A stretch of 64,000 nt of DNA from Pedobacter ureilyticus. Lineage in GTDB: Bacteria > Bacteroidota > Bacteroidia > Sphingobacteriales > Sphingobacteriaceae. Shown in pieces: positions 1 to 64,000 of the stretch (positions are counted from its first letter, which is position 1; each line of letters begins with the position of its first letter). The position numbers were made by a program, and so were the translations under genes. Under the pieces are notes generated by a model. The model worked only from the letters and a program-made list of their open reading frames with translations, made no database searches and had not been told where the DNA came from. The DNA is taken from positions 124,001 to 188,000 of the forward strand of contig NZ_SSHJ01000002.1 in assembly GCF_005925345.1 (NCBI RefSeq). Direction: 5' to 3'.

Positions 1-150
1 CAAGACATTATACATCTCTCCAGAAAGCTTGGTGTTAGGCTTATTATCCACAGCATAGCCCTTCTTCCCAAGGAATTCTACCGCCGTAGCCAATCCTATG
101 TTAAGTTCCTTTGCTGCTTTTAATAATACTACTGTTTTGTCGTCTGACAT
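1..150 (-). CDS. infB: Translation initiation factor IF-2, N-terminal fragment
   Basis: Partial: only the first 50 codons lie in the window and the frame runs off the left edge. The translation begins MSDDKTVVLLKAAKELN and continues with a helix-turn pattern (IGLATAVEFLGKKGY) typical of the IF2_N subdomain of bacterial IF-2, the GTPase that delivers initiator fMet-tRNA to the 30S ribosome. It lies 67 bp downstream of nusA on the same strand, the usual rimP-nusA-infB order. The ATG at 150-148 is the only sensible start; there is no clear Shine-Dalgarno sequence. A perfect DnaA-box 9-mer (TTATCCACA, 44-52) falls within the gene and is probably accidental. Confidence 0.85.
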   Translation of the reverse strand, partial: MSDDKTVVLLKAAKELNIGLATAVEFLGKKGYAVDNKPNTKLSGEMYNVL

Positions 151-217
151 TGATTATCCTGTTTTTTCTAATTATACAAAAGTAACGTTTATTCTGATTT
201 AATTCAAGTAAAGACTT

Positions 218-1453
218 TTATTCGAATTCTGATTGCAGAATAGCAATTACTTCTTTGATTGTTTCTTCTTCTAGATCGGTTCTTTTCACTAACTCATCTA
301 AAGAAAGTGACAATACACTTTTTGCGGTATCTAAACCGATTGCTTTTAATTCATCGATGATCCAGCTATCGATTTCGTCTGAGAATTCTTCTAAATCCAC
401 ATCCTCATCTTCTTCGCCAGCTTCACGATAAACATCTATTTCATAACCAGTTAACTTGCCGGCCAACTTAATATTATGTCCACCACGACCAATTGCTAAT
501 GATACTTGATCTGGTTTTAAATAAACCGATGCACGTTTAGTTTCATCATCTAATTTAATAGAAGTGATTTTTGCCGGGCTTAAAGCACGTTGGATATATA
601 ACGAAATATTGGTAGTAAAGTTGATTACATCAATATTTTCATTTTTTAATTCTCGCACGATACCGTGGATACGAGAACCTTTCATGCCCACACACGCACC
701 AACTGGATCAATTCTATCATCATAAGACTCTACAGCAACTTTAGCACGTTCTCCTGGTTCACGAACAATTTTCTTAATGGTAATTAAACCGTCGAAAATT
801 TCTGGAACTTCGATTTCGAACAAACGTTGCAAGAATTCTGGAGCTACCCTAGAAATGATAATCTTAGGTGTAGCGTTTACCATATCTACTTTAGAAATTA
901 CGGCACGTACTGCATCTCCTTTCTTAAAATAATCAGCCGGAATTTGTTCCGTTTTAGGCATCAACAACTCGTTACCTTCATCGTCTAACACCAAAGTTTC
1001 CTTTTTCCAAACTTGGTAAACCTCGCCTGTTACAATTTCGCCTACCCTATCTTTATATTTTTTGAAGATTTCGTCTTTTTCTAGTTCTAATACTTTAGAA
1101 ACTAAAGTTTGACGAGCGGCTAAAATAGCTCTTCGGCCAAAACTTTCTAAAGTAATTTGCTCTATATAATCGTCGCCAACCTCTAAATCAGCATCGTACT
1201 GGTGTACTTCAGCCAATTCAATTTCCAAGTCATCATCTTCAGAAAAACCATCTTCCATTACTTTTCTGGTTCTCCAAATCTCCAAATCTCCGTTATCTGG
1301 GTTCACAATCACATCGCAGTTTTCATCTGTTCCGTATTTTTTACGCAACATACTACGAAACACCTCTTCTAATACGCTAATTACCGTAGGGCGGTCGATA
1401 TTCTTAAAGTCTTTAAACTCTTGAAAAGAATCGATTAAATTAATATTGTTCAT
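218..1453 (-). CDS. nusA: Transcription termination/antitermination factor NusA
   Basis: 411 aa. NusA binds RNA polymerase through its N-terminal domain (about 1-130) and nascent RNA through S1 (about 135-205, GEIVTGEVYQ) and two KH domains (KH1 with GACVGMKGSRI near 252; KH2 with AIGRGGHNIKLA near 322). An acidic linker (EEDEDVDLEEF, near 350) leads to a short helical C-terminal domain (LGLDTAKSVLSL-like helix-hairpin-helix to 411), shorter than the double acidic-repeat tail of Escherichia coli NusA, as usual outside gammaproteobacteria. The start is ATG at 1453, 2 bp after the rimP stop, so the two are co-transcribed. Domain order and operon position make the identification secure. Confidence 0.97.
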   Translation of the reverse strand: MNNINLIDSFQEFKDFKNIDRPTVISVLEEVFRSMLRKKYGTDENCDVIVNPDNGDLEIWRTRKVMEDGFSEDDDLEIELAEVHQYDADLEVGDDYIEQITLESFGRRAILAARQTLVSKVLELEKDEIFKKYKDRVGEIVTGEVYQVWKKETLVLDDEGNELLMPKTEQIPADYFKKGDAVRAVISKVDMVNATPKIIISRVAPEFLQRLFEIEVPEIFDGLITIKKIVREPGERAKVAVESYDDRIDPVGACVGMKGSRIHGIVRELKNENIDVINFTTNISLYIQRALSPAKITSIKLDDETKRASVYLKPDQVSLAIGRGGHNIKLAGKLTGYEIDVYREAGEEDEDVDLEEFSDEIDSWIIDELKAIGLDTAKSVLSLSLDELVKRTDLEEETIKEVIAILQSEFE

Positions 1454-1455
1454 TT

Positions 1456-1920
1456 TTACTTAAATGAAATTAAAACCTTTGTTTCTATTATATCTTTTAA
1501 CTCAATTTGGCTACTTACCAACTGCACTTTTTTTCCTTTTTCTTTCATTTGCTCCTCAATGGTAATCGAGGTCTCGTTTGCAGCTACCAGTTTACCTTCT
1601 TTTTTATCGCCGTTAGTTAATTTTAACGCCAACTCTCTGCCAATGTTTTTGGCATATTGCCTAGTTAATTTTAACGGTTCGCCAACACCTGGAGAAGAAA
1701 CTTCGAGATTGTATGCGGTTTCTATGGCATTTTCTTCTTCTAAATGAAAACCAACATGCCTGCTTATAGCAACACAATCTTGGATACTGATGCCCTGATC
1801 GCCATCTACGTGTATAATCAACTTGTTGTTGGGCAACATCTTAACCTCAACCAAAAACAACTCTGGTCTATCTGCAATTTTCTCCTCTACCAGTTCTCTA
1901 ACTCGCTTTTCTACCTGCAT
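1456..1920 (-). CDS. rimP: Ribosome maturation factor RimP
   Basis: 154 aa from ATG 1920 (MQVEKRVRELVEEKI). A TTG two codons upstream is possible but ATG fits the family better. RimP assists 30S subunit maturation. The N-terminal alpha/beta domain carries the family hallmarks IHVDGDQGISIQDCVAISR and NLEVSSPGVGEPL; the C-terminal SH3-like barrel follows from about residue 85. It is the first gene of the rimP-nusA-infB operon. There is no Shine-Dalgarno sequence, but a strong hairpin followed by a U-rich tract lies only about 27 bp before the start (separate entry), which may attenuate the operon. Confidence 0.95.
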   Translation of the reverse strand: MQVEKRVRELVEEKIADRPELFLVEVKMLPNNKLIIHVDGDQGISIQDCVAISRHVGFHLEEENAIETAYNLEVSSPGVGEPLKLTRQYAKNIGRELALKLTNGDKKEGKLVAANETSITIEEQMKEKGKKVQLVSSQIELKDIIETKVLISFK

Positions 1921-1931
1921 ATACAAATTAT

Positions 1932-1962
1932 TGCTAAATAAAAAGAGGGGACACCTGTCCCC
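1932..1962 (-). terminator. Hairpin plus U-tract just upstream of rimP (terminator or attenuator)
   Basis: Read on the minus strand, a perfect 7-bp stem GGGGACA/TGTCCCC (1962-1956 with 1953-1947) with a 2-nt loop is followed by CTCTTTTTATTTAG. This looks like an intrinsic terminator. It lies between the upstream lipoprotein gene and rimP, about 27 nt before the rimP ATG, so it may end the lipoprotein transcript or act as an attenuator in the rimP-nusA-infB leader. The very tight loop is unusual; pairing may open to a 6-bp stem with a 4-nt loop. Confidence 0.55.
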
Positions 1963-2090
1963 CCGTTTCTTGTTTTGCCCTGCAAAGCTACAAAATTATT
2001 TTGATTTAAAAAACCAAATTTAGCTTAGCACTAATGTGTTAGAAATTAAGTTGGGCATACTTAACTTTACAGATTGGAGTCGTTTAACGA

Positions 2091-2231
2091 TTATTTACCT
2101 AATATCTTACCGTAAACGGCTAACCGCCTGATCATACCCGAAAGCTTATCGGAAGCAGTTTTTCTAGTGATATTTACGGCTTTGCAAAACTTAAATACTA
2201 TAACGATATAAGATTGGAGCCAAGCAAAACT
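2091..2231 (-). pseudogene. Possible remnant of a four-helix-bundle (S23-type) protein
   Basis: A 46-codon stretch open between two stops, without a usable start except a Met 14 codons before the end. Its translation includes NITRKTASDKLSGMIRR followed by LAVYGK. This resembles, loosely, the ITRKFP...YGLTSQIRRAAVSIP segment of four-helix-bundle proteins related to the 23S rRNA intervening-sequence protein. The match is from memory and short; chance coding is a real alternative. Confidence 0.25.
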
Positions 2232-2238
2232 TTAGCTA

Positions 2239-2655
2239 TTATTTACGCACCAATATTTTTTCTTTTTGTTTAATGCTCTTGCCCACATCGCCTTTTAAGA
2301 TGTCTTCTGTTTTACCAAAACTACTATTCAGAAGTGTTTTTATAAGATAGGATCGCCCGCTCTCAAAAGGTAAATCTGGAATAAAAGCGAGTGTGTCGTT
2401 TTTGATGAACGTTTTCCCTTTGATTGCTATTTCTTGAGCTTTTCTATCTTCATTTAATTCTGAAACTGTAATTAACTCTTGTAAAAGACTATCTGTCTGT
2501 TCTTTCACTCTAAACAAAGTAACTTCGTCTAGCCCAGTAAATAAAATGGCTGTACTGTCTGTAGAGAAATTAATTTCTACCTCTTTTCCCTTTTTTAAGG
2601 AACAGGAAGAAAAAACGAAACAACAAATTGCGAATAATGTTAACTTGCTAAACAT
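2239..2655 (-). CDS. Small hypothetical lipoprotein
   Basis: 138 aa. The N-terminus MFSKLTLFAICCFVFSSC is a lipoprotein signal peptide with lipobox FSSC (modified Cys about residue 18), so the mature protein should be membrane-anchored, in this phylum often at the outer membrane. The mature part alternates polar strands and helices and has no motif I recognise. It starts 14 bp from the divergently transcribed holin-like gene, so the two promoters must overlap or lie inside the opposite genes. Function unknown; the assignment rests on the intact frame and the convincing signal peptide. Confidence 0.75.
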   Translation of the reverse strand: MFSKLTLFAICCFVFSSCSLKKGKEVEINFSTDSTAILFTGLDEVTLFRVKEQTDSLLQELITVSELNEDRKAQEIAIKGKTFIKNDTLAFIPDLPFESGRSYLIKTLLNSSFGKTEDILKGDVGKSIKQKEKILVRK

Positions 2656-2669
2656 TTAACTAAGTTACT

Positions 2670-3020
2670 ATGATTAAACTAATTTTAGAAGTATTATTAA
2701 TGGGGCTTGCTGTTATGCTTGGCGCATTTTTAGTTCCAGGTGTTTCTGTAGACGGCTACGGAAGCGCCCTACTTGCTGCAATTTTAATTGCCGTAGCCAA
2801 CGCCACCATTGGGCTGGTGCTGAGGTTTTTTACTTTCCCGCTAAACTTTTTAACATTGGGATTGGTTTCCTTTATTATTTCTGTTTTGATGATTTTACTG
2901 GTAGACCACTGGATGAGCGGTTTCAACACTTCCGGGTTTCTTTCGGCAGCAGTTTTAGCTATTGCCGTTGCAGTAATTAAGATGATTTTAGACGCTGCAT
3001 TTGGGGTAGAGAAATCATGA
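2670..3020 (+). CDS. Phage holin family 4 / small four-TM membrane protein
   Basis: 116 aa, almost entirely hydrophobic, with four predicted transmembrane segments (about 4-24, 30-51, 57-78, 90-110). The pattern LGAFLVPGVSVDGYGSALLAAILIA-like followed by FFTFPLNFLTLGLVSF matches the Phage_holin_4_2 family (PF04020), which is widespread on bacterial chromosomes and normally not part of a prophage. No phage genes are nearby. Its role in the inner membrane is unknown. ATG at 2670 is the natural start. Confidence 0.8.
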   Translation: MIKLILEVLLMGLAVMLGAFLVPGVSVDGYGSALLAAILIAVANATIGLVLRFFTFPLNFLTLGLVSFIISVLMILLVDHWMSGFNTSGFLSAAVLAIAVAVIKMILDAAFGVEKS

Positions 3021-3033
3021 CCATTTAAGAAAA

Positions 3034-3087
3034 GCCACAGACGCACAGATTTTTATAGCTAACATTATTCATCTGTGTATCTGTGGC
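3034..3087. repeat. Palindromic dispersed repeat (GCCACAGAnnCACAGAT), bidirectional terminator candidate
   Basis: GCCACAGACGCACAGAT (3034-3050) and ATCTGTGTATCTGTGGC (3071-3087) are inverted copies matching at 15 of 17 positions, separated by a 20-nt loop. On the minus strand the stem is followed by TTTTCTT and on the plus strand by seven A then T-rich sequence. It lies between the convergent holin-like and acyl-CoA dehydrogenase genes, where a shared terminator is expected. A single related arm occurs at 44180-44196. Confidence 0.65.
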
Positions 3088-3117
3088 AAAAAAATATCTC
3101 TTTTAAATGCTAAAGCA

Positions 3118-4257
3118 TTAAGATAAAACACTCCTACTGATTACCAGTTTTTGTATCTCAGAAGTGCCTTCGTAAATCTGGGTAATTTTGGCATCTCTCA
3201 TTAATCGTTCTACGTGATATTCTTTTACAAAACCGTAGCCACCATGAATTTGTACAGCCTCAACGGTAACATCCATAGCTACCTTGCTTGCAAATAACTT
3301 GGCCATAGAGCCTTCTAAAGTATAGGGTAAGCCTTGGTCTTTCATCCAAGCGGCTTTGTACACCAGTAACCTTGCAGCTTCTATTTGGGTAGCCATGTCT
3401 GCCAGTTTAAATGCTATGGCCTGATGATCTGCAATTGGCTTGCCGAATGCCTTACGCTCTTTAGCATAGGCTAACGCTAATTCATAAGCACCCGCAGCAA
3501 TGCCTAAAGCTTGTGCAGCAATGCCTATTCTTCCACCCTCTAAAGTTTTCATGGCAAACTTAAAGCCAAATCCGTCTTCGCCAATGCGGTTTTCTTTTGG
3601 CACCTTCACATCGTTGAACATTAAAGAATGCGTATCAGATCCCCTAATGCCTAGCTTATTTTCTTTAGGGCCTATGGTAAATCCAGGTGTTCCTTTTTCT
3701 ACAATAAATGCATTTATGCCTTTGTGTTTAAGTTCTGGATGGGTTTGTGCAATCACTAAATACGTACTGGCCGTGCTACCGTTGGTAATCCAGTTCTTGG
3801 TGCCATTAAGTAAATAATAGTCTCCCTTGTCTTCGGCAGTAGTGTGCTGCGATGTGGCATCAGAACCTGCTTCTGGTTCAGACAGACAGAAGGCGCCAAT
3901 TTGCTCTCCCGACGCTAAAGGTTTTAAATACTTTTCTTTTTGCGCTTCTGTTCCATATTTTTCCAGTCCGTAGCAAACCAAAGAATTGTTTACAGAAACT
4001 ACCACCGAGGCCGAAGCGTCTATTTTAGAAAGCTCTTCCATTACCAGAGTGTACGAAACAGTATCCATGCCACCTCCGTTGTATTTCGGATCAACCATCA
4101 TCCCTAAAAAGCCCAGCTCGCCCATACTTTTTACTTGCGCTGCCGGAAATTTTTGATGCTCGTCTCTTTCTATAACTCCTGGTTTTAATTCATTTTGGGC
4201 AAAATCCCTAGCAGCCTGTCTAATCATTTGCTGCTCTTCGCTCAATTCAAAATGCAT
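3118..4257 (-). CDS. Acyl-CoA dehydrogenase (short-chain/butyryl-type)
   Basis: 379 aa, the usual length for the family. It catalyses FAD-dependent alpha,beta-desaturation of acyl-CoA in fatty-acid or branched-chain amino-acid breakdown, passing electrons to ETF. The N-terminal helical domain starts MHFELSEEQQMIR; the middle beta domain carries the signature AFCLSEPEAGSDA (about 123-135) and WITNG; the C-terminal helical domain has QIHGGYGFVKEYHVER and the catalytic glutamate E363 in QIYEGTSEIQ. The glutamate position is that of short/medium-chain and butyryl-CoA dehydrogenases rather than isovaleryl-CoA enzymes. Monocistronic; ends at the palindromic repeat shared with the convergent gene. 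Exact chain-length specificity cannot be read. Confidence 0.93.
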   Translation of the reverse strand: MHFELSEEQQMIRQAARDFAQNELKPGVIERDEHQKFPAAQVKSMGELGFLGMMVDPKYNGGGMDTVSYTLVMEELSKIDASASVVVSVNNSLVCYGLEKYGTEAQKEKYLKPLASGEQIGAFCLSEPEAGSDATSQHTTAEDKGDYYLLNGTKNWITNGSTASTYLVIAQTHPELKHKGINAFIVEKGTPGFTIGPKENKLGIRGSDTHSLMFNDVKVPKENRIGEDGFGFKFAMKTLEGGRIGIAAQALGIAAGAYELALAYAKERKAFGKPIADHQAIAFKLADMATQIEAARLLVYKAAWMKDQGLPYTLEGSMAKLFASKVAMDVTVEAVQIHGGYGFVKEYHVERLMRDAKITQIYEGTSEIQKLVISRSVLS

Positions 4258-4461
4258 AATTATAAAGGTATAAGTTGGTTAGAATCAAAGATAGCATTAT
4301 TTGAAATAATACTATGCAAACATAGCAATAACTTTTAAAGTTGAAACTTGCGATTTATTTTAAGTAGCTGCGTTTGTTCAATATTTCAAAACCGGCCTTG
4401 TTTCGTTAAAAACAAACAACAAAACCTTTTACCACTTAAAGCGCTTATACTTACCTAAAAC

Positions 4462-4482
4462 CATCTTGCTAAAGCAAGGATG
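4462..4482. other. Small hairpin in the upstream region of the beta-helix gene
   Basis: CATCTTGC TAAA GCAAGGATG forms an imperfect stem (one bulged base) followed by ATTTT on the plus strand. It sits within the 274-bp gap between two divergent genes. Downstream, TATTTTTG at 4501-4508 fits the Bacteroidota -7 consensus TAnnTTTG and would place transcription start about 18 bp before the ATG at 4532, but no TTTG lies at the right -33 distance. The role of the hairpin is unknown. Confidence 0.35.
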
Positions 4483-4531
4483 ATTTTAACATGTTTTTTA
4501 TATTTTTGCGCAAATCAATACGGCAAACGCT

Positions 4532-6154
4532 ATGAATAAGAACTTATTACCTCTAAGAAACTACGTTTTATCTATAAACATAAAAAGAGTAATAGCGCTT
4601 GCCGCTATTGTATTGGTTTGCTACGGACAATTAAATGCGGCCATTAGATATGTAAATATTAATGCTAGTGGCGCAAATAACGGAACCAGTTGGGCAAATG
4701 CTTACACTGATTTTAAAACAGCTGTTGATGCTGCAGTAATTGGCGATGAGATTTGGGTGGCTAAAGGCACCTATCAAACAGCGAGTGGCAATAGCTTTTC
4801 GATGAAAAACGGCGTTAAAATTTATGGTGGTTTTAATGGTGGTGAATTGTCTTTAAGCGACCGTAATTTTCTTAGCAACCCTACCAAACTAATGGGCAAC
4901 AACCAGCGTGTTATTTACAATAGTAGCTTAAATAATACGGCTACTATAGACGGTTTTATCATTACGGGCGGTGTTACTAATGCCGGCGGAGCCATGTATA
5001 ATGATAATTCTTCGCCAATTTTTTATAATTGTACTTTTACCCAAAACACGGCCACTTATGGTGGAGCCATAGGCAATTATCAATCTTCGCCAACTTTTTA
5101 TAATTGTGTATTTTCTCAAAATACTGCCAATTATGGCGGAGGTGTTGACAACGAACAATCTTCTCCAACTTTTTATAATTGTATATTTAAAGAAAATACC
5201 GCCATTGACGCTGGTGATGGCATTTACAATTACAGCGGGACAATAACGCTTGTTAACACGACGATGGTAAACAATGGCGCATACGGTTTTAGGAATGGCA
5301 GTGGCGCAGACCTAATCATTATCAAAAACAGTATTATTTGGGATAATATTGATGGTGGCTACACGGCAACTAACTCTTTAATAAAAGGAACAAACCCCAC
5401 CGGAGCAGGCAATATTAACGCTACTAACTTAACGGTAAATGAGGTTTTTGCCGATGCTTCAAATTTAGACTATGCCTTAAACCAAAACTCAATTGCTTTA
5501 AATAAAGGCGATAATGCTTCTTTTTTAGGCCTTGGTAGTACTACGCTTGATCTTGCTGGTAATGCTCGTGTATACAAATACAATAACTCTGGCGTGATAG
5601 ACCTAGGCGCCTACGAATACCAGGGAGACCCAGCTGTATTACCTGTGACACTGGTTGATTTTATTGCTAAAATTGAAGGCAACGGAGTTATACTGCAATG
5701 GCAAACCGCAAACGAAACCAACAACAAAGGTTTCATCGTGTATCGCAAAGGCGATGTTGGAGAATTTGTTTCCTTAAGCGAAATAAATGCTGATAATTCC
5801 TCAACCGTTGGCTATCAACGATACCAATTTGCCGATCAAAAACCTTTAAATGGCAATAACTATTACAAGTTGGTGCAAGTAGATAAAGACGGAGAACCCA
5901 CAGATTTAGGTACAAGAGCACTAAGTTTTTCGCTTTCTACACTAAGCATTCAGCTCTATCCTAATCCAACAACAAGCAAAGTATTTTTAAATGAGGAAGT
6001 TGAGGGGAGTTTTGTTTTATTCAACAACATCGGGCAGAAAATAGCAAATGGCACCTTAGCGCAGCTTAGGTCTGGGTGGGATATCTCGTCACTACAGAAA
6101 GGAATTTATTACTTTTCTATCAACGGAAATAGCTACAAAATATTGAAGCAATAA
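4532..6154 (+). CDS. Secreted parallel beta-helix protein with type IX sorting domain
   Basis: 540 aa. A long signal peptide (hydrophobic core about 20-35, cleavage near ANAA-like LNAAIRY) leads into a right-handed beta-helix region of the choice-of-anchor-Q/polymorphic outer-membrane type (RYVNINASG, GTSWANAYTDF). Residues about 160-235 hold three near-identical coils SSPTFYNCxFxxNTAxYGG. From about 370 a fibronectin-like strand domain (LPVTLVDFIAKIEGNGVILQW) precedes a C-terminal type A sorting domain (LYPNPTTSKVFL ... GIYYFSINGNSYKILKQ), which directs export through the type IX system and cell-surface anchoring or release. Ligand or enzymatic function is not evident. It stands alone on the plus strand. 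Confidence 0.85.
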   Translation: MNKNLLPLRNYVLSINIKRVIALAAIVLVCYGQLNAAIRYVNINASGANNGTSWANAYTDFKTAVDAAVIGDEIWVAKGTYQTASGNSFSMKNGVKIYGGFNGGELSLSDRNFLSNPTKLMGNNQRVIYNSSLNNTATIDGFIITGGVTNAGGAMYNDNSSPIFYNCTFTQNTATYGGAIGNYQSSPTFYNCVFSQNTANYGGGVDNEQSSPTFYNCIFKENTAIDAGDGIYNYSGTITLVNTTMVNNGAYGFRNGSGADLIIIKNSIIWDNIDGGYTATNSLIKGTNPTGAGNINATNLTVNEVFADASNLDYALNQNSIALNKGDNASFLGLGSTTLDLAGNARVYKYNNSGVIDLGAYEYQGDPAVLPVTLVDFIAKIEGNGVILQWQTANETNNKGFIVYRKGDVGEFVSLSEINADNSSTVGYQRYQFADQKPLNGNNYYKLVQVDKDGEPTDLGTRALSFSLSTLSIQLYPNPTTSKVFLNEEVEGSFVLFNNIGQKIANGTLAQLRSGWDISSLQKGIYYFSINGNSYKILKQ

Positions 6155-6243
6155 ATAAAGTCGATGCACTTTGTATCGTTTTGCAGCAAATTAATTAAAG
6201 CCTGTATTTCTGCTGTAATATGAGGTTATTAATAACTGGTAAA

Positions 6244-7221
6244 CTACCTTGGGAAGGTAAAGCTGGCTCCTAAAGCCAAAGCTTGGCTACGTTGAACTTT
6301 TAAGTCCATGTCTTTATCGTATAAAACAACACCAGTTAACGATACGTTTAAAAAACGATTGAGTTTGGCTGTCGCCGTCATATCTAAACGGTGATCTATT
6401 TGTCCAAAATCATCATAAGGGATAAACATATTGTACTTGGCCTTTAAAATAGTGTTTTTCATAATTTCTTTTTCAAAATTACTTACCACCTGAAAAGCAA
6501 GCTCATTTCTTAATTTTTTCCCTACCTCTACACCAAAACGATTGGTATTTTCACTTAGCACAAAAGTTTGACGGGCAGTACCCGTACCAATACGTGTAGA
6601 GAAAACTTTGCTGGGTTTATATTCAAAACCTAGAGATTCGGTTAAGTAGCCCGGCGCCATAAAGTTTGAAATAAGTTTAGCTTGCTCATTGCCGTTGGCA
6701 TCTTTGGAATAAGAAAAACCCTTGTCAAACTGCGACTCGAAACTAACCGAAGCGAAAAAATACCAGTTTTTAGATAACTGAAAGGCCGCTTTGTTATCCC
6801 AATAAATACGGTCGTTGGTTTTCTTTTGCAATTGGTCTTTGTTTTTAACCTTTCCGTATTGCATAATTACCTCGGTAGTGTAGCTGTAACTTTCTTTACT
6901 GTATTCAGCTTTGTAATTGAGCAGGGCACCAATAGCTATCGAATTTACACCACCACCCTTCCAGTTTTCGCTAAACGAAGCCTGGTTAGCGTTTATCCCA
7001 ACGGTTGCTTTTGTTTTCCAATAGTTGATTTTTGCTTGCACCAAAGCTGGTTTGAGCTCTACCGGTTGAAATAAAATTACACCTGTTCTAGTGGGAAGTG
7101 GACTACGTTTTAACCTGATTTCCATTTCTTTAACAGAGATGGGGATGGTATCTATTTCTTGTGCAGAAAGAGAGAAGAAAGTAGCTAAAACCGTAAGAGA
7201 TGTAAGTAATAAACGCTTCAT
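6244..7221 (-). CDS. DUF3078 outer-membrane beta-barrel protein
   Basis: 325 aa with an N-terminal signal peptide (MKRLLLTSLTVLATFFSLSAQ). The rest alternates amphipathic strands with aromatic girdles: NQASFSENWKGGGVNSIAIG, a hallmark of DUF3078 proteins of Bacteroidota, through to a C-terminal strand ending LGASFTFPR with the terminal-aromatic pattern of outer-membrane barrels. Function of the family is unknown; it is often considered an outer-membrane protein of about 12 strands. Monocistronic, 73 bp downstream of the 7295 gene, same strand. No clear terminator follows. Confidence 0.85.
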   Translation of the reverse strand: MKRLLLTSLTVLATFFSLSAQEIDTIPISVKEMEIRLKRSPLPTRTGVILFQPVELKPALVQAKINYWKTKATVGINANQASFSENWKGGGVNSIAIGALLNYKAEYSKESYSYTTEVIMQYGKVKNKDQLQKKTNDRIYWDNKAAFQLSKNWYFFASVSFESQFDKGFSYSKDANGNEQAKLISNFMAPGYLTESLGFEYKPSKVFSTRIGTGTARQTFVLSENTNRFGVEVGKKLRNELAFQVVSNFEKEIMKNTILKAKYNMFIPYDDFGQIDHRLDMTATAKLNRFLNVSLTGVVLYDKDMDLKVQRSQALALGASFTFPR

Positions 7222-7294
7222 TTTCTACAAAATAACGCAAAAATTTATGAAATATTGGTAACCGAATAGGGTTTTATGCTGCAAATTAACAAAA

Positions 7295-7621
7295 CTATCG
7301 TTTTATATTCCTAAATGAAGCGAATGTTTTTCGTGTCTTCAAATAGTTTAAATTGTGTTCGTTGGCAAAAGCTTCTTTCTCAAAAACAATGTTCATGTAG
7401 GCTTGATGATGGGACTTAAAACGAAAGAGGTTAACGAGGTAGTTAATTAAGTATAGGACGTAAAAAAGAATAAATAACAACTCTATTTGTTGCCTATGGT
7501 GTATCTTTTCGTGATTAAGTAACATTAAATCACCCTTATATTCTTTTCTTTTTAACAAGATAAAAGGATAAATAGCCATGGCCGCAACGGGCAATTTCGG
7601 AAAGATGATAAACAGCGTCAT
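7295..7621 (-). CDS. Small membrane protein with HExxH zinc-protease-like motif
   Basis: 108 aa. Two hydrophobic segments (about 1-22 and 46-66) flank HEKIHHRQQIELL (about residues 37-49), an HExxH metal-binding motif; a further acidic pair lies downstream in FEKEAFANE. The arrangement (helix, HExxH, helix, then Glu) resembles the catalytic core of M56/BlaR-type membrane metallopeptidases, cut down to a minimum. It starts 2 bp after the stop of the carboxypeptidase-regulatory-like gene, so they form an operon. Proteolytic activity is inference from the motif only. Confidence 0.65.
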   Translation of the reverse strand: MTLFIIFPKLPVAAMAIYPFILLKRKEYKGDLMLLNHEKIHHRQQIELLFILFYVLYLINYLVNLFRFKSHHQAYMNIVFEKEAFANEHNLNYLKTRKTFASFRNIKR

Positions 7622-7623
7622 TG

Positions 7624-8373
7624 TTAGGGCTGTTCTATAGATAATTTGGGCAACGTAGGCAAACGGAACATGGCGGGATTGCGTTTGTAAGAGGCATAAC
7701 TGTTTTTAACGAACTGTATAAAGGCGTATTCCGAAGCGCTCAACACAAATTGGTAGGTGGGCCTATATTGGGTCATAAAATCTTGCAAGTTATCTTGTTT
7801 AATATCAATTAGCGCCATTACATAATCTGGCCTATATCGATAATCAATTACCTGCTCTTTATAGTCTTTTTCTAAGATCTTTTGCAACTGACGGGCATTT
7901 TTACCATCTCGGCTCAACAAATTATAAATGGCATCAATGCCTAAGCCAACGCCACCTTGGCCTAAATTAAGCAGGTCTCTGCTGCTTCCCAAATCTAGTT
8001 TATACTTATATTCGTCTAATTTAGATTTATAAAGTTCTTGGGGTGTTTTGGCCTTTCCGTAAATGTTTACTTCTTTTAAACGGATACCTAAAGAGCGCAA
8101 CTGAAATACAATAGCACTTTGCCCACGGTACACAACGGTATCCATGGCGTACCCACTTAATGCCGCAAACAGCGTATCACCCAAGTTTATCTTGGCAAAA
8201 AATTCGCCTTTGGTATTGTTGTAAATACCCGTATCTATAGATGAGTTGTAGATATACACTTTAGCCAGCCGCAGCTTGGTTTCTTTATCTACCACAAAGC
8301 CGGGAACTGTTTTCTGTTGTGCAAAAGCAGTTAACGTACAAATAAACAATATGCCGAAAAGTAGAATTCTCAT
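7624..8373 (-). CDS. Secreted carboxypeptidase-like regulatory domain protein
   Basis: 249 aa. A signal peptide (MRILLFGILFICTLTAFAQ) is followed by a CarboxypepD_reg-like beta-sandwich (about 25-105: VPGFVVDKETKLRLAKVYIYN ... GEFFAKINLGDTLFAA), the same fold as the N-terminal domain of SusC-type receptors, here without a receptor. The C-terminal half is helical and unlike anything I recognise. It likely acts in the periplasm or at the outer membrane. It is co-transcribed with the downstream HExxH membrane protein (2-bp gap), suggesting a shared envelope role. Confidence 0.75.
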   Translation of the reverse strand: MRILLFGILFICTLTAFAQQKTVPGFVVDKETKLRLAKVYIYNSSIDTGIYNNTKGEFFAKINLGDTLFAALSGYAMDTVVYRGQSAIVFQLRSLGIRLKEVNIYGKAKTPQELYKSKLDEYKYKLDLGSSRDLLNLGQGGVGLGIDAIYNLLSRDGKNARQLQKILEKDYKEQVIDYRYRPDYVMALIDIKQDNLQDFMTQYRPTYQFVLSASEYAFIQFVKNSYASYKRNPAMFRLPTLPKLSIEQP

Positions 8374-8423
8374 TAATTAAGCAAAGCTACAATTTATAAA
8401 AATTGGCGCTATTTATCTTAACA

Positions 8424-9269
8424 TTATTTAACTACTAGTAATTTTTGACCAATTTTAATGTTATTATCTGATAATTGATTTAACGACTTTAACTCATCTA
8501 TGGAGATTTTATAGATTTGGCTTATTCTGTATAAGGTATCGCCCTGCGAAACTGTATGGTACTTGCCATTCTCTAAACTTGCAGGCGGATCTTTTGGCGC
8601 TACGCTTATCGGCGTATACAATTTTTTCTCGTTGGGAATGTTCGCATTGATTTCCTTAAATACTTTATCTTCTCTGGCTAGCTTTTCGCGTTCGCTTTCT
8701 GATTGGTCGTATTGGTAAAGCTGGTATTTTTGGATAATATTGATAAGCAAATCTGGATACTTAGGGTTGGTAGCGTAACCCGCATTTTTAAGGCCAATTG
8801 CCCAATTGCGATAATCGTTTTTATCTAATTCGAAGAGACCGGCATAGCGTTTACGCTTTAAAAATTCAGAATGGTCTTTATACGATTCTCTTGGATCTTT
8901 GTAAACACGGAAGCAATCATCGCGTTGGTCGTCGTCTTTATAATAAGCTTTACCTTTCCAATCTGAGGTACATTTAATACCAAAGTGATTGTTGGCATAT
9001 TTAGCCAAGTCGCTGCTACCACTTCCAGATTCTAAAATGCCTTGCGCCAAAGTAATACTTGCCGGAATACCGTATTTGTTCATCTCCTCTATCGCGATAG
9101 CCTTAAAAGCATCGATGTAAGACAAAGTAGTGTAAGAAATAGGATTGGGATTTTCCTTCTTTGCGTTTTTTTCTATTTGCTTATTGTTTTTACTGTACTG
9201 CTTGGTTTTACAAGCAGTAGCAAATACAACTAAAAAAGTTAATAAAAGGAGGTTTCTATTTTTACTCAT
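8424..9269 (-). CDS. Glucosaminidase-LysM lipoprotein (peptidoglycan hydrolase)
   Basis: 281 aa. Lipoprotein signal MSKNRNLLLLTFLVVFATAC (lipobox ATAC, Cys about 20). Residues about 45-190 form a GH73/FlgJ-type N-acetylglucosaminidase domain: ITLAQGILESGSGSSDLAKYANNHFGIKC contains the catalytic glutamate of ILESG. A LysM peptidoglycan-binding module (YHTVSQGDTLYRISQ ... NIKIGQKLLVVK) ends the protein. It should cleave the glycan strands of peptidoglycan from the periplasmic face. It lies 7 bp downstream of a paralogous enzyme (9277-9945), so both are probably made from one transcript. Confidence 0.9.
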   Translation of the reverse strand: MSKNRNLLLLTFLVVFATACKTKQYSKNNKQIEKNAKKENPNPISYTTLSYIDAFKAIAIEEMNKYGIPASITLAQGILESGSGSSDLAKYANNHFGIKCTSDWKGKAYYKDDDQRDDCFRVYKDPRESYKDHSEFLKRKRYAGLFELDKNDYRNWAIGLKNAGYATNPKYPDLLINIIQKYQLYQYDQSESEREKLAREDKVFKEINANIPNEKKLYTPISVAPKDPPASLENGKYHTVSQGDTLYRISQIYKISIDELKSLNQLSDNNIKIGQKLLVVK

Positions 9270-9276
9270 TACGACA

Positions 9277-9945
9277 CTAAAGTTTAAGTTTTTGTCCTGG
9301 CTTTAAAGCAATTGATTTGAGGTTGTTTTTATTCATTATTGCTTTAACAGTAGTTTTATTTCGCTTAGCAATAATACTTAAATTATCTCCCTTTTTTACG
9401 GTATAGGTTCTTTTGCTTCTCTTTTTAGGTTGATAAACAGGCTTCGGTTCTAGAGGCTCTACATAATCTTCTGGCCTATTATCGTATTGATATAGTTCGT
9501 ACTTTTTGATTAAGGCTATTACTTGCGATGCCCAGGTTCTACTGCGTGCATAGCCCCCTCGTTGTATGCCTCTGGCCCAGTTCCTAAAATCATATTGGTC
9601 GTATTTATCGAAAAGTACGTTAAAATAAGTGCGGCTTTTTAAAAAAGTGATGAAATGTACATAAGAGGAATCTACTGTGGGGAAATCTCTGTAAGCAGAG
9701 CGAATTTCGGTATTGGAGTTTTTACCCTTGAAACCAAAATGATTATTGAGGTAACGGGCAACCTTGCTTTTTCCTGCTGCCGATTCGTGTATAGCTACTC
9801 CCAAAATAATACTCGCAGGAATGTGATGTTCTTCAGCTAGATCTTGGGCAATATCTGCATACGCTTCGATGTATTCTTCTGTAGTTTGTGCCGATGCTAA
9901 AAATGCATTGAGGGCTAAAACAAGGAGAAGTAGAATTTTTTTCAT
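9277..9945 (-). CDS. Glucosaminidase-LysM secreted protein (peptidoglycan hydrolase)
   Basis: 222 aa. The cleavable signal peptide MKKILLLLVLALNAFLASAQ has no lipobox, so unlike its paralogue it should be soluble. GH73-type domain about 25-150 (IILGVAIHESAAGKSKVARYLNNHFGFKG; catalytic Glu in HESA). A single LysM module closes the protein (YTVKKGDNLSIIAKRNKT). The domain order copies the downstream lipoprotein 8424-9269, indicating duplication. Upstream, GGTTAACTG is directly repeated (9958-9966, 9974-9982) next to a GTTGAC/GTCAAC stem. Confidence 0.9.
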   Translation of the reverse strand: MKKILLLLVLALNAFLASAQTTEEYIEAYADIAQDLAEEHHIPASIILGVAIHESAAGKSKVARYLNNHFGFKGKNSNTEIRSAYRDFPTVDSSYVHFITFLKSRTYFNVLFDKYDQYDFRNWARGIQRGGYARSRTWASQVIALIKKYELYQYDNRPEDYVEPLEPKPVYQPKKRSKRTYTVKKGDNLSIIAKRNKTTVKAIMNKNNLKSIALKPGQKLKL

Positions 9946-10004
9946 GGTTAAATTATAGGTTAACTGGCTAATCGGTTAACTGTTGACTGAACCCCGTCAA
10001 CTGA

Positions 10005-10634
10005 TTACTTCTTTCTGATGACGAAAAGGCCATCTCTAACGGGTAAAATCAACTTTTCTACCCTGTTATCTTCATTTACTTTATCGTTAAAAGAGCTGAT
10101 GTTTTTAGTGTCTTTATCTTGGGCATTTTTTACAATTTTGCCACTCCAAAGCACATTATCTACAATGATTAAACCGCCCGATCTTACTTGATCGAAAATC
10201 AAATCATAATAAGTTCCATTGTTTTTCTTATCTGCATCAATAAAAACTAAATCAAAAGTTTCTTTAATTTCTTTCAAGCTTTCTTGGGCATCGCCTATGA
10301 TATAGTTGATTTTGGGATTTAATGGCGATTTGGCAAAATTTTCACGAACCATGTCTTCCAATTCGGCATTGATATCTAAGGTATAAATGATGCCATCTTC
10401 TGTTAAGCCTTCTGCTAAGCATAAAGTAGCATAACCTGTAAAAGTGCCCACTTCTAAGATCCTTTTTGGGGAAATCATCTTGCTAAGCATACTTAACACC
10501 CTACCTTGATAATGACCACTTAACATTCGTGGCAACAAAACTTTGAGGTTGGTTTCCCTGTCAATATGTTGCAACAACTGGTCTTCGGGCTCGCAATATT
10601 TTAATAATAGTTGTTGTAATTCGTCGCTTACCAT
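10005..10634 (-). CDS. Class I SAM-dependent O-methyltransferase
   Basis: 209 aa, matching the caffeoyl-CoA O-methyltransferase/TrmR family (PF01596). SAM-binding motif I is ILEVGTFTGYATLCLAEGL (about 58-76); LVFIDADKKN (about 135) is the metal-binding Asp-containing strand and GGLIIVDNVLWSG (about 160) the conserved post-motif. Bacterial relatives include the tRNA uridine-34 O-methyltransferase TrmR, but the substrate here cannot be told from sequence. Five bp separate it from the upstream ruvX gene, so the two form an operon. Confidence 0.88.
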   Translation of the reverse strand: MVSDELQQLLLKYCEPEDQLLQHIDRETNLKVLLPRMLSGHYQGRVLSMLSKMISPKRILEVGTFTGYATLCLAEGLTEDGIIYTLDINAELEDMVRENFAKSPLNPKINYIIGDAQESLKEIKETFDLVFIDADKKNNGTYYDLIFDQVRSGGLIIVDNVLWSGKIVKNAQDKDTKNISSFNDKVNEDNRVEKLILPVRDGLFVIRKK

Positions 10635-10639
10635 TGTGC

Positions 10640-11056
10640 TTATAAACGGTTTTGTTCCATAAAATATTGCAGAATTATAGTGGCCGATATGGTATCTACC
10701 CTTTCTTTGTCTCTTCTATCTGTTTTTTTCAACCCACTTTGCATGATCGTGGCTTGCGCCATTTTTGAGGTAAAACGCTCATCAACCCAATGCTGTGGAA
10801 TGGAGGGGAAGTTTTTTTTCAAGATGGTAGAAAACCCTTTTACGTGTTGATAGCTTTCTGAAGGAGTACCGTCCATTTGTTTCGGTTCACCTAGTACGAA
10901 AGCATCAACCTGTTCTGCCAGCAAGTATTTTTTGATAAACTCAACTGCATCTTTAGGATGTATGGTATCTAACCCAGTTGCAATAATTTGCAGCGGGTCG
11001 GTAACGGCAATGCCAATACGTTTGGTGCCATAATCGAAAGCCATGATACGTGCCAT
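10640..11056 (-). CDS. ruvX: RuvX/YqgF-type pre-16S rRNA nuclease / Holliday-junction resolvase-like protein
   Basis: 138 aa, typical length. RNase H-like fold with the first acidic motif in FDYGTKRIGIAV (about 7-18), the LGEPKQMDGTPSE loop, the WVDERFTS motif (about 89-96) and the final DTISATIILQ motif whose Asp completes the active site. The family (YqgF/RuvX) matures the 5' end of 16S rRNA in Escherichia coli. The start MARIMAFDYG (ATG at 11056) fits; Met5 is also possible. First gene of the ruvX-methyltransferase operon, divergent from the restriction endonuclease. Confidence 0.93.
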   Translation of the reverse strand: MARIMAFDYGTKRIGIAVTDPLQIIATGLDTIHPKDAVEFIKKYLLAEQVDAFVLGEPKQMDGTPSESYQHVKGFSTILKKNFPSIPQHWVDERFTSKMAQATIMQSGLKKTDRRDKERVDTISATIILQYFMEQNRL

Positions 11057-11169
11057 GCGGGCAAAGATAGGATTTTTAATTTTTAGGGGTTTTTTGTGAG
11101 CCTTATACCTACTATCTATAAAAGCTGTATCTTAGGGCATTTCATTAAACAAATTACGCAATCAACGTT

Positions 11170-11901
11170 ATGACTGTCAAAAAGCAAGAAGAATTGATAA
11201 ATGAAATAGTAGAATATTTCAAGGTATATATTTTCGAAAACCATATCGCCGCTTCCATAGGAGTTCATACTAAACTTAAGAATTATAATGTTAATCCTAT
11301 TGTAGTAAAATATTTGTCGAAGATATTAGCAGATGAGTATTCCTCAGAGGGGGTAGCCAAAGCGTTGTTTTATCCTAGGGTATTAGGAACATCCATAAAT
11401 ACATCATTTGGAACTAGAATTCAAAACATGTTCGTTGATTTGAAAATTGCAGACGGCTCTTTGATTAAAGGAATGGATATTGAATTTGTAGATAAAATAG
11501 ACAATAGAAAGAAATGGTGTCAACTAAAATCTGGGCCAAACACCATAAATTCTGAGGATGTTAAGCCTTTGATAAAAAAATTCACGGACACGATTAATCT
11601 TGCCAGGACTAATAAGGCATTAAAAAATGTGAGTAATAACGACTTTATAGTTGGAGTTCTTTACGGCGACGAAAATGAATTAAGTATGCACTACAAAGTT
11701 ATCGATAAAAACCACCCAGTTATTATCGGAAAAGAGTTTTGGCATCGTGTTACCGGATATCCAAACTTTTATGAAGGATTAGTATACGGCTTACAGAAAC
11801 TAATAGACAACTTAGACACTCAGGATTTATTAAATAAAGGAGTTGAAGAGCTAGCAAAAGAAATAGAAAATTCTCAATTATTTGATTTTAATAACGAATA
11901 A
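11170..11901 (+). CDS. Type II restriction endonuclease, PmeII-like
   Basis: 243 aa. Resembles the PmeII family: FYPRVLGTSINTSFGTRIQ, then G-M-D103-I-E105-F ... W-C-Q118-L-K120-SGPNTIN, a PD-(D/E)xK-type nuclease core in which Q replaces the usual E/D of the ExK element. It should cut unmethylated DNA at the site protected by the neighbouring cytosine-5 methyltransferase. Its last 28 bp overlap the 3' end of that gene, which reads toward it. Codon use is more AT-rich than that of flanking ruvX. The recognition sequence cannot be read. Confidence 0.8.
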   Translation: MTVKKQEELINEIVEYFKVYIFENHIAASIGVHTKLKNYNVNPIVVKYLSKILADEYSSEGVAKALFYPRVLGTSINTSFGTRIQNMFVDLKIADGSLIKGMDIEFVDKIDNRKKWCQLKSGPNTINSEDVKPLIKKFTDTINLARTNKALKNVSNNDFIVGVLYGDENELSMHYKVIDKNHPVIIGKEFWHRVTGYPNFYEGLVYGLQKLIDNLDTQDLLNKGVEELAKEIENSQLFDFNNE

Positions 11902-13115
11902 TATTGGTTTAAAAACTTTACAATAGAGTAACCTATCTCACGGCCTAAATTGACGGGAACGGCATTGCCTATTTGTTTATATTGTTGAGCCAAGGAGCCA
12001 GCAAACTCCCAATCGTCAGGGAAGGTTTGTATGCGGGCATATTCACGAACGGTAAATGGACGTGTTTCATCTGGATGACATCTTTCTGTTTGCTTTTGAG
12101 CAGGGCTACAAGTCAATGTCAAACAAGGCTCGTCCCATCCAATCCTTCTAGCAATCCCTGTTTTTCCTCCGCCAAGATAAAAGCTCCCGCCCATAAATTC
12201 CTTTTGAATATCTAAGGGTAAATCTCTCCAATAGCCTTTTTGAGGAACAAGATCTAAGACGGCTTTTTTACTAGAAGGATATTTTGCGCCATTTGACTTA
12301 GGCACATCGCAGTCGAACAGTTCACCTTTTTTTAAAGCATCCTTAAGATGGTACACTTTTTTAAACGGTTTTGGATAGTAATATTTTATATCTATATCTT
12401 TTCTTATACCAACTAATATTAATCGTTCTCTTTTTTGGGGAACCTTAAAATTAATTGCTTTCAGAACTTCAACTGGAACTACATCATACCCGATTTCATT
12501 TAAAATAGAAATCATTCCTTGTAATGTTTTACCATTATCATGACTTAGAAGACCGCGAACATTTTCGCCAATACAAATCGGAGGATTAACTTCTTTCACA
12601 ACTCTTGCAAATTCATAAAACAATGTGCCCCTAGCATCTGCTAAACCCAATTTTTTCCCAGCATAGCTAAAAGCTTGACAAGGAAAGCCTCCGGTTACAA
12701 TGTCTATATCATTATATCCGGAAAAATTAAAATTTTTAATATCTCCTTCTAAAACATTCCAATGAGGCCGATTCTTTCTTAATGTTGCACAAGCAAATTT
12801 GTCTATTTCATTTAATGCAGCACATTTTATCCCTGCTTGTTCCATCCCAATTGCTAAACCTCCAGCACCAGCAAATAATTCTAAAACTTTGTATTCATTT
12901 TCAGGAGCAACAAAATTTGATTCGATATCATTTATATTTAACTCGAAATCAGCAAACAATTCTAAAACATCAGATTTTCTGTAAACTCTATAGTTACTAA
13001 TCGGCTCTCTAACCGCAGATAATTTACCCTCTCTATCCCAACGTCTCAAAGTCTCTTTATTTTTGCCAAGCAATTCCGCTGTTTCAGCTAGAGTTAGATG
13101 TTCTTTTATAACCAT
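11874..13115 (-). CDS. DNA cytosine-5 methyltransferase with N-terminal HTH (R-M system)
   Basis: 413 aa. Residues about 5-52 form a MerR/excisionase-type winged helix-turn-helix (HLTLAETAELLGKNKETLRRW ... YRVYRKSDVLELF). The C5-methyltransferase follows: motif I VLELFAGAGGLAIGMEQAG (about 76-94), motif IV GGFPCQAFSYAGK (catalytic Cys about 146), motif VI ENVRGL (about 184), motif VIII QKRERLILVGI (about 229), target-recognition region about 250-370 and motif X QIGNAVPVNLG (about 383). It protects the site of the convergent PmeII-like nuclease. The fused HTH suggests the methyltransferase represses its own or the nuclease promoter, a role played by C-proteins in other R-M systems; this is inference. 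Confidence 0.92.
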   Translation of the reverse strand: MVIKEHLTLAETAELLGKNKETLRRWDREGKLSAVREPISNYRVYRKSDVLELFADFELNINDIESNFVAPENEYKVLELFAGAGGLAIGMEQAGIKCAALNEIDKFACATLRKNRPHWNVLEGDIKNFNFSGYNDIDIVTGGFPCQAFSYAGKKLGLADARGTLFYEFARVVKEVNPPICIGENVRGLLSHDNGKTLQGMISILNEIGYDVVPVEVLKAINFKVPQKRERLILVGIRKDIDIKYYYPKPFKKVYHLKDALKKGELFDCDVPKSNGAKYPSSKKAVLDLVPQKGYWRDLPLDIQKEFMGGSFYLGGGKTGIARRIGWDEPCLTLTCSPAQKQTERCHPDETRPFTVREYARIQTFPDDWEFAGSLAQQYKQIGNAVPVNLGREIGYSIVKFLNQYYSLLKSNN

Positions 13116-13258
13116 ATTACAAAACCTTATACATTGGTTACAAATTTAGTTTAATTTTATAAAGAGAACAACAAACAAAAAAAATATTTTTGTAGCATGT
13201 GCAACGTTTTGAAAATCACGTTGTCTTTTAATCAGAGCGCTTAGAGAACGCTACAAAT
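13116..13258. promoter_or_regulatory. Divergent promoter region between methyltransferase and ECF sigma genes
   Basis: TATTTTTG at 13185-13192 matches the Bacteroidota -7 consensus TAnnTTTG and points toward the sigma gene. A stem CAACGT/ACGTTG (13202-13207 with 13218-13223) lies in the sigma-factor leader. Next to the methyltransferase start, AACCA and TGGTT half-sites about 20 bp apart could be an operator for the HTH of the methyltransferase; these are short and may be chance. Confidence 0.4.
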
Positions 13259-13813
13259 TTGGAAACAGTTTACATAGACAAGCATGCAGATTTAGTAAAC
13301 GATTGTCGCAACGGCAACCGGAAAGCGCAATTTGAAATATACAAGTTGTATGCTACAGCTATGTACAATGTGGCGCTTAGAATTGTTAACGACGACGCCG
13401 AAGCTGAAGATGTTTTACAGGAAGCCTTTTTGGATGCCTTTAACCGCATTGCAGATTTTAGGCAAGAAACAACTTTTGGGTTGTGGCTAAAACAAATCGT
13501 GATTAACAGGTCTATTAATTACCTGCGAAAACGAAAAATGGAAATGGTTAGCGTGGATAGCGTAGCTGATGTTGCCGATGAGCCGGCAGCAGATTTTGAG
13601 GAAGCACACTTAAAGGTAGAAGCCATAAAAAGTGCAATGGCCGAGTTGCCAGATGGATACAGAGTGGTATTGAGTTTATACCTTTTTGAAGGATATGACC
13701 ACGAAGAGATTGCACATATTTTAAAAATAACAGAAAACACCTCGCGTACACAGTATATGCGGGCAAAAAGAAAGTTGAATAGTTTATTAGTAACGAAAGG
13801 AGTAGCAAGATGA
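13259..13813 (+). CDS. ECF-family RNA polymerase sigma factor
   Basis: 184 aa using TTG as start (METVYIDKHADLVNDC). The frame is closed by a stop 30 bp upstream and no earlier ATG exists. Region 2 (about 25-90) contains the core-binding and -10 recognition helices (RIVNDDAEAEDVLQEAFLDAFNRI); region 4 (about 125-178) has LPDGYRVVLSLYLFEGYDHEEIA and the HTH ITENTSRTQYMRAKRKL. The stop overlaps the start of the next gene (ATGA), so translation is coupled to the putative anti-sigma factor. It should direct polymerase to a regulon that likely includes its own operon. Confidence 0.93.
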   Translation: METVYIDKHADLVNDCRNGNRKAQFEIYKLYATAMYNVALRIVNDDAEAEDVLQEAFLDAFNRIADFRQETTFGLWLKQIVINRSINYLRKRKMEMVSVDSVADVADEPAADFEEAHLKVEAIKSAMAELPDGYRVVLSLYLFEGYDHEEIAHILKITENTSRTQYMRAKRKLNSLLVTKGVAR

Positions 13814-14343
13814 GCAATAAATTAGAGGGGTTTGTAAGAGACAACAAAAGAGAATTTGAAGTTAAAAGGCCGTCAGATGCGCTGTGGAGCAAAATAGAAG
13901 CAGAGCTAGACAAAAAGCAGCCTAAAAAGAAAACCTTTGGGATGTACCAGTGGATGAGCATTGCCGCAATGTTAGTACTTACGGTAGGGATTTATTTTGG
14001 ATACCAATACCAAAGAAGAAGCGCCGAAATTTTAGTGGCAGACATTAATCCAGGCTTAGGTAAAAAAGAAGTAAGGTTTACCAGTTTAATTGAAGAAAAA
14101 AGAGACAGCTTGCAAATTTTAGCAGATGCAGATCCGGAACTTTACAAACAGTTTATTACCGATATAGGCAAGTTGGACAATGATTATCAAGAATTAAAAA
14201 AGCAGTTACAAACAAGCCCAAACAAGAGCTTAGTGGGCAAAGCGATGATGAAAAATCTGGAAATTCAATTACAGATGATAAGTCAGCAGCTATATATTAT
14301 CAATCAAGTCAATCAATATAAAAAAGAAGAAAAAACCATCTAA
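13810..14343 (+). CDS. Putative membrane anti-sigma factor
   Basis: 177 aa. A charged cytoplasmic N-terminus (about 1-50, RDNKREFEVKRPSDALWSKIEAELD) precedes one transmembrane segment (about 52-70, MSIAAMLVLTVGIYFGY), followed by a periplasmic coiled-coil region rich in Gln and Lys (about 90-170). The 4-bp overlap with the ECF sigma gene and this topology are the reasons for the call: the cytoplasmic part would hold the sigma factor until an envelope signal. No zinc-binding HxxxCxxC motif is seen. Confidence 0.75.
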   Translation: MSNKLEGFVRDNKREFEVKRPSDALWSKIEAELDKKQPKKKTFGMYQWMSIAAMLVLTVGIYFGYQYQRRSAEILVADINPGLGKKEVRFTSLIEEKRDSLQILADADPELYKQFITDIGKLDNDYQELKKQLQTSPNKSLVGKAMMKNLEIQLQMISQQLYIINQVNQYKKEEKTI

Positions 14344-14421
14344 TACTTATTTCGTTCGACGTCGGTTATATGTATTTTAAACAGGTTTGATCTACCAAAA
14401 CACGTTTTAAAATTTAGGAAA

Positions 14422-15786
14422 ATGAAAACAATCATATTTAGCATATCGGCCCTAATTGGGGTTTTTATGCAAGCAAATGCACAAGTAGGCGAGTTGCCAC
14501 CTACACCACCAACTCCAGCAGTGCCTTCGGTTGAAGCTTACAGCAACAGTACATCAAATAGTATTACCACGGTAAACACTCGCACCAAAACCACGAAGAA
14601 CGGGAAAACAGTAGAGGTAACGGAAAGTTATACTTCAAACTTACAGCAAGGCCAGTATGATGATCCGCAGCGTACAAAATCCTTCTCGAAGTCTTACGGG
14701 ATAGGCAAGGGCGAAAAAGTAAATATTTCTAATATTTATGGCAACCTTATTGTTAAAACCTGGGATAAGAATGAAGTAAAAGTAGATGCCGACATTAGAG
14801 CATTTGCTAACTCTGAAGACGAAGCCCAAAAGCTCATAGACAATGTTTCTATCACAAGTGCTAAAAATGGTGATGAAGCCGTTTTCAAAACCCAAATGGG
14901 AGACAGGAATGGTAGTAGAAACGGAAAAAGATGGCGTAGAGAAGTAAAAATCTTTATGACGGTTTATTTGCCTTCGAGCGTTGCACTAACGGCTTCTCAA
15001 CAATATGGAAATGTAGAGTTGCCAGATTTTTCTGGGCCTACATCGCTTAAAGTACAGTACGGAAAAATAACTACTGGAGATTTGAACAACGCCAATAACT
15101 TTATTTCTGCACAATACACCACGGTTAATCTACAGCATGTAACCAAAGCAACCATTAAACAGCAATACGGTAGCGGTTTAACCATTGCTTCTGTTGGAGA
15201 TTTGAATTTGAGTGCACAATATGCAACAGTGCGCATTGGTGACATCAAAAGAAATGCAAGTATTAGGCAGCAATATGGTAGTGGTTTAAGTATAGCTTCG
15301 GTAGGTGGCAACTTAGATTTAGATGCACAATATGCTTCTGTAAAAGTAGGAGCCATTAAGGGAGATGCCGGAATTAAAATACAATACGGTAGTGGTTTAA
15401 ATATTGAACAAGTGGATAACTTAAGTCTGACAGCTCAATATGCAGCGGTTAGGGTTGGAAGATTAACCGGAAATATGACCGCTAAAGGTCAGTATGGGGG
15501 TAGGTTTTCTGTTGAAAAGATAGAAGCGAGTAGCAAAATAGTTAACATAGACGCAGATTATTTGACGGTAAACTTAGGCTTTGCTCCAAATTATGGTGGT
15601 AGTTTAAACGTAGATACGTACCACGCAGGTTTTAAAGCTGGAGAGAACATTAATGCTAAAATAGTTGGCGATGATGATGACCGAGGAAGTTCTAGCAAGC
15701 AATACACGGGTACTATTGGCCGCGGTGGAGCTTCTAATGTTAAAGTAAGTGTAAAATATAACTCGGCTACTTTAAGAGTTAATTAA
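14422..15786 (+). CDS. Secreted DUF4097-like repeat protein (putative adhesin, beta-solenoid)
   Basis: 454 aa. Signal peptide MKTIIFSISALIGVFMQANAQ, then a Pro/Ser/Thr-rich linker and a DUF4097-type beta domain (EKVNISNIYGNLIVKTWDKNEVKV, about 97-120). From about residue 194 to 365 it shows alternating coils of about 21 residues marked QYGSGLxIxxVG and AQYAxVRVGxI, the regularity expected of a beta-solenoid. Third gene after the ECF sigma and anti-sigma genes and followed by a strong terminator, so it is probably the output or the sensor of that envelope system. Cell-surface or periplasmic location; function unknown. Confidence 0.8.
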   Translation: MKTIIFSISALIGVFMQANAQVGELPPTPPTPAVPSVEAYSNSTSNSITTVNTRTKTTKNGKTVEVTESYTSNLQQGQYDDPQRTKSFSKSYGIGKGEKVNISNIYGNLIVKTWDKNEVKVDADIRAFANSEDEAQKLIDNVSITSAKNGDEAVFKTQMGDRNGSRNGKRWRREVKIFMTVYLPSSVALTASQQYGNVELPDFSGPTSLKVQYGKITTGDLNNANNFISAQYTTVNLQHVTKATIKQQYGSGLTIASVGDLNLSAQYATVRIGDIKRNASIRQQYGSGLSIASVGGNLDLDAQYASVKVGAIKGDAGIKIQYGSGLNIEQVDNLSLTAQYAAVRVGRLTGNMTAKGQYGGRFSVEKIEASSKIVNIDADYLTVNLGFAPNYGGSLNVDTYHAGFKAGENINAKIVGDDDDRGSSSKQYTGTIGRGGASNVKVSVKYNSATLRVN

Positions 15787-15805
15787 GGTTAATCGATTAT
15801 AAATT

Positions 15806-15840
15806 AAAAACGGGATGCTCATTTTGAACATCCCGTTTTT
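15806..15840. terminator. Strong bidirectional intrinsic terminator
   Basis: AAAAACGGGATG and CATCCCGTTTTT form a 12-bp perfect stem around an 11-nt loop, with A/T tails on both sides. It lies between the convergent sigma operon (ending 15786) and the ten-gene glycan operon (ending 15849) and can end both. Confidence 0.92.
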
Positions 15841-15848
15841 ATTTGCTG

Positions 15849-17024
15849 TTATATTTTAGCTGGTTCTGCAACCTTTTCTAGCGTATTATAAACCTGATAC
15901 AATGCTCTTGGGATGTGGAAACAGCCTTTCCATTTACCGCCTTTCGCTTCTAATGAAACTTCGCCTCTGCGGTTCAAATAACCATACCATTCGCCGCCAT
16001 TTTCTGCATCTCTAAAGTTTTTCCAAGTGTAGTTGTGTAGTTTTTCGAACCACGTAGCACACTTCTCATTTTGGGTAATGGCATAACCTTTTGCCATGGT
16101 TACCAAAGCTTCTACGTGTACCCACCATAGTTTTTGGTCCCACTCTAATTGCTGTACCGGATGACCTTTAATGTCCTTGAAGTACAAAATTCCTTCATAT
16201 TTATCGTCCCAGCCAAATTCTAAAGCCGTAAAGGCAATTTCTAATGCTTTATCAATTAATGCCGTATCATTTTTTCTCACTGCTAAGTCCATAATAAACC
16301 ACATCGCCTCGATAATATGACCTGGATTGACTACTCTACCTTCGTAAGAATCAGAGAAACTGCCATCTTGATGAACATTTTCCAAAATTAATCCAGATTG
16401 TGGTTGATAAAATACCGACATTACTTCGTGTAACACTTCATCAATTAAACCATCAACGGTAGATTTATCTAGCAAATGCTCCAATTCTAACGAGAGATTA
16501 CACAAAATCATCGGTAACGAGAAGTTTTTTAAATCTCTAGTTCCCGGAAAACCTTTACTGTATTTGCCTTTTGGGTTGTTTCTTCTCTCTAAAATTCTGT
16601 TGAAAGTTTTTAATGCGATGTCTGCATCTTCGTTGCTTTGGTTGATTTTGCATAGGGCACCGAAACCCATGGTAGCAAAGCAATCAGAAAAAATATTGTA
16701 AGGTTGCACCAAGGGTTTTCCTCTTTTGGTGAAAGAAAAATACCAATCGCCATTTTCGTCTCTGCCATGTTTTCTCATGAAAGATGCACCTAGCTCCGCA
16801 ATGTCTTTCCACTCTTCCTTAGCTTCAACTTTATCAAAAAGCATCGAGTAAGTCCAAATTTGGCGACCTTGCAACCAAGCAAACTTATCGGTGTCGTAAA
16901 CATTTCCTTTTGCATCTAAACAGGTAAAATATCCCCCTGCATCTTTGTCTAAAGAGTTTTTGCTCCAAAAAGGAACAATCTCATTTAGCATTTCGTTTTT
17001 ATATATATCTCTGTACTTGTTCAT
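15849..17024 (-). CDS. AGE family epimerase/isomerase (N-acylglucosamine 2-epimerase type)
   Basis: 391 aa, normal for the (alpha/alpha)6-barrel family that interconverts C2 epimers of N-acetylglucosamine/N-acetylmannosamine, mannose/glucose or their beta-1,4-disaccharides. Conserved features: FAWLQGRQIWTYSML (about 47), RVVNPGHIIEAMWFIMD with an active-site His (about 237), EWDQKLWWVHVEAL (about 295-308) and GCFHIPRAL near the C-terminus with another catalytic His. No signal peptide, so cytoplasmic. Last gene of the ten-gene operon. With a GH20 hexosaminidase and a ROK regulator nearby, an amino-sugar substrate is the likeliest reading; mannobiose or mannose epimerase cannot be excluded. Confidence 0.88.
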   Translation of the reverse strand: MNKYRDIYKNEMLNEIVPFWSKNSLDKDAGGYFTCLDAKGNVYDTDKFAWLQGRQIWTYSMLFDKVEAKEEWKDIAELGASFMRKHGRDENGDWYFSFTKRGKPLVQPYNIFSDCFATMGFGALCKINQSNEDADIALKTFNRILERRNNPKGKYSKGFPGTRDLKNFSLPMILCNLSLELEHLLDKSTVDGLIDEVLHEVMSVFYQPQSGLILENVHQDGSFSDSYEGRVVNPGHIIEAMWFIMDLAVRKNDTALIDKALEIAFTALEFGWDDKYEGILYFKDIKGHPVQQLEWDQKLWWVHVEALVTMAKGYAITQNEKCATWFEKLHNYTWKNFRDAENGGEWYGYLNRRGEVSLEAKGGKWKGCFHIPRALYQVYNTLEKVAEPAKI

Positions 17025-17025
17025 T

Positions 17026-17958
17026 TTATAAAGTCTTTGCGTATTCTTGATATCTATTGTAAAGGTGTTGTGCTTGTAAATAAGCCGATTGCGGGCTCAT
17101 AAAGTGTGAGAACTCGAAAGTGATGGCCTTATCATAACCGGCTTTTCTTGCCGCTTCCAGTTTTAAGCGCAACTTTTCAAACTTGATAGGCAAAAACTTG
17201 ATAGGCATATCGCGATCGAAACTTTCGGCATTGGTCCAGCACTGCAAACCAAATTTGTCTGCCATTTTTTTGTTCACTTCAAAGAAATCTTGCAATTCGT
17301 GGTAATCTACGTGGCCATCTTGAAAAGCAACAGCATCTATAGATCCTTTCAAGCCAGCAAAAATCTCCGACCATTCGTCTTCATGCTCTTTCAGTGATAC
17401 GGCATTTTCTTTAGTCAAGGTAGCTTCCGCAGCCATTACTGCTTTTTTACCATCAATCCATGGGGAGATGAACGTTGGCAAACCCTTGCTTACGCCTTTG
17501 CACTGCAAGCCCAACGTGTTAAATGCTTCGGTTGCGCCTTTAGTGCGTCGACTGATTTCCATACTTAGATACCAACCCCCGAAACTTTTGTGATGCCCGT
17601 ACTTGGCCCAAACTTCGTCGATAACGTAGCGATTAGCATCAATTTCGTGCTGTAAATTTCCGGTATCCCAATAGTGGCCGCTATCGTACAAACCGAAATA
17701 GAACTTCATGTCGTGCTCATCTGCCAGTTCTAAATAAAGTTCTACCAAATCAATAGGCGGTTCGTAGCAGCCAAATTTATTTTGCAGGTAAACCGATGGA
17801 TAAGTAATAAACCTTCGGTAACCGCTTCTAATGAGAATTACCGTGTCAATGCCCATAGCTTTCATGTGGGCAAAATCTTTGGCCCATTCTTCCCTTCCCC
17901 AATTTTGGTGTGGGATATCGTGAGAAATCTCATCAATAAAAGTTCCCGTTATTCTCAT
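17026..17958 (-). CDS. DUF4434 TIM-barrel protein (putative glycoside hydrolase)
   Basis: 310 aa, no signal peptide. Matches DUF4434: MRITGTFIDEISHDIPHQNWGREEWAKD-type start, then a strand-helix alternation (GIDTVILIRSGYRRFITYPS, FYFGLYDSG, GGWYLSMEISR, FISPWIDG, AVAFQDGHVDYHEL, CWTNAESFDRD, ITFEFSHFMSPQSA) consistent with a (beta/alpha)8 barrel; E in YLSMEISR and F-E-F in the last strand are candidate catalytic carboxylates. One bp from the AGE epimerase gene; a hairpin (17984-18007) lies just before its start, where the operon has its only large internal gap (102 bp). Activity unproven for the family. Confidence 0.8.
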   Translation of the reverse strand: MRITGTFIDEISHDIPHQNWGREEWAKDFAHMKAMGIDTVILIRSGYRRFITYPSVYLQNKFGCYEPPIDLVELYLELADEHDMKFYFGLYDSGHYWDTGNLQHEIDANRYVIDEVWAKYGHHKSFGGWYLSMEISRRTKGATEAFNTLGLQCKGVSKGLPTFISPWIDGKKAVMAAEATLTKENAVSLKEHEDEWSEIFAGLKGSIDAVAFQDGHVDYHELQDFFEVNKKMADKFGLQCWTNAESFDRDMPIKFLPIKFEKLRLKLEAARKAGYDKAITFEFSHFMSPQSAYLQAQHLYNRYQEYAKTL

Positions 17959-17983
17959 TCTTTTTCTTCTTATTATGTTGATG

Positions 17984-18007
17984 AAAGGTTTTTTTTAACT
18001 AACCTTT
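17984..18007. other. Intra-operon hairpin before the DUF4434 gene
   Basis: AAAGGTT (17984-17990) and AACCTTT (18001-18007) form a perfect 7-bp stem with a 10-nt T-rich loop, in the one sizeable gap of an otherwise tightly packed operon. It may modulate read-through or be an RNA-processing site. Confidence 0.4.
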
Positions 18008-18060
18008 ACAAACAGTTTCATCTATTTTGTTTTTATTTTTAATGGTTGATGAGAGCTCGA

Positions 18061-18741
18061 TTACATCTCGGTTTTATCTTTTAAAAATTTAACCCAATCA
18101 ATGTAGGCTGCGGCTTTCAGGTGCACGCCATCTATCGTAAATTCTGGTTTCAACACGCCTTTGTCATCTTGAAAAAGCGGACAGATATCAATATAAATCA
18201 CACCTTCTACTTCGGCCAATGCCTTAATTTTTTGATTGAGTGCTGGCACCAAAACATTGCGGTCTTTGGTGTAAGCTTCTTTGGTCATGCTTTCGTTGAT
18301 CGGCAAGCAGCTTTCCAAGTAAATCTTGGTTTTTGGCGATTGCTGTTTGATTTTTCTGATAATGCGTTTGTAGTTGTACACCGTTACCTCGTGAGGCAAT
18401 TTGCGGAACTGGTCGTTAATGCCATCCATTAAGTAAACAGCTTTAGGTTTTGCAGCTACGATTTCGTCAATTCTGGCTAAAATACCGAAAGAGTTATCGC
18501 CACCAATGCCTCTATTTACTACAGGATATTTGCTACCTGCTAACAATTCTTGCCACTCGCCCCTTTCGGTAATGCTGTTTCCTAAAAAGATAATCGCATT
18601 TTTAGGGATGGGCGTTTTGGCGAAATACTCCATGCGCTGTTGGTAATACCAATTGGCGTAATTGCTATCGATTTTTACGGTTTGCGCTTGTGCAGTGCTA
18701 AAGAAAACAATTGCTGTAATAATTAAACTTAACTTCTTCAT
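18061..18741 (-). CDS. SGNH/GDSL hydrolase (secreted esterase), copy 2
   Basis: 226 aa with signal peptide MKKLSLIITAIVFFSTAQAQ. SGNH blocks: block I IIFLGNSITERGEW (catalytic Ser in GNSIT, about 54), block II GIGGDNSFGIL, block III GINDQF with the Asn, block V IDGVHLKAAAY with the catalytic Asp-His pair (about 205-208). These enzymes remove acyl groups (often acetyl) from carbohydrates in the periplasm. It is the tandem paralogue of 18745-19422, 3 bp upstream, the two sharing length, block layout and the TVKID/VAID-Ser start of the mature protein. Confidence 0.88.
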   Translation of the reverse strand: MKKLSLIITAIVFFSTAQAQTVKIDSNYANWYYQQRMEYFAKTPIPKNAIIFLGNSITERGEWQELLAGSKYPVVNRGIGGDNSFGILARIDEIVAAKPKAVYLMDGINDQFRKLPHEVTVYNYKRIIRKIKQQSPKTKIYLESCLPINESMTKEAYTKDRNVLVPALNQKIKALAEVEGVIYIDICPLFQDDKGVLKPEFTIDGVHLKAAAYIDWVKFLKDKTEM

Positions 18742-18744
18742 CCC

Positions 18745-19422
18745 TTAAATAACCTTTAATCGTTTCAATTCCTCAGCCCAGTACACGTAAGATGCGTGGC
18801 GCAAGTGCAATCCGTCTAAACTCAATTCCTTTTTCATGTTGCCTTTATCATCAGCAAACGCTGGATGTAGGTTGATGTAAAACACACCCATTTCTTTACA
18901 AAGAGCTTCCAGCTTTTGGTTCAAATCGTTGATTTTGCTATTCTTCACCTGGGCATAGGTTGCCGGTAACATCGCTTCGTTAACCGGCAGCAAACTTTGC
19001 ACGTACAATTTGGTTTTCGGCGACTGCATTTTTACCATTAAAATCATGCGTTTAAAATTGGCTAAGATTACCTCGTTTGGCGTACCGCGTTTCATATCAT
19101 TTACACCGCTCAGTAAGAATATTTTTGCAGGTTTAGATTCTAAAACTTCATCTAAGCGTGCTAAAATGCCATAAGTTACATCGCCACTAATACCTCTGTT
19201 AATGATGTTTTTCTTGCGGATCAGCTCTTGCCATTTGCCCCCTTCGGTTAAGCTGTTGCCTACAAAAGCAATCTCGCCTTTGCGGTTGGGCATCTTCCTA
19301 AAAAAATCCAATCGTTGCGTATAGTGGCTGTTTAAAAAGCCACTATCTATGGCAACGGTTTCTTGCGCATTTAAAAAATGAGCAGCAACGATTAAGCAAA
19401 CGGTAAAAATCAATCTCTTCAT
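18745..19422 (-). CDS. SGNH/GDSL hydrolase (secreted esterase), copy 1
   Basis: 225 aa. Signal peptide MKRLIFTVCLIVAAHFLNAQ. Block I AFVGNSLTEGGKW (Ser about 54), block II GISGDVTYGIL, block III GVNDMKRG, block V LDGLHLRHASY with Asp-His. A periplasmic carbohydrate esterase by family knowledge; sialate-9-O-acetylesterases belong to this superfamily, but so do xylan and chitin-related deacetylases. One bp separates it from the MFS gene upstream. Having two divergent paralogues suggests two different ester positions or linkages on the same glycan. Confidence 0.88.
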   Translation of the reverse strand: MKRLIFTVCLIVAAHFLNAQETVAIDSGFLNSHYTQRLDFFRKMPNRKGEIAFVGNSLTEGGKWQELIRKKNIINRGISGDVTYGILARLDEVLESKPAKIFLLSGVNDMKRGTPNEVILANFKRMILMVKMQSPKTKLYVQSLLPVNEAMLPATYAQVKNSKINDLNQKLEALCKEMGVFYINLHPAFADDKGNMKKELSLDGLHLRHASYVYWAEELKRLKVI

Positions 19423-19423
19423 G

Positions 19424-20719
19424 TTATTCTTTAATAATTTCTCCCTCGTTAGGTTCTTCTTCAGTTTTTTTTAGAGGTACAATCCAAGTGGCAATAAAAG
19501 CTGGAATAGTCGCAAAAAGTACCCAAATGAAAAAGTCTTTGTAGCCTAAATAATCGCTAATGGGGCCACTAATCATGCTGGCCAAGGTATAGCCAAAATA
19601 AGTTATTGCACTACCAAAAGCATAGTGCGCCATTTGGTACTTACCAGGTGCAATTTGCTGCATAATGAACAAGATGATGCCAATAAAGCCAAAACCGTAA
19701 CCAAAATGCTCTATAGCTACCGCACTACCGATAATAAATAGGTTTGAAGTTTGTGTGAAGGCTAAATAAGCGTAGGTAATAAACGGCAGATTAAAGCAAG
19801 CACAGAGCAAGAGCAAGGTTTTACGGTTCAGGCCTTTGTTGGATACAAAATATCCGGCAGTTAATGAACCTAGTACAAAGGCGATAGTACCATAAATACC
19901 TGTAAGCATGCCCAGCGTTGCTTCGCTAAGTCCCAAACCGCCAACATCTCTAGTTGCTTTAAAGAATAAGGGCATAATTTTAATGGCTTGTCCTTCTGCA
20001 AAGCGATATAAGACGATGAACAAAATGCCAAACCAAATGTGTTTCTTTTTGAAAAAGCTGGTGATTACATCGCTTAACGTCTGCCAAACTTGCGCTGAGG
20101 TTTGTACCTGAACTTGTGTTTGTGTTTGTGGCAAAAATTTCTTGTTGTATAAGCCTAGCAAAAACATCACCGCAGCGTAAACTAACAATACCGCAGCCCA
20201 AGCTTTGGTATTGCCATAAAGCGGAATAAGTAGGCCTACTAAAAATACCATTCCGCCGTTGGAGAATAACTTTGCGAAGTTGTAGAATGTACCTTGCCAC
20301 CCCACATACTGTGCTTGTTGTTTATTGCTTAACGATTGTAGATACAATCCATCGGCAGCAATATCTTGTGTAGCCCCTAAAAAGGCAATCAGTAAAAAGA
20401 CAACTACTGAAGCTGCGAAGAAATTTTCTAAGAACAATAAACCTGCGGCAACTGCAAACAAAATACCACACAGTATTTGAGAACCGTAGATGTAGAATTT
20501 CTTGGTTTTGTACAATTCCATGAAAGGTCCCCAAAGTGGCTTGAAGCTCCAAGGAAGAATGATAATTCCCGTGTAAACGGTAATCTCCGTATCTGAAAAA
20601 CCCATGTTTTTGTACAAGAGCGAGAGCAAAGTGCCGCCCAATACCAAGTTGGGCAAGCCCATGGCGAACCATGTACTCGGTATCCATTTAATAGGGTTAA
20701 TATTTTTTATTTGTTCCAA
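19424..20719 (-). CDS. MFS transporter, AmpG/sugar-permease type
   Basis: 431 aa with about twelve hydrophobic segments and short polar loops. The start (NPIKWIPSTWFAMGLPNLVLGG) and the intramembrane charged motif GATQDIAADGLYLQSL resemble AmpG-type permeases, which import N-acetylglucosamine-anhydromuropeptides; related MFS proteins in Bacteroidota glycan loci import mono- or disaccharides across the inner membrane. In context it should carry the sugar released by the periplasmic enzymes of this locus. Fifteen bp from the DUF5009 gene upstream and 1 bp from the SGNH gene downstream, clearly in one operon. Confidence 0.85.
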   Translation of the reverse strand: MEQIKNINPIKWIPSTWFAMGLPNLVLGGTLLSLLYKNMGFSDTEITVYTGIIILPWSFKPLWGPFMELYKTKKFYIYGSQILCGILFAVAAGLLFLENFFAASVVVFLLIAFLGATQDIAADGLYLQSLSNKQQAQYVGWQGTFYNFAKLFSNGGMVFLVGLLIPLYGNTKAWAAVLLVYAAVMFLLGLYNKKFLPQTQTQVQVQTSAQVWQTLSDVITSFFKKKHIWFGILFIVLYRFAEGQAIKIMPLFFKATRDVGGLGLSEATLGMLTGIYGTIAFVLGSLTAGYFVSNKGLNRKTLLLLCACFNLPFITYAYLAFTQTSNLFIIGSAVAIEHFGYGFGFIGIILFIMQQIAPGKYQMAHYAFGSAITYFGYTLASMISGPISDYLGYKDFFIWVLFATIPAFIATWIVPLKKTEEEPNEGEIIKE

Positions 20720-20734
20720 TTTGTTTGTGTGTTT

Positions 20735-22120
20735 TTAGGTTTTCCAGAAAAATTTGAGGCGTGTAAATAGCACGGTAATTAGGGCAACAATACCTGTAAA
20801 GATAACACCTCTGGCAAAACCGATGAAGGCACTGGTATTCATTGCATCTAAATAGGTAGAGAGCGTAGTAATTTTTAATAATGGGATGAGTAATAAGTTT
20901 CCTGCGGTGTAGGCAATCATTGGGTTTTTACCGTTGGCCGCCAAAAAGTTAGTCATCGCTTTTAAATAACCTAACTTCTCGATTAAACTGAAAGCTAATA
21001 AGGTTAAAAATGATAATCCAGAACAAACAAAATAATAGCTGTAGGTAGAAAAATCTTTCTTAATACCGCCTTCGTAAGCTTCAAAAAATAGACCTAATAA
21101 AAGTAGATAAGTACCCGCTTTAATCATGTTGCTTACCAATTCGCTATGTTTTACATCTTTCGCTAAAAAGAGTAAGTATGCACAACCAAACAGATTTATT
21201 ATTAGATTGATTTCTAAGTTTCTGGTAAATAATCCCCATAGGTTTACAACAACTAAAGCAATGGCAATTACCGCAATAAGGGATAATACTTTTTTAGAAG
21301 TTGGCTCTATATTTTCGTTTTTACTTTCCTTAATAAACCACTCGCCAGCAAAAGTGCCCGGAATAATGATGAACAAATATTTAAGGTAGTAGAACTTGTA
21401 AAGCCAATCTGCTGGGGTGGCATTAAAAACGAGTTCGTTAATGCTGCCAGTTTCTTTGGAAGCTAGAAATACTGCCATCACAAAAGGCAGCACAGCAATT
21501 CGCCATAGTGGTTGCTTGCGAGTGAAATACCAAATCAATCCACCGAAAAAAGCCATGTTAGCTAGTACGATAATGATGATATCGCTTTTAGCCAAGCTGA
21601 AATCGCCGTAGGCAAAAGCATAAAAGGCTAAGAAAATAACTGCCGCCGCGATACCAATCATTTTTAAAGCAGTGGCCAATTTAGGTTTAACAAATAAATT
21701 CCAGTTCCCATAAATAAGAAACAGACAGGCAAAAGCAGCAATAGAAATGAGATAAGTGATAGTGCTTGGTGTTTTCTCTATTACCCAAGCCCTGGCATGA
21801 AAAGTAAAAATAGCGAAGAAAGCTAGCAGTACTAATCTGGTAAATAACTGTACGAATATTTTGTGAAAGGGTTCCGTATCTGCCTTTTTGTTTAATGCCA
21901 AAGGAATGGCCGCTCCCATAGAAAAAAGGAAGAAAGGGAAAACCAAATCTACCCAAGTAATGCCCGGTAAATTTGGATTAAATACATGTGTTGGCGGCGG
22001 AGTTTGGGCATGAAACATCCAAGCCGGCATCATTTCGCCAAAGGCAATGCTACTAGAGAGCACCATACAAAGTATGGCCAGCCCTCTAAAAGCATCGAGA
22101 CTATTTAAACGTTTGTTCAT
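20735..22120 (-). CDS. DUF5009 / NagX-like multi-pass membrane protein
   Basis: 461 aa with about eleven to twelve transmembrane segments. N-terminus RLNSLDAFRGLAILCMVLSSS and GITWVDLVFPFFLFSMGAAIPL are the hallmarks of the family related to lysosomal heparan-alpha-glucosaminide N-acetyltransferase (HGSNAT) and bacterial NagX, a member of GlcNAc-utilisation clusters. It may transfer acetyl groups to glucosamine residues across the membrane, or act in transport; neither is proven. The presence of a NagX-like protein is one of the stronger hints that this locus handles an amino sugar. Confidence 0.82.
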   Translation of the reverse strand: MNKRLNSLDAFRGLAILCMVLSSSIAFGEMMPAWMFHAQTPPPTHVFNPNLPGITWVDLVFPFFLFSMGAAIPLALNKKADTEPFHKIFVQLFTRLVLLAFFAIFTFHARAWVIEKTPSTITYLISIAAFACLFLIYGNWNLFVKPKLATALKMIGIAAAVIFLAFYAFAYGDFSLAKSDIIIIVLANMAFFGGLIWYFTRKQPLWRIAVLPFVMAVFLASKETGSINELVFNATPADWLYKFYYLKYLFIIIPGTFAGEWFIKESKNENIEPTSKKVLSLIAVIAIALVVVNLWGLFTRNLEINLIINLFGCAYLLFLAKDVKHSELVSNMIKAGTYLLLLGLFFEAYEGGIKKDFSTYSYYFVCSGLSFLTLLAFSLIEKLGYLKAMTNFLAANGKNPMIAYTAGNLLLIPLLKITTLSTYLDAMNTSAFIGFARGVIFTGIVALITVLFTRLKFFWKT

Positions 22121-22135
22121 TCCCTTTGAGAGCAG

Positions 22136-23047
22136 TTATTTCACCGTAATCGTTAATTCTTTTATCGTTTCTTTTACATTTCCATTTAAGCCATTTTTTG
22201 CAATAAATGTTACTGTGTAGGTACCTGGTTGGCTAAATTTGTATTTATAGTTTTTCATTTTGTCTGTATAAGCCTTTACATTTATACTAACATCTGGACT
22301 TACCTTGTTTGGAAAAAGCACTTTTGATACCGCCCAGTCTTCAGATTCTAAGGTTGTACTTGCCGGGGCAAAATATAAAGAAGGGTCGGCTGCTTGTATT
22401 GTCCATTTATTAACCGGATTTTTCACATCTATTGCCAACCAACCCGCAGAGGTTACCGTAGCAACTGGAATTGCAGCAGTAGCCGTTTTATTGGTTAAGT
22501 TAAAAGCATGGATACGCCAGGTTCTTCCTCCTGTTGCAGCGCTACTGCTGGCTTGTCCAACCCATCTCCACGCAAAATAAATGGGCTTTCCAGATACTGG
22601 AAGATCTGATAAATCTACATCGGCAGAAGGTGTAATTACACCTAGTCCACCTGCTGCTGCAGTAGAATAAGTAAAACGGTTGGTAATATCCGTCCAGGTT
22701 GCCGCGGCAATACCTTCAGCTGTGTACATATTGTCGAAATCTGTGGAGTACAACAGCGAAAGGTTGTTGGTTTGTGCCCCATATAACACCCTAGTTGAGA
22801 TGTTCAAGTGCAATTTTCCTTCGTTAGATTCTAAACGGTTTCTGTAGCGGTATTCTTTACCAGCTTCTCCAGAATAGAAACCAATCACATCGGCATAGCC
22901 ATTCATTTGAAATTCTACAGAGTCTGCAACGTTATACTCTGCTTTTGCAGTTGATACACTGAAAGTTGGTTCATCTGGGGTATCTTTTTTACAAGCATAT
23001 ACTGCTAAAATTAAAAGTACGCCGAGTGTATATTTTAATTTATTCAT
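22136..23047 (-). CDS. DUF5017 lipoprotein (putative surface glycan-binding protein)
   Basis: 303 aa from ATG 23047 (MNKLKYTLGVLLILAVYAC; lipobox VYAC). An ATG three codons upstream (23056) is possible but lengthens the signal. The mature part carries the DUF5017 pattern: an N-terminal Ig/PKD-like strand domain (FSVSTAKAEYNVADSVEFQMNG, GFYSGEAGKEYRYRNR) and a lectin-like region (LPVSGKPIYFAWRWVGQ ... GRTWRIHAFNL), ending in a PKD-like repeat (YKFSQPGTYTVTFIAKNG). Located immediately after susD, it fits a SusE/SusF-like surface glycan-binding lipoprotein. Confidence 0.82.
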   Translation of the reverse strand: MNKLKYTLGVLLILAVYACKKDTPDEPTFSVSTAKAEYNVADSVEFQMNGYADVIGFYSGEAGKEYRYRNRLESNEGKLHLNISTRVLYGAQTNNLSLLYSTDFDNMYTAEGIAAATWTDITNRFTYSTAAAGGLGVITPSADVDLSDLPVSGKPIYFAWRWVGQASSSAATGGRTWRIHAFNLTNKTATAAIPVATVTSAGWLAIDVKNPVNKWTIQAADPSLYFAPASTTLESEDWAVSKVLFPNKVSPDVSINVKAYTDKMKNYKYKFSQPGTYTVTFIAKNGLNGNVKETIKELTITVK

Positions 23048-23070
23048 GACGATCATATTTATAAGTTAAT

Positions 23071-24888
23071 TTACCAACCATTGTTAGGAATAATCAATCT
23101 ATTTAAGCTAAGCTCTGTAGCCGGAATAGCAAACAATACATCTTTGTCAGACACATTTTGCGCCGACTTAGCCGCATACTTATAGGCATCAGGAGCACCA
23201 GTTGTAATTTCGTTAGCCAACGCTTTCATTTCTGTAACAAACTGTCCCCAGCGAATTAGGTCAAATCTTCTCAATCCTTCATAACCCAGTTCCCAAGATC
23301 TTTCTTTTCTAACCGCAGTTTGAAAATCCTCTTTTGTTGGTGTGTTTGCCAAGGTTAAATCGTGATTTGCTGTTTGGGTGTTTGTAAGTACAGCGGTTGC
23401 AGTAGCTCCAGTTGCCACAGGAGCATTAGCGGCATATCCACCGGTAAATGTTACTGTAGGAGCAGAGGTATAGCCCGAGCCCATATCGGTAATGTACACC
23501 GCAGTTACCCTGCCTGAGGCTACTGTTGCGGTTGCTTTGGCACCAGTACCACCACCTCCTGTAAGCGTTACTGTAGGCGCTACGGTATAGCCAGAACCAC
23601 CAGCGGTTACTGTTACAGATTTTACCAGTTCGCCATTGGTTAAAGTTTTACCAAAAGCACGGCGACGCACTTCGTTGATGGCATCAAATGCTTTTTGCGA
23701 AGGCACTGAACCTATTTCATTTTCAGCTTCTGCAAGCATTAGCAAAACATCCGAGTACCTTAATAAAGGGAAGTTAATAGTGGTAGTTCCATTAAATTTA
23801 GGAGTCGTGGTTTCGTATTCACGCCTCCATTTCGCATCGTAACGATTATAAATTTGTGTGGGGCCATAACCCACGCGAGAGCCATCTGCTGCGTAATAGT
23901 ACGGACTGATGTTCCAATCTCTTCGCAAGTCGCCATCGGCAAAACTACTGTAGTATCTTTCTGTAGTATGTTTTGCTCCATAGCTATAACCAATACTTGC
24001 ATTTGCTCCAATACCATTAATAGCTCCAACAGAACCGTCTTCCTCTTGAGTGCCATTTTTTCTGTTAAACTCTACTTCCCAAAGCGATTCTCTGGTGTCG
24101 TACTTATCTTCGCACATGTTAATGAAAACTTGCGAATAACTTGGGTTTAAGCTGTGCCCAGCGGTTTTTACTTTCTCTGCCCATTTTACCACCTCTGCAT
24201 AACGAGAGGCATCGTTTAGCGGAGCTCCAGCCATTTTAAGGTTTACACGAGCCAGTATGCCCCAAACTACCGATTTGGTTACACGGCCCGCATGTGCGTA
24301 ACTAGAGATTGGGTTTACGAGTTCAGCAGCAGTTTCCATGTCTTTCACAATTTGTTCGTAATTGGTTTTGTACGGACTATTTGGAAAATGTGTATCTTCT
24401 GGTGTTTTGGTAGAGCTAAGACGCAAAGGAACATTGCCCCAATTTACCGTTAAAATAAAATGGTAATATGCCCTTAAAAATAATGCTTCACCTCTTGCAG
24501 CTTCTTTCTTTGCGGGATCCATGTTTGCCTTATCAATGTTTTCTAGAAGCATGTTTGCTCTGTTAATGCCATTGTAAAATGCAACCCAAGCTTCAGTTAA
24601 CTTAGTGTCTGATGGATTATAATTGTACAGACCTATGTCTTGGGTCCACGAAGAAAGTGCAATAAAAGCATCATCAGCAACATCCATCTCAAAATATAAA
24701 GACCTGCCATAAGTAGCGCTTTTTCCTAACACATCATACACGCCAGTTAAGGCAGCGTTTATATCGGCCTCTGTATTGTAATAGTTAGCAGGCGCTAAAG
24801 AATCGGTTGGTGCAACTTCTAAGAACTTTTTACAAGAACTTAGTGCAAAAACCGAAATAAATAATAGAATTAGAATACGTTTCATCAT
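23071..24888 (-). CDS. SusD/RagB family outer-membrane lipoprotein with glycine-rich insertion
   Basis: 605 aa. Lipoprotein signal [22 protein letters not shown]-like SusD core ([34 protein letters not shown] start; [57 protein letters not shown]-terminal [20 protein letters not shown] and [12 protein letters not shown]). It caps the SusC channel and captures the glycan. It is longer than usual because of an insertion at about 425-508, two repeats of a [21 protein letters not shown] type rich in Gly, Thr and Ala. Confidence 0.93.
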
Positions 24889-24905
24889 CTTATCTTTTAA
24901 TAGGA

Positions 24906-27900
24906 TTAAAAAGTTGTGTTGATACCAAAAGTGATAGTTCTCGCTCTCGGATAAGCCGAATAATCGAAACCTGGAGTTAAGGCGCTGTTCCTAACAGACA
25001 CCTCTGGATCGTAACCAGAATAATTGGTCCAAGTGTATAGGTTTTGGGCGGCAACATAAACCCTTCCTGTTTTAAACACTTTCGATTTTTGTAACCAGCC
25101 AGAAGGTAGTGTATAACCTAGAGATACTGTTTTCAGTCTTAAGAAAGAACCATCTTCGATAATACGGGTTGAGTAAGCTTTCAATGATGAACCTCTACCC
25201 GCAGCCACACCCGGCATATCTGAAGTTGGGTTTTCTGGCGACCACCTGTCGGCATAGGTGGCGTATTGGTTGTAGCCATATTTATACGAAGATTCGAACA
25301 TGATTCGGTTAGCATTAATGATGTCATTACCGTAAGACCACTGCAAGAAAATGCCTAAATCAAAACCTTTATAGCTAAAGTTATTAGAAAACCCGCCAAT
25401 ATGTACTGGATTTGGATTTCCAATTACTGTTTTATCCGCCTCGGTAATCTGTAAATCTCCATCAAGGTCGGTATATCTCACATCGCCAGGCTTTACATTT
25501 GCTCTCGATCCGCCGTTAGATGGCACGTTATCTTTTAAAGTATAAACGCCGCCCAGCAAATCGAAGTCTTCGTATTTGTAGGTTCCTTCATAAATTAATC
25601 CATAAAACTGTGCTATTGGCTCATTTAGCTTTGCTACGTAACCCGGAATATTTTTCCAGTCATCGCCCCAGCCTTGCGCTGTAAGCATATAAAGCTGATT
25701 ATCTGTTAGCTTAAGTAATTTGTTTCGGTTAAATGCAATGTTAAAAGAACTGGTCCAAGTAAATTCTTTGGTTTGTATTGGGGTGCCGCCAATGGTAATT
25801 TCTAAACCTTGGTTCTGCACTTTTCCAATATTTCTATATACTCTATTGTATCCGCTACTCGGCGACATATTTGCATTTAGCAGAAGGTCGTCAGTAGTTT
25901 TACGATAAACATCTAACTCTAAGGTTAGTCTTTGCTTAAAGAAACCTAAATCTAAACCTAGGTCTACCTGTTTAGTACTTTCCCATTTGAGATTGGCGTT
26001 ACCCAAGGATGAGTACATTAAACCCTTGTTGTCGGCCCCGCCAAATGTATAACTTGGATAGTTGTTTATTGGGTAAAAGTCTGGATTGGCAAAAGCTAGA
26101 GCCGGATGCGCCGCAAAATTACCAATACCATTGTTACCCGTTACACCGTAAGATGCACGAAGTTTGGCGTTAGAAATCGTTTTAATGCCCTTCATGAACT
26201 GCTCGTTATTAATTTGCCAAGCAAATGCTCCAGAAGGGAAATACCCCCATCTGTTTTTGCCCATAAAACGCGATGAGCCATCTGCTCTCATGGTAGCCGT
26301 AAATAAATAGCGATCAGTTAATTTATAGTTGGCTCTGGCAATGAAACTAGCCATGTGATGCATACCAGTATAGGAGACTATTCCTAAAGGGTTGCCTTCA
26401 TCAAGGCCGCTTAAACCTAAACTCTCGTTTGGTAATAACACCGCTGTTGCTCCAAAATTTGTGCTTTTGCTTTCTTCTATGGTAAAGCCTCCCAACAAGT
26501 CTAGATAGTTATTTTTATCAAACCTTTTGGCATAATTTAAGGTGTTGTAACTTTGCCAAGTATTTGAATTGAAATACGTTTTACTACCGTTTACCAAATA
26601 ATTGCCTGCAATACCACTTCTAGACATAGAGCCATTAAAAAGATCATAAACCCTGTTGCCTTTGTTTAAGCTTGCAACGGTTTTAAATTTTAATTCTTTA
26701 GTAATTTGATATTCCAAATAACCACTGGCATTTAAGTTTTCTCCCGAATTTTCTCTTAACTCATTTTTTACGGTTAACACAGGGTTAAAAGTAAAGTTAC
26801 TTGCTTGCTCCACTTCTGGATCATTAGCCAGATCTAGTAAATTTACATTCGGATCTACAGCCAAAGGCCTAAAAGCCCAAACACTAAATAGCAAATTAGC
26901 TTCGTTGGTAAAGCTGCCAGTAGAGGTTGGGCTACCATAATTCTTTACCCCCGAATAGGTAGCCGTAAACCCTACTTTTAGTCTTTCACTCACATCTTGA
27001 TCTAGTGAGAACTTACCTTGCAGCCGGTTAAATCCAGAGTTTAGTAAAATTCCATCTTGCCCAGTATAAGATAAAGAAGCGCTATATTTCGTGTTTTTGT
27101 TGCCTCCCATTAAGTTAAAATAATGGTTTTGCATTGGTGCAACCCGGGTTACTTCATCTTCCCACTTAATGCCCTCTAAACCTGCGTAGTTTTCTAAGGT
27201 TTTATTATCTCTAAAATAAAGGTTTTTGGTTCTTATCGGGTCTATTTCATTTTGCAGTTTAACAAATTCATAAGGCGAAAGAGATTGCACCCTTTTTGTG
27301 TTTTCTTGTAGCCCATAGTAACCATTATAGCTTATGATAGGTTTTCCTTCCTTACCTCTTTTTGTAGTTACAATTACTACGCCGTTAGATCCTCTTGCGC
27401 CGTAAATGGCCGTAGATGATGCATCTTTTAAGATACTGATCGACTCAATGTCATTAGGATCAATGGTGTTTAGCGGGTTAACCGACAAGTTATTGGGGTC
27501 TTCAAAAATAATTCCGTCGATAACTACTAGTGGATAGTTACTTTGTGTTACCGAGTTGTTGCCTCGAACGGTAATGTTAATTGGAGCCCCAGGTTGGCCT
27601 TCGCTCGATGTTACCTGTACACCCGCTACGCGACCTGCCAATGCTTCATCGAAAGATTTCACTGGCGCCTTCTGTAAATCAGAAATACTTACCGTGCCCA
27701 CAGAGCCGGTTAAATCTTTTTTAGAGGTGGTACCGTAACCAATAACTACCACATCATTAAGGGTAGATACACTCGACTTAAGCGACACGTTGATTACATT
27801 GCCACTCACAGCGGTCTCTTTACTTTCATAGCCTAGGTAACTAAATACTAGGGTATTTGACCCAGCAGGCAAGGTAATTTGGTAGTTACCATCCTGATTG

Positions 27901-28082
27901 GTGGTAGTGCTTACTTTTGTTCCTTTTACCAATACACTTACGCCAGTTAAAATTTCGCCTTGGTCATCTTTTACGGTTCCACTAACTTTGGTCTGCGCCA
28001 TTACTTGGGCAGAAAAAGCCAGCACCAATAAAGCGAGCAAAGCGAGAAATCTTCCTTTTCTAATTGAAAATCGTTTCTTCAT
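24906..28082 (-). CDS. SusC/RagA family TonB-dependent outer-membrane receptor
   Basis: 1058 aa. Signal peptide to about residue 29; CarboxypepD_reg-like domain about 33-112 ([23 protein letters not shown]); TonB box/plug about 115-230 with [17 protein letters not shown] and the SusC signature [21 protein letters not shown] (about 225); then a 22-strand barrel ending [15 protein letters not shown]. It forms with SusD a pedal-bin importer for oligosaccharides across the outer membrane, energised by TonB-ExbBD. Twenty-three bp from the FAD oxidoreductase gene upstream and 17 bp from susD. Confidence 0.97.
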
Positions 28083-28108
28083 GGTTATTATTATTGTTAG
28101 GTTGTTGA

Positions 28109-29962
28109 TTACTTGGTTTTTCCTGTAAAATCTATCTCCGTACCAAATGGATTTAGAAAATGATCTAGCACATGCGCCACCATTCTTCTTGATAGATGAC
28201 TTTCTGTGGTTAATCCGCTAAATTTTTGCTGCTTCAAGAAGTCTAGGATTTGGTTTGCATTTACTTCTTTTTGACCGATAGCTTTGATTGCTCCAGCCAA
28301 AAACGTTGCATTAACCAAATTTCCAGAAGGATACAGTTCGGCAAATGCCGGATAAAATGATTTTAATCCGTTTGTTAGATCCCATTCGCTAACAGGCAAC
28401 TCGGGATAAAACCAAGTTTGATTTGCCCATTTATAAGACAAGCCCGTTCCCTTTAAAATTCCGGTGGCGCCAATTCTTTGAATTACTTTAAAAGAAGCGT
28501 CAGTGGGTTTAACATCTATAAAAGGCATTAAATATGCATCGCTTTCTAACAAAGCGGTTTGTACTGCTCTAATGCTAATATTTGATGGATCGGTATTGCT
28601 TAGCACCGCTGTTGCCGCTAAAGCACCCGCCGCTTGCCCAATTCCTAAAACTACTGGTTGCAAACGACTAGCACCAGCCACGATATTGGTTACACTTATA
28701 CTTTTTTCGGCAACAATTAACCCTTCGGTATTTTTAGGAACCAAAGCCCCTAGGGGAATGTTATAAGATGGCACTTTAATTTTTACGAAATCAATTTGTG
28801 GTGCATCTGGGTTTTTAAGATGATGGTGGTCTATTGTATAATCGCCAACGGCAATACCTGTTCTGTAAAGCGTAGTTTTTTGGGCATAAGGAGACGTTAC
28901 ATCGTTTAAAGTTAAGGTCACTTTCCCATCTAGTCGGCGAGATTCCCTATGGTAGGCAATCATCGGTAAACGATCAGCAGTCGGAAATTCATCATCGGCT
29001 ATGCCTAAGTTTTTAAAGCCAAGTTTAGTTTGTAAGTGATAAATAAAACGTAAGCTGTGTAGCTTTGCTTTTTCCAAGGCCGCTTTACGGTCTGCATCGC
29101 TCATTTCAATGATGTTCATGTAAATATCATTGCCGCATTTTGGCCAATTGATCATGTATTTGCCGTTGGGCAATTTGCCATAAGTAATCATCTGGCTACA
29201 GTCAATTTTAGGCGTATTGTCATGCGAAGCGGGATCCTGTACATCGCAGCAGCAATCGAATTCGTTTGGATTATACCCCACTGGTTTTTTGATGGTTTTA
29301 TTGGCATTGGCCCCAAAATCTTTTAGTACCACTACATAGGTTAAATCTTGGATAATGTTATTGGCCTTCTCTGGTGCAAAACTTTCACCCGTATCGTAAC
29401 GGCTATCCATACCCACGCGATAAGGAACTTTTAGCTTGCCCATCACGTCGCCCAGCTCGGTAGCATCAATTAAAATCTTAGCCTCAACATTTTGTTTTTT
29501 ACCTTTATTACTAATTTCTGCTTTCCATATTTTGCCATCTCTAACAATGTGGCTCAACGAGCTCTTATACCAAACCGTAAGATTTGGATTTTGAGCCATG
29601 GTTTTGAGCGTCTTGTTACCGAAAGAAGGCTCAAAAAGTGTATTACTTACCCAACCAGTTTCTACAGCTTTTGGTCCACCATAATAATCGTACAGATGCT
29701 GCCTAAACTCGCCCCACAAACCTGATGGCATATTGTGGTTACCGTCTATTGCCGAAACACCCGCCGAAGTAAGCATACCGCCCAGCCACTCGGTTTCTTC
29801 CACCACTAACACTTTTACCCCCATTCTAGCAGACTGGATGGCCGCTGTTGTCCCGCTGGCACCGCCTCCAATAATTAATACATCTGTTTTTACTTGTGCC
29901 ATCGCCTGAGAACAGGTAAGCAAAGCACTATAAAAAATAAGTTTGGTAAACTTTATCCTCAT
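28109..29962 (-). CDS. Secreted FAD-dependent oxidoreductase (PF12831 type)
   Basis: 617 aa with signal peptide (MRIKFTKLIFYSALLTCSQAMAQ). FAD-binding Rossmann motif VLIIGGGASGTTAAIQSARMG (about 29-49), GGMLTSAGVSAIDGNHNMPSGLWGEF, ATELGDVMGKLKVPYRVGMD, and the C-terminal FAD-loop AGASRLQPVVLGIGQAAGALAAT. An unusual cluster D-C-C-C-D-V-Q-D plus another Cys (about 238-258) could bind metal or a disulfide. The last ~120 residues (VIQRIGATGILKGTG) look like an SLH-type repeat. The family occurs in many glycan loci but reactions are mostly unknown; it probably oxidises a sugar or exports-exposed glycan. First gene of the ten-gene operon. Confidence 0.85.
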   Translation of the reverse strand: MRIKFTKLIFYSALLTCSQAMAQVKTDVLIIGGGASGTTAAIQSARMGVKVLVVEETEWLGGMLTSAGVSAIDGNHNMPSGLWGEFRQHLYDYYGGPKAVETGWVSNTLFEPSFGNKTLKTMAQNPNLTVWYKSSLSHIVRDGKIWKAEISNKGKKQNVEAKILIDATELGDVMGKLKVPYRVGMDSRYDTGESFAPEKANNIIQDLTYVVVLKDFGANANKTIKKPVGYNPNEFDCCCDVQDPASHDNTPKIDCSQMITYGKLPNGKYMINWPKCGNDIYMNIIEMSDADRKAALEKAKLHSLRFIYHLQTKLGFKNLGIADDEFPTADRLPMIAYHRESRRLDGKVTLTLNDVTSPYAQKTTLYRTGIAVGDYTIDHHHLKNPDAPQIDFVKIKVPSYNIPLGALVPKNTEGLIVAEKSISVTNIVAGASRLQPVVLGIGQAAGALAATAVLSNTDPSNISIRAVQTALLESDAYLMPFIDVKPTDASFKVIQRIGATGILKGTGLSYKWANQTWFYPELPVSEWDLTNGLKSFYPAFAELYPSGNLVNATFLAGAIKAIGQKEVNANQILDFLKQQKFSGLTTESHLSRRMVAHVLDHFLNPFGTEIDFTGKTK

Positions 29963-30176
29963 ACTTGGTTATTTTGGATTAAAAACGAGTATTTCCCATT
30001 TCAAACTGCATTAGTTGCACCGTAAATATAAACACTTTTTTAAAAATATTAATAAGTGTCTGTTTATTTTTTAATTTTATTTTTTTGATTTGCTTTGTTT
30101 TTACATAAAAAAGCTCTTTTATAATAGGTTACACGAGATATTATTTTAATTTTGATTTTTAATATTTCTTAAGAAG
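29963..30176. promoter_or_regulatory. Divergent regulatory region of the glycan locus
   Basis: 214 bp, very AT-rich, between the FAD-oxidoreductase operon (left) and the ROK regulator (right). ACACTT (30032-30037) and AAGTGT (30054-30059) form an inverted repeat spanning about 28 bp, followed by TGTTTATTTTTTAATTTT. The 9-mer TTAATAAGT (30049-30057) recurs inverted at 35328-35336 before the GH20 operon. These are candidate ROK operators, assigned on position and symmetry only. Confidence 0.45.
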
Positions 30177-31391
30177 ATGACGTTTTTCACTGAACTAAAT
30201 AATGAAAATAGCTCTGGAGTAGCTTATAAAAACCTTACGCTAAAGAAAGCGATTATCGCTTATTTTAGTAAAAACGGTAATTGTACCATTGCAGATCTAT
30301 GCGCCGAACTCGGTTTAAGTACGCCTAAAATCAATAATATTTTAAGCGAATTAATTACCGAAGGTTTAGTAAAAGACTTTGGAAAACTACAATCTAGAGG
30401 GGGCAGAAAGCCAAACATTTATGGCTTGGTAATGGAGTCTGGCTACTTTTTAGGTGTTGATGTTAAAAAATCGCATATCAATATAGGCTTAACCGATTTA
30501 CAGAAAAACCTGGTTCATGTACAATCTAACATTGCCTATAGTTTAAACAATAGCGAAGAGTCGTTAAATCAGCTTTGCGAGCTTATTAATAATTTTATAA
30601 AAGAAAGCCCAATTAAAAGAGAAAAGATATTGGGTGCTGGTTTAAATTTGTCTGGCCGTATCAATTACGCCACTGGTTATAGTTATAGTTTTTTTCATTT
30701 TAATGAAGAACCTTTAAGCAGGGTAATAGAGAGAAATATTGGCTTACGTATATTTTTAGAAAACGACTCTAGGGCAATGGCTTTTGGAGAGTTCTCTGCT
30801 GGCGTGGTACACGAAGAAGAGAATGTGCTTTTCTTAAATATGGATTACGGCATGGGCGTGGGCATCATGATCAACAGTCAGCTGTACTATGGCAAATCTG
30901 GCTTTGCCGGCGAATTTGGTCACATTCCATTTTTTAATAACGAAATTATCTGTAGTTGCGGTAAAAAAGGATGTTTAGAAACAGAAGTTTCTGGCTGGGC
31001 TTTGATTAGGAAATTTAAGGAAAAGCTTGCAGAAGGCTCAACATCGATCTTATCTAGCATGCCTGTAAACGAGATTAAACTAAGCGATATTATTGCTGCC
31101 GCCATTAATGACGATGTTTTGGCTATTGAATTAGTAGCTGAGGTAGGAGAAAAGTTAGGCAAAGGAATTGCTGTACTCATCAACATCTTTAATCCGGAAA
31201 TGGTTATATTGGGTGGAAGCCTGGCCGAAACAGGAGAGTACATTCGTTTGCCTATTAAAAGCGCACTAAACAAGTATTCGTTAAGTTTGGTAAATAACGA
31301 TACGCAAGTAAAGATGTCAAAATTGGGAGAATCGGCAGGGGTAGTTGGCGCTTGTTTATTAGTAAGAAACCGACTACTGGGCTTGGTTTAA
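30177..31391 (+). CDS. ROK family transcriptional regulator (NagC/XylR type)
   Basis: 404 aa. Winged HTH about 25-85 (KAIIAYFSKNGNCTIADLCAELGLSTPKINNILSELI-type), then a ROK sugar-binding/kinase fold: LGVDVKKSHINIGLTDLQ, ENDSRAMAFGE, LNMDYGMGVGIMINSQLYYG, GFAGEFGHIPF and the zinc-binding ICSCGKKGCLETEVS (about 258-272). The HTH marks it as a regulator rather than a kinase; NagC-type ROK proteins sense GlcNAc-6-phosphate. Divergent from the ten-gene operon and convergent with the GH20 operon, whose stop overlaps its own by 4 bp. It probably represses both operons. Confidence 0.92.
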   Translation: MTFFTELNNENSSGVAYKNLTLKKAIIAYFSKNGNCTIADLCAELGLSTPKINNILSELITEGLVKDFGKLQSRGGRKPNIYGLVMESGYFLGVDVKKSHINIGLTDLQKNLVHVQSNIAYSLNNSEESLNQLCELINNFIKESPIKREKILGAGLNLSGRINYATGYSYSFFHFNEEPLSRVIERNIGLRIFLENDSRAMAFGEFSAGVVHEEENVLFLNMDYGMGVGIMINSQLYYGKSGFAGEFGHIPFFNNEIICSCGKKGCLETEVSGWALIRKFKEKLAEGSTSILSSMPVNEIKLSDIIAAAINDDVLAIELVAEVGEKLGKGIAVLINIFNPEMVILGGSLAETGEYIRLPIKSALNKYSLSLVNNDTQVKMSKLGESAGVVGACLLVRNRLLGLV

Positions 31392-33235
31392 AGCTTTGCC
31401 CTTCTTTTAAGTTCTGCAATTGGAAGTTTCACTATCCTGCTTTTCTGCCTGTTACCATGGTAACTAACCATTCTAATGTTTTTTGCTCCCTTCGGAATAC
31501 TGATGCTTTCGTCTTTATACCTCGGATAAAATTGATCTGGGTCAGTATCGTCAAAAGCATAGTAAACAGTCAAGCCGGGCACCTCTGTATCTATGTTTAA
31601 TACCACATTTCCAACCGAATCTTTTTTAGCGAATACTATTGGGTCATAAAAATAGTTGCTGTAATTAACACTATCCATACTTAGTAAAGGCAGCTGTGTC
31701 TCTATCCTTTTAACAAAATCTGCCCAATTTGGCTTTGGTGCTTTAGACCAGAGGTTCTGGGCTAGCGTAAAACCTCTTGGCCAAGTCATAAATTGCAACT
31801 TCCGTTCGTTAGGTACTTGTTCTGTCCACAAACTACCTTGCCCGCCTAATACATTTTGTATGTTTATTCCTTCTGGTAGCGGATTAAACTTGTAACTGTT
31901 GCTAAGCCTGTTAACCGTAAACGGTGCATTTTCTAAATACGGATCTCCTTGATAAAAATCTAAATAGGTCAAGAAAGCAGGTGTTAAAATTACTTTCTGT
32001 CCTGCATTAGAAGATTTTACAGCGCCTTTTTCATCTTTCCAACTCATTTGCACAATTCCTGTATCCAACCCTTTTTCTAGCGTTTCGTACCAACCAATTG
32101 GGGTTTTACCCTTAGCTTTAACCATTTTTGCAACACGGTTAACAAAATAGCTTTGCAGCTCGTCTACATTTTTAAGGCCTTCGGTGGCTATGCGTTGTTG
32201 GCAAACTTTGCAATTGCTCCAGTAATTCCTAGTTACTTCATCCCCACCAATGTGGATATATTTTGAAGGAAAAATTGCTGCTATCTCCGTAATGATTTGA
32301 TCTATCATCGTATAAGTAGAATCGTTACCTACGCAAACCACATTGGTTCTTGTGGCGTTCCATGGATCGCCGGCTAAAACTTGCTGCGGTGTTTTAGTGC
32401 ATGAAACCTGCGGATAGGACGCCACAAAAGCCAGACTATGGCCGGGTAAATCTATTTCTGGAACAATGTCTACAAAACGCTGCTTAGCATATTTCACAAG
32501 CTCCTTAATATCTTCTTGCGAATAAAAACCACCATAAGTTGCAGCTTCTCCAGGCTCTGCGGCGGGCATGCCACTCCAATAGCCAGTTCTAGGCACACGC
32601 CAGGCACCAACGCTGGTTAACTTTGGCAATTGTTTAATTTCAACCCGCCAACCTTGGTTATCGGTTAAATGCAAATGCAATACGTTGAACTTATATTTCG
32701 CCATCTGGTCGATGTATCTTTTTACCACGTCTTTATCAAAAAAATGGCGGCTCACATCTATCATCAGCCCACGCCAAGCAAATTTGGGTTTGTCGGCAAT
32801 ACTTAATGCTTTAAAAACAGCCCCTTCTCCCGCCTGTAAATTAAGTCTAAGTATTTGCGTTAAGGTTTGCCATCCGTAAAACCAGCCCGCAGGCTTTTTT
32901 GCACTAATTTCTATTTTATCCTTGCGGATGTCGAGCAAATAGGCTTCATCTGCCAAATCTTCTTTTATTTTAAATACAATGGTATTTTTACTCGGCTCTT
33001 TTACGGTAGTAATTAGCTTCTCTTTCAGAATTTCTGAAAATTGCTCAGCAAATAGTTTAATGAGTTCCCAATCAGCTTTATCTCTTGGCAATGAAATGCT
33101 GGTTTGATCATTTATTGCAAAAAAAGAGGTGCCGTAGGTTACTTTTTCTGGTAGTGGTATTAAAGGTAGTTCTTGCGATTTAGCTATGAAAGCAGTGCCA
33201 GCAAAGCAAAATAGAACAGATAACAAAAACTTCAT
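31388..33235 (-). CDS. GH20 beta-N-acetylhexosaminidase
   Basis: 615 aa from ATG 33235 (MKFLLSVLFCFAGTAFIAKS signal); a start 39 bp upstream would overlap the preceding gene by 35 bp and add a non-signal N-terminus, so it is rejected. GH20b N-domain about 22-140, then the catalytic barrel: WRGLMIDVSRHFFDKDVVKRYIDQMA-type strand, YVDIVPEIDLPGHS-like segment, and the catalytic Asp-Glu pair in HIGGDEV (about 330). The family releases terminal beta-linked GlcNAc/GalNAc by substrate-assisted catalysis. Periplasmic. Third gene of a leftward operon. Confidence 0.95.
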   Translation of the reverse strand: MKFLLSVLFCFAGTAFIAKSQELPLIPLPEKVTYGTSFFAINDQTSISLPRDKADWELIKLFAEQFSEILKEKLITTVKEPSKNTIVFKIKEDLADEAYLLDIRKDKIEISAKKPAGWFYGWQTLTQILRLNLQAGEGAVFKALSIADKPKFAWRGLMIDVSRHFFDKDVVKRYIDQMAKYKFNVLHLHLTDNQGWRVEIKQLPKLTSVGAWRVPRTGYWSGMPAAEPGEAATYGGFYSQEDIKELVKYAKQRFVDIVPEIDLPGHSLAFVASYPQVSCTKTPQQVLAGDPWNATRTNVVCVGNDSTYTMIDQIITEIAAIFPSKYIHIGGDEVTRNYWSNCKVCQQRIATEGLKNVDELQSYFVNRVAKMVKAKGKTPIGWYETLEKGLDTGIVQMSWKDEKGAVKSSNAGQKVILTPAFLTYLDFYQGDPYLENAPFTVNRLSNSYKFNPLPEGINIQNVLGGQGSLWTEQVPNERKLQFMTWPRGFTLAQNLWSKAPKPNWADFVKRIETQLPLLSMDSVNYSNYFYDPIVFAKKDSVGNVVLNIDTEVPGLTVYYAFDDTDPDQFYPRYKDESISIPKGAKNIRMVSYHGNRQKSRIVKLPIAELKRRAKL

Positions 33236-33239
33236 AAGG

Positions 33240-34040
33240 CTATTTTTGTGAAAGATGTGCTGCAAAAAACTCAAAATGTTTTACAATTGATTTACTCCAA
33301 TACCCTCCAGTATGGCCCCCTGGTTGAGCAATATAAGTGGCTTTGATTTTTAGATCATCGCACTTTTGCCTAAACTGCTTACTGGTAATGTAGAGATAAT
33401 CTTCAGTGCCAGTATCAAAAATCAAAGCTTTATCTAATCCCTTTAACGCCTGGATATTATTTATTGGCGAATAATCGTCATAAAGCTTATTTTGCTCGCT
33501 GTAAACTCCAAGCAAATAAGCAATGGTGGTTTTTCTAAAAGCAGAATAACGAAGGTTTAACACACCCGAGGTACTTCCCGCTCCAGCAAACAAATCTGGA
33601 TATTTGGTAATCATGTACATGGCTCCAAAACCGCCCATACTTGCGCCAGTAACGAATACATTTTTAGCATCAACTTTGTATTTCTGGTTAATGGTTGGCA
33701 TTAGCTCATCTAAAAAGAAAGCTTCGTATTGCAGGCTATCTTTATCTGGAGAATTGAGGTACCAGCTTTTCTTTAATCCATCTGGGCAAACCACTATAAA
33801 TTGATACTGATTGGCCAATTTTTGCAAGTCGGCAAGCTTGCTCCAACTTTTGTAATTGGCATTATGGCCATGCAAAAGATAAACAACCGGACTTTTACCT
33901 AAGCTTGTTTGCTGTGGTTTAAAAACCAAAACCGAGTCTGTTTGCTTTAGGTTTTTAGTCGAAAAAACAGTTACCGTATCTTGGGCGTACAAATGAGATA
34001 CGCCCAAAATCAATATCATTAAAATGAGTTTAAACCTCAT
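33240..34040 (-). CDS. Secreted esterase, alpha/beta hydrolase (PF00756 type)
   Basis: 266 aa. Signal MRFKLILMILILGVSHLYAQ. Alpha/beta fold with oxyanion strand VVYLLHGHNANYKSW (about 54), nucleophile elbow VTGASMGGFGAMYM (Ser about 135), an acidic residue in FDTGTEDYLY (about 210) and catalytic His in QPGGHTGGYWSKS (about 243). Closest in pattern to esterase D / tributyrin esterase / acyl-carbohydrate esterases. Spacing of 2 bp to the preceding and 4 bp to the GH20 gene puts it in one operon; it may remove acyl groups so that the hexosaminidase can act. Confidence 0.88.
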   Translation of the reverse strand: MRFKLILMILILGVSHLYAQDTVTVFSTKNLKQTDSVLVFKPQQTSLGKSPVVYLLHGHNANYKSWSKLADLQKLANQYQFIVVCPDGLKKSWYLNSPDKDSLQYEAFFLDELMPTINQKYKVDAKNVFVTGASMGGFGAMYMITKYPDLFAGAGSTSGVLNLRYSAFRKTTIAYLLGVYSEQNKLYDDYSPINNIQALKGLDKALIFDTGTEDYLYITSKQFRQKCDDLKIKATYIAQPGGHTGGYWSKSIVKHFEFFAAHLSQK

Positions 34041-34042
34041 TG

Positions 34043-35248
34043 TTATGGTTTTAAATCAACCGGTACAAAAATTAATGGCGTTGGCAAACAAGATGCGCCC
34101 GGTGGCGAGTAAGTTAATTTAATGGTTTGCTCTTCGCCGCCGTTAGCACTTGGTTTAAAAACTTGAATTAAAACCGCTTCTGGCGCTGCTTTGGTTACCA
34201 ATTGATCTTTTGGCAGCTGGATAATTCCTTCGTTAAACTTCCCTCCGCTCACTTTCATAGCCGCAGCCATTCCGCTACACCATTGGTTGTCTGCAGAACG
34301 AGAGTTCCAGGTAATTAAAGCCAAGCCTTTGCCATCGGTACTCTTCCATTTCAGTTCAATATTGTACATTACGCCATAGTTTCCAGCAAGTTTTGCCATT
34401 TGCCCGGTAGTGCCTTCCCTACCAACAATCCATGGATCGGTAGCACCATCAGCCACTATTAAAGCCGAAGTTCCGTTTTTGGTATCGATAACAGTAGTGT
34501 TGTTCACATGGTAGTTGCTTACGCCGTATAAACCTCTGCCAGCACCGCTTTTAGTTTTTGGGGGCAATACATTGGTAATTCTCTTCAGCGCATCTTTTCC
34601 ACTGGTTTTAAGGTCGGTTTGTAATACGGTAATTTCTGCTGGCTGGTCTACCAAGAACTCATAAAAGCCATGAACTAGCTCGTCATATTTAACTACATAT
34701 TGTTCCAGTTTTTCATCAATGGGCACTGCTTCGCCTGGTTTTAACGTACGTATGTCTTCGCTAGGTTGTGCTGCTAAAAATGCCGCCAAGCCTTCTTTAC
34801 CTAATTTAAAATAGTTGGTACTTGGTTTTTGCGTTACATATTTTAGCATCTTAATGCGCATTGGAGCTTTGCCCGTATTTTTAATCATGGCAATGATTTT
34901 TCTATCCATTTGTTGCGGCTCCTTCACACCGTTTACATTGTACAAATAAAAGCGAACCGCTCCAGGAACAACACTTTCTTTTAGAGCAATGGCTTCTGGC
35001 ACACGAATGTATTCCGGATCGTCTGAGATAATGTATTGTGGCCCCGGAGTAGGATATTTATGATAAGGAATTTGAGCAGTTTTTTCGGTTAAAAAGCTAT
35101 CTAGCTTTACAATTGCGCCTTGCTCGGCCCTTAGTAATGCTTGGTTTTGCTGAGGCGTAAGCTGTTGTGCCTGGGTATTGATACTCAGCAAGCAAGCACT
35201 AGCTAGTAAAAAAGCTTTTCTATTCAGTTTCATCATTTTGTTGTGCAT
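34043..35248 (-). CDS. Secreted protein of unknown function
   Basis: 401 aa. Signal peptide (MHNKMMKLNRKAFLLASACLLSINTQAQ; start may be Met5 or Met6). The mature protein shows beta-rich segments (VRFYLYNVNG, MRIKMLKYVTQ, YNIELKWKSTDGKG) and a C-terminal YSPPGASCLPTPL segment; no domain I recognise. It contains a Gln-rich N-terminal stretch after the signal. First gene of the operon with the esterase and GH20 enzyme, so probably a periplasmic or surface component of the same glycan-degrading system (binding protein or novel enzyme). Confidence 0.75.
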   Translation of the reverse strand: MHNKMMKLNRKAFLLASACLLSINTQAQQLTPQQNQALLRAEQGAIVKLDSFLTEKTAQIPYHKYPTPGPQYIISDDPEYIRVPEAIALKESVVPGAVRFYLYNVNGVKEPQQMDRKIIAMIKNTGKAPMRIKMLKYVTQKPSTNYFKLGKEGLAAFLAAQPSEDIRTLKPGEAVPIDEKLEQYVVKYDELVHGFYEFLVDQPAEITVLQTDLKTSGKDALKRITNVLPPKTKSGAGRGLYGVSNYHVNNTTVIDTKNGTSALIVADGATDPWIVGREGTTGQMAKLAGNYGVMYNIELKWKSTDGKGLALITWNSRSADNQWCSGMAAAMKVSGGKFNEGIIQLPKDQLVTKAAPEAVLIQVFKPSANGGEEQTIKLTYSPPGASCLPTPLIFVPVDLKP

Positions 35249-35327
35249 TTAATTGATTATGGTTTCTTGTGTTGACGAAGTGAAGATAGCTGAAATAATA
35301 ATAATTAAAAAATTTTAATAACTAAAT

Positions 35328-35336
35328 ACTTATTAA
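35328..35336. promoter_or_regulatory. Candidate operator shared with the ROK divergent region
   Basis: ACTTATTAA upstream of the GH20 operon, identical to the minus-strand copy at 30049-30057 in the ROK/FAD-oxidoreductase intergenic region. Both lie 80-100 bp before the first gene of an operon flanking the ROK gene. The motif is short and AT-rich, so chance is plausible. Confidence 0.3.
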
Positions 35337-35369
35337 ATAAATTTATTACAAATATGATCAGACAAAAAT

Positions 35370-35397
35370 AAAGCCCCGAGGTAAACTCGGAGCTTTT
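35370..35397 (-). terminator. Intrinsic terminator of the DUF4920 gene
   Basis: AAAGCCCCGAG and CTCGGAGCTTT pair (one mismatch) around GTAAA. On the minus strand the stem is followed by an ATTTTTG tract. It lies 36 bp after the stop of the DUF4920 gene, which reads left. Confidence 0.8.
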
Positions 35398-35432
35398 CAA
35401 TCAATCAATATTAAAAAGGAGAACCTTTCTAA

Positions 35433-35897
35433 TTATTTTACAATTACAGCACCTTTCGCTTCAAAAACGATTTCTTTTTTAGGTTTAGTAATTTTTGCTA
35501 TTTCTTCATCAGATTTTTTTGCATCCCTGGCATAGTGTTGTAAATCTTCCACAGACGTTTCTTTTCTTTCTGCAAAACCATCAATGACAACCTTTGTGCC
35601 CGGAGCCATATCTTTAGGCATAAAAAAGCCGTAGTCTTTAAATTTCACGAACATGGTTTCTGTATCAGAAATTTTTACGTTCATGAAACACCCTTTTTTC
35701 TTGCAAACGTTTACTACCTCGCCTACTACTTTCATATCGGCTTTGGCTTCTTTACCTAACTTGCTGTTTACTTCTGTAGCCGGGATGATATTTCCTTCTG
35801 TAACACCTTCGCCAAAAGATTGTCCTTGTACCTTGTCTTGGGCAAAACCTAAAGTGGCCAAAGCGCAAAAAGTTAAACTTAAAATTAATTTTTTCAT
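35433..35897 (-). CDS. DUF4920 periplasmic protein
   Basis: 154 aa with signal peptide MKKLILSLTFCALATLGFAQ. DUF4920 pattern: GQSFGEGVTEGNIIPATEVNSKL, then VVGEVVNVCKKKGCFMNVKISD with a Cys-x4-Cys-like pair (about 70-75), and KFKDYGFFMPKDMAPGTKVVIDGFAE. The OB-like strands and paired Cys suggest a metal or redox role, but the family is uncharacterised. Monocistronic, with its own terminator at 35370-35397. Confidence 0.85.
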   Translation of the reverse strand: MKKLILSLTFCALATLGFAQDKVQGQSFGEGVTEGNIIPATEVNSKLGKEAKADMKVVGEVVNVCKKKGCFMNVKISDTETMFVKFKDYGFFMPKDMAPGTKVVIDGFAERKETSVEDLQHYARDAKKSDEEIAKITKPKKEIVFEAKGAVIVK

Positions 35898-36062
35898 TGG
35901 AATATAATTTTGGTTTTTAAAAAGACCTTTGTTAACGCCGGCCTATTTTCTATTTAGTTAAGATAAGGTACAAAGATATTTAAAACCTTTTAAATAAGGT
36001 AAGTTAGAAGTCAATTTTAGGTGAGGATGTTGTATCCCAACATTAAAAACAACTGAAAAATA

Positions 36063-36869
36063 TTAATGCAGCAGCAAATAAAGATAAACGTATACAATAG
36101 GGGCAGCAATTAACAAGCCATCAAAGCGATCTAAAAAGCCTCCGTGACCAGGTAAAAAACTACCCGAATCTTTTACTTCTAAACTGCGTTTGAGCATCGA
36201 TTCTACCAAATCTCCCAGGGTACCGAAAGAAGAAATGATGGCGGCCATACCGGCCCAAACTACAGGCTCTACTTCTGTAAACTGAAAAGAGATGATAATT
36301 GAAACCACCAAACTGGTAAAAACTCCCCCAAAAAAACCTTCCCATGATTTCTTGGGCGAATGTCTTTCGAAAAGTTTGCGCTTGCCTAATTTCATTCCAA
36401 ATAAATAGGCGCCAGTATCGTTTGCCCAAAGCATCAGCAAAAATGCTAAAGGAAAATGGAAACTGTAGCTATCGAAATCTACAATAAAACCCAACGAGTA
36501 GAAAAAACAGAAAGGTACTGTAACGTAAATAAATCCAACAAAGGTGTAAGAAATATTAGCAAATGGAATTTTATTTTTTTTGTACAGCTCGGCAACAAAT
36601 ATGGCAAAAACCAAGGGAATAATTAGTAAAAGGTATTTAAGCTCGAACTGAAAAAAGTGATACGCTGCTGTAGTTAAGAAAATCAATGCGGCAACAGCAA
36701 TTCCTATGTTTCTGTGGGGACGTATCCCTCCTATTTTTACCATTTTGTAAAATTCTAACAATGCCACTAAACTTAACATCAGGTAAAAGGCAGAAAAGGT
36801 ATAGGCTTCTAGCAAGGACGCTAGCATTACTATGGTAAAAAAGAAGGCGGTTATCGCTCTGGTTTTCAT
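36063..36869 (-). CDS. cdsA: Phosphatidate cytidylyltransferase
   Basis: 268 aa, about seven transmembrane segments. CdsA makes CDP-diacylglycerol from phosphatidate and CTP, the precursor of all phospholipids. The C-terminal signature is clear: LGDLVESMLKRSLEVKDSG then GSFLPGHGGFLDRFDGLL (about 221-256) with the metal-binding Asp residues; NDTGAYLFGMKLGKRKL marks the other cytoplasmic loop. Starts at ATG 36869; the CPBP protease gene lies 54 bp upstream in the same direction. Confidence 0.95.
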   Translation of the reverse strand: MKTRAITAFFFTIVMLASLLEAYTFSAFYLMLSLVALLEFYKMVKIGGIRPHRNIGIAVAALIFLTTAAYHFFQFELKYLLLIIPLVFAIFVAELYKKNKIPFANISYTFVGFIYVTVPFCFFYSLGFIVDFDSYSFHFPLAFLLMLWANDTGAYLFGMKLGKRKLFERHSPKKSWEGFFGGVFTSLVVSIIISFQFTEVEPVVWAGMAAIISSFGTLGDLVESMLKRSLEVKDSGSFLPGHGGFLDRFDGLLIAAPIVYVYLYLLLH

Positions 36870-36923
36870 TATTAGATTTGAGATGTGAGTATTGAGATAT
36901 GAGATACTGAGTTATGCACTACT

Positions 36924-37865
36924 TTAAACATCAGATTGCAAATGTTCATCGTAGGACTTTTCACTTTTGACTTTAAACTTTTTACTTATTTGAACGAACA
37001 AAGCTAAGGTTAAAATTGCACTAATTACATATCCGTACCAAGGCATATCAATATCATCGGCATTGGTATAAGATTGATTGTTCATTTGCAGATAATAAGC
37101 CACGCAAACCGCATAAGCATTATTTAAAAAGTGTGCAAAAACGGCATACCAAATACTACCCGTAAAATAATAAACGTAACCAAATGCAGCACCCAGCAAC
37201 AAGCGTGGCAAGAAACCATAAAACTGAAAATGGATAGCACTAAAAATCATTGCCGAGATCCAAATGGCTACATGAGGATTGGATTTGATACGGAAAACGG
37301 TTCGTTGTACTGCTCCCCTAAAAATTAATTCTTCGCAAATGGCGGGAGTAACGGCAATTACCAATAGGTTTACCACCAAATCGCCAAGGTTCTTCATTTT
37401 AAGAATGGCCTCGGTAGCTTTTGCCGCAGAGTCTTCCATTGCTCTCATCCATCTTTCTACACCTGCTAAAAACTCTGGAAAAACCATTTTTTGGTTCCAC
37501 ACGTTAGCTAGCCCCATCAGCGGCATCCAACAAACAGACAATATGGCTATCCATAGCAACCAATTAACTTTTGGTGCTTTTAACCCGTAAAAATTAGTCA
37601 ATTTCGTTCTCTCTACTACCGCTAACAAAATAGCTGGCGTTAAAAAAAGTCCAATCTGTTGCGCTACAAGCAAAATTTTAAAGGCCCCGATATACCGCAT
37701 ATCATTCGTGGCCGCTCCTTTAAGTCCATCAATTCCACTGGTTAAAAAAACCAGCACCATACCAATTATGGCAAAAACTATTAATCCGCCAAAGGCAAAT
37801 AATAATAGATAGAGCATTTGCACAAACGGGCTATTCTCTTGCTTGTTGGGGCTACTTTGATGCAT
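36924..37865 (-). CDS. CPBP family intramembrane metalloprotease
   Basis: 313 aa, about eight transmembrane segments. CPBP (Abi/Rce1-like) motifs: EELIFRGAVQR (glutamate pair near 177), FSAIHFQFYGFLPRLLLG (His near 212) and FAHFLNNAYAV (His/Asn near 245), which coordinate the active-site metal in the membrane. Substrates in Bacteroidota are unknown; some relatives process peptides or confer immunity to bacteriocins. Its 5' end lies 53 bp from the divergent dusB start and the dusB -33 element overlaps the region immediately upstream. Confidence 0.9.
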   Translation of the reverse strand: MHQSSPNKQENSPFVQMLYLLLFAFGGLIVFAIIGMVLVFLTSGIDGLKGAATNDMRYIGAFKILLVAQQIGLFLTPAILLAVVERTKLTNFYGLKAPKVNWLLWIAILSVCWMPLMGLANVWNQKMVFPEFLAGVERWMRAMEDSAAKATEAILKMKNLGDLVVNLLVIAVTPAICEELIFRGAVQRTVFRIKSNPHVAIWISAMIFSAIHFQFYGFLPRLLLGAAFGYVYYFTGSIWYAVFAHFLNNAYAVCVAYYLQMNNQSYTNADDIDMPWYGYVISAILTLALFVQISKKFKVKSEKSYDEHLQSDV

Positions 37866-37888
37866 TTTTATTTTTATGTGTAACTTTG
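37856..37888 (+). promoter_or_regulatory. Promoter of dusB (Bacteroidota -33/-7 type)
   Basis: TTTG at 37856-37859 and TAACTTTG at 37881-37888 match the Bacteroides-type primary sigma consensus TTTG / TAnnTTTG with 21 bp between. Transcription would begin near 37894, leaving about 25 nt before the ATG at 37919; this favours that ATG over the TTG inside the -7 box. Confidence 0.75.
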
Positions 37889-37918
37889 CAACGTTTTAAT
37901 TGCTTTGAATATAGAAAA

Positions 37919-38926
37919 ATGTCTGTAAAGATAGGAAATATTGATTTAGGAGAGTTCCCCCTGTTATTGGCACCCATGGAAGATGTGAGCGATCCTCCTT
38001 TCCGTTACGTGTGCAAACAAGGCGGGGCAGATATGATGTACACAGAGTTTATTTCATCTGAAGGCTTAATTCGCTCTGCGGCAAAAAGCAGGGCAAAGCT
38101 GGATATTTTTGAATACGAGCGTCCTATTGGTATCCAGATTTTTGGGAGTGACATAGAAAGCATGCGTGAGGCTACGGAAATTGCAACCCTAGCAGGCCCA
38201 GATTTGATGGACATTAATTATGGTTGCCCCGTTAAAAACGTGGCTTGCAGAGGTGCCGGCTCTGCCCTACTACAAGATATTGATAAGATGGTGAAAATGA
38301 CCGAGGCTGTAGTAAAGGCAACACATTTACCTGTTACCGTTAAAACACGTTTAGGCTGGGACGATAATACCAAAAACATAGAAGAAGTTGCCGAACGTTT
38401 ACAAGATATCGGTATACAAGCTTTAACAGTACACGGCAGAACACGAGCGCAGTTATACAAAGGCGAGGCCGATTGGACGCTGATTAGAGAAATTAAGCGC
38501 AATCCGCGTATCAAAATTCCAATTTTTGGTAATGGCGATATCGATAGCCCAGAAAAGGCGGCCAACTGGCGTTTAGAATATGGCGTAGATGGAATGATGA
38601 TTGGAAGGGCAGCCATAGGATATCCATGGATTTTTAGGGAAGTGAAACATTTTTTTGCTACCGGAGAACATTTACCGGGGCCAAGTTTACTCGAGCGTGT
38701 AGAGGCATGTAGAACACATTTCTCAAAATCTGTAGAATGGAAAGGCCCGAAAGTTGGGGTGTTCGAAATGCGCCGTCATTACGCAAATTATTTTAAAGGC
38801 CTCCCCGATTTCAAACCTTATCGTACTCAGTTAGTTAAAGAGGAAAATATAGACACTATATATACTTTACTAGACGAAATTCTAGACAAATACATTAATG
38901 TAGAGCCAATTACGGAACTGGCTTGA
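37919..38926 (+). CDS. dusB: tRNA-dihydrouridine synthase (DusB type)
   Basis: 335 aa from ATG 37919. It reduces uridines in the tRNA D-loop using FMN and NADPH. FMN-binding TIM barrel start FPLLLAPMEDVSDPPFRYVCKQGGAD, catalytic Cys103 in NYGCPVKNV, VTVKTRLGWDD, LTVHGRTRAQLYKGEADW and GNGDIDSPEKA ... GVDGMMIGRAAIGYPWIF. The C-terminal helical tRNA-binding domain (HFSKSVEWKGPKVGVFEMRRHYANYFKG) is present. The upstream TTG at 37886 lies in the -7 box and is rejected as a start. Followed 34 bp later by apaG. Confidence 0.95.
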   Translation: MSVKIGNIDLGEFPLLLAPMEDVSDPPFRYVCKQGGADMMYTEFISSEGLIRSAAKSRAKLDIFEYERPIGIQIFGSDIESMREATEIATLAGPDLMDINYGCPVKNVACRGAGSALLQDIDKMVKMTEAVVKATHLPVTVKTRLGWDDNTKNIEEVAERLQDIGIQALTVHGRTRAQLYKGEADWTLIREIKRNPRIKIPIFGNGDIDSPEKAANWRLEYGVDGMMIGRAAIGYPWIFREVKHFFATGEHLPGPSLLERVEACRTHFSKSVEWKGPKVGVFEMRRHYANYFKGLPDFKPYRTQLVKEENIDTIYTLLDEILDKYINVEPITELA

Positions 38927-38960
38927 TTATTGAGCGAAAGTTTTTTTAGAACTTATAGCT

Positions 38961-39347
38961 ATGGTAACAGCAATTACACAAGACGTAAAAATATCGGTAG
39001 ATACCATTTATCAAGATGAGCATTCTAATCCAGCAAATGGGCATTTTATGTTTGCCTACCGTATCCATATAGAAAACCTTTCTGACTACGAAATACAGTT
39101 AATGCGCCGTCAGTGGTTTATTTTTGATTCTAATGGTACCGTAAGAGAAGTAGAAGGCGAAGGTGTAGTTGGTGCACAACCAATTATTGCTCCAGGCGAT
39201 AGTTATTCTTATGTGTCTGGTTCTAACCTTAAAACCGATATCGGCAGTATGCGTGGCCGCTATTTAATGCACCGTAGCGTAGACAATACAGAGTTTATGG
39301 TTGATATCCCAGAGTTTCAATTAATTGTTCCTTTTAGGTTAAATTAA
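38961..39347 (+). CDS. apaG: ApaG family protein
   Basis: 128 aa, full length for the family. ApaG is a small beta-sandwich protein (FN3-like) linked to Co2+ resistance and Mg2+ efflux in enterobacteria; the mechanism is not settled. Family motifs: FMFAYRIHIENLSDYEIQLMRRQWFIFDSNG, GEGVVGAQPIIAPGDSYSYVSG and DIGSMRGRYLMHR. Co-directional with dusB and 7 bp before the AraC-type regulator. Confidence 0.93.
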   Translation: MVTAITQDVKISVDTIYQDEHSNPANGHFMFAYRIHIENLSDYEIQLMRRQWFIFDSNGTVREVEGEGVVGAQPIIAPGDSYSYVSGSNLKTDIGSMRGRYLMHRSVDNTEFMVDIPEFQLIVPFRLN

Positions 39348-39354
39348 GCTGCTA

Positions 39355-40161
39355 ATGAATGTTTCGTTCATTAGAGAGCTGTACATTCCTATTCAACCTA
39401 CGGTAAAATCTCTTGGCTTGGTTAGCTACCAAGAATTTTTGCCGCACTTGCAACTACAGCCCTTTGTTTATTGTTATTGGCAATTAAAAACTACCGAAAA
39501 ACTTTCAGAAGCTTTTAATTATAGGGTCGTGGCCGATGGCTGTATCGACATCTTTTTTGAACTTGATCATTCTACAGAAAGCTTTGTGATGGGCTTTTGC
39601 AAAAAGTATACTGAGTTTAAGCTAGAATCAGAGTTTAACTATGTGGGTATCCGGTTTTTACCAACCATGTTCTCTCAATTATTTAGAATAGATGCCTCTA
39701 CTATCAGCAATAAAGCCGAAGAACTGAAATTCATATTACCTCAATTTGCTTCAATTATCCAGTCCGATTTTAACGTATTTATCGATATCAAATCCATCGT
39801 ACAGTTATTAGATGCTTTTCTTTTAGACCAACTTTCTACCGTAAAATTCGATAACGACACCCGTCTCTACAATGCTATTTCAGTAATTATGAACAACTAC
39901 GGTGTAATTGATGTTAAAGAAATTGATAGTGGAATTAGTCATAGACAATTGCGTAGGCTTTTTAACTTCTATATTGGCGATTCGATGAAAACCTTTAGCA
40001 AAGTGGTTCGCTTCCAAAATATTTTAAGGGCTAAACCATCAACCCAAAGTTTACGAAAAAATAAAATGTTTTTTTATTCCGATTTCTTTGATCAATCTCA
40101 TTTTATTAAAGATTTTAAGCATTTTTATGGTGTTACACCAAGTAAGGCATTTGGTAGATAG
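39355..40161 (+). CDS. AraC family transcriptional regulator
   Basis: 268 aa. An N-terminal domain (about 20-150) of the DUF6597 type found in Bacteroidota AraC regulators (PFVYCYWQLKTTE, VVADGCIDIFFELD, VGIRFLPTMFSQLF) precedes two helix-turn-helix motifs: the first in VKEIDSGISHRQLRRLFNFYIGDSMKTFSKVVR and the second in FFYSDFFDQSHFIKDFKHFYGVTPSKAFG. The effector is unknown. The gene follows apaG by 7 bp and may control the downstream VOC gene. Confidence 0.88.
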   Translation: MNVSFIRELYIPIQPTVKSLGLVSYQEFLPHLQLQPFVYCYWQLKTTEKLSEAFNYRVVADGCIDIFFELDHSTESFVMGFCKKYTEFKLESEFNYVGIRFLPTMFSQLFRIDASTISNKAEELKFILPQFASIIQSDFNVFIDIKSIVQLLDAFLLDQLSTVKFDNDTRLYNAISVIMNNYGVIDVKEIDSGISHRQLRRLFNFYIGDSMKTFSKVVRFQNILRAKPSTQSLRKNKMFFYSDFFDQSHFIKDFKHFYGVTPSKAFGR

Positions 40162-40212
40162 TTGTCCGATTTTTACTATTTAGCCTTAAAAACTTTAAGC
40201 AATTTTGTATTG

Positions 40213-40305
40213 ATGAATTCGATAACAAAATAGGTAACCATAATACTTTTGGGCTTTTTACTTACCAATAGTGCTTATGGTCAAACTTCTAAAACCAGAA
40301 ATGCG
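40213..40305 (+). pseudogene. Signal-peptide-like leader interrupted by an amber codon
   Basis: In the frame of the following VOC gene, ATG at 40213 begins MNSITK, then TAG at 40231-40233, then VTIILLGFLLTNSAYGQ, a plausible signal-peptide core with an A-Y-G-Q type cleavage end, running on without another stop into MKLNAG. Either the leader is dead and the protein now starts at ATG 40306 as a cytosolic product, or a point mutation or sequencing error is present, or a stop readthrough occurs. Confidence 0.5.
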
Positions 40306-40683
40306 ATGAAACTAAATGCCGGAATTATTACCGAAAAACTTGCCGAAACCAAAAAATTCTATACAGAAGTTTTGGGCTTTGGTATTTCTTTCGAAAATGA
40401 ATTTTACTTGCTTTTACATACCCCCGATAAAAGCGCAGAAATCAGTTTTTTACTTCCCAATCATGCTTCACAACAACCACTTTTTCAAAAGCCTTTTAAA
40501 GGAGAGGGAATGTATTTAACCATAGAAGTGGATGATGTTGATGCGCTATATCAGGATCTAAAAAAGAAAGGCGTATCTATTAAAATTGATATAAGGAATG
40601 AGCCTTGGGGAGATAGACATTTTGCTATCCAAGATCCCAATGGTATAGGAATTGATTTAGTTAAATATTCTCCAGAGCAATAA
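40306..40683 (+). CDS. VOC (glyoxalase/bleomycin-resistance) family protein
   Basis: 126 aa from ATG 40306. One betaalphabetabetabeta pair per half: AGIITEKLAETKKFYTEVLGFGISFENEFYLLL, then EGMYLTIEVDDVDALYQDLKKKGV and HFAIQDPNGIGIDLVKY; metal ligands typical of the fold (His in an HFAIQDPNG element, acidic C-terminal residue) are visible. Small-molecule lyase/dioxygenase or binding role unknown. The 5' extension codes for a signal peptide broken by a TAG (separate entry). A TTG at 40249 is another theoretical start, giving 144 aa. Confidence 0.85.
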   Translation: MKLNAGIITEKLAETKKFYTEVLGFGISFENEFYLLLHTPDKSAEISFLLPNHASQQPLFQKPFKGEGMYLTIEVDDVDALYQDLKKKGVSIKIDIRNEPWGDRHFAIQDPNGIGIDLVKYSPEQ

Positions 40684-40709
40684 AAAAGGCTAATCGTGAT
40701 GATCAGCCT
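40681..40709 (-). terminator. Intrinsic terminator of the Zn-peptidase gene
   Basis: On the minus strand AGGCTGATC and GATTAGCCT (8 of 9 paired) form a stem around ATCAC, followed by six T. It lies 23 bp after the stop of the leftward Zn peptidase gene and just after the VOC stop, between two convergent genes. Confidence 0.85.
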
Positions 40710-40732
40710 CGTGCTCTCTTTGCAAAATTTGC

Positions 40733-41428
40733 TTACTCCCGGCTTCTGCCAAATAACATAGAAGCGTAGTACAATAAGTTAGCCAATGCGCCTAAAGCTG
40801 CCACAACGTAGGTCATAGCGGCCCACCATAAAGCATCTTTAGCTTGTACATTTTCTTCGGCTGTTTTCATTACACCTTGGTTATTTCTTAACCAAAGTAA
40901 TGCTCGGTTACTGGCATCAAACTCTACGGGTAAGGTTACAATACTAAATAGTGTAATTACAGCCAAACCAGCCACACCCACGCCTAAAACAATAGGGTTT
41001 CCTGTAAAGCCAATTAACAATACACCTATCAGCAATACCCATTGCAATAAATTAGACGATATGCTTACAATAGGTACCATATTAGATCTAAATTGCAGCC
41101 AACCATAGCTTTTAGCATGTTGTATGGCATGTCCACATTCGTGAGCGGCAACAGCAGCAGCAGCTACGCTCCTACCGTAATATACATCCGTACTTAAATT
41201 TACGGTCATATCAGCCGGATTATAATGATCGGTCAACTGACCTTCAGAACTTAATACTTTTACATTGTAAATTCCATTATCATGTAGCATTTTCTCTGCT
41301 ACCTCTTTGCCCGAAAAACCTGAGTTAAGCTGCATTTCGGCATATTTCGCGAACTTATTTCTGAAACGCCACTGTACAAACATACTAAGCAGAAGTATCG
41401 GAACAATCAATATTAAATAAGTTTCCAT
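40733..41428 (-). CDS. Membrane zinc metallopeptidase (PF04298, YugP-like)
   Basis: 231 aa, three transmembrane helices (about 3-20, 120-145, 165-190) plus a C-terminal one. HECGHAIQHA (about 93-102) gives the HExxH zinc site, preceded by YGRSVAAAAVAAHECGH and STDVYY motifs of the Zn_peptidase_2 family. The soluble protease domain would face the cytoplasm or periplasm; substrates are unknown. Monocistronic, with terminator at 40681-40709. Confidence 0.92.
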   Translation of the reverse strand: METYLILIVPILLLSMFVQWRFRNKFAKYAEMQLNSGFSGKEVAEKMLHDNGIYNVKVLSSEGQLTDHYNPADMTVNLSTDVYYGRSVAAAAVAAHECGHAIQHAKSYGWLQFRSNMVPIVSISSNLLQWVLLIGVLLIGFTGNPIVLGVGVAGLAVITLFSIVTLPVEFDASNRALLWLRNNQGVMKTAEENVQAKDALWWAAMTYVVAALGALANLLYYASMLFGRSRE

Positions 41429-41511
41429 TTTTTTAATGTTTGTGTTATCCTATTTCGCTAAATCAAAAAGTGTTCCCATATTTATAATAAATAAAAATTT
41501 TACAATTCTTT

Positions 41512-42654
41512 ATGGATGCCACGAACCTATCTTACTGGGAGCAAGCTAGTTTTTTCACTTCAGACATCCTTATTGTTGGCAGCGGAATAGTTGGCCTGAA
41601 TGCCGCAATCACGATTAAAAAAAAGCAACCTAATATCATTGTTACCGTGCTAGAAAGAGGGTTTTTACCTTCTGGTGCTAGTACAAAGAATGCTGGTTTT
41701 GCCTGTTTTGGTAGCATATCAGAATTGGTAGAACAGGAAAAAATTTGCGGTACTGACGCTCTTCATCAACTTATTGGCAAACGTTGGAAAGGTTTACAAA
41801 AATTACGTTCAATGGTTGGCGACAATAAATTAGACTTACAAATTAATGGTGGTTTTGAGCTTTTTAAACCGCAAGATTTCGCTTTGAGCGAAGAATGTGT
41901 ATCAAAAATTGGGCATTTTAACAGATTGATCAAAGATATTACTCACCACCAAAGTGCATTTGAAATAGCTAAGTCTCAAATTAATTTTTTCGGTTTTGAT
42001 GGCATTGACTCGCTCATCAAAAACAACTTAGAAGCTCAGCTAGACTCTGGTAAAATGATTAAAGCACTTATCAATATTGCCAGCTCACTAGGGGTGACTG
42101 TTTTAAATAGCTGTTTGGTTAATCAATTTGAACAAGAAGATAAGACTCTCCTGGTTACTACTTCTCAAGGTTGTTTTAGAACAAAAAAATTGCTGTTTTG
42201 CACCAACGCTTTCGCTAGTCTGCTTATTCCGGATTTAAAATTAAAACCTGGTCGCGGACAGGTGTTAATTACCAAACCTATCGAAAACCTGAAGTTAAAA
42301 GGTACTTTTCATTACGATAAAGGTTATTACTATTTTAGAAATGTAGGCAATAGGGTCTTACTTGGAGGTGGCAGAAACTTAGATTTTTTTACTGAAGAAA
42401 CCCATCAGTTTGGCGAAACCCCATTAGTACAAAACACTTTACTCCATTTATTAAAAGAAGTGATTTTACCAGATACCGCTTTCGAAATTGAACAAAAATG
42501 GAGCGGAATTATGGCTTTTGGCCCAGAGCTTTCTCCAATTATTAAAGAAATTACCCCAAATGTATTTTGTGCAGTACGTTGCAACGGAATGGGTATCGCT
42601 ATTGGTAGCCAAACCGGCGAAGAGGCTGGAGAAATGGTGTTAAGGAGTTTTTAA
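41512..42654 (+). CDS. FAD-dependent oxidoreductase (DAO family)
   Basis: 380 aa. FAD motif ILIVGSGIVGLNAAITIKKK (about 20-39) and GASTKNAGFACFGSISELVE (about 61) are typical of D-amino-acid oxidase/glycine oxidase-like enzymes; C-terminal CAVRCNGMGIAIGSQTGEEAGEM closes the FAD site. It probably oxidises an amino acid or amine, but the substrate cannot be read. No signal peptide, hence cytoplasmic. Its 3' end overlaps the convergent gene 42651-43265 by 4 bp. Alternative: a sarcosine/FAD-dependent oxidase involved in catabolism. Confidence 0.85.
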   Translation: MDATNLSYWEQASFFTSDILIVGSGIVGLNAAITIKKKQPNIIVTVLERGFLPSGASTKNAGFACFGSISELVEQEKICGTDALHQLIGKRWKGLQKLRSMVGDNKLDLQINGGFELFKPQDFALSEECVSKIGHFNRLIKDITHHQSAFEIAKSQINFFGFDGIDSLIKNNLEAQLDSGKMIKALINIASSLGVTVLNSCLVNQFEQEDKTLLVTTSQGCFRTKKLLFCTNAFASLLIPDLKLKPGRGQVLITKPIENLKLKGTFHYDKGYYYFRNVGNRVLLGGGRNLDFFTEETHQFGETPLVQNTLLHLLKEVILPDTAFEIEQKWSGIMAFGPELSPIIKEITPNVFCAVRCNGMGIAIGSQTGEEAGEMVLRSF

Positions 42655-43265
42655 TTATCTTCCCAATTTCCGATCGTTTGCCCATCGAATAATTTTGTTA
42701 TGCCGTATTCTAATCCATTTTTTACAAAAAATTCTCTCAATACTTTAAACTTTGGTTTTTCAAAATCATTGGTTGCTTTATCATTATAACTATAAGTTAA
42801 TCTCTTACACCCAAAACAAATTTCTATAAACTCGAATACCTTTCCTTTCTCATTTAAAAAAAGTATTCCATTCCTTGGCTCATAGCATTTTGTAAACTCT
42901 ATGATTGTTGGTTTTCTTATATATCCGTAATTAAATAAAATATTCGTGAGATTGTCTACTTGTAAATGATTTAAAGATTTAATTTCTGAAAATGAAGTTC
43001 TACAGATAGTATAATGTAATCTTGGCATTATAGGATTGTAATAAATAGTATCTTTAATCGGTACTACATCATAATCAAAAGAAACAAGTTTTATTTGATG
43101 TGCGAGGTTAAATGGATATTTCTGTAATCTTTTAGAAAAACTCAAATTATACTTTTTTCCGAAAAGACCATAATCTTCTTTGAATTCTACAATACCTGAT
43201 TTAACTTTCTTTTGTCCAATCGAAATTAATGGAATAAATAATAACAGAAGCAATCTAAATTTCAT
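42651..43265 (-). CDS. Hypothetical secreted protein
   Basis: 204 aa. A signal peptide (MKFRLLLLLFIPLISIGQ) and a mature part with no recognised domain. It has a Cys-x2-Cys pair in FIEICFGCKRLTYSY (about 148-151) and many aromatic beta-strand segments (IKLVSFDYDVVPIKDTIYYNPI). AT-rich relative to its neighbours. Starts 2 bp from the purU stop (same strand) and so may be co-transcribed with it; convergent and overlapping with the FAD oxidoreductase. Confidence 0.65.
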   Translation of the reverse strand: MKFRLLLLLFIPLISIGQKKVKSGIVEFKEDYGLFGKKYNLSFSKRLQKYPFNLAHQIKLVSFDYDVVPIKDTIYYNPIMPRLHYTICRTSFSEIKSLNHLQVDNLTNILFNYGYIRKPTIIEFTKCYEPRNGILFLNEKGKVFEFIEICFGCKRLTYSYNDKATNDFEKPKFKVLREFFVKNGLEYGITKLFDGQTIGNWEDN

Positions 43266-43267
43266 AA

Positions 43268-44107
43268 CTACTCAAAAACCACTGTCTTATTACCCACTAC
43301 AAAAACCCGATCATCAAACACCAACTCCAAAGCTTTGCTTAACACTGATTTTTCAATTTCCCTACCTGCAATAGCCATCTGTTTAGCGCCGTGGGTATGG
43401 TTTACATGCGTAGTTTGTTGATTAATTATTGGTCCTTCGTCTAAATCGTTGGTAACAAAATGAGCAGTTGCCCCAATAATTTTTACACCCCGTTTAAAAG
43501 CTTGCTGGTACGGACTAGCCCCAATAAAAGCCGGCAAAAACGAATGGTGTATATTGATAATTTGATGTTTGTATTTAGCTACAAAACTAGGCGAAATGAT
43601 CCTCATAAATTTCGCCAATACAATATAGTCCAATTCATACTGATCTAACTGTGCTATAATTGCACTTTCAAACTCTTCTTTCGAGATATTTTCGTGAGAG
43701 ATGTAGTGAAATGGCACATCTAACTTTTCTGAGAGCTCTTTTAAATTTTCATAATTACCAATTACACATTTTACCTCTGCTCCTAGCGTTTTAAAATAGT
43801 TTCTTATCAAAATATCAGATAAACAATGAAACTCTTTAGTTACCAACACCGCAATGCGCTTATCTGCTTTAGGCACTACTGCAATCACTGCATTTTCTGG
43901 TAAGGTATCCTGTAGCTCTTTTTTAAGTTCTTCTTTGCTTTCTATACTGGCACTACAAGAAATCCTAGCAAAAAAACGTTGTTCTTCTTCATCTACAAAC
44001 TCACGCATAGCAATGATATTAAGCTTGTGGCTTGCTAAAATACGAGTGATATTGGCTACCAAACCCACTTCATCCTTACATTGTATTAAAACTAAAAGTT
44101 TATTCAT
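43268..44107 (-). CDS. purU: Formyltetrahydrofolate deformylase
   Basis: 279 aa. It hydrolyses 10-formyl-THF to formate and THF, supplying formate for PurT and balancing one-carbon pools. N-terminal ACT regulatory domain (about 1-80: VLIQCKDEVGLVANITRILASHKLNI) and the C-terminal formyltransferase-like domain with IINIHHSFLPAFIGASPYQQA (catalytic His), GATAHFVTNDLDEGPII (Asp). All the residues expected for a hydrolase are present. ATG 44107 is natural. A possible dispersed-repeat arm lies upstream at 44180-44196. Confidence 0.95.
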   Translation of the reverse strand: MNKLLVLIQCKDEVGLVANITRILASHKLNIIAMREFVDEEEQRFFARISCSASIESKEELKKELQDTLPENAVIAVVPKADKRIAVLVTKEFHCLSDILIRNYFKTLGAEVKCVIGNYENLKELSEKLDVPFHYISHENISKEEFESAIIAQLDQYELDYIVLAKFMRIISPSFVAKYKHQIINIHHSFLPAFIGASPYQQAFKRGVKIIGATAHFVTNDLDEGPIINQQTTHVNHTHGAKQMAIAGREIEKSVLSKALELVFDDRVFVVGNKTVVFE

Positions 44108-44179
44108 GAGCTAAATATAGCATTTAGGTAGAAATGAAATATAGGCCTCGTCTTAATTTCGTTATTTTGTAAGAGATTT

Positions 44180-44196
44180 GCCACAGATGCACAGAT
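44180..44196. repeat. Dispersed repeat arm GCCACAGATGCACAGAT
   Basis: 17-bp match to the arm of the palindromic repeat at 3034-3087 (one or two differences). Here only one arm is visible; the following TTATTGATAAC does not complete a hairpin with it. In the divergent purU/rmuC intergenic region. Confidence 0.5.
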
Positions 44197-44257
44197 TTTA
44201 TTGATAACTAATTACCAGAATATCTTTTTATCTGTCGCTTAAAATTAAAAGTTTAAT

Positions 44258-45541
44258 ATGGAAATTGCTATTGTTGCTTTATTGACTGTTATTATTGGTT
44301 TTTTAGCGGTTCTAATTACCAAAAAATCGAGTAAACCAAATGAGCAAGAACTACCAGCTGTGACTATTTTAAAAGATGAAAACCAACGTTTGCAACAAGA
44401 AATTACACAACTAAGGGCAAACTACATCAACGAAAATAATCGTGCAACTAGGGCCGAAGAAAACCTAAAAGCTCAGCGGGAAACCGCCATTAAGCAACAG
44501 CAAAATTTAGAAGAATTACAGCAACGTTTTAACGTAGAATTTACCAATATCGCCAACAAAATATTGGATGAAAAAACCGCAAAGTTTACCGTCCAAAACC
44601 AGACCAATCTCGATCAAATTCTTAATCCGCTAAAAGCAAATATCAAATCTTTTGAAGAGAAAGTAGATAAGGTTTATCAAACTGAAGCAGCAGAACGCAG
44701 CCAACTAAAAGGTGTTATTTTTCAGTTGATGGATCAGAGTAAACAAATACAAACCGATGCCAATAATTTAACCCGAGCCTTAAAAGGCGATAGCAAAAAA
44801 CAGGGCAATTGGGGCGAAATTATCTTAGAAAGAGTGTTAGAAACCTCTGGTTTGGTTAAGGGTAGAGAATATACTGTCCAAAAAAGCTTAAATAATAGCG
44901 ATGGAGAACGTTTTCAGCCCGATGTGATCATCAACCTGCCAGACGAGAAAAACTTGATTGTAGACGCTAAAATATCGTTGGTAGCTTACGAAAGAATGAC
45001 CAGTGCGGAAACGGAAGAGGAAAAAACAATTTACCTTAAACAGCACCTAATTTCTATCAAAAATCACATCGATGGTTTGTCGGCTAAAAACTATCAGCAT
45101 TTGTATGCCATTAACTCGCCAGATTTTGTCTTGTTATTTATACCCATTGAGGCTTCTTTTAGTGTAACTGTGCAGGCAGATACCGAACTTTTTAATTATG
45201 CCTGGAATAAAAAAGTAGTTTTGGTTAGCCCTACCACGCTATTAGCCACTTTACGCACCATTGCCAGCATTTGGAAGGTTGATAGGCAAAACAAAAACGT
45301 ATTTGAAATTGCAGAAGAAGCCGGCGCCCTTTATGATAAATTTGTTGGCTTTTTAGAAGACATGCAAAAGATTGGAAAACACATAGAGCAAACGCAAAAG
45401 GCTCACGATGATGCCTTTAAAAAACTACAATATGGCAGTGGAAATTTGATAGGTAAAGTAGAAAAAATAAAAAAATTAGGTGCAAAAAATAAAGCTAATA
45501 AACAAATAGACTCAAAGTTCTTGGACGATGAACAATTATAA
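44258..45541 (+). CDS. rmuC: DNA recombination protein RmuC
   Basis: 427 aa. N-terminal transmembrane helix (about 2-21), coiled coil (about 30-150, Gln/Glu-rich), then the RmuC core: KKQGNWGEIILERVLETSGLVKGREY (about 180-205), FQPDVIINLPDEKNLIVDAKISLVAYE, FVLLFIPIEASF and VSPTTLLATLRTIASIWK, a PD-(D/E)xK-related nuclease-like fold. RmuC limits inversions and processes DNA at stalled forks in Escherichia coli. Last 6 bp overlap the convergent glycosyltransferase gene. Confidence 0.94.
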   Translation: MEIAIVALLTVIIGFLAVLITKKSSKPNEQELPAVTILKDENQRLQQEITQLRANYINENNRATRAEENLKAQRETAIKQQQNLEELQQRFNVEFTNIANKILDEKTAKFTVQNQTNLDQILNPLKANIKSFEEKVDKVYQTEAAERSQLKGVIFQLMDQSKQIQTDANNLTRALKGDSKKQGNWGEIILERVLETSGLVKGREYTVQKSLNNSDGERFQPDVIINLPDEKNLIVDAKISLVAYERMTSAETEEEKTIYLKQHLISIKNHIDGLSAKNYQHLYAINSPDFVLLFIPIEASFSVTVQADTELFNYAWNKKVVLVSPTTLLATLRTIASIWKVDRQNKNVFEIAEEAGALYDKFVGFLEDMQKIGKHIEQTQKAHDDAFKKLQYGSGNLIGKVEKIKKLGAKNKANKQIDSKFLDDEQL

Positions 45542-46783
45542 TTTTTCTATAAGATTAGCTAATTTTTCTTCTTGTCCCTGCCTGCTCAATTCGTAAAGTT
45601 CTTCTGATGTTCTGTTAATTTTCACAGGGTTTCCTTTTAAATTATTATCTATCGCTTTTTTAAGCACTGTAATAATTTCTTCTTCATTTTCGCAGATAAA
45701 ACCGGCATCATATTTCTTTATACTTTCTTCCAAATCGCCGGCATCATTTACCGGCAGTAAAATAGGTTTTTGAAAAGCTAAATATTCGTACTGCTTGGTA
45801 GTAATGATCTCTCTTCTTTTACCATACTTCAAATGAAAAAACATAGCTGCACTGTAAAGTTCAGAATAAGCCTGTTGTATGGGCATTTTTGCAGTGATAT
45901 GTGTGTAAGGTTCTAAATTAAATTGTTTAATTACATCTTTTAGTTTTAAAGAACTCTCTGAGCCAATAAATTTTAGCTGAAAGTGTTGTGGCTGGATCAC
46001 GTACAAATCTATCAGCCTTCTTAGCGCCTTAAAAAAAGTAACATCTTCTAGCTGATCATTATAAACCGTACCTAGATAAACCAATTTAAAAGTATACGGA
46101 TGATGTTTAATTAAATTAAAATTGATCTTTTTAAAATCATATCCATTTTTTATTACTTCTATAGAAGGTCTATATCTTTCTGGAAAAAGATTTTTTATCG
46201 ATTCTGAAATGGTAACAATTAAATCTGCCACCTTTAAATTTCTAAGCTCTTTTCTTTTTAAAAACCTTTTTCTTAGAAACGATAATATTTTATTGTCTTC
46301 TATTTGCTGGTAACCAAAAACGCCTGGATCTCTATAATCTAAAACTAATTTGCAACCAAACTCTTGCTTTAACGCATAACCCAAGTTGTGTATCGCAATT
46401 GATGGAAAAGAGACAAAAATGATATCAGCTGTGCTTAGCTGAATATTTGTTTTCTTTTTATACTTATCAAACTCTCTTCCTAAATCAAAAATTTCTTTAC
46501 CAGCGAAAAAAAAATAAGCAGCCAACAAAAATTTAGCAGGTATTCTGCGTCCGCTATCTATCAATTTTTTATAGATATTATGAAAAAAACCTTGGGTATA
46601 ACTCAAAGGAATTTCAACTAGATTTCCCTTTATTTTGATTGGTCTTTCTGCCTTATTTTTATTTCCGTAAACAAAATGTACTTCATAAGATTGCGCTAAA
46701 TTTTCTGCTATGCTCAGTAACCTATTAAATCCAGTTTGGTAAGTTTCCTTGCCATGATAAGAAAATATAAAAATACGCTTCAA
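45536..46783 (-). CDS. Glycosyltransferase (GT4-like)
   Basis: 415 aa, GT-B fold. N-terminal domain (RIFIFSYHGKETYQTGFNRLLSIAENLA), nucleotide-sugar domain with LVYLGTVYNDQLEDVTFF (about 228) and the C-terminal pattern YLAFQKPILLPVNDAGDLEESIKKYDAGFICENEEEI, the E-x7-E-like segment of retaining GT4 enzymes. It likely builds a cell-surface glycan; donor and acceptor unknown. Quite AT-rich, stand-alone, with no other glycan-assembly genes near, suggesting possible recent acquisition. Confidence 0.85.
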   Translation of the reverse strand: MKRIFIFSYHGKETYQTGFNRLLSIAENLAQSYEVHFVYGNKNKAERPIKIKGNLVEIPLSYTQGFFHNIYKKLIDSGRRIPAKFLLAAYFFFAGKEIFDLGREFDKYKKKTNIQLSTADIIFVSFPSIAIHNLGYALKQEFGCKLVLDYRDPGVFGYQQIEDNKILSFLRKRFLKRKELRNLKVADLIVTISESIKNLFPERYRPSIEVIKNGYDFKKINFNLIKHHPYTFKLVYLGTVYNDQLEDVTFFKALRRLIDLYVIQPQHFQLKFIGSESSLKLKDVIKQFNLEPYTHITAKMPIQQAYSELYSAAMFFHLKYGKRREIITTKQYEYLAFQKPILLPVNDAGDLEESIKKYDAGFICENEEEIITVLKKAIDNNLKGNPVKINRTSEELYELSRQGQEEKLANLIEKL

Positions 46784-46875
46784 CAGTTTGGTTTTAGATA
46801 GCCAATATATTGAATATGTGGTAAATATTTAAAAATAAATATATGAAAGGCAATCCTGAGTTGATAAAAAGCTTA

Positions 46876-47916
46876 TTATCCTTTAAAGGCATTCCAACCC
46901 TGAGCTTTCAATTCATGTACCACGTCAGACTTTGATATCATTTTTACACCCGAATTTTTATCGGTAATATGTCCAATGATACTGATATCTACATCATTCT
47001 TAATCTTCTCGTAATCAGATTGTTTAATGGTAAAAAGCAATTCATAATCTTCGCCACCATTTAAGGCACATACGGTTGGGTCTAAACCTAGCTCTCTAGC
47101 TGTTTCGTAAGTCACCGGATCAATTGGTAATTTATCTTCGTAAATGGTACAGCCTTTATCACTTTGTGTAGCGATATGTAAAATTTCAGACGCTAATCCA
47201 TCTGATACGTCGATCATAGCTGTAGGTTTTACTTTAATTTGCGCTAAAAGATCTACCACATCTCGGCGTCCTTCTGGCTTTAACTGACGCTCTATAATGT
47301 AATCCTTACCTTCTAAATCGGGCTGTATTTGAGGATTTTCTAAGAAAACCTGTTTCTCTCTTTCTAGTATCTGCAAGCCTACATAAGCTCCGCCTAAATC
47401 TCCAGAAACGCAAAGCAAATCGCCCTCTTGTGCACCGTTTCTGTAAGTTACATCTTCCTTGGCAGCATAGCCGATACTGGTAATGCTAATTATCAAACCT
47501 TGTTTGCTTGCCGAAGTGTCACCACCAATTAAGTCGATGTTGAATTTATTGCATGCCAACTCAATGCCTTTATAAATTTCTTCGATAGCCTCTAATGGAA
47601 ACTTACTAGAAACACCTAAAGACACTGTAATTTGAGTAGCTATACCGTTCATCGCATAGATGTCACTCAAGTTTACCTGCACCGCTTTATAACCCAAATG
47701 CATTAAGGGAACATAAGATAAATCAAAATGCACACCTTCTAACAATAAATCTGTGGAAATTAAAGTTTGTTTATCCTTAAAATCAAGTACTGCAGCGTCA
47801 TCGCCAACTCCTTTTATAGAACTTTCGTGCCTAATTTTAAAGTTTTCTGTTAAGTGTTTAATCAGTCCAAATTCACCTAGTTCTTCTAACGAAGTACGCT
47901 CTTTATTCTCGAACAT
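46876..47916 (-). CDS. thiL: Thiamine-monophosphate kinase
   Basis: 346 aa. Phosphorylates thiamine monophosphate to thiamine pyrophosphate. Family motifs: VGDDAAVLDFKDKQTLISTDLLLEGVHFD (about 42), LSDIYAMNG, GGDTSASKQGLIIS, GDLGGAYVGLQ, AMIDVSDGLASEILHIA and LNGGEDYELLFT. Its ATG overlaps the TAA of the S41 peptidase by one base (TAATG), making it the last gene of the operon nadA - S41 peptidase - thiL, a co-location of NAD and thiamine cofactor genes. Confidence 0.95.
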   Translation of the reverse strand: MFENKERTSLEELGEFGLIKHLTENFKIRHESSIKGVGDDAAVLDFKDKQTLISTDLLLEGVHFDLSYVPLMHLGYKAVQVNLSDIYAMNGIATQITVSLGVSSKFPLEAIEEIYKGIELACNKFNIDLIGGDTSASKQGLIISITSIGYAAKEDVTYRNGAQEGDLLCVSGDLGGAYVGLQILEREKQVFLENPQIQPDLEGKDYIIERQLKPEGRRDVVDLLAQIKVKPTAMIDVSDGLASEILHIATQSDKGCTIYEDKLPIDPVTYETARELGLDPTVCALNGGEDYELLFTIKQSDYEKIKNDVDISIIGHITDKNSGVKMISKSDVVHELKAQGWNAFKG

Positions 47917-49469
47917 TATCCTTTTCCTTTAATATCTGTTAAAATCCATTGCAACTCTCTATCGTAGTTGTTAATTCTATCTTTTAAGGTAGATTGCACC
48001 TCTACGTCTGGAAAAACGCCTCTGCCATACAAATCTTGTTGATAAATTGGAGCCATTCTATTTAATCCAAACCTTAAAGCTAATTTACTATTTTTCAAAG
48101 TAACTACAGGTAGTTTACCTGCCGCACATTGATTAAAACCACCTCCAGTTTCTGTACCCACAAAAATAGCACGACCAATTCCTTTTAAATTAGCACTTAA
48201 TAAAGAAGATGCGGAAAAACTAAATTCGTTGATCAACACATAAACTTTGCCTTTGTAGTTATTTTTATGAGGTTTTTGAGGCGTATAACCTTTCATAAAA
48301 GAGAAGAAATTACCTTCTTCATCTTCGTAAATATTACTTTTATCGTTAAAGCCGGTAAGGTAATATCTTATTTTTTTAAAACCAGTTTGATATTTATCTG
48401 TATTAAAACCACCCTTATTAATAGGTTTGGCCAAGTACACAAAATCTTTATCAGTTAAGTAAGCAAATAATGCTAAACTTGCATTTAAAGTTCCACCTGG
48501 ATTATTTCTAATATCTATTACTAAATTCTTACTTTTAGATAAAGCAATACTATCAAAGGCTTGTTTATAAAAAAGTGGAAAATTAGCCGTAGGTACACTA
48601 AAACTCTTAATCTTTAGGTAGGCAATATCTTTTTCATTATCTAAAAATTTAAAATCTAGCTGATATTCCCCATTCACTTTTGCACCTCTATGTTTTAACG
48701 TTTCCTTTATCTTTTTAACAGGTGTTGTAGCAACAGTTTTAGCTGTATCTAATTTCTTTTTAGCTTCGGCATCTTTCTTTTTATCATAAAATGAGATAAA
48801 AGTGTTGATAACTGTACTATCAGTTTTAAACTTAATAGCCACACTATCTCGTTCTAAAAAATAAATCTTATAAAGACTTGCAAGATTTCTTTCTATCCTC
48901 TTGTTTTTTGATAATGAGTTATATCCATCGTAGCTAAAACCTGCGGAAACAATGTCAAATATATTTTTTGGAGCCAAACCATCAATTTCTAAAATCTCGG
49001 TTCCGGTTTTTATTTGTTTGTTTTTACTCTTATTGTTGATAACTATCAATTTATCATCAGTAACTGCATAAGTAAATTGATCTAGGGGATAAACTTTATT
49101 TTTTGCAATTGCTCTCGCATCTTTATCTTTTATAATTACCGATGGAAAACGTAAAGCCGTATGCCCACATTTAATGGCAGCTACTACTGGCGAAAGTTTT
49201 TGATAAAATTGCTTAGTGGTCAATGGTTCATTGATCGCATTTTTTAAGCTATCAAATTTAAAATCGAGCTGTTTTTTTGAAATATACCAATACAAACCAG
49301 GATGCCCATCTTTCAAAATTTGATGAGTTAGTTCTATATCTTGTTTCAGCGCTTGTACATCATGCTTTTTCTCTGTAATGGCTAAATTATATTCCTTTAC
49401 CGACGAACAAGCAGCTAAAGAAACTGTACTTATTAACAATAAATTTCTAAAAAAACGCCTCTTAAACAT
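47916..49469 (-). CDS. S41 family peptidase lipoprotein
   Basis: 517 aa. Lipoprotein signal RRFFRNLLLISTVSLAAC (Cys about 20). Tail-specific-protease-like fold: KQGHPGLYWY-type N-domain, a PDZ-like segment (EILEIDGLAPKNIFDIVSAGF) and core strands LVIDIRNNPGGTLNASLALFAYL, VYVLINEFSFSASSLLSANLKG (Ser nucleophile near 418) and FVGTETGGGFNQ. Envelope protease, probably periplasmic. A charged linker rich in Lys (about 230-260) is inserted. Located 1 bp from nadA and overlapping thiL by one base. Confidence 0.87.
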   Translation of the reverse strand: MFKRRFFRNLLLISTVSLAACSSVKEYNLAITEKKHDVQALKQDIELTHQILKDGHPGLYWYISKKQLDFKFDSLKNAINEPLTTKQFYQKLSPVVAAIKCGHTALRFPSVIIKDKDARAIAKNKVYPLDQFTYAVTDDKLIVINNKSKNKQIKTGTEILEIDGLAPKNIFDIVSAGFSYDGYNSLSKNKRIERNLASLYKIYFLERDSVAIKFKTDSTVINTFISFYDKKKDAEAKKKLDTAKTVATTPVKKIKETLKHRGAKVNGEYQLDFKFLDNEKDIAYLKIKSFSVPTANFPLFYKQAFDSIALSKSKNLVIDIRNNPGGTLNASLALFAYLTDKDFVYLAKPINKGGFNTDKYQTGFKKIRYYLTGFNDKSNIYEDEEGNFFSFMKGYTPQKPHKNNYKGKVYVLINEFSFSASSLLSANLKGIGRAIFVGTETGGGFNQCAAGKLPVVTLKNSKLALRFGLNRMAPIYQQDLYGRGVFPDVEVQSTLKDRINNYDRELQWILTDIKGKG

Positions 49470-49470
49470 C

Positions 49471-50466
49471 TTACAAACCTAATTGTGCAGAAATTTCTAA
49501 CATTCTCTCGATAGGTTTTCTAGCTTCGTGGATAATGTTTGCTGGCACTGTAACTTCGGGCATACCGTTTTTAATACACAGGTAAAGTTTCTCTAAGGTA
49601 TTTCGTTTCATGTACGGGCAATCGTTGCAAGCACAAGCGTTGGTAGGAGGGGCTGGAATAAAAGTTTTATCCGGACAAGCCTTCTGCATCTGGTGGATAA
49701 TTCCACTTTCTGTAGCAACAATAAATTCTTTTGCATCGTTGTTGATGCTGTATTTCAACAATCCTGTGGTAGAACCAATGTAATCCGCCATTTGCAATAC
49801 AGATTCTTCACATTCTGGGTGAGCAATAAACTTCGCATTTGGGTGACGCTCCTTCAATTTGGTAATCTTCTCACGAGAGAAAATTTCGTGCACCATACAA
49901 GCACCATTCCACAAAACCAAGTCTCTACCTGTTTTTTTAGCTACCCAGGCTCCTAAGTTTTTATCCGGGCCGAAGATGATCTTCTGGTCTTTTGGCAAGC
50001 TTTCCACAATTTGTACCGCATTTGTCGACGTACACACAATATCACTCAAAGCCTTTAGTTCAGCCGTACAGTTCACATAGGTAATTACCAAATGGTCAGG
50101 ATATTTTTCCTTAAATTTTTTAAATAAATGCGGTGGACAACTATCTGCTAAAGAACATCCGGCTTTTAAATCTGGTAATAAAACCTTCTTTTCTGGCGAT
50201 AAAATCTTCGCTGTTTCGGCCATAAAGTGCACACCAGCAAAAACAATTACATCGGCTTCCGTTTTTGCAGCTTCTTGCGATAAGCCTAAACTATCACCTA
50301 TATAATCTGCAATATCTTGTATATCAGGTTCTTGGTAGTAGTGGGCTAAAATAATTGCATTCTTTTCTTTTTTTAGCTTCTCTATTTCCGCAAATAAATC
50401 CAACGTAGGATCTATTTTTTCTTCTACATAACCTTTTCTATTAAGTTCTTCTAAAATTTCCATCAC
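49471..50466 (-). CDS. nadA: Quinolinate synthase
   Basis: 331 aa. NadA condenses iminoaspartate (from NadB) with DHAP to quinolinate using a [4Fe-4S] cluster. Cluster Cys residues are visible in [10 protein letters not shown] (about 129), [10 protein letters not shown] (about 192) and [14 protein letters not shown] (about 280, with extra Cys). Substrate motifs [23 protein letters not shown] and [12 protein letters not shown] are intact. First gene of the nadA-S41-thiL operon, divergent from nadB. Candidate promoter TATCTTTA (minus strand, 50522-50515). Confidence 0.96.
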
Positions 50467-50626
50467 TATGCTTTTTAGCTACAAATGCTTTTGAAGTAGT
50501 CGTTAATTTTTTTGTAAAGATACAGAGCTTTCAACTTTATCAACGCCTCAAACAAAATATAATTTAATTAATTAAATAGATTCTTATTCTTTATTAGTGT
50601 GTTGAAACTGTTAGAAAGATTGATTA

Positions 50627-50672
50627 AAAAAATGTTGTAAAGTGAGTTATTACATAGTTACCAACATTTTTT
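50627..50672. repeat. 11-bp perfect inverted repeat in the nadA/nadB gap
   Basis: AAAAAATGTTG (50627-50637) and CAACATTTTTT (50662-50672) with a 24-nt spacer. It could be a stem, an operator for a dimeric regulator, or an AT-rich unwinding element. Confidence 0.45.
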
Positions 50673-50905
50673 GTAATTTTTTAATTTAATCTTCCATTGA
50701 TTCTCAATGTTATACTTTTTTTCGTTTTAAATTATCAATATCAAAATGTGTATTGTTAGTGATGTTGTTAAAAGTTGATAACCTCTACTAAAGTGCTTAA
50801 AAAATCTTTAAAAGATTCTGTCAAACTTGGCTTTTTACTTAGCTTTAAACAATCAAAAATAGTTGTTATGATAATTTATACATTCAATTCACACGCTTGT
50901 TAAGG

Positions 50906-50914
50906 TTATCCACA
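50906..50914 (+). other. Perfect DnaA box
   Basis: TTATCCACA, the consensus DnaA-binding 9-mer, 26 bp before the nadB start. Two further perfect copies lie within nadB at 51434-51442 (minus) and 52484-52492 (plus). Confidence 0.55.
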
Positions 50915-50939
50915 TACTTGTTATATTTTACGTAAATTA

Positions 50940-52526
50940 ATGAAGAAAGTCGATTTTTTAGTCATAGGATCGGGGATAGCCGGATTAAGTTTTGCACTTA
51001 AAGCAGCTAAGTATGGTAAGGTACTGATAGTTACCAAATCTAACGAAGATGAATCTAATACTAAATATGCCCAAGGTGGTGTAGCAGTAGTTGTTGATAA
51101 GTCAGATTCTTTTGAAAAACATATACAGGATACGTTAATTGCTGGCGATGGTTTATGCGATAAAGACATTGTGGAAATCGTAGTAAAAGAGGGTCCAGAG
51201 CGTATTCAAGAAATTATAGATTATGGAATTAACTTTGATAAGAACCCGGCTGGAGTTTTTGATTTAGCCAAAGAGGGGGGGCATTCGGAACACAGAGTGC
51301 TTCATTATAAGGATATTACAGGTTACGAAATTGAAAGTGTTTTGTTGAAGCAAATTCATCAAAACGAGAATATAGAGATCCTAACACACTATTTCTGCCT
51401 AGAGTTAATTACTCAACATCATTTAGGAAAACATGTGGATAAAAGCAGCAAAGACATTAATTGTTATGGTATTTATGCTTTTAACACCGAAATTAACCAT
51501 GTAGAGAAGATTTTGGCTAATGTAACTGTGTTAGCAAGTGGGGGAGCTGGGCATATCTATGCTAATACTACCAATCCAGTTATAGCTACTGGAGATGGTA
51601 TGGCCATGGTTTACCGAGCTAAAGGAAAGGTAAGAAATATGGAATTTATCCAGTTTCACCCAACGGCATTATATCATCCAGGAGAATATCCTTCATTCCT
51701 TGTATCTGAGGCAGTTAGAGGATTTGGTGGTGTTTTACGTAGAAGAACTGGCGAGGAATTCATGTATGAATATGATGAACGTGGCTCTTTAGCTCCTCGT
51801 GATATCGTTGCTCGTGCGATAGATAACGAAATGAAAAAATCAGGAGATGATTTTGTTTATTTGGACATTACGATGCGCAAGAAAGCTGATATTCTTACAC
51901 ATTTTCCCAACATTTATGCCAAATGTTTATCAATTGGTATAGATATGACTAAAGATTATATACCAGTTACACCTGCTTGTCATTACATGTGCGGTGGTAT
52001 TTTGGTTGACGAATATGGCAAATCCACTATCAACAATTTATATGCCTGTGGTGAGGTTTCATCAACAGGTTTACATGGTGCTAACCGTTTGGCTTCCAAT
52101 TCTTTATTAGAAGCTACTGTTTTTGCACATCGTATTTTCTTGTCGGCTATAGAGAGTTATCAACATAATGTGATACCCGCTGATATTCCAGAATGGGATG
52201 ATAAAGGCGTAATACAATCTAACGAAGATATTTTGGTGACACATAATTTAAGAGAAACTCAGAAAATAATGAGTGATTATGTAGGCATTGTACGTTCTGA
52301 TTTCAGATTAGATAGAGCGTTACGAAGATTGTATCTATTGTTTGAAGAGACAGAAGAATTCTACAAAAATAATAAGGTATCTGTAAAATTATGTGAATTA
52401 CGTAATGTAATTCAAGTGGCGTACATGGTCATTAAGTCTGCAAAAGCTAGAAAAGAAAGTAGGGGATTACATTATACCACAGATTATCCACAACATGCTA
52501 ACGAATTGGTTGATACAATTATCTAG
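50940..52526 (+). CDS. nadB: L-aspartate oxidase
   Basis: 528 aa. Oxidises L-aspartate to iminoaspartate with FAD, feeding NadA. FAD motif FLVIGSGIAGLSFALKAA (about 5-22), GGVAVVVDKSDSFEKHIQDTLIAGDGL, EGGHSEHRVLHYKDITGYEIE, ASGGAGHIYANTTNP, FIQFHPTALYHPG and ACHYMCGGILVDEYG (succinate dehydrogenase/fumarate reductase fold) and the C-terminal LYACGEVSSTGLHGANRLASNSLLEA. Slightly longer loops than in Escherichia coli NadB. Divergent from nadA across a 473-bp regulatory region; followed by a gamma-carbonic anhydrase gene. Confidence 0.97.
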   Translation: MKKVDFLVIGSGIAGLSFALKAAKYGKVLIVTKSNEDESNTKYAQGGVAVVVDKSDSFEKHIQDTLIAGDGLCDKDIVEIVVKEGPERIQEIIDYGINFDKNPAGVFDLAKEGGHSEHRVLHYKDITGYEIESVLLKQIHQNENIEILTHYFCLELITQHHLGKHVDKSSKDINCYGIYAFNTEINHVEKILANVTVLASGGAGHIYANTTNPVIATGDGMAMVYRAKGKVRNMEFIQFHPTALYHPGEYPSFLVSEAVRGFGGVLRRRTGEEFMYEYDERGSLAPRDIVARAIDNEMKKSGDDFVYLDITMRKKADILTHFPNIYAKCLSIGIDMTKDYIPVTPACHYMCGGILVDEYGKSTINNLYACGEVSSTGLHGANRLASNSLLEATVFAHRIFLSAIESYQHNVIPADIPEWDDKGVIQSNEDILVTHNLRETQKIMSDYVGIVRSDFRLDRALRRLYLLFEETEEFYKNNKVSVKLCELRNVIQVAYMVIKSAKARKESRGLHYTTDYPQHANELVDTII

Positions 52527-52584
52527 TTTTATGTAATAAGCTTTAGTTTATACGTCCAGTTTCAAATCTCAATACTCAAATCTC

Positions 52585-53094
52585 ATGTCAATTATATTAC
52601 CAGTTAAAGGAGTTAATCCAGTGTTTGGAAGCGATTGTTTTATAGCACCTAATGCCACCGTTGTTGGAGATGTTAAAGTAGGGAAAAATTGCTCTATTTG
52701 GTTTAATGCTGTAGTTAGGGGAGATGTGAATAGTATCACCATTGGTAATGAAAGTAATATACAAGACGGGGCAGTGATTCATGCTACTTACTTAAAAGCG
52801 GCTACGATTATTGGCAATAGGGTAAACGTAGGTCACAATGCAATAGTACATGGTTGTACTGTTAAAGACAATGTATTAATAGGTATGGGCGCTATAGTAA
52901 TGGATAATGCTGTGGTAGACGAATATTGTATTATTGCTGCTGGGGCTGTAGTGCTAGAAAACACCATTTGTGAGAGTGGCTATATTTATGCCGGAACGCC
53001 AGCAAAAAAAATAAAGCCCATTACTGAAGATCAAAGGGCTTTATTGAATAAACTTCCTGATAATTATATCATGTACGCCGATTGGTTCAAGTAA
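52585..53094 (+). CDS. Gamma-carbonic anhydrase family protein (YrdA-like)
   Basis: 169 aa, left-handed beta-helix of hexapeptide repeats (CFIAPNATVVGDVKVGKNCSIWFNAVVRGDVNSI-type). Zinc-binding His residues of the family appear in GAVIHATY (about 69) and VNVGHNAIVHGC (about 88, 93). Full length for the YrdA/PaaY group; carbonic-anhydrase activity is not assured for all members. Follows nadB by 58 bp; its stop is adjacent to the convergent Ig-like lipoprotein. Confidence 0.9.
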   Translation: MSIILPVKGVNPVFGSDCFIAPNATVVGDVKVGKNCSIWFNAVVRGDVNSITIGNESNIQDGAVIHATYLKAATIIGNRVNVGHNAIVHGCTVKDNVLIGMGAIVMDNAVVDEYCIIAAGAVVLENTICESGYIYAGTPAKKIKPITEDQRALLNKLPDNYIMYADWFK

Positions 53095-54837
53095 CTACAT
53101 CCTGCGGAAGCCACCAACGTTGCCTGTGGGCTGGTTGTTGTTGGAAGGTGCTGGCCGTGTAGAGTTGTTATTTTCTACCTTTTCTTTCGGTTTCGGCACA
53201 GGTAGTGGGGCTACCGAAGGAATAGTGATGGTTTCGCTTCTATCCCAATTAGCTCTAATAGATAGTTCCTTATTATTGTACCAAATTGCTTCTGGTTGCG
53301 TACCTAATTTTAAATTTCCTGTATCCCAAATACCATTACTGTTAGCGTCGTAAACAATTCTGCCAAAGTATATACCTTGTTTTAAATTATTTAGTTTAAC
53401 TAGTGATTTCTTTTTGATTGGATAACTGCTAATAACGTTATTGTCTTTATTTACAATCTCTAGTATATAGCTTTTTGAAGTATCTGCTGGTTCCACTGTT
53501 AACGTCAGAGAGCCATAATCATTGGCATCAGCTAATGTAAAATTCCTTTTTAATTCTTTGTTTTTAGTATCAAAAATTGCATTTATGGCATTTTCTCTTA
53601 TTAATAAAATGTATTCTTCTTTAGCTCTCCACTTATATTTGATATGATATTTTAACAGGTTAGTGCTATCTTTTTCCAACGTAAATTTTCTAGGGATGCT
53701 GTCTTCAAGCAATATAATTTTACTTTCGTCGATATTTTTTATTGGAAAGTTAAAACTAATGGTTAAATCTCTAAATGGATTTAAGTTGCCTCCTTCTAAA
53801 TTGTCAGAAATGCTGATTACCCTATTATAAGTATCTCTTTTTGATCTACTAAATTTTACAGTATCTAAGGTCTTTCCTTCGTCTTTTACAGCAATTTTTA
53901 CCGAGTCAAAAGATAAGTCTGCTAACCACAAGCTTACTGAATCTTTAGTTTTGTTGAATTGAAATTGTTTGTTTTGGTCTACGCTAGGAGGGAAGATTAC
54001 TGTTAAGTCGGGGTTATTTAGCTTTTTGTTAAAGCTCATAAAAATGCTTCCATCTGCATTTAATTTTCTGTCGTTAACTCTAAAATTAGGAGCAATTTCT
54101 TTAAAAACACTTAAGCGTAAGCTATCAATATTTTTATCTAATACAATCGAATCTTTGATGAAACCAATTTCGTCACTTATTTGCTGGTAAATTCTGTCGC
54201 CACCACCTTTTTCTTTTAGAGCATATACTTTATAGGTATCTTTCTTTAAATTTTTAAGTTTAAAGTTTCCACTGCTGTCAGTTAGCGTAAAAATTGGTGC
54301 TCTTTTTTTGCCAAACAAACTGTCCCTAGATAAAGGAAGTATAAAAACAGTACTTTCTATTTCTGCTTCTCCGGTTAGTGCATTGGTTACATTTCCGCTC
54401 AAGCTTAACGAATCTATGGTGGGGCCAGTGGCAAAAGCATAGCTGAAGTTTTTAAGTACATTGCCTTCATTTAGATCTACGATAGCTTTGCCGAAATTTA
54501 AAGTGTAGGTCGTATTTTTCTCTAAAGAATCCGATAAACTAATTTCAAGTCTTTTCAACTTAACTTTTAACTCTGGAATTTTGTCTAGCTCTGGAGAAAT
54601 TGAAAATTCTTTAAATTCATTACTTAATTTAATGTATTCATCAAATTCTATGATAATTTTTTTAGCTGTGAAATTCGTGGTTAAATTTTCTGGCGTCATT
54701 TTTAGTACCTTCGGCGGAGTAGTATCTCTTGGCCCGCCTTCCGGAGATTTCATAGCGGCACACCCATAGATAAAACTAATTGCGCCGACAAGCACAAAAA
54801 AAATGAGGTAAAAAGGGCAGTTTCTGTTTTTAAGCAT
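53095..54837 (-). CDS. Ig-like domain lipoprotein
   Basis: 580 aa. Signal with lipobox IYGC (Cys about 26). Residues after SPEGGPRDTTPPKVLKMTPEN form the start of Bacterial Ig-like (Big_5) domains: TTPPKVLKMTPENLTTNF is the canonical entry. Further strands (TYTLNFGKAIVDLNEGN, FSYAFATGPTIDSLSLSG) and a carboxypeptidase-regulatory-like stretch (TDSSGNFKLKNLKKDTYKVYALKEKG) follow. C-terminus is Pro/Asn-rich (PAPSNNNQPTGNVGGFRRM). Surface or periplasmic structural role; common in Sphingobacteriaceae, function unknown. Confidence 0.85.
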   Translation of the reverse strand: MLKNRNCPFYLIFFVLVGAISFIYGCAAMKSPEGGPRDTTPPKVLKMTPENLTTNFTAKKIIIEFDEYIKLSNEFKEFSISPELDKIPELKVKLKRLEISLSDSLEKNTTYTLNFGKAIVDLNEGNVLKNFSYAFATGPTIDSLSLSGNVTNALTGEAEIESTVFILPLSRDSLFGKKRAPIFTLTDSSGNFKLKNLKKDTYKVYALKEKGGGDRIYQQISDEIGFIKDSIVLDKNIDSLRLSVFKEIAPNFRVNDRKLNADGSIFMSFNKKLNNPDLTVIFPPSVDQNKQFQFNKTKDSVSLWLADLSFDSVKIAVKDEGKTLDTVKFSRSKRDTYNRVISISDNLEGGNLNPFRDLTISFNFPIKNIDESKIILLEDSIPRKFTLEKDSTNLLKYHIKYKWRAKEEYILLIRENAINAIFDTKNKELKRNFTLADANDYGSLTLTVEPADTSKSYILEIVNKDNNVISSYPIKKKSLVKLNNLKQGIYFGRIVYDANSNGIWDTGNLKLGTQPEAIWYNNKELSIRANWDRSETITIPSVAPLPVPKPKEKVENNNSTRPAPSNNNQPTGNVGGFRRM

Positions 54838-54958
54838 TTATAGGCGTTTTAATCGATTTTTACCTTTTTTTAAATGATAATATTAAAATTTTGAGTTATG
54901 CTTTTATAACGCTTTATTTTAATCGATTATTTTATATGTTTAAGTATTTGATTTTCAA

Positions 54959-56821
54959 TTATTTAGATATATGAACCATCAAAACAGAAATATCTGAAGG
55001 AGAAACACCAGAAATTCTTGATGCTTGGCCTAAGGTTCGAGGTTTTATTTTCAATAATTTTTCTCTGGCTTCTTTTGATAAAGATACTAAACTGTTATAA
55101 TCAAAATCAGGATTAATTGCTTTGTCTTCCATCTTCTGCATTTTGTTTACAATCTCCTGTTCTTTTTCAAAATATGCTTCATATTTGATTTTAATTTCGG
55201 CTTGCTCTACGGTTTCTATTTCAAATTTATTAAGTAGTTCGTTAAAAGGTTCGCTTACTTTTCTTATATCATTAATATTAACTTGTGGTCTGCTTAGTAC
55301 GTTAAATAATTTTACGTTCTGCGTTAGAGGCGAAGTACCCAATTCTTCCATTAATGAATTAGCTTCAGACATTTCTATACCCTGTTTTTTTGTAAAAGCT
55401 ACGATATCATCCGAATCTTTTACTTTCTGTTTTACCAATTCCAAACGGTCATCGCCTATCAAACCTAATTCGTAAGCAATAGGAGTGAGGCGAATATCAG
55501 CATTATCTTGACGTAATAATAGACGATGTTCTGCCCTAGAAGTAAACATTCTATAGGGTTCTTCTGTGCCTTTAGTTACCAAATCATCTATCAAAACACC
55601 AATATATGATTCAGAACGCTTCATTATAAGCTCATGTTTGTCATATACCTTCTGGTGTGCGTTAATACCTGCTATAAACCCTTGACTAGCAGCCTCTTCG
55701 TAGCCCGTTGTGCCGTTTATTTGACCAGCAAAGAACAAATTACTGATTAATTTGGTTTCTAGCGTTAATGAGAGTTGGGTAGGTGGAAAATAGTCGTATT
55801 CTATGGCATATCCTGGTCTAAACATCTTTGCGTTTTCGAAACCTGGTATTTGGGTTAAGGCTTTATATTGTACATCTTCCGGTAATGATGTAGAAAAGCC
55901 GTTTACGTAAATCTCACAAGTATGCCATCCTTCGGGTTCTACGAAAATTTGATGACGTTCACGTTCAGCAAATCTATTAATTTTATCTTCAATAGATGGG
56001 CAATAACGAGGACCTAATCCTTTAATTCTGCCAGTAAACATGGGTGATTTTTCGAAGCCTTCTTTTAAAGTTTCGTGTACCTTATCATTGGTATAAGTAA
56101 TCCAACAGCAACGTTGATCTGTTGGAAGTGCTACGTTTGTATATGAAAATCTGCCACGTTCTTCATCACCCCATTGTTCTTCCATTAAACTATAATTTAA
56201 CGAACGACCATCAATTCTGGGAGGGGTGCCCGTTTTCATTCTTCCTGCTTCGAAGCCTAATTCCACTAATTGTTCGGTTAAGCCCGTAGCAGATTTTTCT
56301 CCAGTTCTGCCACCGCCCATTTTTTTCTCGCCAATATGGATGATACCATTTAAGAATGTACCATTGGTAAGCACTACAGATTTAGCTTTAATCTCTACTC
56401 CTAAATTAGTTTTTACACCAACAACTGTATTGTGTTTAATTAATAGCGAGCTTACCATTTCTTGCCAAAAGTCGATATTTTCAGTGCGTTCTAATGCTAA
56501 TCTCCATTCTTCTGCAAATCTTTTCCTATCATTTTGTGTACGTGGGCTCCACATTGCCGGGCCTTTGGATTTGTTTAACATCCTAAATTGGATGGTTGTT
56601 TTATCAGCTATGATACCCGAGTAGCCACCCATGGCATCAATTTCTCTAACTATTTGACCTTTCGCTACACCACCCATTGCCGGGTTGCAACTCATCTGTG
56701 CAATAGTTTCCATGTTCATGGTGATTAGCAAAACCGATGAACCTAAATTTGCAGCAGCGGCAGCAGCTTCACAACCTGCATGGCCGGCGCCAACTACAAT
56801 TACGTCGTATTCTTTAAACAT
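54959..56821 (-). CDS. mnmG: tRNA uridine-5-carboxymethylaminomethyl(34) synthase MnmG (GidA)
   Basis: 620 aa. FAD-binding enzyme that, with MnmE, installs the cmnm5 group on wobble uridine-34. Motifs: [19 protein letters not shown] (about 8-26), [48 protein letters not shown] (Cys), [32 protein letters not shown] and [21 protein letters not shown]-terminal helical domain about 540-620 for MnmE/tRNA binding. Two parS palindromes lie immediately upstream of its ATG, a common setting near the replication origin. Confidence 0.97.
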
Positions 56822-56832
56822 ATATTTTTCGA

Positions 56833-56848
56833 TGTTTCACGTGAAACA
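56833..56848. other. parS site (ParB-binding palindrome)
   Basis: TGTTTCACGTGAAACA matches the bacterial parS consensus at all 16 positions. It lies 12 bp upstream of the mnmG ATG, so ParB bound here would sit in the mnmG promoter/leader. Centre-to-centre distance to the second site is 43 bp. Confidence 0.93.
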
Positions 56849-56875
56849 TTAGTTTTATTTTGTTTTTTTTATTTG

Positions 56876-56891
56876 TGTTTCACGTGAAACA
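56876..56891. other. parS site (ParB-binding palindrome) within a 34-bp perfect palindrome
   Basis: A second perfect TGTTTCACGTGAAACA. Symmetry extends outward without mismatch to 56867-56900, giving a 34-bp perfect palindrome ending in TTTTATTTG/CAAATAAAA arms. The plus-strand tail TTTTATTTTT after it could also act as a terminator, although the ABC-F gene here reads left. Confidence 0.93.
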
Positions 56892-56902
56892 CAAATAAAA
56901 TT

Positions 56903-58765
56903 TTATTTTTCAGACAACTCCATCCATCTTTCCATATCTGTTTCAATAGCTTTATTGATGTTTATTATCGTTTCTGATATTTCTTGGATTTGAATATAGT
57001 TAGATGGATCTATTTGATTTAGTTCTTGCGTTAAGGTTTTAATTTTATTTTCGTTTTCTGCTAAAGCCTCTTCTAGTTTTTTAAATTCTTGTTGCTCTTT
57101 AAAGCTAAGTTTATTGCCGCTTGATGCTTGGGTTGGTTTTTGTTCTTCTACTTTTTGTTTCCTTGAAGCGGCTTCTTTTTCTATTTCTAAACTATTCCGA
57201 TGTTCAGAATAATTTCCGTTAAATATTTTCACATTTCCATTTCCTTCCATAATAAAAAGCTGGTCGCTCATCTTGTCTAATAAATACCTATCATGAGAAA
57301 CGAGTATCAATATACCTGGAAAGTTTTCTAAAAATTCTTCTAAAACGTTTAGGGTGTCAATATCCAAATCGTTGGTAGGTTCATCTAAAATTAGAAAGTT
57401 TGGGTTTTGCATCAGCACTTTCATTAAATGTAAGCGCTTCTTTTCTCCACCACTCAATTTCTCCACTAATCCATGTTGTTTTTTTGGAGGAAATAAAAAT
57501 AAAGTAAGTAGGGCAGAAGCGGAGATTGTTTGACCATCTGCCATTTTGATATACTCAGCATCTGCCTTTACAATGTCAATTACTCTTTCTTTTTCGTTGA
57601 AACTTAATCCTCCTTGCTTGTAATATCCATATTGGGTAGTTTCTCCTATATCAACTTTACCCTTGTCAGGATTTAAGTTTCCAGTAATGATATTTAAAAG
57701 TGTAGATTTTCCAGTTCCATTTTTACCAGCTAAACCAATTCTATCTCCTTTTTTAAAAACATAAGAAAAATCATTGATGATAGTAACATTGTTAAAACTT
57801 TGGTTAATGCGGTCAAGCTCTAAAATCTTATTTCCCTGTCGGGCCATTTTTACATTTAAAGTAACTTTTTGATGATCTACTCTTTGTTTAGTTTTTTCTT
57901 CTAAATCATAAAAAGCGTTTTGTCTAGCAACAGATTTTGTTCCTCTAGCTTGGGGCATTCTGCGCATCCATTCTAGTTCTTTCTTTAAAAGATTTTTATT
58001 TTTTTGAAAGGTAGCATCATCTTGTGCTTCTCTTTCTGCTTTCTTTTCTAAGAAATACGCATAGTTGCCATTGTAAGTAAAAGTTTTTCCTCTTTCTAGC
58101 TCTACTATGGTGTTGCAAACATTATCTAAAAAATACCTATCGTGAGTAACTAATAACAAAGTTTTGGCTCCAGAAGTAAGTATTTTTTCTAGCCATTCAA
58201 TCGTATCAATATCTAAATGGTTGGTTGGCTCATCTAAAACGTAAATTTCAGGATCTTCAATTAAAAGTTTAGCTAAAGCTAGCCTTTTACGCTGACCACC
58301 AGATAAAGTATCTATTTTTTGCTGCAGATGATTGATGCCCATTCTGCTTAAAATAGTTTTGATTTGATGTTCGTATTCCCAAGCGTTATGTTCGCTTAAT
58401 TCTTCGTATAATCTATTGAGCTTCTTCTCATCAGGATGCTCTTCCTCAATTAATTCTTCATATTCTTTAATTAGCTGCTGCTGTTTGTTTTCGGTAGAGA
58501 AAATGAAGTCGCTAATCGTTGCGTTTTCTGGAAAAGAAGGCTCTTGGTCTAAGAAGCCAATTTTGGTTGATTTATTTTTAACTATCTTTCCCTCGAGAGG
58601 AGCAAAGCGCTCTGCAAGTAGTTTCATCAGAGTGCTTTTTCCAGCACCGTTTACGCCAACTAGCGCCACACGCTGGCCGGCATTAATTCCTAAAGTTAAA
58701 TTCTTAAAAAGCCATTCGTCGTGATAGGCGTGGCCAAGCCCTTCTGCTGCAATTAGTGTACTCAA
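56903..58765 (-). CDS. ABC-F family ATPase (Uup/YdiF-like)
   Basis: 620 aa from TTG 58765; no ATG nearby. Two ABC domains: Walker A VGVNGAGKSTLMKLL (about 37-50), signature LSGGQRKRLALAKLL, Walker B DEPTNHLDIDT; second Walker A AGKNGTGKSTLLNII, signature LSGGEKKRLHLMK, Walker B DEPTNDLDIDT. A 70-80-residue linker and a C-terminal coiled coil (about 540-620, Lys/Glu-rich) follow, like Uup. ABC-F proteins act on ribosomes or DNA/recombination; some confer antibiotic resistance but there is no evidence for that here. Confidence 0.92.
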   Translation of the reverse strand: MSTLIAAEGLGHAYHDEWLFKNLTLGINAGQRVALVGVNGAGKSTLMKLLAERFAPLEGKIVKNKSTKIGFLDQEPSFPENATISDFIFSTENKQQQLIKEYEELIEEEHPDEKKLNRLYEELSEHNAWEYEHQIKTILSRMGINHLQQKIDTLSGGQRKRLALAKLLIEDPEIYVLDEPTNHLDIDTIEWLEKILTSGAKTLLLVTHDRYFLDNVCNTIVELERGKTFTYNGNYAYFLEKKAEREAQDDATFQKNKNLLKKELEWMRRMPQARGTKSVARQNAFYDLEEKTKQRVDHQKVTLNVKMARQGNKILELDRINQSFNNVTIINDFSYVFKKGDRIGLAGKNGTGKSTLLNIITGNLNPDKGKVDIGETTQYGYYKQGGLSFNEKERVIDIVKADAEYIKMADGQTISASALLTLFLFPPKKQHGLVEKLSGGEKKRLHLMKVLMQNPNFLILDEPTNDLDIDTLNVLEEFLENFPGILILVSHDRYLLDKMSDQLFIMEGNGNVKIFNGNYSEHRNSLEIEKEAASRKQKVEEQKPTQASSGNKLSFKEQQEFKKLEEALAENENKIKTLTQELNQIDPSNYIQIQEISETIININKAIETDMERWMELSEK

Positions 58766-58972
58766 GATGCTCTGAAACGATTTATACTAACAAAACCATC
58801 CCAGTCTATTAGGATAGCCTCATTACATTTAAAAAACAATTATTTATTATGATAAAATTGCTACAAAAGTACGTAATAATAACTGCTTAATGCTTTTGCA
58901 GCTAGTAGATTAGTTGGTAAACGAAGAAATATTACGAAAGTGTGTTGTAGTTTGATGTAGCGCTTTTGGTTT

Positions 58973-59659
58973 TTAGTTCAAATTGAAGTTGTCGTTTCTA
59001 ATATTCATTACGTTTGATGCAGCTAGGATAGATACGATTAAAGCCCCAATAACTATAGCAATAAGCAATTGTATTGTAGAGTACAAATTGGTTCCTCTTA
59101 CAATTTTTTGAGATTCTTCCTTCAGTTGTTCGCCTACTACAGTTTGTACTTTGGTAAGCTGAGAAAGGGAATTAGAAATATCAAAGAAAGAGCGCTCTGC
59201 ACTGTCATCGTACATTTTTCGCAAGGCAGTTTTATCTACAGCATGTGCATTTAACAAGAGCTGTTTCTCCAATAATTTGTTGTCTAGAAGTTTTACTTTC
59301 AACGCTGTTAAGTGGTTTTTTTCATTTTTAACTAGAAATGTTTGTTCATACTTGGCTAAAAGCGTATCGATATGTTTATCGTAAGTTTTAAGCTTAGCGT
59401 TAAGCTCTTGTGCTGATAGTTTATTTTGATCGCTGTAAACAAAGGTTTCTAAAAGGAAGCGCTTAGCATACAATTTTTCGGAAATGTAGAAAAGATCTGT
59501 TGCGGGTACCAATCTGTCGTTATAAAGCGAAGTAAATGCCTTTTCCATATTCTTAATGCTTCTATCTTCTAATAAACGGATGAGGATAGTACAGGCCATA
59601 ATTAAGAAAAGCAAAATGGCAATCTTGGTTTTTTGCTTTAGCGAATAAGCGAATTTCAT
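58973..59659 (-). CDS. Membrane four-helix-bundle sensor-domain protein without output domain
   Basis: 228 aa. Two transmembrane segments (about 12-31 and 198-217) enclose an extracytoplasmic helical region with the 4HB_MCP pattern (ILIRLLEDRSIKNMEKAFTSLYNDRLVP, AKRFLLETFVYSDQNK, LRKMYDDSAERSFFDISNSLSQLTKVQTVVGEQL). Only eleven residues follow the second TM, so there is no HAMP, kinase or MCP signalling domain. It may work with a partner protein or be a truncated receptor. Stand-alone gene. Confidence 0.72.
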   Translation of the reverse strand: MKFAYSLKQKTKIAILLFLIMACTILIRLLEDRSIKNMEKAFTSLYNDRLVPATDLFYISEKLYAKRFLLETFVYSDQNKLSAQELNAKLKTYDKHIDTLLAKYEQTFLVKNEKNHLTALKVKLLDNKLLEKQLLLNAHAVDKTALRKMYDDSAERSFFDISNSLSQLTKVQTVVGEQLKEESQKIVRGTNLYSTIQLLIAIVIGALIVSILAASNVMNIRNDNFNLN

Positions 59660-59769
59660 ATCTGGTTGTTATAAATTCACAAGATAGCTAATTTTTCGAT
59701 AGGATAGGTGTTTTGATAAACCCTAGTAACTGTGTTTTATTACTTAACAAGAGTTTTGGGTCTTGATTC

Positions 59770-59880
59770 GTCATTTCGAAGGAGGAACGACTGAGAAATC
59801 TTTAGAGGGATAATTTCTGATAAATGACCCAAAGATTTAGCGTAGCTTTCTTTTAGTTCTCGACTACGCTCGAAGACGAC
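59770..59880. repeat. Dispersed intergenic repeat (GTCATTTCGA type), copy 1
   Basis: GTCATTTCGAAGGAGGAACGAC at the left and GTTCTCGACTACGCTCGAAGACGAC at the right are inverted relatives; inner AAATCTTT/CAAAGATTT arms (59797-59804, 59831-59838 area) add a second stem. The layout matches REP-like palindromic elements common in Bacteroidota genomes. A second copy is at 61819-61894. Confidence 0.6.
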
Positions 59881-60124
59881 ATTCCTAATACAACTAAAAA
59901 AATAAGTCACTGATAAAAAACACAAACATCCAAAACTCACGTTACTTAGCACAAAAAATTTATACTTAGGGGAAGAAATGCGCTGAAGTATACGTTCTAT
60001 AAAGCTGTTTTATGTTGTATAAATTAGCCGCAAAGTAAAATAAGAGCTACGCTAAGAACGCAAAGGTTAGATTGTTTTCTTTTGTTTATCAACTTCCGAT
60101 CTTCGAAATTATACCATAGGCTTA

Positions 60125-60168
60125 GCTTTGACAAATTTGTATCCCATTTGTTAGGAGTTTGTCAAAGC
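60125..60168. repeat. 11-bp perfect inverted repeat GCTTTGACAAA/TTTGTCAAAGC
   Basis: GCTTTGACAAA (60125-60135) and TTTGTCAAAGC (60158-60168) with a 22-nt loop, in gene-free DNA. Looks like a second family of dispersed hairpins; only one copy in this window. Confidence 0.55.
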
Positions 60169-60317
60169 GGCTTAGCACCACAGCTCTTAGTTAATTAAAC
60201 CCGATTGGAACGAACACGTTTGGCAAACACATAGGTTTGCCATAAAGTAAAGTGTAAAGCGGGGCTGAATAGCCTATGAAAAAGCGGTATTGTTTTGCTA
60301 GCTGTAAAATAGCTAAG

Positions 60318-60346
60318 GCAAAAAGAAAGCGGGCATCCACCCGCTT
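60318..60346 (-). terminator. Intrinsic terminator of the GIN-domain gene
   Basis: On the minus strand AAGCGGG (60346-60340) pairs with CCCGCTT (60333-60327) around a 6-nt loop and is followed by TCTTTTTG. It lies 43 bp after the stop of the leftward GIN-domain gene. Confidence 0.85.
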
Positions 60347-60388
60347 GATTAACTAAAACTAAACTAAATTTATATGTGAATATGAATT

Positions 60389-61021
60389 TTAAAAAATGGT
60401 TAGCACATCGCCACTAGGCAGCTCAGTACTTACTGACTGTTTTTGTGCTACTGCAGTATTTTTAGCTTGAATGCTGCTGTTCTCTGCCGTAAATTTATCC
60501 ATGTTGATAGATGATGTGCTGTTGATAGCAGCAATATAATCTGTTGTTTTACCGCTTAATGTTAAGTTAGATTGTCCGTTTACGTTAGCGAACAAATCGA
60601 TAGTATTGGTATTTAAAATTGCTTTAGCTTGGTCTTTTAAAGTAACGGCTAAGCTAAGTGCACTGAATTTTCCATTGGTTTTAATTACAGCATTATCGCT
60701 AGCGGTAATTTCGTTTAACTGGTTTGCGTAAACTACTACAGTTAAGGTTTCTTTATCGAAAGAGCTAATTCTTAGTTCGCCATTTTTTTCTTGCACCAAA
60801 GCATTTTTCGAATAATAGCTATCGTAAACTTGTACACTTTGATTTGGGCTTTGTACCAAAATTACCTCTACGTTACCGGCAACGTTTAATTTGTTGAATT
60901 TTTTAACTTCGCCTACAACAGTTACTTTTTTGGTTGCTGTAGCATTTACTAAAGATGTAGCGCTTGCGCTAATAGCTACTGTTAAGATGGCTGCGAATAG
61001 ATTTTTAATAGAAGTCTTCAT
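60389..61021 (-). CDS. Secreted GIN-domain (DUF2807) protein
   Basis: 210 aa. Signal peptide MKTSIKNLFAAILTVAISASATSLVNA. The mature part shows DUF2807/GIN beta-solenoid coils: FNKLNVAGNVEVILVQSPNQSV, LRISSFDKETLTVVVYAN, EITASDNAVIKTNG, LNTNTIDLFANVNGQSNLTLSGK, with a Gln/Thr-rich tail lacking the usual second GIN repeat end. Possibly a periplasmic adhesin-like protein. Controlled perhaps by the tandem repeat at 61144-61174; own terminator at 60318-60346. Confidence 0.8.
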   Translation of the reverse strand: MKTSIKNLFAAILTVAISASATSLVNATATKKVTVVGEVKKFNKLNVAGNVEVILVQSPNQSVQVYDSYYSKNALVQEKNGELRISSFDKETLTVVVYANQLNEITASDNAVIKTNGKFSALSLAVTLKDQAKAILNTNTIDLFANVNGQSNLTLSGKTTDYIAAINSTSSINMDKFTAENSSIQAKNTAVAQKQSVSTELPSGDVLTIF

Positions 61022-61143
61022 ATCTTAAATATTTTAATGTCTGTAATTATTTTTCTGTTTTTAAACTTGTTACATCTATAAGACTGCAACAATTACAAAA
61101 GGTTGCACCGCTTCTTGGCGTTTTATACCATTAGGAGTAAAGG

Positions 61144-61174
61144 TTCGACCAACGCCAGTAATTTTTCGACCAAC
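61144..61174 (-). promoter_or_regulatory. Tandem GTTGGTCGAA operator-like repeat
   Basis: On the minus strand GTTGGTCGAA occurs twice (61174-61165 and 61153-61144) with a 21-bp period, i.e. two DNA turns on one face, 123-153 bp before the GIN-domain gene. Direct repeats of this period and a GTT core are typical of LytTR-type regulator sites. An ATTTTTCG/CGAAAAAT stem (61161-61188) overlaps the distal copy. Confidence 0.5.
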
Positions 61175-61305
61175 AGGCACCGAAAAATTCAAGTAAAATG
61201 AAAAAGGTTGATTTAAGTATAGTAGCCGAAGCAGTCTAGCGTTGCACGAAGAATGTGCAAGTTAGGATTGGTAAAGGAATGTTAACAGAAAATAGCGTGC
61301 TGAAA

Positions 61306-61728
61306 TTAGTTCCTAGTTGCCAAATAGAAGTCTTCTTTCGCTGTCATTTCTATTTTGGCTTTTTTGGTTTTATCTCGGTAACCTAGCAGATGAAGCGTTC
61401 CGTGGATCATGATGCGGCATAATTCATCGTGAGTAGTGGCATTATTTTGCTTGGCATTATCTTTAACTCTATCAATACTGATGAATATATCTCCCAAAAT
61501 GGTTTTAAGCTCTTCTGAGTTGTCGAAAGTGATTACATCGGTATAATAGTCATGCTGAAGAAAATCTTGGTTTACACGCAATAAATATTCGTCAGAACAG
61601 AAAATGAAATTCAGCTCTGCTAATTGGTAGCCTTCAACTTCGATAGTTTCCTGCAACCATTTTTTTATGGCGATTTTTCCTTTTAAGGTGTAGGTAACGT
61701 CTTCTGTAAAGAAATTGATTTTAGCCAT
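61306..61728 (-). CDS. ybeY: Endoribonuclease YbeY
   Basis: 140 aa from ATG 61728 (MAKINFFTEDVTYTLKGK); a start 51 bp upstream gives a non-homologous leader and is rejected. YbeY trims and checks 16S rRNA 3' ends. Core: LAELNFIFCSDEYLLRVNQDFLQHDYYTDVITFD-type segment, GDIFISIDRVKDNAKQ and the zinc motif HGTLHLLGYRDKT, where the third His of HGxLHLxGxxH is an Asp. This replacement occurs in Bacteroidota YbeY. Reads left, 173 bp downstream of the DUF4175 gene. Confidence 0.92.
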   Translation of the reverse strand: MAKINFFTEDVTYTLKGKIAIKKWLQETIEVEGYQLAELNFIFCSDEYLLRVNQDFLQHDYYTDVITFDNSEELKTILGDIFISIDRVKDNAKQNNATTHDELCRIMIHGTLHLLGYRDKTKKAKIEMTAKEDFYLATRN

Positions 61729-61818
61729 TGGATTTAAGTTAGAAGGCAAAAGTAAAAAAGAATTAACCACAAAGAACACAAAGAGATTGCTTTTTTGATA
61801 TAGTTTTGAAATATGTTT

Positions 61819-61894
61819 GTCATTCTGAACGACATGGAAAAATCTACAAGTAAGCAGAACTAGACTAACGGATTTCTCCTAGCGTCGAAATGAC
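61819..61894. repeat. Dispersed intergenic repeat (GTCATTTCGA type), copy 2
   Basis: GTCATTCTGAACGAC ... GAAAAATCT on the left and GGATTTCTCC ... CGTCGAAATGAC on the right form an imperfect palindrome. Similar to copy 1 (59770-59880), between the DUF4175 and ybeY genes. Confidence 0.6.
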
Positions 61895-61901
61895 GATTTG
61901 A

Positions 61902-64000
61902 TTATTGTTTTGTAGAGTTTAGCAGCCTAAAATACTCAGCAACCTTGTTCTTATAATAGTAATTTAAGTTTGGTGGCAGTTTTTGGATGAGTTCGCTTTC
62001 GCTTTGCATGCTCTTGTTAAACTTTTCTAGCATTTGCTGATAAGATGGAGGAAATTGTTTAGCGGCGTTGCTTTCACGCTTTTCGTCCTGCTCCTGTTCT
62101 CGTTGTGCCTTTTCTGCATCTAGCAGTTTTACCATTAAGTTTTTCTGACGGTTAATGGTCTCTTGTGTAATTCGTTTGTTTACCAAGTCCAGTTCAGATT
62201 GTTTCATTTCCTGCACTGTTTGGTTCAAATTACCCAAAGCACCTTTACCATCTTTATTGTCGTCTTTGTTGATTTTCTCTAGCGCTTCTCTAATCATTTG
62301 CTGCTGCTGTGCCATTTTCGCAAATTCTTGGCTCATTTGACCTTTCGGAACAGTGCCCATATTTCCTTCACGTTCCATTTTCTCTTTGGCTTGCTGCATA
62401 TTTTTGTTCAGCTGTTCTTGCATTTGTTGCAATTGCTGCATGCCCTGTTTTTGTTTGCCTTTGCCACCTTTTGCATTTTTCATGGCGTTTTGTAATTGCT
62501 CCAAAGCTTCGTTTAACATCAAAGCCAAATTGTTTAAGGAGGTCATGGCAAATTGTTGCGAGCGGTTGGCTTCACCAGTTCTTCTATCGCCAAGAAAATC
62601 TATCGCTTTGCCAATATTAAAGTTGATTTTTTCTACTTCGGTATTTACGGCAGTCTCAATTTGCGGCACACGTTTGCTCAACGAAAACAAGCTATCGGCA
62701 ATGGTTTTCATATTGTCGCGTATCATATTCTGCTTTTGGGCTTGCGAAACATAAGCCGGATCGGTAGTGCCCATTTTACGCAAAGCCAACATTACCTTTT
62801 CTTGCTCAAAAGAAGTGCTCAATAAGTTTTCTAATAACTTCCGTAGCTCTTGCGCATTTACCTTGTTTTCCTGTTCTGCACCAGCTTGTTGCTGTTCTTG
62901 CATTTTTTGCGCCAATTGTTGCATTTGGTCGCTAGCCTGCTGCTGTTTTTCTGCTGCTTTTTGTTTGTTGTTTTGGTTCAGTTGCTCTTGGCTTTCTTGT
63001 TGGTTTTTCTCTATTTCGCTGGTTTCTTTCTCCGGATTTTTATAATCGTTGGGGCGTTCCAAAGCCTGATTTTTCTTGTCCAAATCTTGCAATTCTTTTT
63101 TCAAATCCTTGAAATCTTTATTGAGCTGCTCTTGCTTGTCTTTTAAATCTTGAGAAGATGAGTTATTGTTCTTGCTTTGGTTTGACAAGTCTTTTTGCTC
63201 TTTAGACATCTCATTCAAACGATCGATTTTATTTTGTAGACTTTGCTCAAATTCCAATTGCTTGTAAAGCTCTAAAATACGATCTAGCTCATTTTTTACA
63301 GATTTATTGTCCATCTGCATTTTAGAAAGCTCTTCTCTAGTTTGATCTTTCCTGTTTTGATCCATCAATTGTTGGAGCTTTTGCAGAAGCTCTTTCGTCT
63401 TTTCATCCAACACATTGTTAAAAAGCTCGTCGATTTTTTCCTGCTTTTCTTTTAGCTCTTCTGTTAATTGTCCGTTTTCCTGCTTCTCGAAGTTGTTTTT
63501 CTCGTTCAGGTCTTTGATATCCTTAACCGCCTGATCCAATTGTTTTTGTTTGTCTAGCAATTGCTCAATCTGCTTTTTATCTTCAAAGTCGAGCTGTTTT
63601 TTATCCAGTAAACTTTCGCTCAGTTTTTTGCTGTCTTTTTCAATGCTGTTGGCCAGTTTAATGGTTTGCTCCATTTTTTGCTTCAAAGATTGGCTACCTT
63701 CGGCTAGTTTGGCGGCAATTTCTTGTTGCGTTGGGGGCTGATATGTTTTGATTTCCGAACGGGTAACTTTAGCTCCGTTTACACCGTCATTATCGGCTAC
63801 TTCAAAAAAGTAATCGATGGTTTGGCCAGGTTTAACAGTTAGCCCATCCAAATTCCAGAGGTAGAAAAAATTATTTTCTGTTTGCCGGTTTTTAGTGGCA
63901 ATAGCTTTGGCGCCTTGGGCAACAACTTTATTTTTATCTTTAATTTGGTACCTGAATTTTAAAGAAGAAAATCCGTAATCATCGTTAATTACACCAGTAA
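61902..64000 (-). CDS. DUF4175 family protein, C-terminal part
   Basis: Partial: the frame is open to the right edge, so the 5' end is missing and at least 699 codons are present. At the right edge VINDDYGFSSLKFRYQIKD and FYLWNLDGLTVKPGQTIDYFFEVADNDGV are the conserved DUF4175 beta-region; the remainder is a very long coiled coil rich in Gln, Lys and Glu (about the last 600 residues, with runs such as KQQQASDQMQQLAQKMQEQQQ-type blocks). The N-terminal membrane segments expected for the family lie outside. An inner-membrane structural protein in Bacteroidota; function unknown. Confidence 0.85.
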   Translation of the reverse strand, partial: TGVINDDYGFSSLKFRYQIKDKNKVVAQGAKAIATKNRQTENNFFYLWNLDGLTVKPGQTIDYFFEVADNDGVNGAKVTRSEIKTYQPPTQQEIAAKLAEGSQSLKQKMEQTIKLANSIEKDSKKLSESLLDKKQLDFEDKKQIEQLLDKQKQLDQAVKDIKDLNEKNNFEKQENGQLTEELKEKQEKIDELFNNVLDEKTKELLQKLQQLMDQNRKDQTREELSKMQMDNKSVKNELDRILELYKQLEFEQSLQNKIDRLNEMSKEQKDLSNQSKNNNSSSQDLKDKQEQLNKDFKDLKKELQDLDKKNQALERPNDYKNPEKETSEIEKNQQESQEQLNQNNKQKAAEKQQQASDQMQQLAQKMQEQQQAGAEQENKVNAQELRKLLENLLSTSFEQEKVMLALRKMGTTDPAYVSQAQKQNMIRDNMKTIADSLFSLSKRVPQIETAVNTEVEKINFNIGKAIDFLGDRRTGEANRSQQFAMTSLNNLALMLNEALEQLQNAMKNAKGGKGKQKQGMQQLQQMQEQLNKNMQQAKEKMEREGNMGTVPKGQMSQEFAKMAQQQQMIREALEKINKDDNKDGKGALGNLNQTVQEMKQSELDLVNKRITQETINRQKNLMVKLLDAEKAQREQEQDEKRESNAAKQFPPSYQQMLEKFNKSMQSESELIQKLPPNLNYYYKNKVAEYFRLLNSTKQ

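What the first reader, a model, noticed from the sequence alone, without database searches (positions are those of the whole stretch)
56833..56900. Two perfect parS sites directly upstream of mnmG, one in a 34-bp perfect palindrome
TGTTTCACGTGAAACA occurs twice, 43 bp centre to centre, with every base matching the consensus of the chromosomal ParABS system. parS sites cluster near the replication origin in most bacteria and mnmG (gidA) is a classic origin neighbour. ParB binding 12 bp from the mnmG start could also affect its transcription. The second copy's symmetry extends to 34 bp, more than parS needs.
Basis: partly seen in the sequence, partly recalled or inferred. Interest (0 to 1): 0.7.

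Follow-up and report, generated by a model that had tools for sequence, protein, structure and literature searches.

The report
Paired parS centromere at chromosome origin
The two sites look like the chromosome's only ParB-binding centromere, a conserved pair beside the replication origin, and the longer palindrome around one of them looks like an RNA hairpin at the end of the neighbouring gene, built around the centromere site.

Summary
Confirmed, with one addition. Two perfect parS 16-mers lie 43 bp apart between abcF and mnmG and are the only such sites found in the 4.98-Mb genome, which has a parB behind a parA-like gene. The contig's cumulative GC-skew minimum is about 6 kb away. In two closed relatives the sampled skew switches at this locus although dnaA is 0.77-0.95 Mb away. 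It is a family trait: 140 of 145 distinct abcF-mnmG gaps hold at least two parS-like sites, 5 hold one. In 26 of 26 genomes checked, all exact sites fall within 8.4 kb.

New point: the 34-bp palindrome is not simply a bigger parS. Flanks pair far above chance where a parS lies 5-25 nt after the abcF stop codon (187 of 280 cells, shuffle 101); four other classes are near expectation by that count, with small excesses by run length. Arms differ between lineages yet stay complementary; one site per genus agrees. Likeliest: an abcF gene-end RNA hairpin with parS as apex. It lacks a U-tract; the RNA step is inferred.

The parts
56833..56848 (.). parS copy 1 (mnmG-proximal), TGTTTCACGTGAAACA, 11 nt upstream of the mnmG ATG
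56876..56891 (.). parS copy 2 (abcF-proximal), TGTTTCACGTGAAACA
56867..56900 (-). 34-bp perfect palindrome around parS copy 2; predicted 15-bp RNA stem with 4-nt loop right after the abcF stop codon (-15.9 kcal/mol, z -6.1)
54959..56821 (-). mnmG (gidA), gene downstream of the parS pair
   Evidence: TIGR00136 835.7 bits
56903..58765 (-). ABC-F ATPase gene (abcF), upstream of the parS pair; over the cut-off of the ABC-F model NF000355 (390.9 vs 380 bits), below those of EttA and Uup; start codon uncertain
50467..50939 (.). candidate oriC: AT-rich 473-bp divergent gap nadA(-)/nadB(+) at the cumulative-skew minimum, with conserved non-coding repeats resembling DnaA boxes
50906..50914 (+). perfect DnaA box TTATCCACA in the candidate oriC (two more nearby at 51434 - and 52484 +)

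Best explanation
The two sites are the chromosome's ParABS centromere: a tight parS pair, the only one found in the genome, about 6 kb from the probable replication origin. ParB dimers load there and ParA moves the locus after replication. The longer palindrome around the abcF-proximal copy is not part of the ParB site. It is the stem of an RNA hairpin just after the abcF stop codon, with parS as its upper part, so one sequence serves as DNA centromere and as gene-end RNA element, probably limiting read-through into mnmG or protecting the abcF mRNA 3' end. Shown by computation: the sites, their uniqueness, conservation, origin position, and complementary arms concentrated at one distance from the stop codon. 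Inferred: ParB binding, transcription of the hairpin, and what it does.
For: Sites and uniqueness. ParB over cut-off behind a ParA-like gene, homologous to solved ParB/Spo0J proteins: (best 7.5e-52). Skew minimum of contig C12 at about 175 kb with a shallow valley to 189 kb, parS at 180.8 kb. G170: sampled skew negative through 5.28 Mb, positive from 5.48 Mb, parS at 5.386 Mb. G113: negative through 2.98 Mb, positive from 3.18 Mb, parS at 3.084 Mb. Conservation: abcF upstream of mnmG in 154 of 160 loci, some of them duplicates of one genome; at least 2 sites in 140 of 145 distinct gaps. Hairpin: 35 sites 5-25 nt after the abcF stop, not filtered for symmetry, 187 of 280 flank cells paired vs 101 shuffled; the other four classes 64 vs 61, 89 vs 84, 183 vs 189, 366 vs 373. 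One site per genus, 11 genera: 54.8 of 88 vs 32.2, largest shuffle 50. Double-sided changes that keep pairing between genomes of one genus. Of 175 predicted gene ends with free downstream DNA on C12, 6 have a perfect stem of 15 or more; this is one.
Against: No U-tract follows the stem in the abcF direction; the tail is A-rich. The arms show no excess of G-U over A-C mismatches (13 vs 18), so the data do not prove an RNA rather than a DNA hairpin. By run length the other classes also show a small excess: flank runs of 4 or more in 13 of 139 mnmG-proximal sites (shuffle 4.3, max 11), 7 of 62 sites over 40 nt away (0.9, max 4) and 4 of 32 under 5 nt (0.5, max 4), and 14 of 88 sites of other Bacteroidota families (2.4, max 7). 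The 5-25 nt limit was set after seeing the list; the earlier 5-40 nt class gave 14 of 55 with runs of 6 or more (shuffle 0.39, max 3). Many relatives have no extension, among them nearly all sites 26-40 nt after the stop. The two parS copies in one RNA could instead pair with each other (-22.9 kcal/mol). No ChIP or RNA data.
Confidence: 0.7

Rival explanations
1. Ordinary parS pair only; the palindrome beyond 16 bp is chance in AT-rich DNA.
For: The flanks are AT-rich, and over the first 8 positions the mnmG-proximal copies show no more pairing than shuffled flanks (366 vs 373).
Against: Extension of 6 or more bp in 14 of 55 sites located 5-40 nt after the abcF stop (shuffle mean 0.39, max 3) against 1 of 139 mnmG-proximal sites; the one-per-genus test holds.
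Confidence: 0.07
2. A DNA-level role: a longer inverted repeat aids cruciform extrusion, ParB loading or another DNA-binding protein.
For: The 40-nt strand also folds as DNA (-12.9 kcal/mol); no G-U excess over A-C; in some loci the palindrome sits far from the abcF stop (L010, L014, L016); small run-length excesses in other parS classes and other families.
Against: Arm sequences differ between lineages, which argues against sequence recognition, and the strong signal depends on distance from a stop codon.
Confidence: 0.13
3. Mutational by-product: template switching at a short perfect palindrome copies one flank into the other.
For: Such a process would also give complementary arms that change together (recalled mechanism, not from a call). 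The small run-length excess at other parS copies and in other families is what a general process would give.
Against: The same core in the other four classes shows pairing near expectation; the flanks of the mnmG-proximal copies may be constrained by the mnmG leader, so this is not fully excluded.
Confidence: 0.15
4. The pair works mainly as an operator of mnmG: ParB at the start region represses mnmG and couples tRNA modification to origin copy number.
For: The mnmG-proximal core lies 8-22 nt before the ATG in most gaps; a TAnnTTTG box within 28 nt upstream of it in 18 of 145, shuffle 1.8, opposite strand 3; ParB represses promoters beside parS3/parS4 in Pseudomonas aeruginosa (PMC5521831, passages).
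Against: By eye no such box in this genome; 14 gaps have spacings of 25 bp or less, leaving about 10 bp between the cores and no room for a promoter there.
Confidence: 0.15

Closest known systems
Chromosomal ParABS centromere (parS, TGTTTCACGTGAAACA)
   Same: Same 16-mer, a ParB gene behind a ParA-like gene in the genome, origin-proximal position.
   Different: Only two sites found in the genome, 43 bp apart, in a gap conserved over the family; two papers give ranges of 1 to 20 and 1 to 20-23 sites per genome (PMC10197239, PMC7333895; passages).
oriC beside mnmG with dnaA elsewhere, reported for Flavobacteriaceae (PMC11278836, PMC12843772; passages)
   Same: Origin predicted next to mnmG and checked by GC skew; dnaA does not match the skew in PMC11278836 (whose figure legend labels the two the other way round).
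   Different: Here a different family; the candidate origin is the nadA/nadB gap about 6 kb away, and the parS pair is described.
Intrinsic terminator / 3'-end stem-loop
   Same: Perfect stem-loop directly after a stop codon; some parS copies elsewhere sit in terminator-like hairpins with T-tracts (L011, L175, L193).
   Different: Here AT-rich, without a U-tract, and with a ParB site as its apex.

Membership tests
ParABS parS centromere | 16-bp palindrome TGTTTCACGTGAAACA | tested here: met
   two perfect copies
ParABS parS centromere | ParB of the chromosomal family next to ParA in the same genome | tested here: met
   one TIGR00180 match, 183.8 bits, over cut-off; ParB homologous to ParB/Spo0J structures; a ParA-like ORF ends 9 bp upstream (recognised by eye, not scanned against a library)
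ParABS parS centromere | Clustering near the replication origin | tested here: met
   skew minimum at the locus in the own contig and sampled skew switch in two closed relatives
ParABS parS centromere | ParB binds and spreads from the sites in vivo | not testable with these tools
   needs ChIP-seq
Intrinsic (Rho-independent) terminator | Stem-loop directly downstream of a gene | tested here: met
Intrinsic (Rho-independent) terminator | G+C-rich stem followed by a U-tract in the gene's direction | tested here: not met
   AT-rich stem, A-rich tail in the abcF direction; the scan sees a T-tail only on the opposite strand
Bacterial oriC (candidate at 50467-50939) | Cluster of DnaA boxes, AT-rich, at skew minimum | tested here: inconclusive
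   AT 0.76, skew minimum, one perfect box inside and two nearby; of 19 relatives with both nadA and nadB found, 7 have a perfect box in the gap and 12 have none; looser repeats conserved in 11 aligned genomes

The most novel reading that the evidence does not exclude
Bacterial centromere sites are repeatedly recruited as the apex of gene-end hairpins, in several phyla, so that transcription ends at or just before the ParB loading site and RNA polymerase does not run through it; parS would then be a two-level element, DNA centromere and RNA terminator or processing signal.
Probability: 0.22. Interest if true: 0.7.

Novelty: new variant of a known kind. Interest (0 to 1): 0.5.

Why it matters
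A chromosome of about 5 Mb that appears to rely on one tight pair of parS at a conserved gene gap is a very simple natural centromere to study in Bacteroidota; in this genome no match over the cut-off to the canonical SMC model was found. The pair also marks the probable origin where dnaA does not. If the hairpin reading holds, it links transcription end and ParB loading in one sequence, and the question of ParB-polymerase conflict could be tested there with small mutations in a non-pathogenic laboratory relative.

Tried and rejected
Rejected: many scattered parS copies; a palindrome demanded by ParB (other parS classes mostly lack it); a classic intrinsic terminator (no U-tract); a known RNA family (no Rfam match over gathering score in 49000-64000); dnaA as origin marker in the two relatives sampled. 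Led nowhere: literature searches for parS within terminators or hairpins (no relevant title or abstract start in the listings; only PMC5521831 opened, by passages) and for parS with mnmG in Bacteroidetes. The G-U against A-C strand test did not separate RNA from DNA. The 2007 parS survey cited by others is not held. Outside the family the link to stop codons is weak: of the 10 sites with runs of 6 or more, 6 are among the 92 sites within 40 nt after a long open frame and 4 among the other 116.

Dropped or selected rows: of 164 loci, 4 had no mnmG start; 6 of the remaining 160 had no abcF match, in part because the fetched stretch was short; identical gaps were collapsed to 145. By my count (loci L001-L034, L163, L164) 29 of the 145 rows were drawn by the parS search itself; the other 116 were drawn by mnmG, 111 of them with at least two sites and 5 with one. 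One search listed only part of its 192 matching genomes, so the 145 are not all of them.

Full report
WHAT IS THERE. The window holds two exact copies of TGTTTCACGTGAAACA at 56833-56848 and 56876-56891, 43 bp apart, and no other match at up to three mismatches, where 0.41 are expected. The second copy is the centre of a 34-bp perfect palindrome, 56867-56900. Both lie in the 81-bp gap between an ABC-F ATPase gene (abcF, minus strand, 56903-58765) and mnmG (minus strand, 54959-56821). In the direction of transcription the palindrome begins 2 nt after the abcF stop codon; the other copy ends 11 nt before the mnmG ATG.

GENOME. The window is part of contig C12 of a 4.98-Mb, 52-contig assembly. No other parS was found in the genome, at 2 mismatches of the 16-mer or 1 mismatch of the degenerate 14-mer. 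One ParB gene passes the family cut-off, directly behind a ParA-like gene recognised by eye, and it is homologous to solved ParB/Spo0J proteins.

ORIGIN. On C12 (first 388 of 399 kb read) the cumulative GC skew falls to a minimum near 175 kb, with a shallow valley to 189 kb; parS is at 180.8 kb. Three of the seven TTATMCACA boxes on the stretch read sit at 174.9, 175.4 and 176.5 kb, the first within the 473-bp nadA/nadB gap (window 50467-50939), the other two beyond it. That gap is AT-rich and keeps conserved repeats in 11 aligned genomes of the genus, the own included. Of 20 relatives fetched, 18 have nadA and nadB beside mnmG with a gap of 399-534 bp; in one the gap is 1,949 bp, and in one (L339) nadA is turned round and nadB was not found. 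A perfect box is in the gap of 7 of the 19 relatives with both genes and absent in 12, so this stays a candidate origin, about 6 kb from parS. In closed genome G170 the sampled skew is negative through 5.28 Mb and positive from 5.48 Mb, with parS at 5.386 Mb and dnaA about 0.95 Mb away. In G113, another genus, the switch lies between 3.0 and 3.18 Mb, parS at 3.084 Mb, dnaA 0.77 Mb away. Over the 25 single-contig genomes, taken as circles (my arithmetic), dnaA is within 20 kb of parS in 9 genomes, all of genus g16, and 0.37 to 1.48 Mb away in 14; for G160 and G007 the contig length was not shown. Origins beside mnmG with dnaA elsewhere are already in print for Flavobacteriaceae (PMC11278836, PMC12843772; passages).

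FAMILY PATTERN. With exact 16-mers only 34 of 201 family genomes score; GTTCCACGTGGAAC and mixed forms are common in the gaps. Reading the gap itself, abcF lies upstream of mnmG in 154 of 160 loci, some of them duplicates of one genome. Of 145 distinct gaps, 131 hold two parS-like sites (up to 2 mismatches of GTTYCACGTGRAAC), 7 three, 2 four and 5 one. Genome-wide, in 26 genomes (25 on one contig, plus the own), 21 have exactly two exact sites, 4 have three and 1 has seven; in each genome all lie within 8.4 kb. Tight pairs are patchy in the phylum: 43 of 247 genomes, own family included.

THE EXTRA PALINDROME. I compared the flanks of each parS core with flanks shuffled among sites of the same class. 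Where the abcF-proximal site lies 5-25 nt after the abcF stop (35 sites, not filtered for symmetry), 187 of 280 cells of the first eight flanking positions pair, against 101 in shuffles. Sites 26-40 nt after the stop: 64 vs 61. Less than 5 nt: 89 vs 84. More than 40 nt: 183 vs 189. mnmG-proximal sites: 366 vs 373. The 5-25 limit was set after the first look; the class used first, 5-40 nt, had runs of 6 or more in 14 of 55 sites (shuffle 0.39, max 3) against 1 of 139 mnmG-proximal sites. Drawing one site per genus (11 genera) gives 54.8 of 88 against 32.2, largest shuffle 50. Extensions of at least 6 bp in the 5-25 nt class come from five genera, with different arm sequences, and genomes of one genus show up to seven positions where both arms changed and pairing held. 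This fits a selected stem-loop at a gene end better than a longer protein site. On C12 only 6 of 175 predicted gene ends with free downstream DNA have a perfect stem of 15 bp or more within 60 nt, and this is one of them. The 40-nt RNA folds at -15.9 kcal/mol, z -6.1.

BEYOND THE FAMILY. Among tight-pair loci from all phyla, 10 of 208 sites have an extension of 6 or more (shuffle 0.34, max 3). Six of these 10 are among the 92 sites within 40 nt after a long open frame and four among the other 116, so the link to stop codons is weak there. In other Bacteroidota families 14 of 88 sites have runs of 4 or more (shuffle 2.4, max 7) and 3 have 6 or more (0.3, max 3). Several look like true terminators with T-tracts (L175, L193; also L011 in this family).

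LIMITS. The hairpin here has no U-tract, and mismatches do not favour G-U over A-C (13 vs 18), so an RNA role is inferred from location, not proven. By run length, small excesses exist in the other parS classes too: runs of 4 or more in 13 of 139 mnmG-proximal sites (4.3 expected, max 11), 7 of 62 over 40 nt away (0.9, max 4), 4 of 32 under 5 nt (0.5, max 4). A mutational origin of the arms is therefore not excluded. In an RNA carrying both copies they can pair with each other with similar energy. ParB binding, spreading and any effect on mnmG are untested. A TAnnTTTG promoter-like box (motif recalled) lies within 28 nt upstream of the mnmG-proximal site in 18 of 145 relatives (shuffle 1.8, max 8, opposite strand 3), by eye not here; in Pseudomonas aeruginosa ParB represses promoters next to two intergenic parS (PMC5521831, passages).

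VERDICT. By sequence a real ParABS centromere, in an unusually compact and conserved form, plus a hairpin built on one of its sites and concentrated at one distance from the upstream stop codon. The first is a new member of a known kind; the second is a new variant that three searches of the open literature did not show in print.

Noticed in passing
window 50467-50939: AT-rich nadA/nadB divergent gap at the GC-skew minimum with DnaA-box-like repeats conserved in the genus: candidate oriC.
   Followed up: partly
own genome G000: No match over cut-off to the canonical SMC model TIGR02168 (best 25 bits against 567; 10 of 14 control genomes over cut-off); other condensin families not tested. A paper reports no known condensin in its two gut Bacteroidetes (PMC10197239, passages).
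   Followed up: partly
L011 position 1501 (genome G192): A third parS about 6.8 kb from the mnmG pair sits inside a terminator-like hairpin with a T-tract.
   Followed up: no
L007, L047, L085 and others, about 220 nt after abcF: In other genera a short apparently coding stretch (by eye) is inserted between abcF and the parS pair, giving gaps near 290 nt.
   Followed up: no
L244 positions 1538-2433: Nine parS sites within about 0.9 kb upstream of mnmG in a Terrimonas genome.
   Followed up: no
L211 7851 and L193 6120: parS with 15- and 16-bp flanking inverted repeats in a proteobacterium and a Chitinophaga.
   Followed up: partly
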